Below are positions 1-64,000 of a stretch of DNA of 64,000 nucleotides, piece by piece. Under the pieces are notes generated by a model. The model ran no database searches. It saw only the letters and a list, made by a program, of their open reading frames with translations, and was not told where the DNA came from. Numbering within the stretch: the first letter of the stretch is position 1; every line of letters starts with the position of its first letter. The position numbers were made by a program, and so were the translations under genes. Location of the stretch: assembly GCA_945905835.1 (NCBI GenBank), contig CAMDQJ010000005.1, forward strand, positions 1-64,000, given 5' to 3'. Source of the stretch: Asaia bogorensis (lineage in GTDB: Bacteria; Pseudomonadota; Alphaproteobacteria; Reyranellales; Reyranellaceae).

Positions 1-111
1 GGTGATAGATTTTGCCATTACCTCATTCCGTCTTCGCCGGGGGCGCGCCACTCCAGTGGCGCGTCTTCATGTATGATCGCGCGACGGGTGTCGCGCGCCC
101 CCGGCAACCGC

Positions 112-963
112 TCAATTCGGCGAGAACGAGACGGTCGACGGAACCTCGAGGCCGTCCTTCGCCAGCGCCTCTCTCATGCGCCGCTCATTGTGGCCGAGCA
201 GGATGTTCCACTCCGCCCAGCGATTGAGGAACTTCTGCCAACGTTGGTCGTCCTCGCTGCGCAAGCCGATGTAGCCCGGCAACGCGACGCGCGGCTTGGG
301 ATTCATGAAGTCGCCGAGCTCCGGGTTCTTCTGCTTCATCACCATGCTGGCGAGCACTGTGGTGGTGAAGGCGTCGGCACGGCCCGAGGACACGGCGAGC
401 GCCACGTCGGCGATCATCTTGAACTCCACGCGCGTGGCCTTGGGCGCCATCTTGCGCAGCAGCAACTCGTCGGAGGTGCCAGTCATGACGGCGACCTTGA
501 CCCCTTCCTTGTTGTAGTCGGTCCAGTCCTTGCCCTTGAAGTTCTTGCTGTTCACTGTCACCCACTCGATCCAGTAGATCGGACCGGCGAAGTCGATGGC
601 GGTGGCGCGGATCGGCGTGGCCTGCAGGGCGAAGTTCATGTCGACCTTGCCGGCCTGCAGCGACAGCACCGACTCGGCGAAGCCGCCGACCTCGACCGGC
701 TGGTACTTCGTCTTCAGCTCGTTGGCGATGTCCTTGCCCATCTCGACCATGGCGCCTTCCCACTCGCCCGACTGCTTATTGCGCACGAAGTAGGGCGGGA
801 ACTCGAACACGCCCATGCGCACGGCGCCGTTCTTCTTGATCAGCTCCCAGGTCGAATCGCTGGTCTTCGGCTGCGCGCGCGCCGGAACTGATGCGGCAAC
901 AACGGCGGTAGCGGCGGCAGCGACGATTGCCGCTGAAGCCATATCACGACGGCGAATTCCCAT
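112..963 (-). CDS. ABC transporter substrate-binding protein, family 3 (amino-acid type)
   Basis: Signal peptide followed by a family-3 SBP-like sequence (VRMGVFEFPPYFVRNKQSGEWEGAMVEMGKDIA...); RBS GGGGGAG before ATG. Confidence 0.85.
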   Translation of the reverse strand: MGIRRRDMASAAIVAAAATAVVAASVPARAQPKTSDSTWELIKKNGAVRMGVFEFPPYFVRNKQSGEWEGAMVEMGKDIANELKTKYQPVEVGGFAESVLSLQAGKVDMNFALQATPIRATAIDFAGPIYWIEWVTVNSKNFKGKDWTDYNKEGVKVAVMTGTSDELLLRKMAPKATRVEFKMIADVALAVSSGRADAFTTTVLASMVMKQKNPELGDFMNPKPRVALPGYIGLRSEDDQRWQKFLNRWAEWNILLGHNERRMREALAKDGLEVPSTVSFSPN

Positions 964-1039
964 TTTCTGCTCCCCCTTTTGTAATCCCGGCGACTCTAGG
1001 TCTGCCCCCGGGCAGACGCAAGTTGCGCGCCAAATCGCA

Positions 1040-2164
<1,125 letters not shown>

Positions 2165-2240
2165 CTTTAAAAGCCTCCCCCGCTTCCCTGAGCCTAGCCT
2201 ATCGCGCACTATGGCCGCCAAGCATCAAGGGGGATCCACC

Positions 2241-3125
2241 ATGAGCCGCAATCTGCTCCGCCAACGTCTCAACGCCGGCAAGCCCACCGTGGGCACCCAT
2301 ATTCTGTCGACCTGGCCGACGCTGGTCGAGCTGATCGGCCATTCCAAGCAGTACGATTATGTCGAGTTCACCGCGGAATACGCGCCCTTCACCATGCACG
2401 ACCTCGACAATCTCGGCCGCTCCTTCGAGCTGATGAACATGTCGGGCATGATCAAGATCGAGCAGACGCAGTACACCCACCAGGCGATGCGGGCGATCGG
2501 CGCCGGCTTCCAGAGCGTGCTGTTCGCCGATATCCGCACGCTGGAAGACGCCAAGGCTGCGGTCGACGCGGTGCGCGCCGAGACGACGATGGCCAAGGGC
2601 GCGCGCGGCCGCGGGCGGCTGGGCGTCGGCATGCGGCGCGATGTCGGCACCGTGCGCACGGGCGGCACGCCGGCCTATGTCGATGCGCTGAACGAGGTCG
2701 TGATCGCCATCATGGTCGAGAAGAAGTCCTGCGTCGACGATCTCGACCGCATCCTCTCGGTGCCCGGCATCGACATGGTGCAGTTCGGCGCCTCCGATTT
2801 CTCCATGAGCATCGGCAAGACCGGCCAGTACAGCGACCCCGAGGTTTTAGCGGCCGAGACCAAAACCATCCAGATGGCGCTGAAGAAGGGGCTGCACCCG
2901 CGCGTAGAACTGCGCGATCCCGCCGCAGGACAGCGCTACCTCGACATGGGCGTGAAGCATTTCTGCATCGGCTGGGATGTCCGTATCCTTGCCGACTGGT
3001 GGGACACGCAAGGCGCCGTCATGCGCAAGATGATCGCGCGCAAGCCCCGCACGGTCGCTGCGAAGCCCGCGGCAAAGGCGCCGGCGAAGAAGGCCAACGG
3101 CAAGGCGCGCGGCAACTACGCCTAG
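2241..3125 (+). CDS. HpcH/HpaI aldolase/citrate lyase family protein with Lys/Ala-rich C-terminal tail
   Basis: Aldolase-like core (GTHILSTWPTLVELIG, VQFGASDFSMSIG); RBS GGGGG before ATG 2241; tail AAKPAAKAPAKKANGKARG. Confidence 0.8.
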   Translation: MSRNLLRQRLNAGKPTVGTHILSTWPTLVELIGHSKQYDYVEFTAEYAPFTMHDLDNLGRSFELMNMSGMIKIEQTQYTHQAMRAIGAGFQSVLFADIRTLEDAKAAVDAVRAETTMAKGARGRGRLGVGMRRDVGTVRTGGTPAYVDALNEVVIAIMVEKKSCVDDLDRILSVPGIDMVQFGASDFSMSIGKTGQYSDPEVLAAETKTIQMALKKGLHPRVELRDPAAGQRYLDMGVKHFCIGWDVRILADWWDTQGAVMRKMIARKPRTVAAKPAAKAPAKKANGKARGNYA

Positions 3126-5227
3126 TGAAAGAGCCTCCTGTCGCGTCCCGACGTCCGGTCCGGCGCACGCTGCATGGCGTCACCGTTACCGACGACTATG
3201 CGTGGCTGAAGGACGAGAACTGGCAAAAGGTTCTCCGTGACCCCTCGCTTCTCGATCCGGATATCCGGTCGTACCTGGAGGCGGAGAACCGTTACACCGA
3301 GGCCCTCCTCGGCCCGACGCAGGCGCTGCAGAAGGTGCTGGTCGATGAGATGCGCGGGCGCATCAAGGAAGACGATTCCAGCGTTCCGGCGCCGGACGGG
3401 CCCTTTGCCTATCTGTGGAAGTACCGCGAGGGCGGCCAGCACGAGCTGATCGGCCGCACGCCGCGCGACGGTGGCGACGCCGAGGTCATCCTCGATGGCG
3501 ATGCCCTGGCCAAGACGTCCGACTACTTCAGGTTCGGCGGCACCCGGCATTCGCCGAACCATCTGCTGGAAGCCTGGAGTGCCGACCTGCGCGGCTCGGA
3601 ATATTTCACTCTCCGGGTGCGACGCTGGCAGAGCGGCGAGGATCTGCCCGACACGCTGACGCAAACCAGCGGCAGCGTCGTCTGGGGCCTCGACTCGACG
3701 TTTTTCTTCTATGTCGAGATCGATGAGAACCATCGGCCGCTGAAGGTCTTCCGGCATCGGCTGGGCACGCCGCAGGCCGACGACATCCTGGTCTACGAGG
3801 AAAAGGACACCGGCTGGTTCACGCGCATCGAGGAGAGCGCCAGCGGCCGCTTCTGCATCATCGCCGGCGGCGATCACGACACCTCCGAGGCGCGCCTCGT
3901 CGACCTCTCGACGCCCGACGCAACGCCGCGCCTCGTGGCGCCGCGCAAGAAGGGTGTCCGTTACAGCGTTGCAGACCGTGGCGACGAGCTGTTCATTCTC
4001 ACCAACGAGGGCGGCGCGATCGACTTTCGCATCGCCATTGCGCCGCTCGCGTCGCCGGGCCGTGCGCAGTGGCGCGAGCTGATCGCGCACCGTCCCGGCG
4101 TCTATATCCTCGGCCTGGAACTCTACGCCGGCCACCTGGTGCGACTGGAACGGGCGAATGCGCTGGCCTCGATCGTGATCCGCGCGCTTGCGGACGGCAG
4201 CGAGCACACCATCGCCTTCGACGAGGAGGCCTATTCGCTCGATTCAGTCAGCGGCTACGAATTCAACACCACAACTCTGCGCTTCTCCTATTCGTCGATG
4301 ACGACGCCGACCGAGATCTACGACTACGACATGGCGAGCCGCCAACGCACCTTGCGCAAGCGCCAGCAGATTCCCTCCGGCCATGATCCGGCCGCCTATG
4401 TCACGACGCGGATCGTCGCCACCTCGCACGACGGCGCCGAGGTTCCGGTGTCGATCCTGCACCGCCGCGACCTTTTACGCGACGGACGCGCACCGTTGCT
4501 GCTTTACGGCTACGGCTCCTACGGCATGGCGATGCCGGCGGCGTTCTCGGCCAACCGCCTGTCGCTGGTCGATCGCGGCTTCGTCTATGCCATCGCCCAT
4601 GTCCGGGGCGGCGCCGACAAGGGCTGGGCGTGGTATCTCGACGGCAAGCGCGACAGGAAGACCAACACCTTCGACGATTTCGCCGCCGCGGCCCGCGCCC
4701 TCATCGACCGCAAATACACCTCGGCCAGGCGCATCGTCGGCCACGGCGGAAGTGCCGGCGGCATGCTGATGGGCGCGGTCGCCAACCGGGCGGGCGACCT
4801 CTTCGCCGGCATCGTCGCGGAAGTGCCCTTCGTCGACGTGCTGAACACCATGCTCGACGACACCCTGCCACTGACGCCGCCGGAATGGCCGGAATGGGGA
4901 AACCCCATCACCGACGAAACGGCGTTTCGTTACATCCTCTCCTACTCGCCCTTCGACAATGTCACTGCAAAGGACTACCCCGCGATCCTGGCGATGGCGG
5001 GCCTGACCGATCCCCGCGTCACCTACTGGGAGCCCGCAAAGTGGGTCGCCCGCCTGCGCGCCACGATGGTTGCCGGCGGGCCGGTCCTATTGCGTACCAA
5101 CATGGGCGCCGGCCATGGCGGATCGTCGGGACGGTTCAACCGTCTGGACGAGGTGGCGATCGCCTACGCCTTTGCACTGCAAACAGTTGGGCTCGTACAA
5201 CCCGTCCGACCTGTCACACGCGCGTGA
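3125..5227 (+). CDS. Prolyl oligopeptidase family serine peptidase (S9A; oligopeptidase B-like)
   Basis: GHGGSAGGMLMGAVANRAGDLFAGIVAEVPFVD active-site region; GTG start overlapping the upstream stop (TAGTG). Confidence 0.9.
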   Translation: MKEPPVASRRPVRRTLHGVTVTDDYAWLKDENWQKVLRDPSLLDPDIRSYLEAENRYTEALLGPTQALQKVLVDEMRGRIKEDDSSVPAPDGPFAYLWKYREGGQHELIGRTPRDGGDAEVILDGDALAKTSDYFRFGGTRHSPNHLLEAWSADLRGSEYFTLRVRRWQSGEDLPDTLTQTSGSVVWGLDSTFFFYVEIDENHRPLKVFRHRLGTPQADDILVYEEKDTGWFTRIEESASGRFCIIAGGDHDTSEARLVDLSTPDATPRLVAPRKKGVRYSVADRGDELFILTNEGGAIDFRIAIAPLASPGRAQWRELIAHRPGVYILGLELYAGHLVRLERANALASIVIRALADGSEHTIAFDEEAYSLDSVSGYEFNTTTLRFSYSSMTTPTEIYDYDMASRQRTLRKRQQIPSGHDPAAYVTTRIVATSHDGAEVPVSILHRRDLLRDGRAPLLLYGYGSYGMAMPAAFSANRLSLVDRGFVYAIAHVRGGADKGWAWYLDGKRDRKTNTFDDFAAAARALIDRKYTSARRIVGHGGSAGGMLMGAVANRAGDLFAGIVAEVPFVDVLNTMLDDTLPLTPPEWPEWGNPITDETAFRYILSYSPFDNVTAKDYPAILAMAGLTDPRVTYWEPAKWVARLRATMVAGGPVLLRTNMGAGHGGSSGRFNRLDEVAIAYAFALQTVGLVQPVRPVTRA

Positions 5228-5299
5228 CCTGCACGGTTTGATCTGGACAGGCCTTCGCTCGACGGTTCATCCTGCGTGCGACATTGGGAGGAGACAAAA

Positions 5300-6436
5300 A
5301 TGACTGACAAATCCGAACGTACGAACACGCGTCGCAAGTTTCTCAAGGGCGCAGCCGTCGCGACGGCTGCCACGGTCGCGGCACCCGCCGTGGTCAAGGC
5401 GCAGGGCCCGATCAGCATGCGCTTCCAAAGCACCTGGCCGTCGAAGGACATCTTCCACGAATACGCCCTCGACTACGCCAAGAAGGTCAACGACATGACC
5501 GGCGGCGACCTCAAGATCGAGGTTCTTCCGGCCGGCGCCGTCGTTCCCGCCTTCGGCCTTCTCGAGGCGGTGTCCAAGGGCACGCTCGACGGCGGCCACG
5601 GCGTGCTGGTCTATCACTACGGCAAGCAGACGGCGCTGGCGCTGTGGGGCTCGGGCCCGGGCTACGCCATGGACGCCAACATGCTGCTGGCCTGGCACAA
5701 GTACGGCGGCGGCAAGGCGCTGCTCGAGAAGCTCTACGCCTCGATCAACGCCAACGTCGTGTCGTTCCCCTACGGGCCAATGCCGACCCAGCCGCTCGGC
5801 TGGTACAAGAAGCCGATCACCAAGGTCGACGACTTCAAGGGCCTGAAGTTCCGCACCGTCGGCATCTCGATCGACGTGTTCCAGGCGATGGGTGCGGCGG
5901 TCAACGCCCTGCCCGGCGGTGAAATCGTCTCGGCGATGGATCGCGGCCTGCTCGACGCGGCGGAATTCAACAACGCCTCGTCCGACCGCATCCTGGGCTT
6001 CGCCGACGTCTCGAAGGTCTGCATGCTGCAGAGCTATCACCAGAACGCCGAGCAGTTCGAGATCATGTTCAACAAGACCAAGTACGACGCGCTGCCGGAG
6101 AAGATGCGTCACATCATCTCCAATGCCGTCGAGGCGTCGGGCATGGACATGTCGTGGAAGGCGATCGACCGCTACTCGCAGGACTACATCGAGCTGCAGA
6201 CCAAGGACAAAGTGAAGTTCTACAAGACGCCCGATGCGATCCTGAAGCGCCAGCTCGAAGTTTACGACGAGGTCGTGACCAAGAAGGCGGGCGAGAATCC
6301 CCTGTTCAAGGAGATCGTCCAGTCGCAGTTGGCCTTCGCCAAGCGCGCCTGCCAGTGGGAGCAGGACACGGTGGTCAGCCGCAAGATGGCCTTCGACCAC
6401 TACTGGGGTGCGCAGGCCAAGCCGGTGAAGCTCTAG
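5300..6436 (+). CDS. dctP: TRAP transporter substrate-binding protein (DctP family), Tat-type signal
   Basis: RRKFLKGAAVATAA twin-arginine signal; TRAP SBP motifs (MRFQSTWPSKDIFHEYALDYAKKVNDMTGGDLKIEVLPAGAVVP); followed by DctQ and DctM. Confidence 0.88.
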   Translation: MTDKSERTNTRRKFLKGAAVATAATVAAPAVVKAQGPISMRFQSTWPSKDIFHEYALDYAKKVNDMTGGDLKIEVLPAGAVVPAFGLLEAVSKGTLDGGHGVLVYHYGKQTALALWGSGPGYAMDANMLLAWHKYGGGKALLEKLYASINANVVSFPYGPMPTQPLGWYKKPITKVDDFKGLKFRTVGISIDVFQAMGAAVNALPGGEIVSAMDRGLLDAAEFNNASSDRILGFADVSKVCMLQSYHQNAEQFEIMFNKTKYDALPEKMRHIISNAVEASGMDMSWKAIDRYSQDYIELQTKDKVKFYKTPDAILKRQLEVYDEVVTKKAGENPLFKEIVQSQLAFAKRACQWEQDTVVSRKMAFDHYWGAQAKPVKL

Positions 6437-6458
6437 TCGCGTAACTGAAAACAAAGCG

Positions 6459-6488
6459 GGGCACCGTCCGGGCAACCGGGCGGTGCCC
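6459..6488 (+). other. Intercistronic hairpin, 13-bp stem with GCAA tetraloop
   Basis: GGGCACCGTCCGG-GCAA-CCGGGCGGTGCCC (one G-T wobble) 22 bp after the dctP stop. Confidence 0.75.
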
Positions 6489-6497
6489 TTCCTCTGC

Positions 6498-6544
6498 GAG
6501 AATTCGGCCCTCTTCGAGAATCAGGCCCCCTTCGAGAATCAGGC
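6498..6544 (+). repeat. 18-bp direct tandem repeat, about 2.6 copies, abutting the dctQ ATG
   Basis: GAGAATTCGGCCCTCTTC / GAGAATCAGGCCCCCTTC / GAGAATCAGGC then ATG. Confidence 0.9.
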
Positions 6545-7222
6545 ATGACGGTTGAGCGTTTCCTGCACACCATCGACGGCATCAGCACCTGGACCGGCAA
6601 GGCCGCGGCCTGGCTGATCATCGCGCTGATGGGCGCGGTCTGCATCGAGGTCTTCAAGCGCTACCTGCTGAACGCGCCGACGGCGTGGATCTTCGACCTC
6701 GACAACATGCTCTACGGCTCGCTGTTCATGCTGTGCGGCGCCTACACGCTGGCGCAGAACGCCCATGTCCGCGGCGACTTCCTCTACAGCTCGATGCGGC
6801 CGCGCGTGCAGGCCTCGCTCGATCTCATCCTCTATTTCGTCTTCTTCCTGCCCGGCATCGCAGCCCTGGTCTATGCCGGCACCGACTATGCCGGCGACTC
6901 CTGGCGCATCAACGAGCATTCCAACGTCACCGCCGACGGCCCGCCGGTCTATCACTTCAAGACGGTGATCCCGATCGCCGGCGCGCTGGTCCTGCTGCAG
7001 GGCGTGGCCGAGATCGTGCGCTGCATCGTCTGCATCAGGACCGGCGTCTGGCCGAGCCGGCTCAAGGACGTCGCCGAGATCGACGTGGTCGGCGAGCAGC
7101 TCGCCAACAGCCAGTATGTCGACGAGGAATCGCGCAAGATCGCCATCGAGAAGGCCCAGCAGATCGACGAGACGGCGCGGCAACGCGGCATGGGCAGCAA
7201 GGGCGGAGACAACAAGATATGA
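6545..7222 (+). CDS. dctQ: TRAP transporter small permease (DctQ family)
   Basis: Four predicted TM segments; position between DctP and DctM. Confidence 0.82.
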   Translation: MTVERFLHTIDGISTWTGKAAAWLIIALMGAVCIEVFKRYLLNAPTAWIFDLDNMLYGSLFMLCGAYTLAQNAHVRGDFLYSSMRPRVQASLDLILYFVFFLPGIAALVYAGTDYAGDSWRINEHSNVTADGPPVYHFKTVIPIAGALVLLQGVAEIVRCIVCIRTGVWPSRLKDVAEIDVVGEQLANSQYVDEESRKIAIEKAQQIDETARQRGMGSKGGDNKI

Positions 7223-8970
7223 GCGAGCCCGCCCTCGGCCTGCTGATGCTGGCGCTGATCGTCGTCGTCATCATGATGGGCTTCGCCACGGCCTTCACCC
7301 TGATGGGGCTCGGCATCTTCTTCGGCTTCATCGCCTTCTACGATCCCTCGCACTCGTGGACACAGAACAAGGTGTTCGACCTCATGGTCCAGCGCACCTA
7401 CGGCGCCATGACCAACGACGTGCTGATCTCGATCCCGCTGTTCGTGCTGATGGGCTACGTGATGGAGCGCGGGGCACTGGTCGACAAGATGTTCTACTCG
7501 ATCCAGCTCGCCTTCCGCCGCGTGCCGGCGGCCCTCGCGGTGGCGACGCTGATCGTCTGCACCTTCTGGGGCATCGCCAGCGGCCTGGTCGGCGCCGTCG
7601 TGGTGCTGATGGGCGTCATCGCCTTCAACCCGATGCTGCGCGCCGGCTACGACGTCAAGCTCGCCGCGGGCGTCATCACGGCCGGCGGCACGCTCGGCAT
7701 CCTGATCCCGCCCTCGGTGATGATCATCGTCTACGCCGCCGTCGCCGGCCAGTCGGTGGTCAAGCTCTATGCCGCCGCGATGTTCCCGGGCTTTTTCCTG
7801 GCCTTCCTCTACCTCGTCTACGTCATCGGCTGGGCGCTGATCGATCCCAAGATCGCACCCAAGCTGCCCGAGGAGCAGACCCGCGTGCCGATCCCCGGCT
7901 GGGTCGAGAGGTTCCAGGCGGCCTATTCGCAGAACATGCTGGTCGGCCTGGTGAAGTCCCTCCTCTCGCCCGCTCCGGCGCGAAAGATCGAAGCCGAGGG
8001 CAAGCCGCTCGACTACATCGCCCTGCTGGGAAATTTCGGCATGGCGCTGGTGCCGCTGGCTCTCGCGGTGCTGACCTGGGGCACGGCCTGGTGGTACGTC
8101 GTGATCCACCAGCAGGTCGGGGCCGAAGCCGTGGTCACCGGCGTGCAGCAGCTCGGCACGCCCGGCCTCGCCACCGGACCGGCGGCACCCTCCGAGTCGG
8201 GGCCGCCCGAGGCCTTCTATCTTTGGTTCTGGCTCACCGCCGCCGCCATGGCGCTGCTGCTGGTGCGCTACTACTGGCGCATGGACGCCGCGCGCTTCGT
8301 CGTCCTGAAGCTGCTAACCGCCTCGGTGATGCCGCTCGGTATCCTGACGGTGATCGTGCTGGCGGTGATCCTGTTCGGCATCACCACCGCCACCGAATCG
8401 GCCGCGGTCGGCGCCGCCGGCGCCTTCGTGCTGGCTTTCCATGCCCGCACCCTCGACTGGAAGCGCACCAAGGAGGCGGTGTTCCTGACCGCCAAGACCA
8501 CCGCCATGGTGTGCTGGCTGTTCGTCGGCTCGGCGCTGTTCTCGGCGGTCTTCGCCATCCTGGGCGGCCAGGGCCTGGTCGAGCGCTGGGTGCTGTCGCT
8601 CGACATGACGCCGCTGCAGTTCATGCTGCTGTCGCAGGCGATCATCTTCATCCTCGGCTGGCCGCTCGAGTGGACGGAGATCATCATCATCTTCGTGCCG
8701 ATCTTCCTGCCGCTGCTCAAGCACTTCGACATCGACCCCATCCTGTGGGGCGTGCTGGTCTTCGTGAACCTGCAGGCGGCCTTCCTGTCGCCACCGGTGG
8801 CGATGTCGGCCTTCTATCTCAAGGGGGTGGCGCCCTCGCATGTGACGATCAACCAGATCTTCGGCGGCATGATGCCCTACATGCTGGTCGTCATCCTGTG
8901 CATGGCGTTCATGTACATATGGCCCGGCATGACGCTGTGGCTGCCGAACTATCTCTACGGCGGCGGCTGA
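7219..8970 (+). CDS. dctM: TRAP transporter large permease (DctM family) with central insertion
   Basis: GGTLGILIPPSVMIIVYAAVAGQSVVKLYAAAMFPG motif; ATGA overlap with dctQ stop; about 583 aa. Confidence 0.9.
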   Translation: MSEPALGLLMLALIVVVIMMGFATAFTLMGLGIFFGFIAFYDPSHSWTQNKVFDLMVQRTYGAMTNDVLISIPLFVLMGYVMERGALVDKMFYSIQLAFRRVPAALAVATLIVCTFWGIASGLVGAVVVLMGVIAFNPMLRAGYDVKLAAGVITAGGTLGILIPPSVMIIVYAAVAGQSVVKLYAAAMFPGFFLAFLYLVYVIGWALIDPKIAPKLPEEQTRVPIPGWVERFQAAYSQNMLVGLVKSLLSPAPARKIEAEGKPLDYIALLGNFGMALVPLALAVLTWGTAWWYVVIHQQVGAEAVVTGVQQLGTPGLATGPAAPSESGPPEAFYLWFWLTAAAMALLLVRYYWRMDAARFVVLKLLTASVMPLGILTVIVLAVILFGITTATESAAVGAAGAFVLAFHARTLDWKRTKEAVFLTAKTTAMVCWLFVGSALFSAVFAILGGQGLVERWVLSLDMTPLQFMLLSQAIIFILGWPLEWTEIIIIFVPIFLPLLKHFDIDPILWGVLVFVNLQAAFLSPPVAMSAFYLKGVAPSHVTINQIFGGMMPYMLVVILCMAFMYIWPGMTLWLPNYLYGGG

Positions 8971-9010
8971 ACCTTCAAACCGACGCCAACAGGCACGCCG
9001 CGCTGCAGGC

Positions 9011-10054
9011 TCACGGCGCGCGCGCGAGGCCTTCGGCCATCGCCGCCAACAGGCCCGCCTCGTTCATTTCGAGTCCCTTGCGCCGACCCCACAACCGGTG
9101 ATGCCGGCCGAGAAGGTCGAGTGCTTGCACCTTGTCGAGCCGCCGCCAGCGCAGCACGGTACGGCGGTCAGCGTCGATGTCGATCCATTGGATGCTATTC
9201 AGCGTGTCGTCGTCGATTTCGTTCACGCCGCAGTGGCCGCCATCCGGCCGGTAAAGCCGCCGCAGGCTACCGTAGGCAATGCACTCGACTTCACTCAACA
9301 CTTTGCCCGGCGTCAGCCCGATGCGCTCGAAGCGCGCTCGTACGTGACGCGCTATGGCGGCCTTGATGTCGGCCCCTCTCAGGAGCTCGTCCTGGCACCG
9401 ACCGCCGCTCGATGGCGGAAAGCCGGCACGCATCGCGGCAGCGCGGCCGTTGAAGTCGACGGTGTATTCAGCGGCAAAGCGCGCACGCCGGGAAAAGCTG
9501 GCGGAAAGGCGTTGGGCAGCCTCCCGGCGCGTCGGCGGCGGCAGTGCGTGCATTCGTGCCGCGGCTATGTCTTCGGCCAATCCGTCGGCGGGTCCGGCGC
9601 CTTGCTGCCCCTCCGGCTCGTCGCCCCACATTCTGAAGTGCTGCATCAGCAGCTTCAGTGCCGCGAGCTTGCCGGTGCGGCGTATCCGAATGACCTTGCC
9701 GCGCGGCCGGGCGAGGGGATCGTAGAGGCGAAAGCCGATGAGCGCGGCCTCGTCGATCCGGTGCATCGGCTTCAGGCGGCCCTTTGCATCAAACAGGCGC
9801 CGAAGGTCGGCGAAGGCTACGCGTGCCGCCTCGTCGAGAATACGCGCTCCTTCGTCCTCGATGGCCTGGAAGCGCGCGTCCCGCTGGGCGGCCAGCCTCG
9901 CCTGGACCTCCGGACATCTCAGCATCGCTTCGCGGCCGCGATCGGCCTCGCCGGCCGGCCAACCGGCGTGGAGGGCGGCCTTCCTGCCATTGCCGGAACG
10001 ACTGTATTCCTCGACGAACAGCGCCATGCGCGGTGTGAGCGTACCCATGGCCAC
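9011..10054 (-). CDS. Tandem-duplicated phage terminase small-subunit-like protein (two Terminase_2-like domains)
   Basis: Repeat 1 LTPRMALFVEEYSRSGNGRKAALHAGW...VAFADLRRLFDAKGRLKPMHRIDEAA...KLAALKLLMQHFRMW; repeat 2 RRARFAAEYTVDFNGRAAAMRAGF...IAYGSLRRLYRPDGG...EIDDDTLNSI...KVQALDLLGRHHRLW. Confidence 0.75.
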   Translation of the reverse strand: MAMGTLTPRMALFVEEYSRSGNGRKAALHAGWPAGEADRGREAMLRCPEVQARLAAQRDARFQAIEDEGARILDEAARVAFADLRRLFDAKGRLKPMHRIDEAALIGFRLYDPLARPRGKVIRIRRTGKLAALKLLMQHFRMWGDEPEGQQGAGPADGLAEDIAAARMHALPPPTRREAAQRLSASFSRRARFAAEYTVDFNGRAAAMRAGFPPSSGGRCQDELLRGADIKAAIARHVRARFERIGLTPGKVLSEVECIAYGSLRRLYRPDGGHCGVNEIDDDTLNSIQWIDIDADRRTVLRWRRLDKVQALDLLGRHHRLWGRRKGLEMNEAGLLAAMAEGLARAP

Positions 10055-10068
10055 GCATTAGGGGGAAT

Positions 10069-10100
10069 TGTGACTTTGGATTGCAAGAGGTGTGACTTTG
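10069..10100. repeat. Two direct repeats TGTGACTTTG with 22-bp period upstream of the terminase-like gene
   Basis: TGTGACTTTG at 10069-10078 and 10091-10100. Confidence 0.85.
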
Positions 10101-10182
10101 AAAATGCGGCAGCCAGCCGGCGATGCGCGCAACCTTTCGCCGCATTAGACGTTATCGCCGCGTAAATATAGGGAGCGCGCCC

Positions 10183-11040
10183 ATGGTGGATACCGTCATC
10201 GTCGAGAACGAACAGACCCCGGCGTCCGCCATTTCCTGGCCGGCGATCATCGCCGGCGCGGCGGTCACGGCGGCCTTGTCGTTGCTGCTGTTGGCATTGG
10301 GCAGCGGTATCGGTTTCAGCGTCATGAACCCGTGGTCGACCGGCGGCAGCATCGAGACGACGAAGGCCGCCACGGTGGCCGGCATATACCTCACCTTGGC
10401 GGCGGTAATGGCCTCGGCGGTCGGCGGCTACCTCGCGGGCCGCCTGCGCCATCTATGGCTCGGCACGCATCCTCACGAGGCTTTCTTTCGCGACACGGCC
10501 CACGATCTGATCTCGTGGGCGGTCGCGACGTTGGCGGGTGCCGCGGTCCTTGGATCGGCGGCCGCCAGCATCACCGGTGGTGCCGCGAAGGAAGCAGCCT
10601 ATGGCGAGATCGTGCAGGCGCGCGGTGGCGCGTTTCCGGCGCTGACGGATCACCTCTTCACGTACGACTACGTCGCCGTCTCGAAGGCTCAGGGCGGACA
10701 GCCCAACGCCGGCATCGCGCGCAGCTATGACGGCGACCGCGCCGCCGCCGCCCGCATCCTCGGCCCTGACGCTCGTCGGTGGTCAGGGCGCGGCCGTGTA
10801 GCGCTGAACGGCCTGGCGGTGATCGTCGCGGCGCGTACCGGCCTCTCGTTTCCGGAGGCCGAAAAACGCGTGGCGGCCGTCGAGGCTGACGCGCGCAATG
10901 CCGCCGAGACTGCGCGACACGTGGCGATGATGCTCTCGTTCTGGCTGGTGGCGTCGATGCTGGCAGGAGCACTGGCATCGAGCCTGGCTGCGTGGGAAGG
11001 CGGCGCCGTGCGTGACGGCCGCCTGAAATACGATCGTTAA
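10183..11040 (+). CDS. Integral membrane protein of unknown function (PhnA-like hypothetical family)
   Basis: ISWPAIIAGAAVTAALSLLLLALGSGIGFS, several TM segments; ATG at 10183 after GGGAG-like RBS. Confidence 0.7.
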   Translation: MVDTVIVENEQTPASAISWPAIIAGAAVTAALSLLLLALGSGIGFSVMNPWSTGGSIETTKAATVAGIYLTLAAVMASAVGGYLAGRLRHLWLGTHPHEAFFRDTAHDLISWAVATLAGAAVLGSAAASITGGAAKEAAYGEIVQARGGAFPALTDHLFTYDYVAVSKAQGGQPNAGIARSYDGDRAAAARILGPDARRWSGRGRVALNGLAVIVAARTGLSFPEAEKRVAAVEADARNAAETARHVAMMLSFWLVASMLAGALASSLAAWEGGAVRDGRLKYDR

Positions 11041-11061
11041 CCGCAAACACAGGAGATTAAA

Positions 11062-11139
11062 TTGGGTCGCGGAATCCTGCTTTGGATGTTGGGTGTCCCC
11101 CTGCCGATCATTATCCTTCTGGCGATATTCTGGCGCTAG
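11062..11139 (+). CDS. 25-aa small transmembrane protein
   Basis: TTG start with AGGAG 6 nt upstream; product (M)GRGILLWMLGVPLPIIILLAIFWR; absent from the supplied ORF track. Confidence 0.6.
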   Translation: MGRGILLWMLGVPLPIIILLAIFWR

Positions 11140-11204
11140 AGCATGGGCCATTACCGTGCTGTCCTCCTGTTGAGACAGGTAGACCTGCAGCCAGGGAGAT
11201 CCTG

Positions 11205-11390
11205 ATGGCGAACAAGCTCGCGAAACCCAAGGCCTCCAAGAACCAGCGCAACATTTCCCATCCCGGCATGATGGGCGATGGCACCCAGGAGCAAAGCCTC
11301 GGCGAGCGAGGCAATCCAGCCGTACGGATCAAGAAGCGTGAGGTGAAAGCGGCCTTCGGCAAACACAACACCAAGAGGCCGCCTGTTTGA
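11205..11390 (+). CDS. Small basic hypothetical protein (61 aa)
   Basis: MANKLAKPKASKNQRNISHPGMMGDGTQEQSLGERGNPAVRIKKREVKAAFGKHNTKRPPV; GGGAG RBS. Confidence 0.55.
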   Translation: MANKLAKPKASKNQRNISHPGMMGDGTQEQSLGERGNPAVRIKKREVKAAFGKHNTKRPPV

Positions 11391-11472
11391 CGGTGCTGCT
11401 TGTTGGCGCGCTGACTGCTGGGCTGGAAATCATACGTCAGCCGAGTTCAAATTAGGACACAACCGGCGAGGT

Positions 11473-11916
11473 TTACGCCTTCACCCGGTTGCTCTTGCGG
11501 CAACGGCATTTGTCGATCTGGTGCAGCTCGACCATGTTGCCGCAGGGATCGTTCATGAAGACCTGCAGCGCGTCGGGGGCCGTCAGCCCCTCGATCTGCC
11601 AGTATTTCACGCCCATGCGGTCGAGTTCCTTGCGCGACGCGAGGATGTCTTTCACCGCGAAGGCGACGTGCGGGCGCGTCGGGTCCTCGCCCGGCCCCTT
11701 GGCCACCGGCGAGGGCTGCTTGCCGCCGATCAGGTGGAGCTGGCCGACCTCGCCGACGTTGATCCAGGCGCCCGGGATGCCGGGAATGGTCGGCCGGCTG
11801 GTGTCCTTCTCCAGGCCGAGCGTCTTGGTATAGAAATCGACTGTCTCATCCAGCTTCTTCGCGTCGTCGTCGATGCGGTAGCCGGGATGATGAATCTCGA
11901 TGATCTCGATCGCCAT
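11473..11916 (-). CDS. VOC family protein (glyoxalase-like)
   Basis: FYTKTLGLEKD ... PHVAFAVKDI ... VFMNDPCGNMVELHQ. Confidence 0.85.
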   Translation of the reverse strand: MAIEIIEIHHPGYRIDDDAKKLDETVDFYTKTLGLEKDTSRPTIPGIPGAWINVGEVGQLHLIGGKQPSPVAKGPGEDPTRPHVAFAVKDILASRKELDRMGVKYWQIEGLTAPDALQVFMNDPCGNMVELHQIDKCRCRKSNRVKA

Positions 11917-11949
11917 GGGTTCCTCCTGCCCGAGATTGCGAATTCCGGC

Positions 11950-12903
11950 CTAACGATACCCTGCCGCCTGCAACTCAAACGACTCGGCATAGCGGCCGTG
12001 CTGCGCCACCAACTCGTCGTGCGCGCCGGCAGCTTCCACCTTGCCGTCGGCCAGGACAAGCATGCGGTCCGCCATGCGAACGCTGGAGAAGCGGTGCGAA
12101 ATGAGGACGCCGGTCTGGCCCTTGCTCAGCTCCTTGAAGCGCTGGAAGACCTCGAACTCGGCCCGCGCGTCGAGCGCCGCCGTCGGCTCGTCGAGGATCA
12201 GCACCTCGGCCTCGCGCATATAGTCGAGCTCGCGCCGCTCGGGCGTGCGGCCGAAATCGGGCGAATAGCTCTGGGCGTTGAAATGCGCCTCGCCGAGGAA
12301 GGCCGGCACCAGCGTCAGCATCAAGAGCGCGATCAGCCACGGCGCGAACAGGACCAGGCCAGCGGCCAGGCTCATCACCGTCACCATGTCCTGCGCCTGG
12401 CCGAACAACTGGCTCATCAGGGCCATCCGCCCGCTGGTCTGGCGGCGCGCGCGCTCGAGCTGGTCCTGGAACTCGGCGTCTTCGAAATCCTCGAGGTCGA
12501 GGGTCGCGGCATGCTCCATCAGGCGGATGCTGGAAGCGTTGGTCACACGCTCCGACAGCAGGCTGTCGAGGAAGGTGACCAGCCGCCCCAGCAGGTCGGC
12601 CAGGACCGCGAGGGCGAATTCGCCGAGCAGCAGAACGGTCAGCCAGTTGACCTTGCCGCTGGCCAGCCACGCCTGCGGCGTCGCGGGCCGGTCGGGCGCC
12701 TGCACCAGCAGCACGACATCGTCGATGATCAGCTTGGCGATATAGAGCGTGACGACAGGCAGCAGTGCGCGGAACACGCGCAGCACCAGCGAAGCCACCG
12801 TCAGGCCCGGGCTGGTGTCCCACACCATCGCCAGGAACGGCCACAGGTTGCGTAGCGCGCCGACCCGCTCCTTGAAGGATCCGGCGTTGGCTGTGCGCGC
12901 CAT
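11950..12903 (-). pseudogene. ABC exporter (permease-ATPase fusion) with internal in-frame deletion; lacks Walker A, Q-loop and signature
   Basis: N-terminal TMD joins directly to EVLILDEPTAALDA (Walker B) at ...ERRELDYMRE|AEVLILDEP...; 317 aa where about 600 aa is typical for the family. Confidence 0.7.
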
Positions 12904-12906
12904 GCC

Positions 12907-13821
12907 TCAGGCCGGTGGCGGCGTCATCGTCCCCTTGGGTAGTGCTGCGCAGTGGTCGTAGATCTCGCCGGGCCGCGTGAACCACACCTTGTCCTTCTGC
13001 GGGTGATTCGCGATGTGCTGCAGCGCCTCGCGCAACGCCCGCAGGCGATAGGGCTGGCCAACGATCATAGTGTGGAGCGCGATGCCGCAGACCAGCGGCT
13101 GCTTGGCCGACTGGCGCAGCAGCTCCTCGAACTGGCCGATGATCATGTCGCGGAACTCGTCGCCGCTGTGGTGGCGCACCAGGATCTGCGGGCTGTCATT
13201 GACCTCGATCGGATAGGGCACGCTCATCAGCGGCCCCGAGCGCGTCTTCATCCAGACCGGCTGGTCGTCGTTGGGCCAATCCATCAGGAAGTCGTAGCCG
13301 GTTTCCTTCAGGAGATCGGGCGTCCAGCGCGTCGAGGCCATCCATGGCGCCATCCAGCCGCGCGGCCGCTTGCCGGAGGCCTTCTCGATGGCGTCGCGCA
13401 CTTCTTCCAGAAAGCGCTTCTCGTCGGCCTCCCACATGCCGCCATGGCGCTCGGCATTGGTGCGGCCGTGGCCGATGAACTCGTCGCCGCGGGCCTTGAG
13501 CGCCGCCACGATCTGCGGCGCATACTCGAAGACCGTGGTGTTGATCAGGTGCGCCGCCGGCAGGTTGAGCTCGTCGAACAGTTCGAGGCAGCGCCACACG
13601 CCGACGCGGTTGCCGTAGTCGCGCCAGGCGAAGGTACGCGGATCGGGCGGCGGGTTGGCGACCGTCAGCAGATGGCCGTCGCCGGCGCCAAAGGCGAAAT
13701 GCTCGATGTTGAGGCCGAGATAGACCGCCAGCCGCTTGCCGCGCGGCCACGAATAGTCCTTGCGCTCGGTGATCGGCGAATAGGCATAGCGGTCGTGGTA
13801 CGGCAGGCGGATCGTGTGCAT
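12907..13821 (-). CDS. Polysaccharide deacetylase family protein (allantoinase PuuE-like)
   Basis: LINTTVFEYAPQIVAALKARGDEFIGHGRTNAERHGGM...RGWMAPW. Confidence 0.8.
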   Translation of the reverse strand: MHTIRLPYHDRYAYSPITERKDYSWPRGKRLAVYLGLNIEHFAFGAGDGHLLTVANPPPDPRTFAWRDYGNRVGVWRCLELFDELNLPAAHLINTTVFEYAPQIVAALKARGDEFIGHGRTNAERHGGMWEADEKRFLEEVRDAIEKASGKRPRGWMAPWMASTRWTPDLLKETGYDFLMDWPNDDQPVWMKTRSGPLMSVPYPIEVNDSPQILVRHHSGDEFRDMIIGQFEELLRQSAKQPLVCGIALHTMIVGQPYRLRALREALQHIANHPQKDKVWFTRPGEIYDHCAALPKGTMTPPPA

Positions 13822-13837
13822 TTAACCCTCTCGACAG

Positions 13838-14680
13838 CTAGCGTTTAACTACGGCCACTCGATTGCCAGTCTGCTCAAGATTCATCTGGCGGAAGGTGGT
13901 GACGGCCTTCTCGTGAAAGGCGCGTTCGTCCGGGCCGGCTTCGGCGCGTGGCCGGCGCTCGTCGTCGAAATGTCCATATTTGTCCCGGCCGCGCACCAGC
14001 ATGGCGCTGACGCGGACCGGGCTGATGCAATGCGCCGAGGTCGGGATGTAGCTGATGCCGAGGCCGATGCGGCGGTGCTGCGACCGGTTGGGTCGCGAAT
14101 TGTGCACGAGATGGGTGTGATGCAGCGAGAACTGGCCTGCCTTCACCGGCATGAATTCAGTGCGCGAGCGGTCGACGTCGACCGCCAGCGTCTGGCCGCG
14201 CGACAGCATGTTCTCGGTATCCTGCATCTCGGCGTGCTGCATCTGGCCCAGCCTGTGCGAGCCCGGTACCACTTCCATGCAGCCCGATTCGGCCGGCGCA
14301 TCGGTCAGCGCCACCCAGGCGGTGACGTGGCAGGCCGGTTCCAGCGCGAAATAGGTCGCGTCCTGGTGCCAGCTCACATAGGTGCCGCTGCCGGCATCCT
14401 TGGGCCACACCGTGAGATGGAACAGGCGGATGTCCGGACCGATCAGGTCCTCGACCGCGTCGAGCACCTCGGGCGCATGCACGATCTCGTCGACCCAGGG
14501 AAAGAGAAGATGCGGCTTGAAATTATGGCCGCGCGTCATCTTCCGGCCCTCGGCGCGTTCGAAGGCTTCAAGCCGGCCGCGCCACTCCGCCACCTGCTCC
14601 TCGTCGAAAGCATCGACCGGGCAGATATAGCCGTCGCGCTCGTAGGCGGCGATCTGCGCCAGGGTCAGCTTCTTGGGCAT
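13838..14680 (-). CDS. Phytanoyl-CoA dioxygenase family protein
   Basis: SWHQDATYFALEP (HxD) ... CMEVVPGSHRLG ... LHHTHLVHNSRPNRSQHRRIGL. Confidence 0.88.
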   Translation of the reverse strand: MPKKLTLAQIAAYERDGYICPVDAFDEEQVAEWRGRLEAFERAEGRKMTRGHNFKPHLLFPWVDEIVHAPEVLDAVEDLIGPDIRLFHLTVWPKDAGSGTYVSWHQDATYFALEPACHVTAWVALTDAPAESGCMEVVPGSHRLGQMQHAEMQDTENMLSRGQTLAVDVDRSRTEFMPVKAGQFSLHHTHLVHNSRPNRSQHRRIGLGISYIPTSAHCISPVRVSAMLVRGRDKYGHFDDERRPRAEAGPDERAFHEKAVTTFRQMNLEQTGNRVAVVKR

Positions 14681-14681
14681 G

Positions 14682-15443
14682 TCACTGCGCCGTCCAGCCG
14701 CCGTCGACGAACAGCAGCGTGCCGGTGACGAAGGAGGAATCGTCGCAGGCGAGGAACAGCGCCGCCTTGGCGACCTCTTCCGGCTTGCCGATGCGGCCCA
14801 TGGGGTGGCGCACCTTCCAGAACGCCTTCATCGCCTCGGGATCGGCGTAGCGCTTCAGCGACCTGGCGGGCATCGGCGTGTCGATGACCCCCGGCATCAG
14901 CGCATTGACGCGGATGCCCTGGTGGGCGTGGTCGACGGCGATGGTCTTGGTGAAGGAGGCGATGGCGCCCTTCGAGGCGATATAGGCCGCGTTCTTGCCC
15001 GGGCTCGACTGCGCGAGCTGCGAGCCGATGGTGACGATGGCGCCCGACTTGGCGGCGATCATCGGCGCGATGGCGTAGTGGATCCAGAGGTAGGTGCCCT
15101 TGACGTTGATCGCGAACGTCCTGTCCCAAGCCGCCTCCTCGATCGTGTCGACGGTGCCGCCGGTCGAGGCGCCGGCTGCCGTCAGCAGCACGTCGATGCG
15201 GCCCCATTTTTCCATGACCTGGGCCACGCCCTCGCGCGCCTGCGCGTCGCTGGAAACGTCGGCGGCGATGGTGATGGCGCGGCCACCCTTGGCTTCGATG
15301 TCGGCCGCGACCTGGCCTAGCCCGGCCTGGTCCTGGTCGACCAGCGCGAGCTTGGCGCCCTCCGCTGCGAACAGCCGCGCCGAGGCGGCGCCGATGCCGG
15401 AAGCGGCACCCGTGACGATGGCAACCTGATCTTTGAGTTTCAT
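14682..15443 (-). CDS. SDR family oxidoreductase
   Basis: VTGAASGIGAASARLFAAEGA; AAYIASKGAIASFTKTIA; CDDSSFVTGTLLFVDGGW; start at internal ATG 15443. Confidence 0.9.
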   Translation of the reverse strand: MKLKDQVAIVTGAASGIGAASARLFAAEGAKLALVDQDQAGLGQVAADIEAKGGRAITIAADVSSDAQAREGVAQVMEKWGRIDVLLTAAGASTGGTVDTIEEAAWDRTFAINVKGTYLWIHYAIAPMIAAKSGAIVTIGSQLAQSSPGKNAAYIASKGAIASFTKTIAVDHAHQGIRVNALMPGVIDTPMPARSLKRYADPEAMKAFWKVRHPMGRIGKPEEVAKAALFLACDDSSFVTGTLLFVDGGWTAQ

Positions 15444-15551
15444 GGGCCCAAGCTTAGCCCTTTGATTTTGCCACCGCACGACAAAGTGAATGTCGGTTAC
15501 CCTTCCGCCACCCCATTTCACATGCGCAGAAAGCATGACAGGAGCGATGCC

Positions 15552-16043
15552 ATGGTGACCTTCAGCCGCCGACACTTCGCCTGGGGCGGCGCCTCAGCGC
15601 TTGCCGCATCGGCGGCGGCGCCAACCACCGCCCGGGCCGAGACATTCGAGGTCACCCGCAGCGACGCGGAGTGGCGGCGCCTGCTGACGCCGGCCCAGTA
15701 CGCGGTGCTGCGCAAGCACGAGACGGAACGGCCCGGCTCCAGCCCGCTCGACGGCGAGAAGCGGGCCGGGACGTTCCACTGTGCGGGCTGCGACCTGCCG
15801 CTGTTTTCCTCGGCCGCGAAGTTCGACAGCGGCACCGGATGGCCGAGTTTCTGGCAGCCGCTCGAGCGGGCGATCGGCACGAAGGAAGAGACGACGCTGC
15901 TGGTCTTCAAGCAGACCGAGGTGCACTGCCGGCGCTGCGGCGGCCATCTCGGCCACGTCTTCAACGACGGCCCCAAGCCGACGGGCCTGCGCTACTGCAT
16001 GAACGGCGTGGCAATGAAATTCACGTCGACGGCAAACGGATAG
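15552..16043 (+). CDS. msrB: Peptide-methionine (R)-S-oxide reductase, Tat-exported
   Basis: SRRHFAWGG twin-arginine; CAGC/CRRC zinc cysteines; GTGWPSFWQP; RYCMNGVAMKF catalytic Cys. Confidence 0.92.
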   Translation: MVTFSRRHFAWGGASALAASAAAPTTARAETFEVTRSDAEWRRLLTPAQYAVLRKHETERPGSSPLDGEKRAGTFHCAGCDLPLFSSAAKFDSGTGWPSFWQPLERAIGTKEETTLLVFKQTEVHCRRCGGHLGHVFNDGPKPTGLRYCMNGVAMKFTSTANG

Positions 16044-16061
16044 GCCGTTAAGCCCCTCTCA

Positions 16062-17273
16062 ATGTCCGTCCCCGCCGCCGCTCCGCGGCGCGCCCCCGCG
16101 TTGGCCATCGTCCTGTTGTCGGTGGCCGCCTTCGCCTCAGCCGCCAATATGCGCGTCATCGACCCGCTGCTGGTCCAGCTCGGCGCCGCCTTCGGCGTGA
16201 CGGTGGGCGAGGCGTCGATCGCGGCAACGGTCTTCCTGCTGGCCAACGGCATCTTCGTGCTGGTGCATGGGCCGTTCGGCGACCGCTACGGCAAGATGTC
16301 GGTGGTCAGCATCGCCTGCCTCGCCGCGGCCGGCTGCTGTGCGCTAAGCGCGCTCGCCGGCTCGCTCGGCATGCTGACGACGATGCGCTTCCTGACCGGC
16401 GTCACCAGCTCGGCGATCATACCGCTGGCCATCGCCTGGGTCGGCGACAATGTCGGCTACGAACGGCGCCAGGCCACCCTCGCCCGCTTCCTCACGGGCC
16501 AGACGCTCGGCCTAATGACCGGTGCGGCACTGGGCGGCGCGCTCGGCGACTGGCTGGGCTGGCGCTCGGTCTTCTGGGTGCTGGCCACGATCTACATCGC
16601 CGCCGGAGCCGCCCTGATCGCGGTGATGCTGATGCGGCCCGATGTGGCCCGGCCGACCGAACGCGCGGCCGGCTCGATGCTGGCGCAGATGCTGGGCGTG
16701 CTGCGCCGGCCGTGGGCGCGCACGGTGATCGTCGTCGTGGCGCTCGAGGGCGGCGTTTTCTGGGGTGCCTTCACCTTTGTAGGCGCCGACCTGCACCAGC
16801 GCTTCGACCTCGGCTTCGCCGCGGTCGGCCTCGCCGTCGCGGCGTTCGGTGGCGGCGGATTCATGTACGTCGTGGTAGCGCACCATCTCGTGCGCCTGCT
16901 GGGCGAGCGCGGTCTCTGCCTCTGGGGCGGTGTGGGCCTTGGACTGGCGTTCGCGGGACTGGCCCTGGCGCCGTCGGTCGGCTTCGCCTTCGCCGCCATC
17001 GTGCTCTCGGGCGTGTCGTTCTACATGCTGCACAACACCCTGCAGGTGCATGGCACGCAGATGGCGCCGGAAGCGCGCGGCAGTGGCCTCGCGCTTTTCG
17101 CGCTCTGCCTGTTCGTCGGCCAGGCGGTCGGCGTGCCGGTCGCCGCGCCCGTGGTCGACCGCTGGGGCGCGCCGCCGGTGTTCTGGGCGGCGGCGGCCTT
17201 CCTGCCGCTGCTGGCTTTCTGGTTTGCCGCGGCGCTCAGGCGGCGTCAGTTCGCCGGCGAAACCCGGAACTGA
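16062..17273 (+). CDS. MFS transporter
   Basis: Twelve-TM pattern; GPFGDRYGKMSVV; RRQATLARFLTGQTLG. Confidence 0.85.
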   Translation: MSVPAAAPRRAPALAIVLLSVAAFASAANMRVIDPLLVQLGAAFGVTVGEASIAATVFLLANGIFVLVHGPFGDRYGKMSVVSIACLAAAGCCALSALAGSLGMLTTMRFLTGVTSSAIIPLAIAWVGDNVGYERRQATLARFLTGQTLGLMTGAALGGALGDWLGWRSVFWVLATIYIAAGAALIAVMLMRPDVARPTERAAGSMLAQMLGVLRRPWARTVIVVVALEGGVFWGAFTFVGADLHQRFDLGFAAVGLAVAAFGGGGFMYVVVAHHLVRLLGERGLCLWGGVGLGLAFAGLALAPSVGFAFAAIVLSGVSFYMLHNTLQVHGTQMAPEARGSGLALFALCLFVGQAVGVPVAAPVVDRWGAPPVFWAAAAFLPLLAFWFAAALRRRQFAGETRN

Positions 17274-18226
17274 TACGGCTCTTCCAGCATCTTCGCTTCG
17301 TCCGCCGAGAGCGATACCTCCGTCGCCTGCGCGGCGGACGTGAGCTGGTCGAGGCTGGTGGCGCCGATGATGGGCGCGGCCATGTAGGGTTTCGACAGCA
17401 GCCAGGCAAGGGCCGCCTGCGCCGGCGAGCAATTCTTGCCGGCCGCGACCTTCTTCAGCCGTTCGGCGATCTCCCAGTCGCTGTCGCGATAGGTTCCCGG
17501 CTGGACCTGGGCGTCGTTCTTGGATCGCTCGGTGGCGCCGCCGCCTTCCTTGCTGCGGTTGGCGGCGAGGAAGCCGCGCGCCAGTGGCGAGTACGGGATC
17601 AGGCCGACGCCCTGCTCCTCGCAAAGCCGGTTCATCTCGCGCTCTTCCTCGCGCTGGATCATGTTGTAGAGATTCTGCATGGCAATCGGCCGCGCGTAGT
17701 GCCGCGCGTCGGCGATGGCGATCATCTGCGCGAACTTGTAGGCCGGCATGGTCGAGCCACCGATGTAGCGCACCTTGCCCGAGCGCACGATCTGGTCGAG
17801 CGAGTACATGGTCTCTTCCATCGGCGTGTGCGGATCGAGGCGATGGACCTGGTAGACGTCGATGTAGTCGGTCTGCAAGCGCTTCAGCTGCTCGTCGATC
17901 GAGGCCATGAGATGCTTGCGGCCGGTGCCCTGGTCGTTGGCGGCGGGGCTCATGCGGATGCCGACCTTGGTCGACAGCACGATGTCCTCGCGCTTCACGG
18001 TCTTCATGAGCGTGGCGCCCATGATTTCCTCGGAGCGGCCGGCATTGTAGGCGTCGGCGGTGTCGAAGAAGGTGATGCCGACATCGAGCGCGCGCTTGAA
18101 GTAGGCCGGCGCCTCGCTCTCGTCGAACTTGCCCCAGCCGCGGCGGCCCTTGGCGCCCCACGAATTACCGCCGAGACAGATGCGGCTCACGATCAGGCCC
18201 GAGCGGCCAAGCGGTCCATACTTCAT
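17246..18226 (-). CDS. Aldo/keto reductase
   Basis: MKYGPLGRSGLIVSRICLGGNSWG; FFDTADAYNAGRSEEIMG; DYIDVYQVHRLDP. Confidence 0.93.
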   Translation of the reverse strand: MKYGPLGRSGLIVSRICLGGNSWGAKGRRGWGKFDESEAPAYFKRALDVGITFFDTADAYNAGRSEEIMGATLMKTVKREDIVLSTKVGIRMSPAANDQGTGRKHLMASIDEQLKRLQTDYIDVYQVHRLDPHTPMEETMYSLDQIVRSGKVRYIGGSTMPAYKFAQMIAIADARHYARPIAMQNLYNMIQREEEREMNRLCEEQGVGLIPYSPLARGFLAANRSKEGGGATERSKNDAQVQPGTYRDSDWEIAERLKKVAAGKNCSPAQAALAWLLSKPYMAAPIIGATSLDQLTSAAQATEVSLSADEAKMLEEPYQFRVSPAN

Positions 18227-18273
18227 TGCAAATCCCCCTTGCCGGCCGGAGCTTAAGCCCCCACCTTCGTCCT

Positions 18274-18486
18274 ATGAAAGTCCTGATCGAATATTGCGGC
18301 GCTTGAGGCTACAAGCCGCAGGCCCTCCGTGTGAGGGAACGCCTCGAGAAGCTCGGCGCGACCGCTGTCGAGCTCAGGATCGGTAAGGGCGGCCAGTTCG
18401 ACGTCACCGTCGACGGCGCCCTCAAATACACCCGCAGCAAGACCGGCCGCTTTCCGACCGATGACGAGATCGAAGACCTCGTCTAG
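18274..18486 (+). CDS. SelW/Rdx-family selenoprotein candidate (UGA at codon 11 read as Sec)
   Basis: MKVLIEYCGA[U]GYKPQALRVRERLEKLGATAVELRIGKGGQFDVTVDGALKYTRSKTGRFPTDDEIEDLV; TGA at 18304-18306 in the CxxU position; frame stays open to TAG 18484-18486. Confidence 0.85.
18304..18344 (+). promoter_or_regulatory. Putative bacterial SECIS element
   Basis: CCCTC-CGTGT-GAGGG (18323-18337) 21 nt between UGA and a 5-nt loop with G in the second position; additional AGGC/GCCT outer pairing possible. Confidence 0.65.
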
Positions 18487-19475
18487 CGCAGCACTTCCTT
18501 GTTCACGACGTGCGCCTCGATGGGGCGACCGTCGAAGACGCTCAAGATGTTCTCGATGGCGCTCACCGCCATGCGGTCGCTCGCCTCCTTGGTGACGCCG
18601 GCCATGTGCGGGCTGAAGATGACGTTCTCCAGGCCGAACAGCTTGTTGGAGGGCTCGGGCGGCTCCTTGTCGAGAACGTCGAGGCCGGCGCCGCGCAGCT
18701 TGCCGCTCTTCAGCGCATCGTAGAGCGCATCCTCGTTGATGATGCCGCCACGCGCGGTGTTGACCAGGAAGGCGTCGGGCTTCATCAGGCCGAGCGTCTC
18801 CTTGTTGAACATGTTGATCGTCTCGGGCACCTTGGGGCAGTGCACCGACACGAAATCGACCTTGGGCAGGATCGCCTTGAGGTCGGTGACCTTGGTGGCG
18901 CCGGCCTTCTTGATCTCGGCTTCCGGCACGTTGGGGTCGAGCACGGAGACATCCATCTCGAAGGCGACGCAGCGCTTGACCGTGCGCGAGCCGATGCGGC
19001 CCATGCCGACCACCAGGATCGACTTGCCCGAGAGATCGGCCGGCAGGTCGGCCAGGCGCTGGTCCCAGCCGCCCTCGCGCACGAAGCGGTCGTATTTCTT
19101 GGTGAGCCGGGCCGAGGCCAGCAGCATGTACATCGCGTGCTCGGCCACCGAGACGGAGTTGGCGATGCCGGTCGTCATCAGGAAGACGCCGCGCTTGTTC
19201 AGCGCCGGCACCTCGACGGCGTCGAAGCCGACGCCGAGGCGGGCCGCCACCATCATGTTCGGCGCCACCGCCAGCTCGGCCTCGCCGAACCGCGTGCCGC
19301 CCAGGGTCACCGCATGCACATCCTTGAGCTTGGGATGGAGCGACGGCACCGAATCGTCGGCCAGGATCTCGAAATCGACATCGTCGCGCGTCTTCAGGAC
19401 GTCGAGGCCGGCCTGCGGCATGCGGCCGACGATCAAAACCTTCTTGCGGTTGCGGTGAGTGTTGCCCGTGGTCAT
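18483..19475 (-). CDS. D-isomer-specific 2-hydroxyacid dehydrogenase (phosphoglycerate dehydrogenase-like)
   Basis: ILVVGMGRIGSRTVKRC; NTARGGIINEDALYDAL; GAGLDVLDKEPP. Confidence 0.9.
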   Translation of the reverse strand: MTTGNTHRNRKKVLIVGRMPQAGLDVLKTRDDVDFEILADDSVPSLHPKLKDVHAVTLGGTRFGEAELAVAPNMMVAARLGVGFDAVEVPALNKRGVFLMTTGIANSVSVAEHAMYMLLASARLTKKYDRFVREGGWDQRLADLPADLSGKSILVVGMGRIGSRTVKRCVAFEMDVSVLDPNVPEAEIKKAGATKVTDLKAILPKVDFVSVHCPKVPETINMFNKETLGLMKPDAFLVNTARGGIINEDALYDALKSGKLRGAGLDVLDKEPPEPSNKLFGLENVIFSPHMAGVTKEASDRMAVSAIENILSVFDGRPIEAHVVNKEVLR

Positions 19476-19529
19476 CGTTTCCCCTGACGTGAAATTCGCC
19501 GCGATCCTAGAGCCGGTGCCTTGCCGACG

Positions 19530-20009
19530 CTAGGGGAGGTAGCTGAGCGGGAGCCGCGTGGTGGACTTGATCTCCTCCATGGCGAACATCGAGGTGACGT
19601 CGCTTAGCTCGACCTTGGCAATCAGGCGTTTGTAGAAAGCGTCGTAGGCCTCGATGTCAGGCAGGGCGAGGCGGATGAGATAGTCGATCTCGCCGCTCAT
19701 GCGGTAGCAGTCCATAACCTCGGGGAACGACGCCACGGCCTTGGCAAAGCGCGTCAGCCACTGGGCGTTGTGCTGGGCGGTGCGCACCGCCACGAAAACC
19801 GTGACGCCGGCATTGACCGCCTTGCGCTCGAGCAGCGCCACCCGGGCGCGGATCACCCCGTCATCCTGCAGCCGCTTGATGCGCCGCCAGCACGGCGTCG
19901 TCGACAGCCCGACGGCGGCGGCAACCTCGGCCAGCGGCATGTCGCAATTGCCCTGCAGGCAATCCAGAATCTTCCGGTCGAAACTATCGAGCGATATTTT
20001 ACCCGCCAT
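19530..20009 (-). CDS. Lrp/AsnC family transcriptional regulator
   Basis: LDSFDRKILDCLQGNCDMPLAEVAAAVGLSTTPCWRRIKRLQDDGVI; RAM domain. Confidence 0.93.
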   Translation of the reverse strand: MAGKISLDSFDRKILDCLQGNCDMPLAEVAAAVGLSTTPCWRRIKRLQDDGVIRARVALLERKAVNAGVTVFVAVRTAQHNAQWLTRFAKAVASFPEVMDCYRMSGEIDYLIRLALPDIEAYDAFYKRLIAKVELSDVTSMFAMEEIKSTTRLPLSYLP

Positions 20010-20099
20010 GGTGCCATCCTTGGAAACCGTTTCCAATTCTTGGCTAGCCCTGCCAAAACATGCAAGCCGTTTCCGCGTAAAGCTCCGTAAAGTCGTCTC

Positions 20100-20348
20100 A
20101 TGCTCCGGCGCTTCACCGATCACCCCGCCTCGGTCGACGAGACCTATTTCCAGCACCTCGCCATGGCCTTCGGCTTCGGCGGTCGCATGCTGCTGGGCAG
20201 CCTCGCCTGCTTCATCCATGGCCTGTTTCCCTGGCTGTGCCTGACACGGGGCAGCGACACGATCCGCGGCCTGCACGGGCGCATGGTGACGCATCGGGTC
20301 GTACACAAGGGGCAATCAACCGAACCGCGGATCGTCGCAGCGGAATAA
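20100..20348 (+). CDS. Small protein resembling DUF6356 family
   Basis: RFTDHPASVDETYFQHLAMAFGFGGRMLLGSLACFIHGLFPW. Confidence 0.7.
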   Translation: MLRRFTDHPASVDETYFQHLAMAFGFGGRMLLGSLACFIHGLFPWLCLTRGSDTIRGLHGRMVTHRVVHKGQSTEPRIVAAE

Positions 20349-20417
20349 ATTCCGCAACCCTCCCCGGTACGCCGCGTTCTCTCTAGCGGGTGTACTCAAA
20401 GATGGAGGGACAGGCGA

Positions 20418-20804
20418 ATGGAAACGCCTCTGCGGATCAGCTTTCAAGGCAGCGACGTGAGCGAGGCCCTGAGCCAGATGATCGTCGATCATGTCGACGG
20501 CCTGGAGCACCTCTACGGACGCCCGACCGCCTGCCATGTCGTCATCAAGGCGCCGGACAAGCACCACCGCACCAGCGGTCATTTCAGCGCCCATATTCAT
20601 CTAACGCTGCCGGGCCACATCGACATCAATGTCGATCACGAGCCGAATGCCGATGAGCGGTTTTCCGATCCCCAGTTCGCGGTCGGCGACGCCTTCCGGC
20701 GCGCCAAGCGACTGATCAAGGACCACGTCGACAAACAGCGCGGCAAGGTGAAAAAGCTGCACGAACGCACCGAGCGAACGCTCGACCAGCCATCCGAGAC
20801 CTAA
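20418..20804 (+). CDS. HPF/RaiA family ribosome-associated protein
   Basis: METPLRISFQGSDVSEALSQMIVDHVDGLEHLYGRPTACHVVIKAP; GDAFRRAKRLIKDH. Confidence 0.8.
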   Translation: METPLRISFQGSDVSEALSQMIVDHVDGLEHLYGRPTACHVVIKAPDKHHRTSGHFSAHIHLTLPGHIDINVDHEPNADERFSDPQFAVGDAFRRAKRLIKDHVDKQRGKVKKLHERTERTLDQPSET

Positions 20805-21403
20805 AGCCGGCGCTTCACGCCCTTCTCGTCGAGGCGTTCGCGCAACAGGCCGATACGGTCGCCGCCCCAGAACAGTTCGCCGTCAAAAACGAACGTCGGC
20901 ACGCCGAACACACCAGAGGCTTCGGCCTCGCCGCGCAGGCGGTCGTGTTCGGCACCACCCTCGCCCGCCAGGAAATCAGCGAAGCCAGGGGGAGCACCGA
21001 CTTCGGCAAACAATGCTGCCACTGCTTCGACACTCTCGGGGTCGAGCTCGCGTTTCCAGAAGCGGTCGAAGGCGAGATCGTTGTAGGCGCGGAACACGCC
21101 GTGTTGACGAGCATAGAGCATGCCGGCGTTGACCGGTCGGGCATAAAAGACCTTCACCGGCCCCTTGAGCGTCAGTCTCTGCTTGTTGGCGTAACGCCGC
21201 GCATCCATGTAGGCGTAGCGCACGCGCCGCCAATGGTGTGCGTCGCGCTCGGCGACCGGGCCTTGGAACGAGGCGATGTCGAGCGTGTAGGGCCGCCATT
21301 CCAGCTCGATGTCGTAGTCGGCCTCGAGCTGATAGGCCCAGGCCTTCGAAACGAAGGCGTAGGGACTGACGTAGTCGGTCCAGAGAAGGACCTTAGCGGG
21401 CAT
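20801..21403 (-). CDS. DsbA family / 2-hydroxychromene-2-carboxylate isomerase-like protein
   Basis: LLWTDYVSPYAFVSKAWAYQ ... GVFGVPTFVFDGELFWGGDRI. Confidence 0.83.
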   Translation of the reverse strand: MPAKVLLWTDYVSPYAFVSKAWAYQLEADYDIELEWRPYTLDIASFQGPVAERDAHHWRRVRYAYMDARRYANKQRLTLKGPVKVFYARPVNAGMLYARQHGVFRAYNDLAFDRFWKRELDPESVEAVAALFAEVGAPPGFADFLAGEGGAEHDRLRGEAEASGVFGVPTFVFDGELFWGGDRIGLLRERLDEKGVKRRL

Positions 21404-22568
21404 CCTTGGCCAGCTTGGTCTCGACCACGCGCGACCACAGGGTGGCGCCGAGCGTGATGATCTCGTCGTTGAAATCGTAGCTCGGGTTATGGACCTCGCA
21501 GCCGCCCTCACCGCCGCCGTTGCCGATGTTGATGAAGGCGCCCGGCACCTTCTCCAGCATGTAGGAGAAGTCCTCCGAGGCCATGACGAACGGGCCCTCG
21601 CGGTTCATGTTCTCCGGTCCGACGATCTCGGCCGCGACATCGGCGATGAACTTCACCGCGTCCCTGTCGTTGACCAGCGGCGGGAAGACGACGCGCACAT
21701 CGGCCGTGGCCTTGCCGCCCAGCGTCTGGGCGATGCCGGCGGAGATGGTCTCGATGCGCTCTTTCACCAGCGCCATGGTTTCCTTGCGGAAGGCGCGGAT
21801 GGTGCCGCGCAGCACCGCTTCCTGAGGGATGACGTTGTAGGCGTCGCCCGAATGCATCTGCGTCACCGAAATTACCGCCGAATCGAGCGCCGCGACGTTG
21901 CGCGAAACAACGGTCTGCAGGGCCGAGATGATCTGCGTTGCGATGATCACCGGATCGATGCCGCTCTCCGGCCGCGCGCCATGCGCGCCCTTGCCGGTGA
22001 TGTGGATGTCGAACAACCCGCCGCCGGCCATCTGCGGGCCGGAGCGAATGGCGAACTTGCCGACGTCGAGCTTGGGCCTGTTGTGCATTCCGAAGATCTG
22101 CTCGCAGGGAAATTTCTCGAACAACCCGTCGTCGACCATGGCCTGGGCGCCGCCGCGGCCTTCCTCCGCCGGCTGGAAGATGAAGTGAACCGTGCCGTCG
22201 AAATTGCGCGTCGCCGAAAGATATTTTGCAGCGCCCAGCAGCATCGTCGTGTGGCCATCGTGGCCGCAGGCGTGCATGCGGCCCTTGTGCTGGGAACGGT
22301 GGTCGAAGGTGTTGAGCTCGTCCATCGGCAGCGCGTCCATGTCGGCGCGCAGGCCAATGGCGCGCGGATTGTTGCCGACGCGCACGGTGCCGACGACGCC
22401 GGTCTTGCCGATGCCGGTCGTGACCTCGCAGCCGAATTCCTTGAGCTTCTGGGCGACGATGGCGCTGGTCCGCGCCTCCTCGAAGCCGAGCTCGGGATGG
22501 GCGTGGATGTCGCGGCGGATGGCGGTCAGCTCGGCCGCCGCGGCGGCGATCTTGGGTTCGATTTTCAT
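21393..22568 (-). CDS. M20 family amidohydrolase (hippurate hydrolase-like)
   Basis: RRDIHAHPELGFEE; GRMHACGHDGHTTMLLGAA; FQPAEEGRGGA. Confidence 0.92.
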   Translation of the reverse strand: MKIEPKIAAAAAELTAIRRDIHAHPELGFEEARTSAIVAQKLKEFGCEVTTGIGKTGVVGTVRVGNNPRAIGLRADMDALPMDELNTFDHRSQHKGRMHACGHDGHTTMLLGAAKYLSATRNFDGTVHFIFQPAEEGRGGAQAMVDDGLFEKFPCEQIFGMHNRPKLDVGKFAIRSGPQMAGGGLFDIHITGKGAHGARPESGIDPVIIATQIISALQTVVSRNVAALDSAVISVTQMHSGDAYNVIPQEAVLRGTIRAFRKETMALVKERIETISAGIAQTLGGKATADVRVVFPPLVNDRDAVKFIADVAAEIVGPENMNREGPFVMASEDFSYMLEKVPGAFINIGNGGGEGGCEVHNPSYDFNDEIITLGATLWSRVVETKLAKDAR

Positions 22569-22573
22569 GGGGT

Positions 22574-23368
22574 TCAGGACTCCAGCAGGAAGGACGTCAT
22601 TACACGCCTAAATTCGGCGCCATGCACGACCGGATAGAAGTGGCCGCCGTCCGGCAGAACATAAGCCCGGGCATTGGGGATCAATCGCACCAATTCTTCG
22701 GTGAAATAGAGCGGTGTCACCATATCGTCGCGGGCGCAAATCGCCAGCGCCGGGCAACGCACCGCCTGCAATTGCTCCCGTCGGTCGTGCGCCACGATGG
22801 CGTCGATGCGCGACAGCACGATCTCGGGGATCGGGATGGTCTCTGCCGCCAGCGCCTCGGCGGCCGCCAGGTCGGCGTCGTGGTCGCGCACCCAGGCCGG
22901 CGAATGAAGCGCCAGCGCGCTCGACTTCTGATAGGCCGCCGGCCCCAGCTCGCGCAGCATCGTCGCGCGCACCTCGAACAGGCGGCGGAAGAAGGCGTCC
23001 GTCTTGGCCCAGGTGGCGCTCAGCACCAGCTTGGCGATCAGCCCGGGATGCTCGATGGCCAGCACCTGCCCCATGGCGCCACCGGTCGAGTGGCCGCACC
23101 AATGGACCTTATCGTAGCCCAGTCCTTCGATCAGCTGCCGCGCATCGTCGGCCATTTGTCCGACCGAGTAGGTCATTTTCGAGAGCGTGCTGCGCCCGGT
23201 GCCGCGATGGTCGTGCACGACGACGGTAAATTGTTTGGCGAGTTCGGCGACATGGGAGCTCCAGAATCGACCGTCTCCGCCCAGCCCGGCGACGAGGAAG
23301 AGCGGCGGGCCGCTGCCGGTTTTCTCGTAATATAGCTCCGCGCCGTCCCTCAGTTTGAATTTGGCCAT
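22574..23368 (-). CDS. Alpha/beta hydrolase
   Basis: DHRGTGRSTLSKMTYSVGQMADD; GHSTGGAMGQ nucleophile elbow; start at ATG 23368. Confidence 0.88.
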   Translation of the reverse strand: MAKFKLRDGAELYYEKTGSGPPLFLVAGLGGDGRFWSSHVAELAKQFTVVVHDHRGTGRSTLSKMTYSVGQMADDARQLIEGLGYDKVHWCGHSTGGAMGQVLAIEHPGLIAKLVLSATWAKTDAFFRRLFEVRATMLRELGPAAYQKSSALALHSPAWVRDHDADLAAAEALAAETIPIPEIVLSRIDAIVAHDRREQLQAVRCPALAICARDDMVTPLYFTEELVRLIPNARAYVLPDGGHFYPVVHGAEFRRVMTSFLLES

Positions 23369-23413
23369 CTTCCCCCGCCGCCATAAGGTGCCGCCCCGGG
23401 AGGAAAGCGCACG

Positions 23414-23767
23414 ATGAGGCGCCTGTCGATTGCCACGATGATGTTTCTTGCTGCCTGCACGCCCGAGGCGCCGCAGACCGTGGCGGCCATGGTGGCGCGG
23501 CCGGCGCCGGACGACCCGACGCCGAGCGGCATCAACTACATCTGCGAGGGCCGCAAGCAGGTGACCGTGGTCTATGCCCGCAACCGCGCCTCGGTGACCC
23601 TCGCCAGCAAGACCTGGCGCATGGAATATCAGGCGGCCGAGGGCGGGTTCCGCTATTTCGATGCCTCGCACGAATGGCTGGGGCGCGACGATCTGGTCTC
23701 CTTGCGCGAGACCAATACGCGCGCGCCGCTCGCCTTCAACTGCCGGCCGACCAGCCGTACGAGCTGA
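23414..23767 (+). CDS. Putative secreted lipoprotein with MliC-like domain
   Basis: Lipobox FLAAC; YICEGRKQVTVVYARNRASVTL. Confidence 0.6.
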   Translation: MRRLSIATMMFLAACTPEAPQTVAAMVARPAPDDPTPSGINYICEGRKQVTVVYARNRASVTLASKTWRMEYQAAEGGFRYFDASHEWLGRDDLVSLRETNTRAPLAFNCRPTSRTS

Positions 23768-23771
23768 AGGC

Positions 23772-23873
23772 TCAGGGCAGCCAGAACTTTATCGCGAAGG
23801 CCAGAACGGCCACAGTGCCGACGACGCCGACCCAAAGTGCAACGAACCAGAGCCACTGCCGGGGTGCAGGCAT
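23772..23873 (-). CDS. DUF2474/CydX-like small subunit of cytochrome bd oxidase
   Basis: MPAPRQWLWFVALWVGVVGTVAVLAFAIKFWLP (33 aa, single TM); ATGA overlap with cydB stop. Confidence 0.8.
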   Translation of the reverse strand: MPAPRQWLWFVALWVGVVGTVAVLAFAIKFWLP

Positions 23874-24880
23874 CAGTGATAGCCCTCGTACCCGGTCTTG
23901 CCGCGAAACACCCAGTAGGAATAGCCGGTGTAGGCGAGAATGATCGGAATCATGATCGAGGCGCCGACCAGCATGAATTTCAGGCTCGAGTCGGGCGCGG
24001 CGGCTTCGGTGATCGTGATGACGGCCGGCACGACATAGGGAAACATGCTGATGCCGAGGCCGGCAAGACCGAGCGCGAACAGCGCCAGCGCGATCAGGAA
24101 CGGCCAGTAGTCGGCCTTGCGCCGCAACGCCACGAAGAAGCCCACCGAAGCGACCGCGACCAGCAACGGCACTTGCGCGGTGAACATCACCTGCGGCCAG
24201 CCGAACCAGCGCAGGTAATAGGCGTGATTGAGGAAGGGCGTGTAGGCGCTCACCACCGCCATGCCGACGAGGGTAGCGATGCCCAGCCGCAACGCCAGCC
24301 GCTGGCAGTGAGCCTGCAGCGGCCCCTCGCTCTTCATGATCAGCCATGTCGATCCGAGCAGCGCATAGCCGCAGACGAGACTGACGCCCACGAGCAGGCT
24401 GAAGGGCGACAGCCAGTCCCACCAGCCGCCGGCATAGAGACGGTCGCGCACGGCGATACCCTGTAACAAGCCGCCCAACGTGATGCCTTGCGCCAGCGCC
24501 GCCGTGATCGAACCCAGCGTGAAAGCCGCATCCCAGTATTTGCGGTGCGCGGGATCGCGCCAGCGGAACTCGAAGGCGACGCCGCGGAAGACCAGCGCCA
24601 GGACCATGGCGATGATCGGCGTGTAGAGCGCCGAAAGAATCACGCCATAGGCCAGCGGGGACGCCGCCATCAGCCCGCCGCCGCCCAGCACCAGCCAGGT
24701 CTCGTTGCCGTCCCACACCGGCGCGATGGTGTTCATCGCCGTGTCGCGCTCCTTGTCCGTGGCGAACAGCGGAAAGAGGATACCGATGCCGAGGTCGAAG
24801 CCGTCGAGCACGACATAGGCGAAGACGGCGAAGGCGATGATGAAGGCCCAGATGTTCGGCAGGGTAAAGGCGAAATCCAT
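23873..24880 (-). CDS. cydB: Cytochrome d ubiquinol oxidase subunit II
   Basis: AYVVLDGFDLGIGILFPLFATDKERDTAMNTIAPVWDGNETWLVLGGGGLMAA. Confidence 0.95.
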   Translation of the reverse strand: MDFAFTLPNIWAFIIAFAVFAYVVLDGFDLGIGILFPLFATDKERDTAMNTIAPVWDGNETWLVLGGGGLMAASPLAYGVILSALYTPIIAMVLALVFRGVAFEFRWRDPAHRKYWDAAFTLGSITAALAQGITLGGLLQGIAVRDRLYAGGWWDWLSPFSLLVGVSLVCGYALLGSTWLIMKSEGPLQAHCQRLALRLGIATLVGMAVVSAYTPFLNHAYYLRWFGWPQVMFTAQVPLLVAVASVGFFVALRRKADYWPFLIALALFALGLAGLGISMFPYVVPAVITITEAAAPDSSLKFMLVGASIMIPIILAYTGYSYWVFRGKTGYEGYH

Positions 24881-24882
24881 GG

Positions 24883-26199
24883 TCAGGCCTTCTTGCCGGT
24901 GACGGCCGACGGCAAGGCCGCGCGGATCGGCACGTCCTGCTCGGGTCCGGGCTCGCCGCGCCGCGGCGCATGGCCCATCAGCTGCAGCACGTAGTAGATG
25001 CCGGCGCCGAACACGAGGAAGTAGACGACGATGAAGGCCAATAGCGAAGCCGCGACCGCCGGCGCCTGCAGCGGCGAGGCCGACTCGGCGGTGCGCATCA
25101 GGCCGTAGACGGTGAAGGGCTGGCGGCCAACCTCCGTCGTCACCCAGCCGGCAATTACAGCGACGAAGCCGGCAGGTCCCATGGCAAGCGCGAAGCGGTG
25201 CAGCAGTTTCCAGTCGTAGAGCCGGCCAACCACGCGCGCCAGCAAGCCGAACAGGCCGAGCGCCAGCATCAGGACGCCCAGCCCCACCATGATGCGGAAC
25301 GACCAGAACACGATTGCCACCGGCGGCCAGTTGCGCCGCTCGACCGTGTCGAGGCCGGCCAGCGGCGCGTCGAGCGAGTGCTTCAGGATCAGCGACCCCA
25401 GCCTGGGAATGCCGACGGCGTAGCGCAGCTCGCCCGCCTCGTTGTCGGGCAGGCCGAAGAGATAGAGCGGCGCACCGTGAGGATGGCTTTTATAATGGCC
25501 TTCCATGGCCATCACCTTGGCCGGCTGATGCTCGAGCGTATTCAGCCCATGCTGGTCGCCGGCCAGGATCTGCAGCGGCGTGGTGACAGCGATCATGCCC
25601 ATCGCCATGGAGAACATGACGCGCGCACCCTCGTTGGTGCCCCTCTTGTTCGTGAGAGGGCGCAAAAGATGCCAGGCGCCGACCATCAGCGCCGTCGTGA
25701 GATAGGCCGGATTGATGCTGTAGCCGACCGGCGTCTGCATCCAGCTGTTAGCCGAGAGAATCCAGAAGGCCGAGATGGCGGTGCCGACCGCGACCGCCAG
25801 CGTCGCCGTGAAATGCAAGCCGCGTCCGACGCGATTTAGGCCGAACAGCATGACGCCCAGGAAGCCCGCCTCGAGGAAGAAGGCCGTCATCACCTCGTAG
25901 GCCATCAGCGGGCCGATGATGGGGCCGGCGCGGTCTGAGAACACCGCCCAATTGGTGCCGAACTCGTAGGACATGACGATGACGGAGACGACACCCATGC
26001 CGAACACCAGGGCGAAGATCTTCAGCCAGTATTTGAAGAGCGTGAGATAGACCTCGCGGCCCGTGACGAGCCACAGCCCCTCGAGCATGGCGAGATAGCT
26101 CGCGAGCCCGATCGAGATCGACGGGAAGATGAAGTGGAAGCTGACGGTGAAGGCAAACTAGAAGCGCGCCAGCACGAGGGCGTCGAAGTCCGGAAACAT
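24883..26199 (-). pseudogene. cydA: Cytochrome ubiquinol oxidase subunit I (CIO type) interrupted by an amber codon at codon 14
   Basis: MFPDFDALVLARF[TAG]FAFTVSFHFIFPSISIGLASYLAMLEGLWLVTGREVYL...; TAG at complement(26158-26160) where family members have Gln; downstream frame intact. Confidence 0.85.
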
Positions 26200-26240
26200 G
26201 GCGTTCACCCCGACCTGGGCGGAGTATACGCCTGTACCGC

Positions 26241-27260
26241 CTATCCGAAAGCGTCGAAGAGCTGTGCGATCGCGCCGCGCGTCAGGCCGCCGCGCAGGCA
26301 GGTTTCGAGCAGGACGCGCGCCTTCAATGGATGGAGCCGGCCGCCCCAGATCAGGCCGGCGTCGCGCAGCGCGATCTCCGAGCTCGGGCCGCCATAGGTC
26401 TTGCGCAGCATCGGTCCGCCGCCGGCACGCGGCGCCACGACCGTGGGCATCGCCGCGGCGAGTTTGATCGCGGTCCCGACCATACGTTCGGCCACATGGC
26501 CGCCGCCCATCGCGCCCAGAACGGCACCACGATAACCGAGATGGTCGGGCGCCACGAGCAGGGCCTCGATCAGGCGGCCCGGCTCATCCAGCCCGACCCA
26601 GAACAGCGCGACGGGTGACGCCGAGCCGGCGTTCGATTTGGCGAGCGCGGCGCGTGCCGCCTCGACCGGTCCCCGGACCGGCAACGACAGCGGCACGATG
26701 CGATCCTCGACCAGGACGGCGAGCGGCCCGGTCTGCACCGACGCGAAGGCGTTGAGCCTCGTCGGATGCACCTTGGCGACGTCGGCTGCGGCAAACACCT
26801 CGTCCAGCATCACCGCCACGACGCCCAGTGCGCGGGCATGGGCGCGCATCCAGGGATCGGCGGCAACGCGCACGGCGGCCAGAAGATTGCCTGGGCCGTC
26901 CGGCGACGTGAGCGCGGGATTGCGCATCGCCGCCGTCACGATCACCGGCACCGGAAGATCGAGCAGCAGGTCGAGCAGGAACGCCGTTTCCTCCAGCGTG
27001 TCGGTGCCCTGCGTCACCACGATGCCGTCGGCCTTGAGGCCACGGATCTTGGCGGCCAGCGCATGGATCTGGTCGAAGCTCAGCGAATGGCTGCCGACCC
27101 GCGAGACCGTCTCGGCTTCGATCTCCGCGACGCTCGCCAGCAGCGGCACCGCCTTCACGAGATCGTCGGCGCCCAGGCCCATCTGCATATGGCCCGAAGC
27201 GTCGGGTCGAGTGGCAATGGTGCCGCCCAGGGCCAGGATGTGAATGCGCGGTTTGCTCAT
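26241..27260 (-). CDS. Asparaginase family protein
   Basis: IHILALGGTIATRPDASG; DGIVVTQGTDTLEETAFLLDLLLD. Confidence 0.92.
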   Translation of the reverse strand: MSKPRIHILALGGTIATRPDASGHMQMGLGADDLVKAVPLLASVAEIEAETVSRVGSHSLSFDQIHALAAKIRGLKADGIVVTQGTDTLEETAFLLDLLLDLPVPVIVTAAMRNPALTSPDGPGNLLAAVRVAADPWMRAHARALGVVAVMLDEVFAAADVAKVHPTRLNAFASVQTGPLAVLVEDRIVPLSLPVRGPVEAARAALAKSNAGSASPVALFWVGLDEPGRLIEALLVAPDHLGYRGAVLGAMGGGHVAERMVGTAIKLAAAMPTVVAPRAGGGPMLRKTYGGPSSEIALRDAGLIWGGRLHPLKARVLLETCLRGGLTRGAIAQLFDAFG

Positions 27261-27778
27261 GGAAACAACTTCAGTGATTTCAGGAAACGGTCGGCGTCGG
27301 GAAATTTTACCGTGCCCGCCGGCCCGGAGACACCCAGAATGAAGATGTGGCGGTCCTTCAGCGCCAAAATCTGACGCAGCGACTTACCGTCCGGCAACGC
27401 TCCCGTCGCTTCGGCGGCCGTCGCCCCTTGCACAGTCATCCAACCGACCTGCTGCCATTTCGCGCCGGCAAGGTTGCGCGCCGTGGCGTCGAGCAGGAAC
27501 TGCAGCAGCGCCTGCGGCTTGCTCGTGTCGACGTCAGCCGGATAGATCGCCGTCTGCACGACGTAGTCGATCGGCCCGCGGTTGAGCGCATAGGAATGAT
27601 AGTCGTACGCCGTGCCGGAGCCTGATCTCTGTTGCGTGATCTTGTACTCGGGCGCCGCCGGCATCTCGACGATGAAGCTCCGCTGCGGTCCTTCGACCTT
27701 AAGCCATAGGACCTGGGCCCGAGCGGCGTTGGTCACGCCGATCACCGCCAGCAACACCAACAATCGAAAGAAAATCAT
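27257..27778 (-). CDS. Hypothetical secreted protein
   Basis: Signal peptide; overlaps both neighbours (translational coupling). Confidence 0.6.
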   Translation of the reverse strand: MIFFRLLVLLAVIGVTNAARAQVLWLKVEGPQRSFIVEMPAAPEYKITQQRSGSGTAYDYHSYALNRGPIDYVVQTAIYPADVDTSKPQALLQFLLDATARNLAGAKWQQVGWMTVQGATAAEATGALPDGKSLRQILALKDRHIFILGVSGPAGTVKFPDADRFLKSLKLFP

Positions 27779-29472
27779 TCGGCCGCTTGCCGCTTGCCGA
27801 AGCGCTGGCGCGCCTGCTCCTCGGTGTAGTAGCCGCGCTTGAGGTCGCGCTCAACGGACGCACGATCGCGCTTGGCCGGATCGCCGAAGCCACCGCCGCC
27901 CGGCGTCGACACGCGCACGACGTCGCCGACGCCGATCTCGATGTCCTGGTCCTTCGACAGATGCGGCGGATGGTAGGTCTTGCCGCCCTGGTTCACGGCC
28001 ACCGTGTTCACGCCGCCGGCCTCGCCGCCCAGCGCGCCCTGTGGGCCGGTGCGGCCGTGGTCCATCACCATCGAGACGCGTGCTTCGCCGCGCCTGAGCT
28101 TGATGGCGTAGTTGATGCCGAAGCCGCCGCGGAACTCGCCAGCGCCGCCCGAACCCTCGCGCAGCGAGAACTCCTCGAACAGGATGGGATAGAACTGCTC
28201 CAGCACCTCTACCGGCGGCATCTTCGAGATGCCGATGGTCGAGCAGCCGTTGGAAAGGCCATCGCCACCCTGGAAGCCGCCGTAACCGCCGCCGGTGAAG
28301 AGATACATGATGTAGCTGCGATTGCGCTCGGGATCGTAGCCGCCGACGCCGAGATTGCCTGAGGTGCCGGCGGGCGCAGCGAACAGCAGGTCCGGGATCG
28401 CATGCGTCAGCGCGGCAAACACTGCCTCGGCGATGCGCTGGCTCACTTCGGCGGCGCAGCCCGACACCGGCCGCGGGTACTTCGCGTAAAGGAACGTGCC
28501 CTCGGGCTCGACGATCTTCAGCGGCTCGAAGGTGCCGGCATTGATCGGCACCTCGGGGAAGATGTGCTTTATCGCGAGATAGATCGCCGACTTGGTGGTG
28601 GCGATGACGCTGTTCATCGGGCCGCGGCAGGGCGGACTCGAGCCCGTCATGTCGAACAGCAGCTCGTCACCCTTCTTGGTGATCTTCATCTTGATGGTGA
28701 GGGGGGCATCGACGACGCCGTCGCTGTCGACCTGCGAGGTGCCCTGATAGATGCCGTCGGGAATGGCCGCGATCTTGGCGCGCATCTGACGCTCGGCGCG
28801 ATGACGCATCTCGGCGATGGCGGCCTTCACCGTCTCCTCGCCGTAGCGGTCGATCAACGCCGTCAGCCGCACGTCGCCCGTCGTGAGTGCCGCCGCCTGG
28901 GCCTTGATGTCGCCGATTCGCTGGTCGGCGATGCGGATATTGGACAGGATGATCGACAGGATCTCCTGGTCCATCACGCCCTTCTTGAAGAATTTGATCG
29001 GCGGCAGGCGCAGACCTTCCTGCTCGACCTCGGTGGCGCTGGCGGAGAAACCGCCCGGCACCATGCCGCCGACATCCGGCCAGTGGCCGGTATTGGCGAG
29101 CCAGGCGAAGAGCTTGCCCTTGTAGAAGAACGGTTTGACGAACCGCACGTCCATCAAATGGGTGCCGCCGAGATAGGGATCGTTGACGATGAAGACGTCG
29201 CCGGGATCGACCTTGCCGGCATAGTGGCTCTTCACCCGGTCGATCACCGCGCGGCTGGAGAACTGCATGGTGCCGACGAACACCGGTAGCCCGAGCTCGC
29301 CCTGGGCGATCAGCGAGCCGTCCATGGCGTCGTAGATGCCGTCGGAGCGGTCCATGCCTTCGGAAATCACCGGCGAGAAGGCCGAGCGCACGAAGGCGAG
29401 ATCCATCTCGTTGCAGACCTGGATCAGGCCGTTCTGGATGACCGTGAGGGTGACGGGATCGAGGTTGGGCAT
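27775..29472 (-). CDS. Hydantoinase B/oxoprolinase family protein
   Basis: DPVTLTVIQNGLIQVCNEMDLAFVRSAFSPVISEGMDRSDGIYD; DPYLGGTHLMDV; STPGGGGFGDPAKRD. Confidence 0.92.
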   Translation of the reverse strand: MPNLDPVTLTVIQNGLIQVCNEMDLAFVRSAFSPVISEGMDRSDGIYDAMDGSLIAQGELGLPVFVGTMQFSSRAVIDRVKSHYAGKVDPGDVFIVNDPYLGGTHLMDVRFVKPFFYKGKLFAWLANTGHWPDVGGMVPGGFSASATEVEQEGLRLPPIKFFKKGVMDQEILSIILSNIRIADQRIGDIKAQAAALTTGDVRLTALIDRYGEETVKAAIAEMRHRAERQMRAKIAAIPDGIYQGTSQVDSDGVVDAPLTIKMKITKKGDELLFDMTGSSPPCRGPMNSVIATTKSAIYLAIKHIFPEVPINAGTFEPLKIVEPEGTFLYAKYPRPVSGCAAEVSQRIAEAVFAALTHAIPDLLFAAPAGTSGNLGVGGYDPERNRSYIMYLFTGGGYGGFQGGDGLSNGCSTIGISKMPPVEVLEQFYPILFEEFSLREGSGGAGEFRGGFGINYAIKLRRGEARVSMVMDHGRTGPQGALGGEAGGVNTVAVNQGGKTYHPPHLSKDQDIEIGVGDVVRVSTPGGGGFGDPAKRDRASVERDLKRGYYTEEQARQRFGKRQAAE

Positions 29473-29493
29473 GCCTCAATCCCTAGCATGACC

Positions 29494-29886
29494 TCACGCC
29501 GGCGTGAACATCGGCAGCGGCGGGCCGGCACCCTCCGTGGGCTTGAAGACCACCTTCACTGCCTGCTCGCACTTCAACTTGTCGAAGTCGCAGTCGACGA
29601 TGTTGGTCACCATGCGCGGGCCCTCGGCCAGGGTGACATAGGCCATGGCATAAGGCTCCGGCGCGCGGCGCATGACGCTGTAGGAATAGATCGTGCCCTT
29701 GCCCGAGGCCTCGATCCATTCGGTCTTGTCCGAGAAGCAGAAGGGACAGATCGTGCGCGGATAGTGGTGGAGCTGGTTGCAGCTCGTGCATTTGCGCAAC
29801 AGTAGCTTGCCCTTGGCGGCGGCGTCCCAATAGGCCTGCGTCTCCTGGCTGGGAACGGGCGCTGGCAGTTTGCGTTCAGCAGCCAT
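29494..29886 (-). CDS. Zn-ribbon/OB-fold acyl-CoA-associated protein (DUF35 type)
   Basis: YWDAAAKGKLLLRKCTSCNQLHHYPRTICPFC; GTIYSYSVMRR. Confidence 0.88.
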   Translation of the reverse strand: MAAERKLPAPVPSQETQAYWDAAAKGKLLLRKCTSCNQLHHYPRTICPFCFSDKTEWIEASGKGTIYSYSVMRRAPEPYAMAYVTLAEGPRMVTNIVDCDFDKLKCEQAVKVVFKPTEGAGPPLPMFTPA

Positions 29887-29889
29887 GGT

Positions 29890-31062
29890 CTACTCCCTCT
29901 CTAGAATGACGGTCGAGCTACCGTGCCGCAGGCCGAGCGAACCGCCCGTGCCGTGCGCCAGCGCCAGATTGCAGTTCGGCACCTGCACCTTGGGATGCGC
30001 CTCGCCGCGCAACTGCCGCACGGCCTCCAGCACTTTGGTGAGGCCGCCGCGATTGCCGGGATGGTTGCTGCAGAGCCCGCCGCCGTCGGTGTTGAACGGC
30101 AGCTTGCCTGTTCCCGAGATCAGGTTGCCGTCCTGCACCAGCCGCCCGCCCTTGCCCTTCTCGGCAAAGCCCAGATCCTCGAGCTGGATCAGCACGGTGA
30201 TGGTGAAGCTGTCGTAGATCGACACGTACTTGATGTCGCTGGGCTTCACGCCGGCCTCGGCGAAAGCCGCGGCGCCAGTGAAACGCGCGCCGGAATAGGT
30301 GAGATCGACCTTGCCACCCATCTGCGTCTTGATGGCCTCCGAGGCGCCGATCAACTTCACCTTGGGCCGCTTGAGCTTGGCCGCGATCTCCGGCGCCACG
30401 ACGACGATCGCGCCGCCGCCGTCGGTGATGACGCAGCAGTCCAACCGATGCAGCGGATCGGAGATCATCGGCGAGTTCACGACGTCCTCGACCGTGACCA
30501 CGTCCTTCAAGAGCGCATGCGGATTGTATTGCGCATGATGCGAGGCTGCGACCTTGATCCAGGCGAGCTGTTCGGACGTCGTGCCGAACTCGTGCATGTG
30601 GCGCATGGCGCACATGGCGTACATGTTCACCACCGTCGGCCCGTAGGGAAACTCGAACGGCTCGTCCGGCGTCGGCGTGCCGCCGCGAGACCGCGGAACG
30701 GTGCCGGTCGCCATGCCGTCGGCGCGTGGCCGGCCAGCCAGCGTGATCAGCGCCACCTTGCACTTGCCCGCCGCGATCGCCTCGGCGGCATGACCGACAT
30801 GGATCAGGTAGGACGTGCCGCCGCAATCGGTCGAATCGACGTGGCGCGGCTTCAGCCCCATGTATTCGACCATCGACATCGGCCCGAGGCCGGGCGCGTC
30901 GCCGGCGCAGAAGTAGCCGTCGACGTCGTCCTTGGTGAGTCCGGCATCTTCCAGCGCACCCTTGGCCACCTGGGCGTGGATCTGGGCCAGGGAGATATCC
31001 TTGGCGAGCCGTGTCGGATGTTCGTAGATGCCGGCGATATAGGCCTTGCCCTTGATGCTCAT
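29890..31062 (-). CDS. Thiolase family protein (acetyl-CoA acetyltransferase-like)
   Basis: KAYIAGIYEHPTR...; VDSTDCGGTSYLIHVGHAAEAIAAGKCKVALI; GGGLCSNHPGNRGG. Confidence 0.88.
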   Translation of the reverse strand: MSIKGKAYIAGIYEHPTRLAKDISLAQIHAQVAKGALEDAGLTKDDVDGYFCAGDAPGLGPMSMVEYMGLKPRHVDSTDCGGTSYLIHVGHAAEAIAAGKCKVALITLAGRPRADGMATGTVPRSRGGTPTPDEPFEFPYGPTVVNMYAMCAMRHMHEFGTTSEQLAWIKVAASHHAQYNPHALLKDVVTVEDVVNSPMISDPLHRLDCCVITDGGGAIVVVAPEIAAKLKRPKVKLIGASEAIKTQMGGKVDLTYSGARFTGAAAFAEAGVKPSDIKYVSIYDSFTITVLIQLEDLGFAEKGKGGRLVQDGNLISGTGKLPFNTDGGGLCSNHPGNRGGLTKVLEAVRQLRGEAHPKVQVPNCNLALAHGTGGSLGLRHGSSTVILERE

Positions 31063-31185
31063 CGGCGCGCCGTCTCCTTGTGCAATGCAGCGTGCACTCT
31101 GGGCGATTTGGCGATCACGGAAAAGCGACATCTTCTGCCCTGAAAAACCATGTTAGGCTTTTCCAAACTTCAGGGGAGGCTAAAG

Positions 31186-32001
31186 ATGTTCGTTCGTCTT
31201 TTGGGTCTTATTGCGGCGGCGTGCCTCGCCTTCGCGGGCGCCGCCAGCGCGCAGGGCAAGGCCGAGCTGCTGTGGTATAGCCAGGCCGCGTTCATGCTCA
31301 CGACGGTGAGCGGCAAGGTGATCCTGATCGATCCGTGGATCATGGGCGCCACCAAGATCCCGCCCGAGCTCAAGAACCTCGACGCCGCCATCGGCAAGCC
31401 CGACCTCGTCCTGGTGACGCACGGTCACGGCGATCACCTGGGCGACGCCGTCGAGATCGTGAAGAAGCACAACGTGCCGATGTGGGCGCCGGCCGGCCTG
31501 AACCAGTGGCTGGCGACTCTCGGCATCCTGCCGGCCAACCTAGCGCCGCGCATGAACAAAGGCGGCACCATCGAGCCCTTCCCCGGCGTCAAGATCGCCA
31601 TGACGCACGCCGAGCACTCGTCGGAGATGATCCTCAAGGATCCCGCGACCGGCAAGGACACGAGCTATCCGGCGGGCGAGCCGGTCGGCTTCATCATCGA
31701 GCTCGAGAACGGCTTCAAGATCTACCACATGGGTGACACCGGCCTGTTCGGCGACATGAAGTTCATCGGCGAGTACTACAAGCCAGACCTGCTGCTGGTG
31801 CCGATCGGCGGCCACTACGTCATGAGCCCGAAAGACGCCGCCTACGCCACCAAGGAGCTGATCAAGCCCAAGATGGCGTGGCCGATGCACTACGCCTCGA
31901 ACCCGTTCCTCAAGGGCACGCCCGCCGAGTTCAAGGCGGCGCTGGGCACGACGACGATCCAGGTGATCGACGCCGAGCCCGGCACCAAGAAGCAGTTCTA
32001 G
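31186..32001 (+). CDS. Secreted metallo-beta-lactamase-fold metal-dependent hydrolase
   Basis: VLVTHGHGDHLGDAVEI; signal peptide MFVRLLGLIAAACLAFAGAASAQ. Confidence 0.87.
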   Translation: MFVRLLGLIAAACLAFAGAASAQGKAELLWYSQAAFMLTTVSGKVILIDPWIMGATKIPPELKNLDAAIGKPDLVLVTHGHGDHLGDAVEIVKKHNVPMWAPAGLNQWLATLGILPANLAPRMNKGGTIEPFPGVKIAMTHAEHSSEMILKDPATGKDTSYPAGEPVGFIIELENGFKIYHMGDTGLFGDMKFIGEYYKPDLLLVPIGGHYVMSPKDAAYATKELIKPKMAWPMHYASNPFLKGTPAEFKAALGTTTIQVIDAEPGTKKQF

Positions 32002-33212
32002 TCGTCGGCGACGTCACGCGCACCGACGGTGCGCTGACGGAACTCGTCGGGAACGGCGTGACCGACGTCGGTGAAGGCCTTCTTCACCGCCGCGACGGTC
32101 GGGCCGAACACGGCCTTGCGGTTGGTGCGCGCCCAGTCGTTCGACGCCACGATGGTGTCGAGCGAGCCCTGGAATTGCGGCATCACGTAGCGCGCGAACA
32201 GCTCGTAGGAGCGCATCGTGGCCTCGCGGTCGGCCCACTCATGGGCGCGGAACAGCACGCCGCCGAAGCCACCGTTTGAATAGCCCAGCAGCCGCCGGAT
32301 GCCCTTGGCCACGGTGTCGGGTGTGCCGACGAGGGTCGTGCCCATCTTGACGCCCTCGCGCAGCGGATCGTCGGAGCGGCCGGGCGGCCGGCCGAGCGTG
32401 TCCTCGAAATAGGTCACGGTCTCGCGCCGCTCGCCGGCATTGACCTCGCGCAGCGCCTGCTCGTCGTCCTCGGCGACATGCGCGTTGACGACAATGCGCC
32501 ACTTCGAGCGATCGGGCGTATGGCCGTGCTTGGCCGCAGTCTCCTCGTAGATGCCCCATTGCTTGCCGAGCGCCTCGGGACCGCCCGGAATGCCCGCACC
32601 GATGGAGAGCACGCCGACGCCGTGCTTGCCGGCGGCGATCATGCCCGAAGGCGTGATAGTGCTGGCGCAGGCGATGGGGAAATGCGGATAGCTGTAAGGC
32701 GCGAGATGGAGCCGCGCTTCCTTGAGCTCGAACCAGTCGGTCTTCATGGTGACCGGCTCCTCGCACTTCAGCAGCGCCATGATGGCGGCCAGCGACTCTT
32801 CCATACGCGGTCGCTGGGTCGAAGGATCGATGCCCATCATATAGGCATCCGACGGCAGCGCGCCCGGGCCGCAGCCCAGCATGGTCCGCCCGCGCGACAT
32901 ATGGTCAAGCTGCACGAAGCGGTTGGCCACCATCAGCGGGTGGTGATAGGGCAGGCTGGTGACGCCCGAGCCGAGGCGGATATAGCGCGTGCGCTCGATC
33001 AGCGCGCCGATGAACACTTCCGGCGAAGCGATGGTCTCCCAGCCGGCGGAGTGGTGCTCGCCAATCCAGGCCTCGTCGAATCCCAGCTCGTCGATCCACT
33101 CGACCAGCTCCATGTCGCGCGCCATGCCGAGCGTCGGATTCTCGCCGACGCGATGGAACGGCGCCAGGAAGATGCCGAATGTCAGACCCTTGTGATTGCC
33201 GGTTTGTGCCAT
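31998..33212 (-). CDS. LLM class flavin-dependent oxidoreductase
   Basis: DELGFDEAWIGEHHSAGWETIASPEVFIGALIERTRYIRLGSGV. Confidence 0.92.
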   Translation of the reverse strand: MAQTGNHKGLTFGIFLAPFHRVGENPTLGMARDMELVEWIDELGFDEAWIGEHHSAGWETIASPEVFIGALIERTRYIRLGSGVTSLPYHHPLMVANRFVQLDHMSRGRTMLGCGPGALPSDAYMMGIDPSTQRPRMEESLAAIMALLKCEEPVTMKTDWFELKEARLHLAPYSYPHFPIACASTITPSGMIAAGKHGVGVLSIGAGIPGGPEALGKQWGIYEETAAKHGHTPDRSKWRIVVNAHVAEDDEQALREVNAGERRETVTYFEDTLGRPPGRSDDPLREGVKMGTTLVGTPDTVAKGIRRLLGYSNGGFGGVLFRAHEWADREATMRSYELFARYVMPQFQGSLDTIVASNDWARTNRKAVFGPTVAAVKKAFTDVGHAVPDEFRQRTVGARDVADD

Positions 33213-33292
33213 AAAACCCTCCGTAGACGGCAACCGTAGCACGCGGGCAGCGTTGACCGAAGGCGCATGCCGCGATACGCGGAATGCCCACC

Positions 33293-34399
33293 ATGACCGA
33301 AATCGACGCCCGGCCGCTCAACCGATTCACCATTCTCGAGGTGAACGATCCGGCTGCGCCCATGTGCCTGCGGCTGGCCACGTCGATGGCCGGCAAGATC
33401 GCGGCCGATCTCGGCGCCGACGTGCTCAAGATCGAGCCCAAGGGTGGCGATCCGGTGCGCCGCATGCCGCCGATGCTGAGCCCGGGCCAGAGCGCGCTGT
33501 TCCAGTTCCTCAACACCTCCAAGCGGTCGATGGTCCTCGACCTCTCAGCCGATGCCGACCGCGAAACCTTCGGCCACCTGCTCGACCGCGCCGATGCCTG
33601 CCTGTTCGAGGAGCCCGCGTCGGTCGCCGGCCTCATTCGCGCCGGCAAGGCGGCGGCGATCGAGATCGCGCCCTTTCCGGTCGAAATGAACGCCAGCCAG
33701 CCGGTGAGCGAGTTCACCGTGCTGGCATTGGCCGGCCTCCTGCACATGGTGGGCGAGCCCGAGCGCAAGCCGCTCCGGCTGGGCGGGCACCAGGCGTCCT
33801 ATGCCGCGGGCCTCACCGCCTTCACCGGCCTGGCCGCGGCGCTGGCCGCACGTGAGGCCGGAAAGCCGGTACCGAAAGTGCGCGTCTCGCTGGTCGAGGT
33901 CATGCAGTGGGTGAACTGGAAGTCGGCATCGGCGGCCGCCGCCTCGGGTGCGTCGCCAGCGCGCGAGGGCAAGCAGTCGGAATTCCAGATCGTGCCCTGC
34001 CGAGACGGCCACGTCGCCGTGGTCTACACCGTCACGCAATGGCCGGCGACGCGCGCGCTGATCGGCGACCGGCGCTTGGCCGACGCCAAATTCAACACCC
34101 GCGCCGGCCGCCGCCAGAACATCGCCGAGCTCTACGACATCATCCGCCCGTGGTTCACCGACAAGACCCGCGAGCAGATCCAGGAAGCGGCACAGCACGA
34201 GGGCGTGCCGTTCGGTCCGATCTTCTCGCCGGCCGAGCTGCTGGAGACCGAGCAATACGTAGTGCGGGAGTTCCTCGCCAACCTCTATCATCCCACGCTC
34301 GGCAAGCTGCGCCTGCCGCAACTGCCGGTGCAGTGGAACGGCCGATCCTTCTCGCCCAAGGCGGCACCCGAGCTCGGCGCCTCGGAGCGCTTCCTGTGA
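33293..34399 (+). CDS. CaiB/BaiF CoA-transferase family protein (first of tandem pair)
   Basis: ADLGADVLKIEPKGGDPVRR; LNTSKRSMVLDL; class III CoA-transferase architecture. Confidence 0.85.
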   Translation: MTEIDARPLNRFTILEVNDPAAPMCLRLATSMAGKIAADLGADVLKIEPKGGDPVRRMPPMLSPGQSALFQFLNTSKRSMVLDLSADADRETFGHLLDRADACLFEEPASVAGLIRAGKAAAIEIAPFPVEMNASQPVSEFTVLALAGLLHMVGEPERKPLRLGGHQASYAAGLTAFTGLAAALAAREAGKPVPKVRVSLVEVMQWVNWKSASAAAASGASPAREGKQSEFQIVPCRDGHVAVVYTVTQWPATRALIGDRRLADAKFNTRAGRRQNIAELYDIIRPWFTDKTREQIQEAAQHEGVPFGPIFSPAELLETEQYVVREFLANLYHPTLGKLRLPQLPVQWNGRSFSPKAAPELGASERFL

Positions 34400-35535
34400 G
34401 CGCCAACACGAATACGGGCATTCTCGCTGGCGTACGCGTGCTGGATTTCGGCCTGCTGACGGCCGGCGCCAATACCTCGGCCATGCTAGCCGATCTCGGC
34501 GCCGACGTGATCAAGATCGAGTCGGGCGCCTATCTCGATCCCTTTCGCGTCGTCGGCAAGCCCGACGACAAGGCGGGCTGGTGGAACCGCTCGCCGCAGT
34601 TCCGCTTCACCAACCGCAACAAGCGCGGGCTGGCGCTCAATCTCAAGGACCCCGCGGGCCAGCGCGTCGTCAAGGAACTGGCGCCGCATTGCCACGTCGT
34701 GGTCGAGAATTTCCGCCGTGGCGTGCTCGACCGCGCAGGCCTCGGCTTCGAAGCCTTGCGTGCCCTCAATCCGTCGATCGTCTTCGCCGCCATCTCGAGC
34801 CAGGGCGACACCGGGCCGGAACGCATGAACGTGTCGTTCGGATCGACGCTCGACGCCACCTCGGGCATCGCGGCCCTCACGGGCTACGAGGGCGAGGAGC
34901 CGCGCATCTCCGGCATGGACGTCAACTACCCCGACCAGATCGTCTCGCTGTTCGCCGCCGGCATGGTGATCACCGCGGTCATGGAGGCGCGGCGAACCGG
35001 CAAGGGCTGCTTCCTCGATTTCTCCCAGCGCGAGGTCGCCTCCTTCACCATCGGCGAGGAAATCCTCGCCGCCGCCGCCGACCCCGCGCGACGGGCGCAT
35101 CGCATCGGCAACCACGAGGAGGGCGTCGCCCAGCAGGACGCCTATCTCTGCAAGGACGGACGCTGGGTCGCCATCACCCTGCCGCGCCACGACGACGAAG
35201 CCGGCGCGTTCTGCGCCACGGTCGACAGCGAGACGGCGGTCACCGCGCTGCAGGCCTGCGGCATCGCCGCCGCGGCGAGCAACGACGGCGCCGACCTCTT
35301 GCGCGACACGGCGCTGAGCGGCGTGACCCTGGCGCGCGACGCCGGTGGCGGCCTGGTCAAGGGCCTGCCCTACCGTCTCGACGATGCCGGCGTGCGCGTC
35401 GAGCGTGCCGCACCCGACCTTGGCCAGCATACGGCCGAGATATTGCACGAAGTACTGGGCTACGACGACCGGCAGATCGCCAAACTGGCCGAAGCGGGTG
35501 TCACCTCGACGACGCCGACAATAAAAGAGGTCTGA
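34396..35535 (+). CDS. CaiB/BaiF CoA-transferase family protein (second of tandem pair)
   Basis: GVRVLDFGLLTAGANTSAMLADLGADVIKIESG; NRNKRGLALNLKDPAG; GTG start overlapping upstream TGA. Confidence 0.88.
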   Translation: MSANTNTGILAGVRVLDFGLLTAGANTSAMLADLGADVIKIESGAYLDPFRVVGKPDDKAGWWNRSPQFRFTNRNKRGLALNLKDPAGQRVVKELAPHCHVVVENFRRGVLDRAGLGFEALRALNPSIVFAAISSQGDTGPERMNVSFGSTLDATSGIAALTGYEGEEPRISGMDVNYPDQIVSLFAAGMVITAVMEARRTGKGCFLDFSQREVASFTIGEEILAAAADPARRAHRIGNHEEGVAQQDAYLCKDGRWVAITLPRHDDEAGAFCATVDSETAVTALQACGIAAAASNDGADLLRDTALSGVTLARDAGGGLVKGLPYRLDDAGVRVERAAPDLGQHTAEILHEVLGYDDRQIAKLAEAGVTSTTPTIKEV

Positions 35536-35537
35536 GC

Positions 35538-36506
35538 ATGGCCCGCGCCGAAGTGCAGAATCTGATGGGCCGCATGGCTATCCCCGCGATCGCCGCCCCG
35601 ATGTTCCTCGTCTCCAACCCGGCGCTGACGCTCGCCTGCTGCGCCGAAGGCATCATGGGCAGCTTCCCGGCGCACGGCACGCGTAGCCGCGAGGAGTTCC
35701 AGGCCTGGCTCGACGAGATGCAGGAGGGCATGAAGCGCCTCGAGGATACCGGCAGGACGATCGCGCCATGGGCGGTGAACCTGGTCGTGCACGCGTCGAA
35801 CCCGCGCTATCCCGGCGATCTCGAGCTGGTCGAGAAATACAAGGTGCCGGTCGTGCTGACCTCGAAGGGTGCGCCGGGTGACGCCATCAAGCGCATCCAC
35901 GGCTGGGGCGCCGTGGCGCTGCACGACATCGCCAACCGCCGCCACGCCGAGAAGGCACTGGAGGCCGGCGTCGACGGTGTCATCGCCGTGGCGGGCGGCG
36001 CCGGCGGCCATACCGGCACGATCAATCCCTTCGCGTTGATGAATGAGGTGCGCCAGCTCGGCGACCATTTCGCCATCGTTCTGGCGGGCGGCCAGACAAC
36101 TGGCCGCGATGTGCTTGCGGCCGAAGTGATGGGCGCCGATCTCGCCTATATCGGCACGCGCTTCATCGCCACCAAGGAGGCGATGGCCGCCGACACTCAC
36201 AAGGACATGATCGTGAAGACGCGCGCCACCGACGTGTTCTTCAGCGCCTCGATCGACGGCGCGCCCGCCAACTGGCTGACGCCCAGCCTTCTCGCCGCCG
36301 GCGTCGACCTCGACGTGCTGCGCACGATGCTGCCCGGCAAGATCGTCTCCAGCCAGGAGAACAAGAAGCGCTGGAAGGACATCTATACGGCGGGCCACGG
36401 CGTCGGGAACATCGAGGACGTCCCGGCCGCCGCCGACCTCTGCCGCCGGTTGATCGCACAATACAAAGAGGCCAAGGCCGCGCTGCCGCGCATGGCAGCG
36501 GCGTGA
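35538..36506 (+). CDS. Nitronate monooxygenase family flavoprotein
   Basis: IPAIAAPMFLVSNPALTLACCAEGIMGSFPAHGTRS; AVAGGAGGHTG; GADLAYIGTRFIAT. Confidence 0.9.
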   Translation: MARAEVQNLMGRMAIPAIAAPMFLVSNPALTLACCAEGIMGSFPAHGTRSREEFQAWLDEMQEGMKRLEDTGRTIAPWAVNLVVHASNPRYPGDLELVEKYKVPVVLTSKGAPGDAIKRIHGWGAVALHDIANRRHAEKALEAGVDGVIAVAGGAGGHTGTINPFALMNEVRQLGDHFAIVLAGGQTTGRDVLAAEVMGADLAYIGTRFIATKEAMAADTHKDMIVKTRATDVFFSASIDGAPANWLTPSLLAAGVDLDVLRTMLPGKIVSSQENKKRWKDIYTAGHGVGNIEDVPAAADLCRRLIAQYKEAKAALPRMAAA

Positions 36507-36797
36507 ATTCCAAAAATCCGCATCGACCGTCTCGCCAAGACCTTCGGCGAGGACGGCGTTCGGACAGTGGCACTGGAAGATTTTTCGCTCACCGTCGATG
36601 AGGGCGAGTTCGTCTGCATCGTGGGACCGAGCGGCTGCGGCAAGACCACGGTGCTGCGGGAGGGCATGGGGCTGGAACTGGAACCCAACGCCTGCCTCGG
36701 CATGGTCCGGGTGAACATCGGGGCCGGCGTCATTGTTACAGAGCGCGGTGCGGAAGAGCTGAATTCGCTCGCGACTCGGGTCCAGCACGTGCGCTAG
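36503..36797 (+). pseudogene. Chimeric remnant: ABC ATPase N-terminus (Walker A) joined to a C-terminal fragment resembling M24 metallopeptidase
   Basis: [94 protein letters not shown]; likely GTG start 36503 out of frame by one A in AAAAA 36512-36516. Confidence 0.65.
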
Positions 36798-36826
36798 GCT
36801 GCCCCGGAGTTGGGGGTCAAAACACC

Positions 36827-37932
<1,106 letters not shown>

Positions 37933-37933
<1 letters not shown>

Positions 37934-38802
37934 TGCGCAGGCTGGGCAGCGTCACCATCGAGAAGGTCGAGGAGATCTGCGGCGCCGGCTTCAAGCCCGC
38001 GCGCATGTTCCCCAAGTTCAACCAGGAAGCCTTCGATGCGCAAAAATCCTGGATGGTGCCCGACCATGTCGAGCCCGGCAGCGACCGCCTCGTCGGCTCG
38101 GTGCACACCTGGATCGTCAAGACGCCGAAGCACACCATCCTGATCGACACCTGCCTCGGCAACCACAAGCAGCGCACCAACCCCGGCTGGCGCAACCTCG
38201 ACACGCCTTTCCTCGACCGCCTGCGCGCCTGCGGCTGCGATCCCGATTCGGTCGATCTCGTGATGTGCACGCACCTGCATGTTGATCATGTCGGCTGGAA
38301 CACCCAGCTCGTCGACGGCCGCTGGGTGCCGACCTTCAGGAACGCCAAGTACCTCTTTGCCAAACGCGAGTACGCGCACTGGGAAAGCGAGCGCAAGTCG
38401 AACGACCACGTGAACGACGGTTCGTTCGACGATTCGGTGCTGCCGATCGTCGAGGCCGGCAAGGCGGTGATGATCGACCGGGATTCCCAGCCCGACCCGC
38501 TGCTCACCATCGCCGACTATCCCGGCCACACGCCGGGCTCGATCGCCATCAATCTGAAAGACGGCGGCCGCGAGGCCTGCTTCTCGGGCGACATCATGCA
38601 TCATCCGATCCAGGTCTATCATCCCGACTGGTCGAGCCAGTTCTGCACCGACCAGGATTTGTCGGCCAGGTCGCGACGCAAGCTGCTGGAGAACTGCGTC
38701 GAGAAGAACGCCCTGCTCTGCCCGGCCCACTTCCCCGGCGCCAATGCCGGCTACATCAAGCCAGAGGGCAACGCCTTCCGCATCGAGTGGGACCGCGCGT
38801 GA
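37933..38802 (+). CDS. MBL-fold metallo-hydrolase
   Basis: MCTHLHVDHVGWNTQL; DYPGHTPGSIAI; ATG overlapping the upstream TGA. Confidence 0.92.
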
Positions 38803-39638
38803 AGCTCGAGCCCCTCCTCGCGGGCCTCAGCTTCCCCGAAGCGCCGCGCTGGCGCGACGGCCGACTCTACTTCTCCGATTTCTACACCAAGCGCGTCATG
38901 GCGGTGGACACCGACGGCAAGGCCGAAACCATCGTCGAGGTGCCCAACCAGCCGTCCGGCCTCGGCTGGCGCTCGGGCGGCACCATGCTCATCGTCTCGA
39001 TGACCGACCGCAAGCTGATGGGCTTCACCGCCGGCAAGCTCTCGGTGCTGGCCGATCTCAGCAAGCTGGCACCCGGCCACTGCAACGACATGACGGTCGA
39101 CGGCGACGGCCGCGCCTATATCGGCAATTTCGGCTACGACCGCCATCGCGGCGAGACGCCGCGCACGACCTGCCTGCTCCGCGTCGACATCGACGGCCGC
39201 GTCCACAAGGCCGCCGACGGCCTGCTGTTTCCCAACGGCACGGTGATCACCCAGGACGGCAAGACCTTGATCGTGGCCGAAACCTTCGCCCACCGGCTCA
39301 CCGCCTTCGACATCGGACCGAACGGCTCGCTGTCGGGCCGCCGCGTCTGGGCCGATATCCGCGGCTGCTATCCCGATGGCATCTGTCTCGACGCCGAGGG
39401 CGCGATCAGGGTGTCCGACGCCTTCGGCCAGCGCATCCTGCGCGTCAAGGCAGGCGGCCAAATCACACACAGCAGCGAGCTTTCGCCGCGCGCCGCCTAT
39501 GCCTGCATGCTGGGCGGCATCGATCGCAAAACACTGTTCGTGCTGACCAACACCGGCAGCGGCCCGTCGATGGCGCAAAAGCGCGACGGCCGCATCGAGA
39601 CCCTGCGCGTCGAGGTGCCGGGCGTCGGCTGGCCATAG
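38799..39638 (+). CDS. SMP-30/gluconolactonase family protein
   Basis: GLSFPEAPRWRDGRLYFSDFYTKRV; GTG start overlapping the upstream TGA. Confidence 0.9.
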   Translation: MKLEPLLAGLSFPEAPRWRDGRLYFSDFYTKRVMAVDTDGKAETIVEVPNQPSGLGWRSGGTMLIVSMTDRKLMGFTAGKLSVLADLSKLAPGHCNDMTVDGDGRAYIGNFGYDRHRGETPRTTCLLRVDIDGRVHKAADGLLFPNGTVITQDGKTLIVAETFAHRLTAFDIGPNGSLSGRRVWADIRGCYPDGICLDAEGAIRVSDAFGQRILRVKAGGQITHSSELSPRAAYACMLGGIDRKTLFVLTNTGSGPSMAQKRDGRIETLRVEVPGVGWP

Positions 39639-39651
39639 GGGAGAGGAAGAA

Positions 39652-40473
39652 ATGAAGGGTCCCGAGGACGATCCCGGACTGTCGGGCAAGGTCGCCATCG
39701 TGTCGGGCGGCGGCGCCAAGGACGACGGCATCGGCAACGGCCGCGCCGCCGCCATCCTGCTGGCCCGCGCCGGCGCCAAGGTGCTGGTGGCCGATCTCGA
39801 CTCGAAGCTCGCCGAGCGCACCGTCGAGATGATCAAATCAGAGGGCGGCACCGCTGCCTCGCACGGCTTCGACGCCACCAAGGAAGACGAGTGCAAGCGG
39901 CTGGTCGATGCGGCGGTCGATCACTGGGGCCGGCTCGACTTTTTGGACAACAACATCGGCATCGGCAGCCGCGGCAGCGTCGTCGACGAGCAGCCCGACG
40001 AATACCGCCGGGTCATGCAGGTCAATGTCGAGACCATGTTCCTGCTCTCCAGGCATGCGATCCCGGCGATGATCAAGACCGCCAAGGGCGGCGCCATCGT
40101 CAATATCTCGTCGATCTCGGCGCTGCGGCCACGCGGTCTCACGACCTACACCGCCTCCAAGGCCGCCGTCATCGGCCTCACCCAGGCAATGGCGGTCGAC
40201 CACGGCCGCGACGGCATCCGCGTCAACTGCATCTGCCCCGGGCCGATGTACACGCCGATGGTCTATGCCCGCGGCAACAGCACCATGAGCGAAGCCGCCC
40301 GCGCCCAGCGCACCAAGGCCTCGGTGCTCAAGATCGAGGGCACCGGCTGGGACATCGGCAATGCCGTCAAGTTCCTGCTGAGCAACCACGCCCGCTACAT
40401 CACCGGCCATGTCCTGGTGGTCGATGGCGGCGTCACGCTGCAGGGGCCGGAACGCGATTCGCAGGATAACTAA
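39652..40473 (+). CDS. SDR family oxidoreductase
   Basis: GKVAIVSGGGAKDDGIGNGRAAAILLARAGA; YTASKAAVIGLTQAMA. Confidence 0.92.
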   Translation: MKGPEDDPGLSGKVAIVSGGGAKDDGIGNGRAAAILLARAGAKVLVADLDSKLAERTVEMIKSEGGTAASHGFDATKEDECKRLVDAAVDHWGRLDFLDNNIGIGSRGSVVDEQPDEYRRVMQVNVETMFLLSRHAIPAMIKTAKGGAIVNISSISALRPRGLTTYTASKAAVIGLTQAMAVDHGRDGIRVNCICPGPMYTPMVYARGNSTMSEAARAQRTKASVLKIEGTGWDIGNAVKFLLSNHARYITGHVLVVDGGVTLQGPERDSQDN

Positions 40474-40502
40474 ACAAAAATTATTGAGGGAGAACGAACA
40501 AG

Positions 40503-41057
40503 ATGGCCCGCCTGCCCTATCTCGAGCCCGACCAGGTCGCGCCCGAATACCGCGACATGCTCAAGCGCAACACCAACCTGCACAAGCTGCTGGTCAACTC
40601 GCCCGACATGGCCAAGGCCTTCAACGGCCTCGGCAACTTCATCCGCCACAAGAGCAAGCTCGACCCGCGGCTGCGCGAACTCGCCATCCTGCAGGTCGGC
40701 TGGATGGAGAAGTCGGAATACGAATTCACCCATCACGTGAAGATCGGCAAGGAATTCGGCGTCACCGATGCCGACATCGAGGGCCTGTTCGCCGAGACTG
40801 CCCACAAGCAGAGCAGCCTCGAGCCGCTCACCAAGGCGGTCCTGCGCGGCGCCCGCGAGATGGCTAAAAACCTCGGCATGTCGGACGCCACCTTCGCCGA
40901 GATCAAGAAGGAGCTCAGCGACGAGCACATGACCGACCTGGTGCTGACCATCGCCTTCTATTGCGCCGTGGTCCGCGTGCTCGCCACCATGAAGATCGAC
41001 AACGAGCCCTATTACAAAGAGGTACTGCAGCAGTACCCGATCCCGGGAGTGAAGTGA
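40503..41057 (+). CDS. Carboxymuconolactone decarboxylase family protein
   Basis: LDPRLRELAILQVGWMEKSEYEFTHHVKIGKEFGVTDADI. Confidence 0.88.
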   Translation: MARLPYLEPDQVAPEYRDMLKRNTNLHKLLVNSPDMAKAFNGLGNFIRHKSKLDPRLRELAILQVGWMEKSEYEFTHHVKIGKEFGVTDADIEGLFAETAHKQSSLEPLTKAVLRGAREMAKNLGMSDATFAEIKKELSDEHMTDLVLTIAFYCAVVRVLATMKIDNEPYYKEVLQQYPIPGVK

Positions 41058-41058
41058 C

Positions 41059-41859
41059 ATGCGCCTGAAAGACCGCGTCGCCATCGTCGTCGGATCGGGC
41101 CAGAGCCCCGGCGAAGGCATCGGCAACGGCCGCGCCACCGCGCTCACCTTCGCGCGCGAGGGCGCCAAGGTGCTGTGCGTCGACCACAACCTCGCCTCGG
41201 CCCAGGAGACCGTCGACATCATCGGCAAGAACCAGGGCACGGCGGTTGCCTTCAAGGCCGACGTCACCAAGGAGGCTCAGATCAAGGCCATGGTGGCCGA
41301 GGCGCATGCCCGCTGGGGCCGCATCGACATTCTGCACAACAATGTCGGCGTCTCGATCGCCGGCGGCGACGCCGAGCTGTTGGACATCACCGAGGAAGCC
41401 TTCGACCGCTGCACCGCGATCAACCTCAAGAGCTGCATTTTCGCGGCCAAGCACGTGATCCCGATCATGCGCGCCCAGCAGAGCGGCGTGATCATCAATA
41501 TCTCGTCGATGGCCGTGATCACCACCTATCCCTACGTCGCCTATAAGGCGACCAAGGCGGCGATGGTCTCCTTCACCGAGCAGCTTGCCTACCAGAACGC
41601 CCAGTACGGCATCCGCGCCAATGTGATCCTGCCCGGCCTGATGAACACGCCGATGGCCGTCGACACCCGCGCGCGGGAGTTCAAGAAGACCCGCGCCGAG
41701 ATCGAGGCCGGGCGCGATGCCAAGGTGCCGCTGCGCAAGAAGATGGGCACCGGCTGGGACGTCGCCAATGCAGCCCTTTTCCTCGCCTCCGACGAAGCCA
41801 ACTTCATCACCGGCGTGACGCTGCCCGTGGACGGCGGAGCAAGCGTACAGCGGGGATGA
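41059..41859 (+). CDS. SDR family oxidoreductase
   Basis: DRVAIVVGSGQSPGEGIGNGRATALTFAREGAKV; YVAYKATKAAMVSFTEQLA. Confidence 0.9.
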   Translation: MRLKDRVAIVVGSGQSPGEGIGNGRATALTFAREGAKVLCVDHNLASAQETVDIIGKNQGTAVAFKADVTKEAQIKAMVAEAHARWGRIDILHNNVGVSIAGGDAELLDITEEAFDRCTAINLKSCIFAAKHVIPIMRAQQSGVIINISSMAVITTYPYVAYKATKAAMVSFTEQLAYQNAQYGIRANVILPGLMNTPMAVDTRAREFKKTRAEIEAGRDAKVPLRKKMGTGWDVANAALFLASDEANFITGVTLPVDGGASVQRG

Positions 41860-42614
41860 ACAGGCTCGCCGGCAAGACCGCCCTCATCACCGGCGCCTCC
41901 TCCGGCATCGGCCGCGCCATCGCCCGCAAGTTCCAGGCCGAGGGCGCGACGCTGCTGCTGATGGACATCACCGAAGCGGTGGTCGAGGGTGGCGAGCCCA
42001 CGCACAAGGTGTTGGATGTGCCCTTCTTCCAGGGCGACGTCTCGAACGAGAAAGACGTCGAGGAGGCAGTGCGCCGGGCCGCCCTGCCGACCGGCCGGCT
42101 CGACATCGTGGTCAACGACGCCGTCATCCGCAGCGGCAAGAAGCTCACCGACACTAGCCTCGAGGAATGGAACCGGGTGATGGAGGTGAACGTCACCGGC
42201 GTCTTCCTGGTGTGCCGCGCCGCCGTGCGCCGCATGCTGAGCCAGGAGATCCGCAACGAGGCGCGCGGGCGCATCGTCAACATCTCCTCGCAGCACGGCA
42301 TGATCTCCTCGCCCGAGGACTTTTCCTACGGCGTCTCGAAATCGGCCGTGGTTTACCTCACGCGCCAGATCGCCGCCGACTACGGCCGCGACAGCATCAT
42401 CTGCAACGCCGTGGCGCCGGGGAAAATCCTCACCGGCAAGGGTGGCCGGGCCGTCGAGCCGCGCTGGCTCGACTATTCACACGCCCGCACGCCTCTGCCG
42501 CGGCTCGGCCGCTCCGAGGATGTCGCCAACGCCGCGCTCTTCCTCGCCTCCGACGAGGCGACCTTCATCACCGGCGAGAACCTGATGGTCGACGGCGGCT
42601 GGATGGCGAGCTGA
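41856..42614 (+). CDS. SDR family oxidoreductase
   Basis: KTALITGASSGIGRAIARKFQAEGA; YGVSKSAVVYLTRQIA; ATGA overlap with the upstream stop. Confidence 0.9.
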   Translation: MNRLAGKTALITGASSGIGRAIARKFQAEGATLLLMDITEAVVEGGEPTHKVLDVPFFQGDVSNEKDVEEAVRRAALPTGRLDIVVNDAVIRSGKKLTDTSLEEWNRVMEVNVTGVFLVCRAAVRRMLSQEIRNEARGRIVNISSQHGMISSPEDFSYGVSKSAVVYLTRQIAADYGRDSIICNAVAPGKILTGKGGRAVEPRWLDYSHARTPLPRLGRSEDVANAALFLASDEATFITGENLMVDGGWMAS

Positions 42615-42640
42615 GAGCGTCAGGGACGGCGTTCGTGTGA

Positions 42641-43315
42641 CTAGCGCGCGAGGCAGTCGTTGTAGGGCTGGGTCCCGGCCGGCAGGCCGTAGGCGCTGCA
42701 GGCCTCGCGGAGCTGGGCCTGGAATTTTACCTCCGAGGCGCGATGCGCGGCCTCGGCTTCACGCACCGACATCTGGCGCGTGATCGCGCAGCTCGACTGT
42801 TCGCCCGCTGCGCCAGAGAAGCCGATGCAGTTCGTGACGGTGCCGTGGCTCCCGTGACGCTGCGGTACAACCTCGCCCTCCGGCACGTTGATGCTGTTGG
42901 CGGGAGGAGGCGTGATTGCGTGGCCGGACGGATCGACATGGGTGCCGGGCGGCACGACGTCGTCGCGCGGGCCCGCTACCCAGTGACCCTTGCCACCGAT
43001 ACGCCGGCCGTTGCGATCGATCAGGTAGCCGCCGGCATCGACGAGATGGCCGTTTTCGTCGTAGCGCATGCCGGGCTTGTCGAAGTGGCTGGCGTAGCCG
43101 CCCTCGGGCTGACGGGCGTCGGCCTCTTTCACGAGGCAGTTGCGATAGAGCGACGTGCCCGGCTGGAAGCCCTGTCCTGTGCAGACAGCGCGCAACTCCG
43201 CAGACCGGCCCTGGGAATGCGCCGACCCCGCAATCTGCGGACCAAACCCGCTTTCGTCGCAGCCCACCAGGGCAGCGCATGTGAAAGCAGCAACAACCAA
43301 TGTCTTACGGAGCAT
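42641..43315 (-). CDS. Hypothetical lipoprotein
   Basis: Signal and lipobox-like AALVGCDESG; repeated YRNCLVKEA / YNDCLAR motif. Confidence 0.6.
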   Translation of the reverse strand: MLRKTLVVAAFTCAALVGCDESGFGPQIAGSAHSQGRSAELRAVCTGQGFQPGTSLYRNCLVKEADARQPEGGYASHFDKPGMRYDENGHLVDAGGYLIDRNGRRIGGKGHWVAGPRDDVVPPGTHVDPSGHAITPPPANSINVPEGEVVPQRHGSHGTVTNCIGFSGAAGEQSSCAITRQMSVREAEAAHRASEVKFQAQLREACSAYGLPAGTQPYNDCLAR

Positions 43316-43384
43316 TTCTGCCCTCCCCCGTTGCAAATTGTCGTGTGGAGAGGGAACGCCGGTCGAGTACGATTGATTGCCGGC

Positions 43385-44299
43385 CTAACGGCCGTTACTT
43401 GGCCTCTTGCGGCGCGGCGGCCGGGCAGCGCCGGGTGCCAAAAGCCCACCCAGCACGGCGAGAAAAGCGCGCACGAGCCGTGCGTTCTGCCGCTCCTTCA
43501 GATAGACGACATGGGCGTAGGTGTAGATCTCGGCATCCACCACTGGCAGGGCGCGGATGCGCGGGTCGGGAATGAATTCCGCTTCCGACACGACGCCCAG
43601 CCCGATGCCCTTGGCCACCGCCTCGCGGATCGATTCGCGGCTGCCGATCTCCATGACGATGCGCGGCCGCACGCCGGCGCGCTCCAGCGCCTGCTCGAAG
43701 GCCCGCCGCGTCGTCGACCCCGCCTCGCGCACGATCATGGGCTGGCCTTCGAGGTCGCGCAGCCGGATGCTGCGACGGCGGGCAAAGGCATGGTCGGCGG
43801 GACAGAAGGCCACGACCCGATGGCGCCGGTAGGGAATGGCGACCAGCCTCGGATCGGGGTCGACATGCGCCAGCACCGCCACGTCGGTGCGGTAGTCCAG
43901 CAGGTCGGCCAGCGTCTGGCGCGAATTGCCGACCGCGACCGAGACGTAGAGCCCGGGGTGGCGCGCATTGAAGGCCGCCAGCATGTCGGTGACGTGGTAC
44001 GGCCCGACAGCGCCGACGCGCAGGTGGCCGGTCTTGAGCTCGCGTGTCTCGTTCAGGTAGTCGGCCGCCTCCTTCTCGTCGGCGCTGAGGCGGCGCGTGA
44101 TGTCCAAAAGGCCGCTGCCGCTTTCGGTCAGCTCGACGCGCCGGCCGCGGCGGCTGAACAGCTCGACGCCGAACTCGCGCTCCAGCGCCTTGACCTGCGT
44201 CGTCACCGTCGGCTGCGAGACGCCCAGCATCTTCGCCGCCGCGGTGAAGCTGCCGCCCTGGGCCACGGCATGGAAGGAACGGAGCTGGGTGTGTCTCAT
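43385..44299 (-). CDS. LysR family regulator, resembles aminoethylphosphonate-associated LysR
   Basis: LRSFHAVAQGGSFTAAAKMLGVSQPTVTTQVKALEREFGVELFSR; adjacent to phn genes. Confidence 0.88.
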   Translation of the reverse strand: MRHTQLRSFHAVAQGGSFTAAAKMLGVSQPTVTTQVKALEREFGVELFSRRGRRVELTESGSGLLDITRRLSADEKEAADYLNETRELKTGHLRVGAVGPYHVTDMLAAFNARHPGLYVSVAVGNSRQTLADLLDYRTDVAVLAHVDPDPRLVAIPYRRHRVVAFCPADHAFARRRSIRLRDLEGQPMIVREAGSTTRRAFEQALERAGVRPRIVMEIGSRESIREAVAKGIGLGVVSEAEFIPDPRIRALPVVDAEIYTYAHVVYLKERQNARLVRAFLAVLGGLLAPGAARPPRRKRPSNGR

Positions 44300-44406
44300 A
44301 TAGCTTTTCTCAATGGATGGCCGCAAAACTTTGAATTTGATTAATGTGAGAGCCGGCCGGAGGATTGTCCACAAAAGAGCAACATGAACGTGGGAGAGAG
44401 ACGCGG

Positions 44407-45519
44407 ATGTGGCGCTATCGCAATCCGGTCGATGTCAGGTTCGGCGCCGGCGCGTTCGATGGCCTGGGCAAGGTTCTGGCCGGACGCGCCTATTGCCTCG
44501 TCACCTATGACGACGCCAATGGCGGCGGCGTGTTCGCCAACCTCGCCCGCCGCGTCGAGGCGATGGCCGGGGCGCCGGCCGCATCGGTGCGCAACATCGG
44601 CCCCAACCCGGATTTCATCGGCCTCGCGGAGTCCTGCCGGCTTTACGCTGCAGCCAAAAAGCCGGTCGAGGCCATCGTGGCCCTGGGCGGCGGCTCGGTC
44701 ATGGACGCCGCCAAGGTTTTGGCCGCCGCCAACGGCGACTTCTCCCGCGTAAGACGCTTCCTCGAGACCGGCCAGGGCGGCGACGCACTTGCCCGCACGC
44801 CCATCATCGCCGTGCCGACCACCGCCGGTACCGGCAGCGAGGTCACGAGTTGGGCCACGGTGTGGGACACCGAGGCGATGAAGAAATACTCGCTCGCCCG
44901 CGATTCGCTCTATCCCGAGGCGGCGCTGGTCGACCCGACGCTGACCCTGGGCCTGCCGCGCGGCATCACCGTCAGCACCGGCCTCGATGCGTTGAGCCAC
45001 GCGCTGGAAAGCATCTGGAATGTGAACGCCAACCCCGTTTCCGCGGCCCTGGCCGAAACCGCCGCACGCGAGGTCATGGACGCGCTGCCGGCGCTGGCCA
45101 GCGAACTCGCCAACGAGGGCCTGCGCACCCGTCTCGCCCGCGCCAGCCTGTTCGCGGGCTTGGCCTTCTCCAACACCAAGACGGCGCTGGCGCATGCGCT
45201 GTCCTATCACCTCACCCTGCATTTCGGCGTGCCGCACGGCATCGCCTGCTCCTTCAGCCTGCCGATGGTGATGCGCAGCGTCATGGGCTGCGATGCGACC
45301 TGCGACGCGAGCCTGCGCCGCATCTTCGGGCCCGATCTGGTGGCGGGCGCGATGCGTCTGGAAAAGCTGCTCGAGACGCTGGGCGTCTCCTCGCGCGCCA
45401 CCGACCACGGCATCAAGGCAACCGACTGGTCGCAGCTGATCGACGACGCGCTGGCCGGCGAGCGCGGCAAGAATTTCATCGGACGGCGGGAAAGCCTCGT
45501 CGCCGAACTGGCTGCATAA
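44407..45519 (+). CDS. Iron-containing alcohol dehydrogenase, phosphonate-metabolism-associated type
   Basis: VALGGGSVMDAAKVLA; IIAVPTTAGTGSEVTSWATVWD; HALSYHLTLHFGVPHGIACSF; genomic context. Confidence 0.87.
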   Translation: MWRYRNPVDVRFGAGAFDGLGKVLAGRAYCLVTYDDANGGGVFANLARRVEAMAGAPAASVRNIGPNPDFIGLAESCRLYAAAKKPVEAIVALGGGSVMDAAKVLAAANGDFSRVRRFLETGQGGDALARTPIIAVPTTAGTGSEVTSWATVWDTEAMKKYSLARDSLYPEAALVDPTLTLGLPRGITVSTGLDALSHALESIWNVNANPVSAALAETAAREVMDALPALASELANEGLRTRLARASLFAGLAFSNTKTALAHALSYHLTLHFGVPHGIACSFSLPMVMRSVMGCDATCDASLRRIFGPDLVAGAMRLEKLLETLGVSSRATDHGIKATDWSQLIDDALAGERGKNFIGRRESLVAELAA

Positions 45520-45539
45520 AGAGAAAACGGGAGAGAAAC

Positions 45540-46406
45540 ATGATCACACGTCGCACACTCGCAGCCCTCGCCGCCGGCGCCACGCTGGCCGCTCCGTCGA
45601 TCGTCCGCGCCCAGGCAACGGTTCTGAGGGTTGGCCTGATCCCATCCGAAGATTCGCGCGCCATGCTGGCGCAGAGCAAGGACATCCTCGACGCCGTCGA
45701 GAAGAACTCCGGCCTCAAGGTCCAGGGCTTCGTCGCCACCGACTACAACGGCGTCATCGAGGCATTGCGCTCCAAGCACCTCGACATCGCCTATCTCGGA
45801 CCGTTCTCCTACGTGCTCGCCACCACCGTCACGCCGGTCGAGGCCTTCGTCATCGCCGAGACCGCCAAGTCGGGCCGCACCTTCTATCACAGCCAGATCA
45901 TCGCCCTGAAGACGAGCGGCATCACCGACCTCAACGGGCTCAAGGGCAAGAACTTCGCCTTCGTCGACCCGGCCTCGACCTCGGGCTACGCCTTCCCGCT
46001 GGCAGGCCTGATCAAGGCCGGCATCGATCCCAAGCGCGACTTCAAGACGGTGCTCTTCACCGGAGCGCACGACGCCAACGCCCTGGCCGTCGCCAACGGC
46101 AAGGTCGACGCCGCCACCATCGCCGACCGCATCCTCGATGCCGCCATCGCCAAGGGCCACATCAAGGCCGAGGCCATCCAGGTGGTGTGGCGGTCCGCGC
46201 CGATCCCCGAATCCCCCATGGTCTGGCGCAAGGACCTGGCGCCCGAGCTCAAGACCAAGGTCAAGGCGGCGTTCCTCGCCATCAAGGACATGAACTGGTC
46301 CGACCAGGGCAAGCTGAACGGCTTCAAGGAAACTAACGACGCCGCCTACGACGTCGTGCGCGAGACCGCCAAGCTCGCCAATATCGACCTCAAGAAGCAG
46401 AAGTAG
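45540..46406 (+). CDS. phnD: Phosphonate ABC transporter substrate-binding protein
   Basis: LRVGLIPSEDSRAMLAQSKDIL; LDIAYLGPFSYVLA; SGYAFPLAGLIKAGIDP. Confidence 0.9.
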   Translation: MITRRTLAALAAGATLAAPSIVRAQATVLRVGLIPSEDSRAMLAQSKDILDAVEKNSGLKVQGFVATDYNGVIEALRSKHLDIAYLGPFSYVLATTVTPVEAFVIAETAKSGRTFYHSQIIALKTSGITDLNGLKGKNFAFVDPASTSGYAFPLAGLIKAGIDPKRDFKTVLFTGAHDANALAVANGKVDAATIADRILDAAIAKGHIKAEAIQVVWRSAPIPESPMVWRKDLAPELKTKVKAAFLAIKDMNWSDQGKLNGFKETNDAAYDVVRETAKLANIDLKKQK

Positions 46407-46412
46407 ACGCCG

Positions 46413-47240
46413 ATGATTGAAATCAAAGGGCTGGCGAAGAGGTACGGCGACCACGAGGCGCTGAAGAACGTCAGCCTCTCGATCTGGCCCGGCGAGTTCG
46501 TCGTCGTGCTGGGCCCCTCGGGCGCCGGCAAGTCGACTCTCCTGCGCTGCATCAACCGGCTGACCGCGCCCAGCGGCGGCGAGATCGTGGTCGACGGCTC
46601 GCCGTTCTCGTCGAGCGCGCGCGACCTGCGCCTGCTCCGGCGCAACGTCGCCATGATCTTCCAGCAGCACAATCTGGTGAAGCGCCTCTCGGTGCTGAAG
46701 AACGTGCTGGTCGGCCGCATGGCCGATCTCTCGCCGATCCTGAGCTCGCTGCAGCTCTTCCCCGAGGCCGATGTGCGGATCGCGCTGCATTGCCTCGAGC
46801 AGGTGGCGATGAGCCACAAGGCCAAGAGCCGCGCCGATGCGCTGTCGGGCGGCGAGCAGCAGCGCGTCGGCATCGCCCGCGCGCTCGCCCAGCAGCCGAA
46901 GTTCATGCTGGCCGACGAGCCGGTGGCGAGCCTCGATCCCAAGACCTCGCGCACCGTGCTCACCTACCTCAAGAAGAGCTGCAAGGAATCTAACATCGCG
47001 GTGCTCTGCAACCTGCACCAGATCGACTACGCCCTGGAATTCGGCGAGCGCATCGTCGGCCTCTCGGCCGGCGAGGTCGTCTATGACGGCCCGCCCGCCG
47101 GCGTCTCGGGCGACATCATCCGCCAGATCTATCCCGGCCTCGACGATCCCAACGTGCTCGACGCCGCCCAACGCCTGACCGAGCGCCGCCGCACGGCTGC
47201 CGAGGCTGTCATCGCCGCCGCCGCCGAAGAGAGGGCCTAG
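46413..47240 (+). CDS. phnC: Phosphonate ABC transporter ATP-binding protein
   Basis: LGPSGAGKSTLLRCINRL; LSGGEQQRVGIARALAQQPKFMLADEPVASLDP. Confidence 0.95.
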   Translation: MIEIKGLAKRYGDHEALKNVSLSIWPGEFVVVLGPSGAGKSTLLRCINRLTAPSGGEIVVDGSPFSSSARDLRLLRRNVAMIFQQHNLVKRLSVLKNVLVGRMADLSPILSSLQLFPEADVRIALHCLEQVAMSHKAKSRADALSGGEQQRVGIARALAQQPKFMLADEPVASLDPKTSRTVLTYLKKSCKESNIAVLCNLHQIDYALEFGERIVGLSAGEVVYDGPPAGVSGDIIRQIYPGLDDPNVLDAAQRLTERRRTAAEAVIAAAAEERA

Positions 47241-47243
47241 GCC

Positions 47244-48038
47244 ATGTCCCTGCAATTCGTCGTCACCAAGCCGCGCGGCCCGCTCGGCTGGTGGATCATG
47301 GTCCCCATCCTCGGCATCACCATCACCGTCCTGGCATGGTCGGCTGCCGGCACCAATCTCAGCCTCACCGGCCTGATAGACGGCTTGCCGTGGATCGGCG
47401 ACTTTTTAGGCCGCATGCTGCCACCCAACTTCGCCTTCATGGCCAAGCTGGTGAAGCCCGCCATCGAAACGGTGCAGATCGCGCTGTGGGGCACACTGTT
47501 CGGCATCGTGCTGGCCCTGCCCGTCTGCTTCTTCGCCGCCCGCAACCTCACGCCGAATAGCGTGGTGTTCCACGGCCTGCGCCAGGTGCTGAACGTGATG
47601 CGCGGCATCAACGAGATCATCCTGGCGCTGATCTTCGTCGCCGCCGTGGGCCTCGGCCCGTTCGCCGGCGTGCTCGCCATCGCCTTCCATGGCGCCGGCA
47701 TGCTGGGAAAATTCTTTGCCGAAGCCATCGAGGAGATCGACGAGGGCCCGCTCGATGCGCTGCGCGCCGCCGGCGCTGGCACGCTGCAGCGCATCGTCTT
47801 CGGCGTGCTGCCGCAGGTCCTGCCGGCCTGGATCGGCGTCGTGCTCTACCGCTTCGAGACCAACATCCGCGTCTCGACCGTGCTCGGCATGGTCGGTGCC
47901 GGCGGCATCGGCTTCGAACTGATCAGCAGCATGAAGCTCTTCGCCTACGAGGACACCGCGGCCTGCGTGATCGTGATCCTGGTCCTGGTGCTCGCCGCCG
48001 ACCTGATGTCGTCGAAGCTGCGGGCGATGATCAGGTAG
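47244..48038 (+). CDS. phnE: Phosphonate ABC transporter permease
   Basis: IQIALWGTLFGIVLALPVCFFAARNL...; GVLPQVLPAWIGVVLYRFETNIRVSTVLGMVGAGGIGFEL. Confidence 0.93.
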   Translation: MSLQFVVTKPRGPLGWWIMVPILGITITVLAWSAAGTNLSLTGLIDGLPWIGDFLGRMLPPNFAFMAKLVKPAIETVQIALWGTLFGIVLALPVCFFAARNLTPNSVVFHGLRQVLNVMRGINEIILALIFVAAVGLGPFAGVLAIAFHGAGMLGKFFAEAIEEIDEGPLDALRAAGAGTLQRIVFGVLPQVLPAWIGVVLYRFETNIRVSTVLGMVGAGGIGFELISSMKLFAYEDTAACVIVILVLVLAADLMSSKLRAMIR

Positions 48039-48039
48039 G

Positions 48040-49032
48040 CTACTTCAACAGTTCACCCGCATTGGCCAGCGCCCAGGCGTCGACCAGCACGTTGTTGTTG
48101 GCCTTCAGCGCCGCAAGATGCGGCTCGCGCACGACCCGGCGCCAGGTCTCCGGCGGATCGAGGTCGCCGCGCACCGTCAGCCCGTATTGCGAGGGCGAGC
48201 GGCCGAGCTTGGGCAGAGCGTTCCAGAACATGTCGCGCGTCGTGGCCGAAACCTGCGCCGGCGAACCGCCGGGCCATTCCTTGGGCGAGGCGATCTTGAA
48301 GCATTCCGCCAGCTCGCCGTCGTTCACGACCTTGTCGGTCTTGCCGTCGGGCGTCTCGGTCAGCGCGAAATAGCCGATCGACGGCAGGCCCGGCCGCTCG
48401 CGCAGCACGGCAACGCCGTCGCGATGGCAGACCACGCCGCCGCGCGCCTGGTCCTGCACGATGGCGCCCGCGACGACGAACTGGCCGCCCGAGCTCTGGC
48501 GAATGCCGAGCCGCTGCTTCTTGTCCTCGGCCGCCGCCATCGGCAGGCCCCAATAGACGCCGCGCACGCACTGGTCGAACTTGGTGGGCGAGGCGCTGTT
48601 CACCTGGATCGCGGTGTGGCAGGCGCTCGACATCCAGCTCGCGAGCTGCGCCGGCGTCGGATTGAGCGTCACGACCTCGACCGTATAGGCGACCTCGGGC
48701 GTGGTGCCGGCAACGCGCGCGTTGTATTGGCAGAAGCGGAAGGGCGTGCCGGCCGGGTATTGCTTCATCCACACCCATTCCGACGGATGATGCGAGAAGG
48801 TGCGCTTCCACGGCGCCGTCCAGTTGGCCTCCTGGCCGACCGTGACCGTGCCGCAGGTGGCGGACGGCGAGGCCTGCGGCGACAGCACCGCGCGCTTCAT
48901 CATGTCGTCGATCTGGCCGCGCACTTCGGCGGGAATGTCGGAGGCCGCGAGCTGCTGGGCTGCGGCGGGACCGCCGAACAGGGCCGCCAGCGCGAGCGCG
49001 GGCAGAAGTCGTCGAACGCGAAAGAGGGTCAT
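48040..49032 (-). CDS. Hypothetical secreted protein
   Basis: Signal peptide LLPALALAALFGGPAAAQ; no recognised domain. Confidence 0.6.
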   Translation of the reverse strand: MTLFRVRRLLPALALAALFGGPAAAQQLAASDIPAEVRGQIDDMMKRAVLSPQASPSATCGTVTVGQEANWTAPWKRTFSHHPSEWVWMKQYPAGTPFRFCQYNARVAGTTPEVAYTVEVVTLNPTPAQLASWMSSACHTAIQVNSASPTKFDQCVRGVYWGLPMAAAEDKKQRLGIRQSSGGQFVVAGAIVQDQARGGVVCHRDGVAVLRERPGLPSIGYFALTETPDGKTDKVVNDGELAECFKIASPKEWPGGSPAQVSATTRDMFWNALPKLGRSPSQYGLTVRGDLDPPETWRRVVREPHLAALKANNNVLVDAWALANAGELLK

Positions 49033-49231
49033 GGAGGCTCCGGGCGGACAACGCCGCTACGGGGCATAACGCCAGGAGCTTGTCCGGGTTGCCCGGTTCG
49101 ACCTCGGCAGGGACTGCAGCGGTATCATAGTACCGCATAGGGGGTCGGTCGGGAAATCGGGAAAAATGGCCTTAAATGCCGGTGGATCCACATTACCCGT
49201 TTCCCGATGCATCAGGAAAAGTCGGAAAACC

Positions 49232-49573
49232 CTAGGATCGGTGGGAAATACAGGATTGCGTCCAGCGCTCGCCGGCGTCGTTCTCGCGGGTGAAGACGTT
49301 GCTCTGGTGGTCGAGCGTGAAGCGGTCCCAGTCGACACGGCTGCCGCGCACCGCCATGGCCCTGGAGTCGGTGACGGTCATCACCAGCTTCTGCTGCTCC
49401 GATGGCCGCAGGATCTTGCCCGCCTTGTCGATCACGTCGACGGTCATGCGGTTGCCCGGGTAGTCGATCGTCAACAGGTGCTCGCCGCAGCGCAGTTGCG
49501 CCGGCTGCTGGGCGGCGGCAGCCGTGGCGACGAGCGCAAGCATGGCTGCCGCTCCCGCTTGCCGCAGTGTCAC
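49232..49573 (-). CDS. Hypothetical secreted protein
   Basis: Signal peptide MTLRQAGAAAMLALVATAAAAQQ. Confidence 0.55.
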   Translation of the reverse strand: MTLRQAGAAAMLALVATAAAAQQPAQLRCGEHLLTIDYPGNRMTVDVIDKAGKILRPSEQQKLVMTVTDSRAMAVRGSRVDWDRFTLDHQSNVFTRENDAGERWTQSCISHRS

Positions 49574-50775
49574 GCCACGACCTTGTCGTCGTGCAGCCTC
49601 GCGATCTCATGCGCCGGCAGGCCCAAGATGCCCGACAGGATCTCGTCGGTGTGCTGGCCGAGGGTCGGCGCGATGGTCGGCGGCTGGCGCGGCACGGCGC
49701 CGAACTGCAGCGGCGAGCCCGCGACGGGATAGCTGCCGATGCCGGGCTGCTCGAGGACCGTGAACAGCGGATTGTCGAGCACGGCGTCCTTGTCCGACAG
49801 CAGCTCGCGGAAGGTCTGGTAGGGCGCCCACAGCGCGCCGGCCTTCTTCAGGGTGACACCGATCTCCTCGGCGGTCTGCGCCGCCACCCACGGCTCGATC
49901 ACGGCGCAAAGCTCGGCGCGCGCGATCCAGCGGCCGGCATCGGTCTTGAGGTCGACGCCCTTCTCCCTGGCGATTTTGGCGAAGGCGTCGGAGAAGCTAC
50001 CGGCCGCAGCCAATGCATCGAGGTGGCGGTCGGAGAAGACGCAGATCATGACGAAGCGGCCGTCCTTCGTTTTGAAGTCGCGGCCGAAGGTACCGAAGAT
50101 CTCGTTGCCGTAGCGCGGCCGGTCGGTCTTGTTGACCGCGGCCTCACCCAGAAGGCCGAGCGCCGAGGTGACGGAAAGAGCCATGTCCTGCAGCGGCAGC
50201 ACGATCTTCTGGCCGTGGCCCGTCAGGCGACGGTGGCGCTCGGCGGCGAGAAGCGCGAGTGCGCCGGCATAGGCGGTCGCGAGGTCCCAGGGTGGCGCCA
50301 CGGCATTGACCGGGCCGTGGTGGCCGGCCGGGCCGGTGACCAGGGGAAAGCCGGTGCGGGCGCCGACCGTGTAGTCGACATGCGCCGAGCCGTCGCGGGC
50401 ACCGACGATATTGAGCGCGATCAGGTCGGCGCGCTTCTTCGCCAGCTCCTCGTAGGAGAGCCAGCCGCGCGCCGGCATGTTGGTGGTGAAGATGCCGGCG
50501 TTCTCGCCGGGCGCCGTAATCAGCGCCGTCAGCAGCTCGCGGCCCTTGGGGCTGCGCAGGTCGACGGCGATAGAGCGCTTGCCCTTGTTGAGGCCCGCCC
50601 AATAGATCGAACGGCCCTCTTTCGTGATCGGCCAGCGGTCGTTGTCGAGGCCGCCCTGGATGTCGTCGAAGCGGATCACGTCGGCGCCCATCTGTGCGAG
50701 CGTCATGCCGCCCAGGGGCGCGGCAATGAAGGCCGAGCCCTCGACGATGCGAAGGCCGGCAAGAATGCCAGTCAT
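49570..50775 (-). CDS. CaiB/BaiF CoA-transferase family protein
   Basis: LAGLRIVEGSAFIAAPLGGMTLAQMGADVIRFD; LNKGKRSIAVDLRSPKGREL. Confidence 0.9.
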   Translation of the reverse strand: MTGILAGLRIVEGSAFIAAPLGGMTLAQMGADVIRFDDIQGGLDNDRWPITKEGRSIYWAGLNKGKRSIAVDLRSPKGRELLTALITAPGENAGIFTTNMPARGWLSYEELAKKRADLIALNIVGARDGSAHVDYTVGARTGFPLVTGPAGHHGPVNAVAPPWDLATAYAGALALLAAERHRRLTGHGQKIVLPLQDMALSVTSALGLLGEAAVNKTDRPRYGNEIFGTFGRDFKTKDGRFVMICVFSDRHLDALAAAGSFSDAFAKIAREKGVDLKTDAGRWIARAELCAVIEPWVAAQTAEEIGVTLKKAGALWAPYQTFRELLSDKDAVLDNPLFTVLEQPGIGSYPVAGSPLQFGAVPRQPPTIAPTLGQHTDEILSGILGLPAHEIARLHDDKVVA

Positions 50776-50806
50776 GTTGCGTTTCCCGTTGTTTGTCTTC
50801 TTGGCT

Positions 50807-51949
50807 TTACGCTTTTTCGCCGGAGGCCTTTCGGTCGGGCAGGTTGTTCTTGCGCTTGTCGAGCCACCAGCCGTATTCCGGCGTCCACATCTCGAAGTCG
50901 CCGTCGCAGCCCAGTTCCTGCGCCGCATGCAGCGCCCAGAACGGATCGTAGAGCGCCTGGCGGCCGATCGCGATCAGGTCGGCGTCGCCCGACTGCAGGA
51001 TCGCCTCGGCCTGCGGGCCGTCGAGGATCAGGCCGACCGCCATGGTCGGGATATCCGCGCCCTTCTTGATCGCCGCGGCAAACGGCACCTGGAAACCCAG
51101 GCTGCGCTTGACCGGCAGCGCTGTCGAAAGCCCGGTGAGACCGCCCGAGGAGGTGTCGATGACGTCGACGCCAATCGCCTTCAGCTCCTTGGCAAAGGCC
51201 ACCGTATCCTCGACGTCCCAGCCGCCGGCGCCGTCGACCGCCGAGACGCGGATGAACATCGGCTTGTGCTCAGGCCAGTTGGTGCGCACCGCCTTGGCGG
51301 CGGCGAGCGGAAAGCGCATGCGGCCGGCGCGATCGCCGCCATACTGGTCGTTGCGCGTGTTGCTGATCGGCGAGAGGAACTGTGCCAGCAGGTAGCCGTG
51401 CGCGCCATGAATCTCGATGATGTCGTAACCCGCCGCATCGGCGCGCCGTGCCGCCTGGCCGAATTTCGTCACCAGCTCGGCTAGGTCGGCCTCGCTCAAC
51501 TGCTTGGGCGTCGGATAGCCGTCGCCGGCCGGCAGCGCCGACGGTCCGACGACCTCCCAGCGCTTCCAGCCCGCATCCCTGGGTCCCAGCTCGCCCGGCT
51601 TGTCGAAGGAGCGCGGCGTGCTGCCCTTGCGGCCGGAATGGGTGATCTGGGTGGCGGCGACCGCGCCCTCCTGCTTGAGAAAGCGCACCAGGCGCTTGTG
51701 GCCCTCGATCTGGCCGTCGTCCCACATGCCGAGGTCGCCTTGGGTCACGCGTCCGCGCGGCTCGACGGCGCAATTCTCGGTGAAGACGATGCCGAACTTG
51801 CCGATCGCGAACTTGCCGAGATGCACCATGTGATAGTCGTTCACCAGCCCGTCGGTGGCACGGTACTGCACCATGGGCGAGACCACGGCGCGGTTGGGCG
51901 CGGTGACGCCGCGCATCTTGAACGGCGAGAAGAGAAGCGGCTTTTGCAA
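50807..51949 (-). CDS. NADH:flavin oxidoreductase (OYE family, YqjM/NamA-like)
   Basis: PNRAVVSPMVQYRATDGLVNDYHMVHLGKFAIG; EIHGAHGYLLAQFLSPISNTRNDQYGG; probable TTG start. Confidence 0.9.
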   Translation of the reverse strand: MQKPLLFSPFKMRGVTAPNRAVVSPMVQYRATDGLVNDYHMVHLGKFAIGKFGIVFTENCAVEPRGRVTQGDLGMWDDGQIEGHKRLVRFLKQEGAVAATQITHSGRKGSTPRSFDKPGELGPRDAGWKRWEVVGPSALPAGDGYPTPKQLSEADLAELVTKFGQAARRADAAGYDIIEIHGAHGYLLAQFLSPISNTRNDQYGGDRAGRMRFPLAAAKAVRTNWPEHKPMFIRVSAVDGAGGWDVEDTVAFAKELKAIGVDVIDTSSGGLTGLSTALPVKRSLGFQVPFAAAIKKGADIPTMAVGLILDGPQAEAILQSGDADLIAIGRQALYDPFWALHAAQELGCDGDFEMWTPEYGWWLDKRKNNLPDRKASGEKA

Positions 51950-52027
51950 AGGTCTTACTCCGGGACGGGATGGCTGGTGTGGCCGCGAGCATAGACCGAC
52001 CGGGCAGCCTGGGCCTATCCTTCCCTG

Positions 52028-53734
52028 ATGTTTGACCTCGTCATCCGAAACGGAACCGTGATCGACGGCTCGGGCAGCCCGCGCCGGGTCGCCGATGTTG
52101 CTGTGCAGGGCGGCAGGATCGCCGCCGTCGGCCCAGGCCTCGGCGCCGGCCGGCGCGAGATCGACGCCGCGGGCCTGATCGTGGCGCCGGGCTTCGTCGA
52201 CATCCACACGCACTACGACGGCCAGGCGACCTGGGATCCTTTCGTCACGCCCTCGTCGTGGCACGGCGTCACCACCACGGTGTTCGGCAATTGCGGCGTC
52301 GGCTTCGCGCCGGTGCGGCCGGGCAAGTCGGGCTACCTGATCAACCTGATGGAAGGCGTCGAGGACATTCCCGGCACCGTCCTGAGCGAAGGCGTGAAGT
52401 TCGACTGGGAGTCCTTCCCCGATTACCTCGATGCACTCGCCTCGATGAACCGCGCCGTCGACGTGGCCGCGCAACTGCCGCACGGCGCGCTGCGCTTCTA
52501 CGTCATGGGCGAGCGCGGCGCCGATCATGACGAGGTGCCGAGCGAAGGCGAGATCGAAGAGATGGCGCGGCTGGCCGAGGAGGCGCTACGCGCCGGCGCC
52601 ATGGGCGTGACGACCTCGCGCACCGTCAAGCACAAGGCCCGCGACGGCCGCTTCACGCCCTCGCTCAGCGCCCGCAACGCAGAGCTGCTCGGCCTGGCGG
52701 AAGGCATGAAACGAGCCGGGCGCGGCGTGCTGCAGGTCAATTCGGATTTCGGCCCCGGCGAGTTCGAGGCGCTGGCTGCAGCGGCGGCCTTCGCCGGCCG
52801 GCCGCTCTCCTGCCTCTTGGTCCAAGTCGACGCCCAGCCCAAGCTATGGCGCGAAACGCTCGACCAGATCCACGCCGTGCGCAAATCGGGGCGCGCCGCC
52901 AACGCCCAGGTCGGCTCGCGGCCGATCGGCGTCATCATGGGCCTCGAGACCACGGTGCATCCCTTCGCCGGCCATCCCGCCTGGCTGGAGATGCGCGCGC
53001 TGTCGCCGGCCGAACGCTACGCGCGACTCAAGAGCGATCCGGCGCTGCGCCAGCGCCTGCTGACGGCACCGGCCGACGCAGGCCCCCGCCAGTTCATGTC
53101 AGAGTCGTTCCACAAGATGTTCCCGATCGGCGACAGGCCCGACTACGAGCCCGATACGAAAAACTCCATCGCCGAGATGGCCAAGCGCAGCGGCCGCACG
53201 CCGGCCGATGTCGCGCTTGAGGAGATGATGGCGCGCGACGGCAAGGGCCTGATGATGCTGCCGTTCGAGAACTACGCCTATGGCAGCCTCGACGTGGTGC
53301 ACGAGATGATCACCGATCCCGCGACGGTGCTGGGCGTGGCCGATGGCGGCGCCCATGTCGGCGTGATCTGCGATGCCTCCTCGCCGACCTCGCTGCTCAC
53401 CCTGTGGGGCCGCGACCGCACGCGCGGGCCGAAGCTGCCGCTGGAATTTCTGGTCGCCAAGCAGACACGCGGCACCGCCGAGGCCTATGGCCTTTTGGAC
53501 CGCGGCCTGATCGCGCCCGGCCACAAGGCCGACATCAACATCATCGACTTCGAGGCGCTCGCCGTGCGCCGGCCCGAGGTCATCTACGACCTGCCGGCCG
53601 GCGGCGGCCGCCTGATCCAGCGCGCCAACGGCTACAAGCACACCTTCGTGGCCGGTGTTGAGACGATGCGGGATGGTGAATTGACCGGCGAACGGCCGGG
53701 CCGGCTCGTGCGAGGCGCCCAGACCGCGGGCTAG
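52028..53734 (+). CDS. Amidohydrolase family / N-acyl-D-amino-acid deacylase-like
   Basis: FDLVIRNGTVIDGSGSPRRVADVAVQGGRIAAVGP; APGFVDIHTHYDGQATWDP. Confidence 0.9.
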   Translation: MFDLVIRNGTVIDGSGSPRRVADVAVQGGRIAAVGPGLGAGRREIDAAGLIVAPGFVDIHTHYDGQATWDPFVTPSSWHGVTTTVFGNCGVGFAPVRPGKSGYLINLMEGVEDIPGTVLSEGVKFDWESFPDYLDALASMNRAVDVAAQLPHGALRFYVMGERGADHDEVPSEGEIEEMARLAEEALRAGAMGVTTSRTVKHKARDGRFTPSLSARNAELLGLAEGMKRAGRGVLQVNSDFGPGEFEALAAAAAFAGRPLSCLLVQVDAQPKLWRETLDQIHAVRKSGRAANAQVGSRPIGVIMGLETTVHPFAGHPAWLEMRALSPAERYARLKSDPALRQRLLTAPADAGPRQFMSESFHKMFPIGDRPDYEPDTKNSIAEMAKRSGRTPADVALEEMMARDGKGLMMLPFENYAYGSLDVVHEMITDPATVLGVADGGAHVGVICDASSPTSLLTLWGRDRTRGPKLPLEFLVAKQTRGTAEAYGLLDRGLIAPGHKADINIIDFEALAVRRPEVIYDLPAGGGRLIQRANGYKHTFVAGVETMRDGELTGERPGRLVRGAQTAG

Positions 53735-54426
53735 ACGGTCATGTGACCGCGAACGGCCTCGGTATCGAAGGTCTCGCGGGTACCGGACATCACGATCTCG
53801 CCACGGTCCATCACCGAGAAATCGTCGGCCAGCTCATGGGCGAAGTCGAGATACTGCTCGACCAGCAGGATCGCCATGTCGCCGCGCTGGCGCAGGAAGG
53901 AAATGGCGCGGCCGATATCCTTGATCACCGAGGGCTGGATACCCTCGGTCGGCTCGTCGAGCACCAGCAGCTTGGGCCGCATGGTGAGCGCGCGACCGAT
54001 CGCGAGCTGCTGCTGCTGGCCGCCCGACAGATCGCCGCCACGGCGCTTCAGCATCGAATCGAGCACCGGGAAGAGCTCGAAGACCTCGTCGGGGATCTTC
54101 TGCTGGTCGCGCTTGACCGGTGCGAAACCGGTTTCGAGGTTTTCCTTCACCGTCAGCAGCGGAAAGATCTCACGGCCCTGCGGTACCAGCGCGACGCCAC
54201 GGCGGGCGCGCTCGTAGGCCGGCATTTTCGACACCTCCGTGCCGTCGAGCTCGATCGAGCCCGAGGCGATCGGCTGCAGGCCGCAGATGGCGCGCAGCAG
54301 GCTGGTCTTGCCGACGCCGTTGCGTCCGAGCAGACAGGTCACCTTGCCGATGGCAGCGGAAATCGAGACCGAACGCACAGCTTGGGCGGCACCGTAGAAG
54401 AGATCGACACTCTTGACCGCGAGCAT
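53731..54426 (-). CDS. urtE: Urea ABC transporter ATP-binding subunit UrtE
   Basis: LLGRNGVGKTSLLRAICGLQ; LSGGQQQQLAIGRALTMRPKLLVLDEPTEGIQPSVI. Confidence 0.93.
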   Translation of the reverse strand: MLAVKSVDLFYGAAQAVRSVSISAAIGKVTCLLGRNGVGKTSLLRAICGLQPIASGSIELDGTEVSKMPAYERARRGVALVPQGREIFPLLTVKENLETGFAPVKRDQQKIPDEVFELFPVLDSMLKRRGGDLSGGQQQQLAIGRALTMRPKLLVLDEPTEGIQPSVIKDIGRAISFLRQRGDMAILLVEQYLDFAHELADDFSVMDRGEIVMSGTRETFDTEAVRGHMTV

Positions 54427-54429
54427 CGC

Positions 54430-55172
<743 letters not shown>

Positions 55173-55176
<4 letters not shown>

Positions 55177-56276
55177 GCCGGCCTCGTCCTGCGGGCCTGT
55201 ATCTGGGCCCACAACCCGGTGACGCCCTTGGGCAGGAACAGCGTGACGGCGATGAACAGCGCACCCAAGGCGAACAGCCAGACCTCCGGCAACGCGCCGG
55301 TGAGGTAGGTCTTGCCGAAATTGACGATGAAGGCGCCGATCACCGGTCCGATCAGCGTACCACGGCCGCCGACGGCGACCCACAGCACCGCCTCGATCGA
55401 GTTGCCCGGCGCGAATTCGCTGGGATTGATGATGCCGACCTGCGGCACGTAGAGGGCGCCGGCAACGCCGGCCATCGCGGCGGACAGCACGAAGACAAAG
55501 AGCTTGTAACCCTCGACGCGGTAGCCGAGGAAGCGCATGCGGCTTTCGGCATCGCGCACGGCGGTCAGCGCCTTGCCGAAGCGCGAGCCGACGACGGCGG
55601 CGGCGATAACCAGCCCGATGGCCAGCGCCAGCGCCGAGGCAAAGCACAGCACCTGGCGCGTGCCGTCGGCTTGCACGGAGAAGCCCAGTATGTCCTTGAA
55701 GTCGGTCATGCCGTTGTTGCCGCCCAGCCCCATGTCGTTGCGGAAGAACGCGAGCATGAGGGCCACGGTCATCGCCTGGGTGATGATCGAAAGATAGACG
55801 CCGGTGACGCGGCTGCGGAAGGCGAACCAGCCAAGCGCCAGGGCGAGCAGGCTCGGCACCAGCAACACCATGATCATGGCGAACCAGAAATGGTCGAAGC
55901 CGTGCCAGAACCACGGCAGTTCCTTGTAGTTCAGGAACACCATGAAGTCGGGCAGGATCGGGTTGCCGTAGACGCCGCGGCTGCCGATCTGGCGCATCAG
56001 GTACATGCCCATGCAGTAGCCGCCGAGCGCGAAGAAAGCGCTGTGGCCGAGCGAAAGGATGCCGCAATAACCCCAGACGAGGTCGACGGCGATCGCCAGC
56101 AAGGCAAAGCAGAGATACTTACCGACGAGCTGCAGCACCCAGGTCGGGACGTGGAAAGTGCTGCCTACGGGCGTGAGCATGTTGAGCAGCGGCAGCACGA
56201 TGCCGATGGCCAGCACCAGCAGCACGAACAGCCGCAGCTTGCGGTCCATGCCCTGCAGGAAGAACGTCGTGATCAT
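55173..56276 (-). CDS. urtC: Urea ABC transporter permease UrtC
   Basis: YLCFALLAIAVDLVWGYCGILSLGHSAFFALGGYCMGMYLM. Confidence 0.93.
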
Positions 56277-57889
56277 TCGACCGAGCGTCCCTTGAGCGCA
56301 AAGAGACCGCGCGGCCGGCGCTGAATGAACAAGATGATGAAGACCAGCACCAGGATCTTGCCGAGCACGGCGCCGGCATAGGGCTCGAGGAACTTGTTCA
56401 CGACGCCCAGGGTTAGCGCGCCGAGCAGCGTGCCGAAGAGATTACCGACGCCGCCGAACACCACGACCATGAAGGAATCGATAATGTAGCCTTGGCCCAG
56501 ATTGGGGCTGACATTGTCGATCTGGCTCAGCGCCACGCCGGCCAGGCCCGCGATGCCCGAGCCGAGACCGAAGGTGAGCGCATCGACGCGCGGCGTGCGG
56601 ATGCCCATGGCCGAGGCCATCGGCCGGTTCTGCGTCACGGCGCGCATGTGCAGGCCAAGCGACGTCTTGCGCAGCAGCAGGATCAGCGAGGCGAACACGA
56701 TCAGCGAGAACACGACGATCCAGAGGCGGCCGTAGGTGACGTTGATATTGCCGAGCTGAAAGGCGCCCGACATCCACGACGGTGCGCCGACCTCGCGGTT
56801 CGACGAGCCGAAGATCGAGCGGACGGCCTGCTGCAGCACCAGCGACAGGCCCCAGGTGGCAAGCAGCGTGTCGAGCGGCCGGCCGTAGAGGAAGCGGATG
56901 ATGCCGCGCTCGATGGCGACGCCGACGGCGCCCGCCACCAGGAAGGCAAGCGGCAGCGCGATGATCACCGAGGCGTCGAACAAATGCGGGAAACGGGTGC
57001 GGATGATCTCCTGCACGGCGAAGGTCGTGTAGGCACCCAGCATCACCATCTCGCCATGCGCCATGTTGATGACGCCCATGGTGCCGAAGGTGATGGCAAG
57101 GCCGATGGCGGCGAGCAGCAGAACGGAGCCCAGCGAGATGCCGTACCAGACGTTTTGCGCGGCTTCCCAGGCGCCGAGCGTCTGGCGCACCGCGTTGGCG
57201 GCGGTTGCGGCGGCGGCCTTGACCTCGCCGTCGGGCGAGGCCGTGGCAACGGCCTGCAGCACGCCCAGCGACTCGCGGTCGGCGCGCTCGCGCACCAGGG
57301 CGATGGCCTCGAGCTTCTGTGCCGGCGTCGATTCCGCCGAGGCGAGCACGATGGCGGCGCGTGCCTCGCTCATCGAGCGCTTGATGCGCAGGTCCTTCTC
57401 CGAGGCCAGCGCCAGGTCGAGCGCGGCCAGCGCCGTCGAATCGCGGCGCTTGAAGAGGGCATCGGCGGCGTCGCGGCGGATGCGCGGATCGGGGCTCATC
57501 AAAGTGAGCGAGCCGACGGCAGCCTCGATGATGCCGCGCAGGCGGTTGTTGACGCGCACGCGGTCGAGCTCGGCCTCGCTGCCGCTGCCGGCGGCCTTGC
57601 CGGTGATCGCCTCGGTGAGGGAAAGCTGGTTGCCGTCGGTCTTGCCGATGACGACTGAATTCTCGGATTTGCGGACATAGAGCTGGCCCGCCGCCAGCGC
57701 TTCGAGAATGGGCGCGGCGCGGGCATCGCCCGAGGTCGCGAGTGCGCCCACTGCGGTCTCGCGATCGCCGAAGCTGCCGGTCGTGAGGTTGCCGACGAGG
57801 CCGGCCAAGTCTGCGGCCATTGCCGTGCCGGCAAGCAACAGGGATGCCAGCGCCGACAGCAGGGTCGCGAGCGGACGCGAAAATGACAT
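56273..57889 (-). CDS. urtB: Urea ABC transporter permease UrtB
   Basis: Periplasmic HEAT-like N-terminus plus LivH-like permease (INMAHGEMVMLGAYTTFAVQE). Confidence 0.93.
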   Translation of the reverse strand: MSFSRPLATLLSALASLLLAGTAMAADLAGLVGNLTTGSFGDRETAVGALATSGDARAAPILEALAAGQLYVRKSENSVVIGKTDGNQLSLTEAITGKAAGSGSEAELDRVRVNNRLRGIIEAAVGSLTLMSPDPRIRRDAADALFKRRDSTALAALDLALASEKDLRIKRSMSEARAAIVLASAESTPAQKLEAIALVRERADRESLGVLQAVATASPDGEVKAAAATAANAVRQTLGAWEAAQNVWYGISLGSVLLLAAIGLAITFGTMGVINMAHGEMVMLGAYTTFAVQEIIRTRFPHLFDASVIIALPLAFLVAGAVGVAIERGIIRFLYGRPLDTLLATWGLSLVLQQAVRSIFGSSNREVGAPSWMSGAFQLGNINVTYGRLWIVVFSLIVFASLILLLRKTSLGLHMRAVTQNRPMASAMGIRTPRVDALTFGLGSGIAGLAGVALSQIDNVSPNLGQGYIIDSFMVVVFGGVGNLFGTLLGALTLGVVNKFLEPYAGAVLGKILVLVFIILFIQRRPRGLFALKGRSVE

Positions 57890-57918
57890 GGCTTGAGGAT
57901 TAACCCGGAGACGAGAAC

Positions 57919-57940
57919 GGGGCGACTCGAAAGTCGCCCC
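57919..57940 (-). other. Intercistronic urtA-urtB hairpin with UUCG tetraloop
   Basis: Minus-strand RNA GGGGCGACU-UUCG-AGUCGCCCC, 9-bp perfect stem. Confidence 0.8.
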
Positions 57941-57986
57941 GCCCCTGTGAGTCGCTGAGCTTGAGTTTAACGGATGTCGGGTTGGG

Positions 57987-59279
57987 CTACTTGCCCTTGC
58001 CGCCGCACTTGCCCGTGGCAACGTTGAAGTTGCCGCAGTTCATCGGCTTGCGCCAATCCGCGATCAGGTCCTTGGAGTCGGGCAGGAAGTCCGACCACTC
58101 GTCGCCGACGACCAGACCCGAGGTCTGCCAGACGGTGTCGAACTGGCCGTTGCCCTGGATCTCGCCGATCAGCACCGGCTTGGTGATGTGGTGGTTCGGC
58201 ATCATCGTCGAGTAGCCGCCCGAGAGGTTCGGGACGGACACGCCGATGATCGAGTCGATGACCGCGTCGGCGTCGACCGTACCGGCCTTCTTGACCGCTT
58301 CGACCCACATGTTGAAGCCGATCACGTGCGCTTCCATCGGATCGTTGGTCACGCGCTTCGGGTTCTTGGTGAAGGTCTGCCAGGTCTTGATGAAGGCGTC
58401 GTTGGTCGGGTTCTTGACCGACTGGAAGTAGTTCCAGGCGGCGAGGTGGCCGATCAGCGGCTTGGTGTCGATGCCGGCGAGCTCTTCCTCACCGACCGAG
58501 AAAGCGATGACCGGGATGTCCTTGGCCTTGATGCCCTGGTTGCCGAGCTCCTTGTAGAACGGGACGTTGGCGTCGCCGTTGATGGTCGAGACGACGGCGG
58601 TCTTCTTGCCGGCCGAGCCGAACTTCTTGATGTCGGCGACGATCGACTGCCAGTCGGAGTGACCGAACGGCGTGTAGTTGATCAGGATATCTTCCTGCTT
58701 CACGCCCTTGCCCTTGAGGTAGGCCTCGAGGATCTTGTTGGTCGTGCGCGGATAGACGTAGTCGGTGCCGGCCAGAACCCAGCGCTGCACCTTCTCGTTG
58801 GCCATCAGGTAATCCACGGCCGGGATCGCCTGCTGGTTCGGCGCGGCGCCCGTGTAGAACACGTTGCGCTGGCTCTCTTCGCCCTCGTACTGCACCGGAT
58901 AGAACAGCAGGCTGTTCAGCTCCTCGAACACCGGCAGCACCGACTTGCGGCTGACCGAGGTCCAGCAACCGAACACCGCGACGACCTTCTCCTTCTGGAT
59001 CAGCTCGCGCGCCTTTTCGGCAAACAGCGGCCAGTTCGACGCCGGATCGACGACCACGGCTTCGAGCTTGCGGCCGAGAACACCGCCCTTCTTGTTCTGC
59101 TCTTCGATCAGCATCAGCATGACGTCCTTCAGGGTCGTCTCGCTGATCGCCATCGTGCCCGACAGCGAATGCAGGATGCCGATCTTGATCGGCGCTCCCT
59201 GCGCGAACACGCTGGTCGCGGCGCCGGCCACCAGGCCAGCGGCGACGAGACCCGTCCGCATCATTGTTCCCAACTTCAT
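57987..59279 (-). CDS. urtA: Urea ABC transporter substrate-binding protein UrtA
   Basis: IKIGILHSLSGTMAISETTLKDVMLMLIEEQNKKGGVLGRKLEAVVVDPASNWPLFAEKARELI. Confidence 0.95.
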   Translation of the reverse strand: MKLGTMMRTGLVAAGLVAGAATSVFAQGAPIKIGILHSLSGTMAISETTLKDVMLMLIEEQNKKGGVLGRKLEAVVVDPASNWPLFAEKARELIQKEKVVAVFGCWTSVSRKSVLPVFEELNSLLFYPVQYEGEESQRNVFYTGAAPNQQAIPAVDYLMANEKVQRWVLAGTDYVYPRTTNKILEAYLKGKGVKQEDILINYTPFGHSDWQSIVADIKKFGSAGKKTAVVSTINGDANVPFYKELGNQGIKAKDIPVIAFSVGEEELAGIDTKPLIGHLAAWNYFQSVKNPTNDAFIKTWQTFTKNPKRVTNDPMEAHVIGFNMWVEAVKKAGTVDADAVIDSIIGVSVPNLSGGYSTMMPNHHITKPVLIGEIQGNGQFDTVWQTSGLVVGDEWSDFLPDSKDLIADWRKPMNCGNFNVATGKCGGKGK

Positions 59280-59326
59280 TCCCGCTCTCCTTGATTAAGA
59301 CGGAAGCCCCCGTCGGAGTGCAAGGA

Positions 59327-59342
59327 AGCGAGAAGCGTGCCA
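59327..59342 (-). promoter_or_regulatory. Putative sigma-54 (-24/-12) promoter upstream of urtA
   Basis: Minus strand TGGCACG-CTTC-TCGCT versus consensus TGGCACR-N4-TTGCW; invariant GG and GC at correct spacing, one mismatch. Confidence 0.6.
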
Positions 59343-59345
59343 AGT

Positions 59346-59378
59346 GCCTCGGAGGCCCGTGGATAAAGACTCCGAGGC
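59346..59378 (-). terminator. Inverted repeat downstream of hupE (terminator-like stem-loop or operator)
   Basis: GCCTCGGAG N15 CTCCGAGGC perfect 9-bp arms. Confidence 0.5.
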
Positions 59379-59390
59379 CTGCCGGAAAGC

Positions 59391-59963
59391 CTAGTTACCC
59401 ACTAGGACAAAAGCCCCGCCGGCGACCACCAGAGCGCCCAGCGCGCGCAATCCCAGGTCGCCGACCCGGCGGCGCACAACCATCCCGAGTCCCAACCCGA
59501 CCACTAGCAGCAGGGTAGTCGCCGTCAGGAACGACAAGGCATAGCCGCCCGGCGCCCCGGCAGGGGCTTCGCTGGCATGGGTGTAGCCATGGAACAGACC
59601 GAAAATCCCGACCACTCCCATGGCCCAGACCGAGGGCAGACGCACGGCGGCCAGGACGAGGGCGCCCAGAGCAAACACCGAGGTCAGGATAGTCGCCTCC
59701 GCCAGAGGCAGTTTTATGCCCGCGAATCCAGCAGCTGCCCCCAAAGCCATCATGGCGACGAAGGCCGCCGGGACGAGAACTGCCGCGCTACGGCGCTCGG
59801 CGCTCAAGAAAGAGGCCCATACCCCCACAGCGAGCATGGCCAGGAGGTGGTCGAGACCGCTGAAGGGATGGAAGAACCCCGAGGTCTCCTGGTGGCCGGG
59901 ATGGGCGAGCACCGGGGTCGCCAGCGCCAGCACCGAAATCGTCGTCAAAATCGCCTTCCGCAT
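59391..59963 (-). CDS. HupE/UreJ family protein
   Basis: AHPGHQETSGFFHPFSGLDHLLAMLAVGVWA; GLFHGYTHASEAP. Confidence 0.93.
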   Translation of the reverse strand: MRKAILTTISVLALATPVLAHPGHQETSGFFHPFSGLDHLLAMLAVGVWASFLSAERRSAAVLVPAAFVAMMALGAAAGFAGIKLPLAEATILTSVFALGALVLAAVRLPSVWAMGVVGIFGLFHGYTHASEAPAGAPGGYALSFLTATTLLLVVGLGLGMVVRRRVGDLGLRALGALVVAGGAFVLVGN

Positions 59964-59980
59964 CGTCCGCTCCCTTGGTC

Positions 59981-60600
<620 letters not shown>

Positions 60601-60601
<1 letters not shown>

Positions 60602-61023
60602 CAGACCATCTCCCGTGTCAGCAACAGCAAGAAGCCGCCGGCGAGCAACAGGCAGAGCGGCGAGTAGAGATAGATATCGCGCGTGGCGAAGGGCTGCGCG
60701 GTGAAGCGGCGGCGCCAGCGCGAGCTGAACGCCGCCAGCCCGCGCAGGAAGAACACGGCACCGATGATGACACCGCCTATGAGTACGATGCGGCTAGACG
60801 GCAGGGCGAGGATCAGCCACGGCCAGGCCGCGACGGCGAGCAGCGCGACGGTAACGGCCCAGCATTGCCAAGGCGGCGGCATGCGGGTGCGGCCATCGCC
60901 GATGACACCGTGGGCCAGGGCGGTCTCGCTGGTCGCCGGCCAGATGCCACCCACCGCCCACCACGCGTGCGCCAGCGCCAGCAGCACGAGGACCGACGAC
61001 AGCAGGGCGGGAAGCAGCGTCAT
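60601..61023 (-). CDS. Membrane protein of DUF3995 type embedded in the urease cluster
   Basis: Four TM helices; [28 protein letters not shown]; overlaps ureF and ureG termini. Confidence 0.7.
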
Positions 61024-61712
61024 GAACGGAACAGCCTCGTATATTGCGTCTCGTGACTGAGCGAGCACCAGTCGAGCAGCGGCGTCGCAGTACCGACCTC
61101 GTCGAGGGAGGAGACGGCAACGGCGGCCCGCGCAGCCCGGTTCACGTACGCTTCAAGTGCCGTCAGCGCCAGTTGCCCGTCGGTCTGGCCGAGCGGCACC
61201 GTGCGGACGGCAGCCGAAATCAGATTGGCGGTGAAGGCGTGCAGATAGCCCACGAGCGCGCCCTGGAGCGGCACGCCGTGTGCCGCTGCCGCCAGCGCCA
61301 CCGCGACCGGCAACGGCAGTTCGCCGCCCAGACGCTCGTGGACGGCATCCAACGCCGGGTGCGGCCAGGCGGTGCGGGTGATCGACAGGAACGAGCCGCC
61401 CTGCTGGCGCGATTCCAGCGCCATTTCCGACGTGCCGCGCCACGCCGCCGCGCGCTCGGCGGTGGCATCGAAGGTCGGCCAGTCCTGCTCATCGGCGGCG
61501 CGCCACGCGACCGCAAATAAAGCCCCGTCCACTTTGCCGGTGCCATCGCGCAATACACTGCCAATCCACTCGATAAGCGAGGCGCGGTCGCGGATAAAAC
61601 CCTGCTCGACCGCCATCTCGATGCCGTGGCTATAGCTGAAGGCGCCGATCGGATAGGCCGGCGAAAGCCAGGCCAGCAGCCGGTAAAGCGGATCAACCGT
61701 GTCGGTGGTCAT
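61020..61712 (-). CDS. ureF: Urease accessory protein UreF
   Basis: [29 protein letters not shown]; exact start uncertain (61712-61724). Confidence 0.93.
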
Positions 61713-62181
61713 GGACATGGCCATGGGGATGGCTGTGGTCGTGGTTCTGCTGGCCGTAGGCGCCACCCTCGGGGTCAAACGGCGCTTTCACCGCGCGCAC
61801 CACGGCGCCCAGCCCCCTCAGCATGTCGACGATGACGTGATCGTCGCGGATGAGAATGCGGTCGGCGTCGATCTCGGCGGGGAGATGGCGGTTGCCGAGA
61901 TGCCAGGCCAGCCGCGCGAAAGCCGCCGGATCGCGGCCGCGGATTTCGACGAGATCCTCTTCAGCCGCCTTCACCTCGACGTAACCACCCTCCTCCAGTT
62001 TCAGCCCGTCGCCGCCGCGCAGCACGACCGGCTCGGTGAGATCGAGCAGGAAGTCGAGCCCGCCGTCGCCCAGCATGCGCAGCCGCCGGCGATAGCGGTC
62101 GTCGAACAGCAGGGTCACGGTGTCGGTGCGCTCAGCCGCCGGCCAATGGCCGGCGCGCACGACGTCAAGGGCGCGCTTCAT
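61693..62181 (-). CDS. ureE: Urease accessory protein UreE
   Basis: His-rich C-terminus [52 protein letters not shown]. Confidence 0.95.
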
Positions 62182-62190
62182 CGCAATCCC

Positions 62191-62296
62191 CCGTCATCCC
62201 GAGCGGAGCGAAGCGAAGTCGAGGGATCTCTTTTGGCGATGCGCATGGGAAAGAGGCCCTTCGACTTCGCGCTACGCGCTTCGCTCAGGGCGACGG
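62191..62296. repeat. Large imperfect inverted repeat (REP/MITE-like) between ureC and ureE
   Basis: CCGTCATCCCGAGCGGAGCGAAGCGAAGTCGAGGGATCTCTT ... AAGAGGCCCTTCGACTTCGCGCTACGCGCTTCGCTCAGGGCGACGG. Confidence 0.8.
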
Positions 62297-62305
62297 TAAC
62301 GGGAC

Positions 62306-64000
<1,695 letters not shown>

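Follow-up and report, generated by a model that had tools for sequence, protein, structure and literature searches.

A gene for two joined terminase small subunit units, most likely a phage leftover, and its shared leader in an alphaproteobacterial genome

Why does a bacterial chromosome carry, in the midst of host genes, a lone gene for a protein made of two terminase small subunit (TerS) units? The preliminary description of the window (the whole stretch of 64,000 nucleotides analyzed here) had pointed out such a gene and had suggested that its product could be a domesticated DNA-binding regulator of the chromosome. Our analysis indicates that this unusual gene is real and, most likely, left over from a phage. 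We estimate at about 0.6 the probability that it is a relic of a diverged packaging lineage of a tailed phage (or of a phage satellite), scattered in units at whose head stands a conserved cis-site. The wider picture, with other terminase relics in the genome and a leader sequence shared between loci, was absent from that earlier reading of the window.

Two Terminase_2 units in one reading frame

The locus of the two-unit gene is called C5 in what follows, and the other loci C1, C9, C13, C26, C35, C40, and C64. The gene occupies positions 9011..10048 of the minus strand, as delimited by its open reading frame and by Pfam and PHROG profiles, and encodes 345 aa from an ATG at 10048. Its stop end is at 9011 and its start either a GTG at 10054 or, more likely, this ATG, which gives a protein of 345–347 aa. 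The frame was 3-periodic (GC of 0.73, 0.52, and 0.79 at codon positions 1, 2, and 3) and had the top score among the six frames. A chance ORF in GC-rich DNA was ruled out by this periodicity and by the profile matches. The codon usage was atypical for the locus, with a GC3 of 0.79 as compared with 0.91–0.93 in dctP and dctQ.

The N-terminal unit (about 9626..10039, minus strand; residues 6–142 from the GTG start) matched Pfam Terminase_2 (PF03592) with 52.1 bits (E 1.4e-13), and the C-terminal unit (9062..9484, minus strand; residues 191–331 of the whole protein) with 54.9 bits (E 2e-14), each half separately exceeding the curated cut-off of 26.1 bits. Both halves also matched PHROG 51 ('terminase small subunit'), and an alignment of the two over 136 aa had 35% identity (E 2e-22). 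Thus, the protein does consist of two related yet diverged Terminase_2 units, as the preliminary description had proposed.

In the structural models, the N-terminal HTH (pLDDT 84–95) superposed on the DNA-binding domain of SF6 TerS (4zc3) with an rmsd of 0.9 and a TM score of 0.90 by target. The C-terminal half, modeled with the N-terminal half as sole alignment partner, showed, with moderate confidence, a HTH, a helical core, a beta hairpin, and a C-terminal helix, and the superposition of its HTH was weaker (TM score of 0.78 by target). A model of the full chain made without an alignment had a mean pLDDT of 46.9, its usable part being about the first 50 residues. The named viral fold matches were for the most part terminase small subunits, none of them at E < 0.001. 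Both units are Terminase_2 domains with a predicted TerS-type HTH fold.

Before the linker, the N-terminal unit closes with a tail like that of TerS (GLAEDIAAAR; cf. LAGLAEDIAEIR of C9). This tail argues for the joining of two whole TerS proteins rather than for a duplication of the HTH alone, and by its sequence the C5 protein resembles two complete TerS chains linked end to end. It belongs by Pfam and PHROG to the same family as the known Terminase_2 small subunits (PF03592; SF6/SPP1-type G1P; PDB 3zqp, 3zqq, 2cmp, 4zc3) and has by sequence and model the same HTH fold, but these proteins have one unit per chain and the C5 protein has two. TerS protomers are described as 15–21 kDa single units that assemble into rings (PMC9611059). 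With two units covalently joined in one TerS chain, both the stoichiometry of the ring and the distance between paired recognition sites would become open to direct test. A defense gene was ruled out, since the PADLOC models of anti-phage defense gave no match to the C5 protein at E 0.01.

A short, probably foreign segment among host genes

On one flank of the gene are found genes for an S9 peptidase, DctP, DctQ, and DctM (Pfam), and on the other flank the gene of an unassigned membrane protein and genes for a glyoxalase, a polysaccharide deacetylase, and PhyH (the last three by Pfam). All those of the ten nearest ORFs that had a Pfam match were host genes, and integrase, regulator, or replication genes were not found among the ten. 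No large terminase (TerL), portal, capsid, or GTA gene was present at the locus, which in the lack of adjoining TerL, portal, and capsid genes differs from those of the Terminase_2 small subunits cited above. An adjoining large terminase is usual, though not universal, for TerS (PMC9611059).

Nucleotide similarity to congeneric genomes stopped at about 8976, the end of dctM, and resumed at about 10178. The segment in between (8977..10177, ~1.2 kb) had no counterpart in 64 congeneric genomes, and no ortholog of the C5 gene was found in these 64 other genomes of the genus. Because relatives have dctM and the membrane-protein gene at different places, and variable DNA after dctM, the 1.2 kb is an estimate of the extent of foreign DNA and not a proven insertion. 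A prophage just missed was ruled out, as the C5 gene has host genes on both sides and no further phage genes around it, and the foreign segment does not exceed about 1.2 kb. The gene is indeed, as first described, a stand-alone one outside any recognizable prophage. Its annotated neighbors are a TRAP transporter and other host genes.

Elsewhere in the window, an ORF at 11950–12903 (minus strand) appeared to encode an ABC exporter in which the N-terminal membrane part is seemingly joined straight to the Walker-B end of the ATPase domain, as if internally deleted. It had no Pfam match at 0.001.

Terminase remains elsewhere in the genome

The genome is a draft of 4.07 Mb in 185 contigs (96.5% complete). 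It contains six terminase loci on six contigs (C5, C26, C35, C40, C9, and C64), of which four are broken, while the frames of C5 and C26 are intact. C26 is an intact solo TerS gene between the gene of a Bug-type binding protein and hisH (names given by eye), and C35 is a second two-unit TerS gene, with a frameshift in its C unit. At C40, an N-truncated TerS is followed by a 560-aa, full-length TerL-like ORF, and this pair is flanked by polA and by the gene of a hydrolase (names again by eye). A C-terminal stub of TerS (about 80 aa) is left at C9, and C64 comprises ~23 codons from the start of TerS together with an inverted fragment and the C-terminus of TerL. The terS-terL order is thus kept at C40, and at C64 the start of TerS lies beside a rearranged TerL. 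Since the draft is divided into 185 contigs, caution is required with the C35 frameshift and with any lack of phage genes close to the end of a contig.

The TerL of C40 shared 43–47% identity with the TerL of phages AF and TL-2011b. In these podophages and in the myxophage Mx4, terS lies directly before terL and encodes a single-unit TerS, unlike the C5 gene.

The mostly broken sister copies, the absence of the C5 gene from congeners, its atypical codons, and the TerS-TerL remains at C40 and C64 together point to decayed packaging genes of a phage or satellite. The intact frames of C5 and C26 leave room for a retained function.

A leader with paired repeats, shared by six sites

Directly upstream of terS at C5, C26, C35, and C64, we found a leader of ~47 bp with two CAAAGTCACA-like repeats, the consensus of the four being TTCAAAGTCACACCTCTTGCAATCCTAAATCACAACTTCCCCTAAATG. 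At C5, the leader (10050..10104, minus strand) is directly upstream of the start codon and contains two exact CAAAGTCACA repeats, 22 bp apart (10091–10100 and 10069–10078, minus strand). Searches with a pattern and with a sequence-only model disclosed the leader at two sites devoid of TerS, C13 and C1, the latter with an E of 3e-10 even though it had been left out of the model. The C13 leader precedes a 503-aa ORF that weakly matched a phage endolysin family (phrog_1044, E 5.5e-4). The C1 leader is followed by no clear gene and no recognizable phage gene, and this counts against the relic reading. The spacing of the repeats is 22 bp at C5, C35, C13, and C64, and 27 bp at C26, and the leader points towards the ORF in all five sites that have one. 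The C13 leader was 98% identical to that of C64 over 43 bp and 94% identical to that of C1 over 47 bp, in surrounding DNA that was unrelated in both cases.

Among the 64 congeners, a fixed-spacing pattern of the leader gave no match with up to 3 mismatches, and the exact pattern occurred, in a class sample of 387 genomes, in this genome only. The leader model did not match the terminase regions of phages AF, TL-2011b, and Mx4. No sigma-70 promoter was found in the leader by a consensus scan, and a sigma-54 reading (AGTCAC-N5-TTGCA, by eye) was dropped because C26, C35, and C1 lack an intact −12 part.

Some further features of these sites were observed. An inverted repeat, AGCTATAGAAAGCTGTTCTATAGCTC, lies directly before the N-truncated TerS of C40 (L018, about 4640–4690), at the expected position of a leader. 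Directly before the leader of C26 (L008, about 10020–10330), we noted by eye a pair of small ORFs resembling pilin genes, and a hairpin with a T run that resembles a terminator. The 503-aa ORF of C13 (L029, 3135–4646, minus strand) is the sole copy in the genome and has genes for DUF433 and DUF5615 proteins as upstream neighbors.

Possible roles of the leader and of the C5 protein

TerS recognition sites can be in or beside terS. In phage lambda, cosB is located just before the TerS gene. The pac site of P22 is located within its TerS gene (PMC9611059). These precedents make a packaging-site role attractive for the leader, whereas a promoter or the end of an element would better explain its presence at C13 and C1. 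In the parent element, the leader was probably a TerS recognition (packaging) site or the promoter/operator of the TerS operon. In a family for which specific sites proved hard to demonstrate in vitro, the leader offers a candidate for the recognized sequence, and with its paired repeats it is the shared feature that best favors a retained function.

The occurrence of the same leader before TerS, before the 503-aa ORF of C13, and alone at C1, with unrelated DNA to its left, could mean that it forms the end of a small mobile element with passenger genes, TerS included. This appears quite improbable, as the leader model found no partner end in this genome, no recombinase is linked to the leader, and the latter is always directed at the ORF, in a promoter-like manner.

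Some satellites redirect packaging by their helper phage, and by analogy with those that encode TerS, a solo TerS and its recognition site could direct the TerL of a helper phage onto chromosomal DNA, which would be packaged from these sites. The site is directly beside terS in four of the six loci, and a full-length TerL-like ORF exists elsewhere in the genome, at C40. However, no integrase or other satellite gene was seen beside the C5 gene, no helper phage was identified, and the leader occurs without terS at C13 and C1, so that we give little credence to such a packaging hijack. Some phage-inducible chromosomal islands (PICI) also carry a TerS that redirects packaging. They have TerS in common with C5, but their integrase, regulator, and replication genes were not seen there.

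Another possibility, which we consider doubtful, is an autorepressor or chromosomal regulator: the two-unit protein would bind to the repeats in the leader before its own gene, and perhaps at the other five sites. Direct repeats with a spacing of 22 bp, or about two helical turns, would be a fitting target for a pair of linked HTHs. The 345-codon frame is open and retains both HTHs, an exact repeat pair directly precedes the start codon of the C5 gene, and the leader, common to six sites in one genome, is co-oriented with an ORF wherever there is one. Against this, the gene is conserved in none of the 64 congeners, its sister genes are decaying, two of the six leaders precede no TerS, and the spacing of the repeats is 27 bp at C26. 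The lack of a congeneric ortholog and the mostly broken sister copies (C35, C9, C64, C40) are what one would expect from the decay of foreign packaging genes and not from a conserved regulator, and we therefore do not follow the suggestion of a domesticated chromosomal regulator; a regulatory role of the present protein is possible but unsupported. It is also unlikely that the gene by itself forms a mobile or domesticated system, whose TerS with two HTHs would recognize ~47-bp paired-repeat sites dispersed around the chromosome, and would either regulate these or mark them for packaging.

Relatives and history of the fusion

The rarity of the two-unit form was assessed in the genus, in the class sample, and in annotated phage and plasmid collections. 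Terminase_2 had no match in 58 of 65 congeneric genomes, and the rest contained no two-unit copy. No two-unit relative was found in the 387 genomes of the class sample, nor in the annotated phage and plasmid collections; a plasmid origin was rejected on the latter ground. Neither a two-unit TerS nor the leader was found in any complete phage or satellite of the annotated phage collection, which speaks against the relic reading. A scan of a larger genome collection with the C5 protein, by short exact peptide patterns that reach close relatives only, yielded no relative, and nothing directly relevant was found in the literature on stand-alone or fused TerS. Two relatives inspected elsewhere, G370 and G113, have single TerS genes adjoining TerL.

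The tree of TerS units placed the N-units of C5 and of C35 in one group (95/93) and separated the units of this genome only weakly from phage TerS (81/77). The matching units of C5 and C35 were 36% and 42% identical. The grouping of the N-units indicates that the fusion is probably older than the split between the two genes, and most likely it arose once, before C5 and C35 parted.

A history in keeping with the relic reading would start from an element in which a cis-acting site, the ~47-bp leader and its CAAAGTCACA-like repeats, immediately preceded TerS. The next step would have been the in-frame fusion of two TerS genes, after which the fused gene would have given rise to at least two separate copies (C5 and C35). 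Related elements may have entered the strain, or spread in it, several times, and would have been worn down to single genes or stubs, often with retention of the leader. We infer a phage origin of the fused form and a loss of packaging by the present protein. RcGTA gp1, from a gene transfer agent, is likewise a small terminase kept in an alphaproteobacterial chromosome, but it is devoid of the N-terminal DNA-binding domain (PMC6854486), whereas the C5 protein keeps two HTHs and has no GTA genes at its locus. Even if only a relic, the C5 gene is a record of a packaging lineage that repeatedly entered or spread, and decayed, and of which the annotated phage collection showed no member.

With six Terminase_2 matches, this genome (G000) had the highest number in the genus (0–2 in the others). 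Its size of 4.07 Mb is near the small end of the genus, the other genomes measuring 3.8–9.8 Mb and most of them 5–8 Mb.

Follow-up and report, generated by a model that had tools for sequence, protein, structure and literature searches.

Here we describe a selW-like gene of the Rdx family that standard open reading frame calling would miss, and we correct its annotation. The frame is almost certainly a functional selenoprotein gene in which an in-frame UGA specifies selenocysteine (Sec). At the level of sequence we establish the reading frame, its family, the conservation of the UGA, the Sec machinery of the genome and a conserved SECIS, and from these we infer the insertion of Sec itself. The gene lies in a window of 64,000 nucleotides (the whole stretch of DNA analysed), and the coordinates of its features are summarized in Table 1.

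Table 1. Features of the selW-like locus, in window coordinates.
Feature	Position	Strand	Remarks
Aldo/keto reductase gene	17246..18226	-	Neighbour in divergent orientation; synteny shared with Reyranella relatives
selW-like (Rdx family) selenoprotein gene, predicted	18274..18486	+	70 codons including Sec; stop TAG
Cys8 codon of CxxU motif	18295..18297	+	TGC in 54/54 distinct Reyranella-type sequences
UGA codon, predicted selenocysteine	18304..18306	+	Residue 11; always TGA (54/54 family genomes; 92/92 loci)
Apical hairpin of bacterial SECIS, CCCUC-[CGUGU]-GAGGG	18323..18337	+	Stem 18323-18327 with 18333-18337, loop 18328-18332; conserved pairing
D-2-hydroxyacid dehydrogenase gene	18483..19475	-	Convergent; 4-nt overlap with selW end; syntenic

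Reading frame, motif, and family assignment

Translation from the ATG at 18274 yields MKVLIEYCGA-U-GYKPQALRVRERLEKLGATAVELRIGKGGQFDVTVDGALKYTRSKTGRFPTDDEIEDLV, terminated by a TAG at 18484-18486, and reproduces exactly the peptide that an earlier note on this DNA had given for the frame. The TGA at codon 11, which the same note had named as the sole internal stop, is indeed the only one, and lies in the context YCGA-U-GYK, such that the CxxU motif is present as C8-G-A-U11. The proposed membership among SelW/Rdx-family selenoproteins also held: when the TGA is read through (Cys for U), the protein matches Pfam Rdx (PF10262) with 57.6 bits (E 1.4e-15), above the cut-off of 22.6, and TIGR02174 (CXXU_selWTH) with 43.2 bits, above the cut-off of 34.2, while its score of 72.4 bits against the equivalog NF041051 (SelTWH_Campy) falls below the cut-off of 88. 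A six-frame search identified this frame, with its one internal TGA, as the sole Rdx gene of the host genome. The order of the aldo/keto reductase, selW, and dehydrogenase genes is kept in Reyranella-type genomes. Neither a Shine-Dalgarno sequence nor a sigma-70-type promoter was evident for the selW gene.

Selenocysteine machinery of the host genome

The host genome is a Reyranella-like draft MAG of 4.07 Mb in 185 contigs (96.5% complete, 0.65% contaminated). The earlier note had suggested a check for selA, selB, selC, and selD elsewhere in the genome, and all four were found: selA (541.7 bits, E 9.5e-163), selB (447.7 bits, above its cut-off), tRNA-Sec (selC; 71 bits, UCA anticodon), and selD as an Ndh-SelD fusion (293.6 bits, CGGC motif), a kind of fusion described previously (PMC2398784). 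A 6.4-kb contig (C153) carries, in order, selA, a Sel1-repeat gene, selB, and tRNA-Sec, with selD located elsewhere; the placement of selABC on a separate short contig is due to the draft state of the MAG. The G+C content of this contig (0.668, versus 0.662 for the window) and its tetranucleotide profile fit the window, and selA was detected in 69 of 75 genomes of the same family, making misplacement of the contig unlikely. Five SelW-bearing family genomes had no detected selA; three of these contain a full selB, one a selB fragment, and the fifth is 60% complete. Co-occurrence of SelW and selA is weak as proof, given that nearly all family genomes carry selA, with or without SelW.

Nesting of selC within selB, an arrangement reported elsewhere (PMC8124441), was rejected here, as the selB ORF ends approximately 31 nt ahead of selC. 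The Sel1-repeat protein gene between selA and selB occupies L004:4129-4911 (-). A phage-type integrase gene (L004:690-1982, -) lies directly downstream of tRNA-Sec (L004:2106-2202, -), and selC is therefore probably the attachment site of an integrative element; the contig does not extend to the far side of the element.

SECIS element

The consensus for bacterial SECIS elements comprises a loop of 3-9 nt, a stem of 4-16 bp, a G within the first two positions of the loop, a distance of 16-37 nt from the UGA, and a minimum free energy (MFE) of at most -7.5 kcal/mol (PMC13188914). The hairpin downstream of codon 11 agrees with this consensus, having a 5-nt loop (CGUGU) with G at position 2, five base pairs, and a gap of 21 nt between UGA and loop; the hairpin is part of the best fold of a 42-nt segment with an MFE of -13.8 kcal/mol. 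Among 31 distinct sequences, which are related and hence do not represent independent events, 27 retain the complete stem of five pairs, while sliding one side of the stem by 1-3 nt as a control leaves averages of 2.0-2.8 of the five pairs. Compensatory stem changes include U-A to G-C and C-G, and C-G to U-A and G-C; GTG-AAG at codons 20-21 (e.g. L017) breaks one of the five pairs. Planctomycete copies carry the loop GGUCU, which we take to resemble the apical loop of E. coli fdhF.

Across 54 Reyranella-type sequences, synonymous sites of codons 17, 18, 20, and 21 are invariant, and Arg21 is encoded by AGG in all 49 cases in which it is Arg, a codon that accounts for 4% of Arg codons in the genes of the window. 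Folding energy of the region was not better than that of dinucleotide-shuffled or synonymously recoded sequences (z approximately 0 or positive), which is attributable to the GC-rich background. It was consequently dropped as evidence for the SECIS, leaving position-specific pairing and codon choice.

By established bacterial Sec decoding, SelB carrying Sec-tRNA-Sec would bind the hairpin just 3' of the UGA and the ribosome would insert selenocysteine at residue 11, giving a 70-residue Rdx-fold protein with the redox pair Cys8-Sec11 of a CxxU motif. Alternatively, the UGA could be read by a near-cognate tRNA (e.g. Trp) or simply end a 10-residue peptide, with selenocysteine involved in neither case. 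We regard this as very improbable in view of the complete Sec machinery, a SECIS that covaries and is appropriately spaced, and the position of the UGA, which takes the place of the second redox residue in a CxxC/CxxU motif.

Conservation of the UGA codon

An Rdx gene was found in 54 of the 75 same-family genomes, each with one in-frame TGA. In a codon-by-codon alignment of 92 homologous loci, some of which are one genome reached by two routes, TGA occupies the position of codon 11 in every locus and Cys in none; the search patterns were independent of codon 11, and the Sec-form query favours its own subfamily. These loci take in Burkholderiales, Desulfobulbaceae, Rokubacteria, and Planctomycetes, and the named relatives are mostly Reyranella and Enhydrobacter. 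In a class-wide sample, 46 of 385 genomes contained Rdx, of which 28 had a TGA and 18 belonged to a distant Cys-type subfamily (one of these 18 genes has an internal TAA).

Coding remains intact after the TGA in all but one of the homologous loci. Downstream of the SECIS, the median dN/dS between the window and 50 relatives is 0.24 and differences are enriched at third codon positions, indicating that translation of the region beyond the TGA is ongoing or ended only recently. A lone in-frame stop in a MAG can reflect an error or an early pseudogene, but a decayed Cys-form gene or sequencing error, in which the TGA would have arisen from a Cys codon by mutation or misreading and the rest of the frame would be a relic, is refuted to the point of being barely conceivable by a TGA held at one codon across independent assemblies (54 family genes and 92 loci), with no Cys form and with conserved coding downstream. 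The same observations contradict the outcome that the earlier note had named as fatal to its proposal, namely homologues bearing Cys or a stop and decaying after the TGA.

In one MAG (L103), the selW frame departs from the family sequence after approximately codon 24 (RVRERL-GPSEPIV...) beside an intact aldo/keto reductase gene, representing an insertion, a rearrangement, or an assembly break. Contigs labelled Asaia bogorensis (L047), Rhizobium sp. Q54 (L071), and Caenispirillum bisanense (L091) carry Reyranella-like selW genes, the first two within Reyranella synteny, and these public MAG names look wrong.

Relationship to known SelW-like proteins

As the earlier note had recognized, the family is a known one: SelW-like selenoproteins have been on record in bacteria since 2005, in 2005-2008 they made up the commonest selenoprotein family of marine metagenomes (PMC1088965, PMC2398784), and they have been reported from surveys of the Sargasso Sea, GOS, and genomes (PMC1088965, PMC2398784, PMC1794560). 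Given this long record, the present gene is a solid annotation fix and no surprise, and leaves the understanding of Sec decoding unchanged. It shares with those proteins (Rdx, PF10262; TIGR02174; NF041051) the CxxU motif, an Rdx domain of approximately 70 residues, and a UGA followed by a bacterial SECIS, but differs in its Reyranellaceae lineage and in scoring under the NF041051 cut-off while exceeding that of TIGR02174. A full-text literature search returned no relevant paper joining Reyranella and selenoproteins, and the Reyranella-like SelW would seem to be an expected, though as yet undescribed, family member.

Animal selenoprotein W (PDB 2npb) and MIEN1/C17orf37 (2ljk) have, judged by sequence, the same GAU/CGYKP-type motif and fold family; the SECIS, however, lies in the 3'-UTR in animals and in the coding region of the present gene. 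Cys-form alphaproteobacterial Rdx proteins (Atu0228-like, PDB 2fa8) have the Pfam family in common with it, but constitute a separate subfamily with CxxC followed by [RKQN]WL and no TGA. The likeliest role of the product is that of a small thiol/selenol oxidoreductase in the cytosol; by analogy with SelW, which has been reported to interact with glutathione (PMC1088965), its redox role may be glutathione- or thioredoxin-linked.

Other selenoprotein candidates

According to a 2006 survey, the Sec-decoding alphaproteobacteria known at the time had FdhA as their only selenoprotein (PMC1794560). A formate dehydrogenase-N alpha match was found in 52 family genomes, nearly all with an in-frame TGA, while 19 family genomes, including two single-contig assemblies, contain SelW without such a match. 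Complementarity between SelW and FdhA was not significant (Fisher p 0.26). The four family genomes with neither SelW nor formate dehydrogenase-N alpha have UGSC genes with a TGA. Family genome G016 (89% complete) has a formate dehydrogenase gene with a TGA (G016:C88:1374-4424) and no detected selA or selB, possibly through their recent loss or an assembly gap.

No Sec formate dehydrogenase was detected in the host genome, suggesting SelW as its sole selenoprotein; this was rejected upon finding two UGSC-family genes with an in-frame TGA. We give even weight for and against the proposal that Reyranellaceae SelW is obligately Sec (never Cys where present, and lost outright where not needed), persists without a detected Sec formate dehydrogenase, and that small Sec oxidoreductases (SelW and UGSC) may retain the Sec machinery there, which differs from the FdhA-only picture of 2006. 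The present gene indicates that Reyranella-type alphaproteobacteria use selenocysteine in small redox proteins in addition to formate dehydrogenase.

The two UGSC-family genes, L178 (G000:C1:130889-131305, -) and G000:C76:8165-8596 (-), are further selenoprotein candidates by sequence; both match NF041046 at approximately 109 bits, short of its cut-off of 125, and the TGA of L178 lies in the context GIGD-U-GSCSSCSLHD (D-U-GSC).
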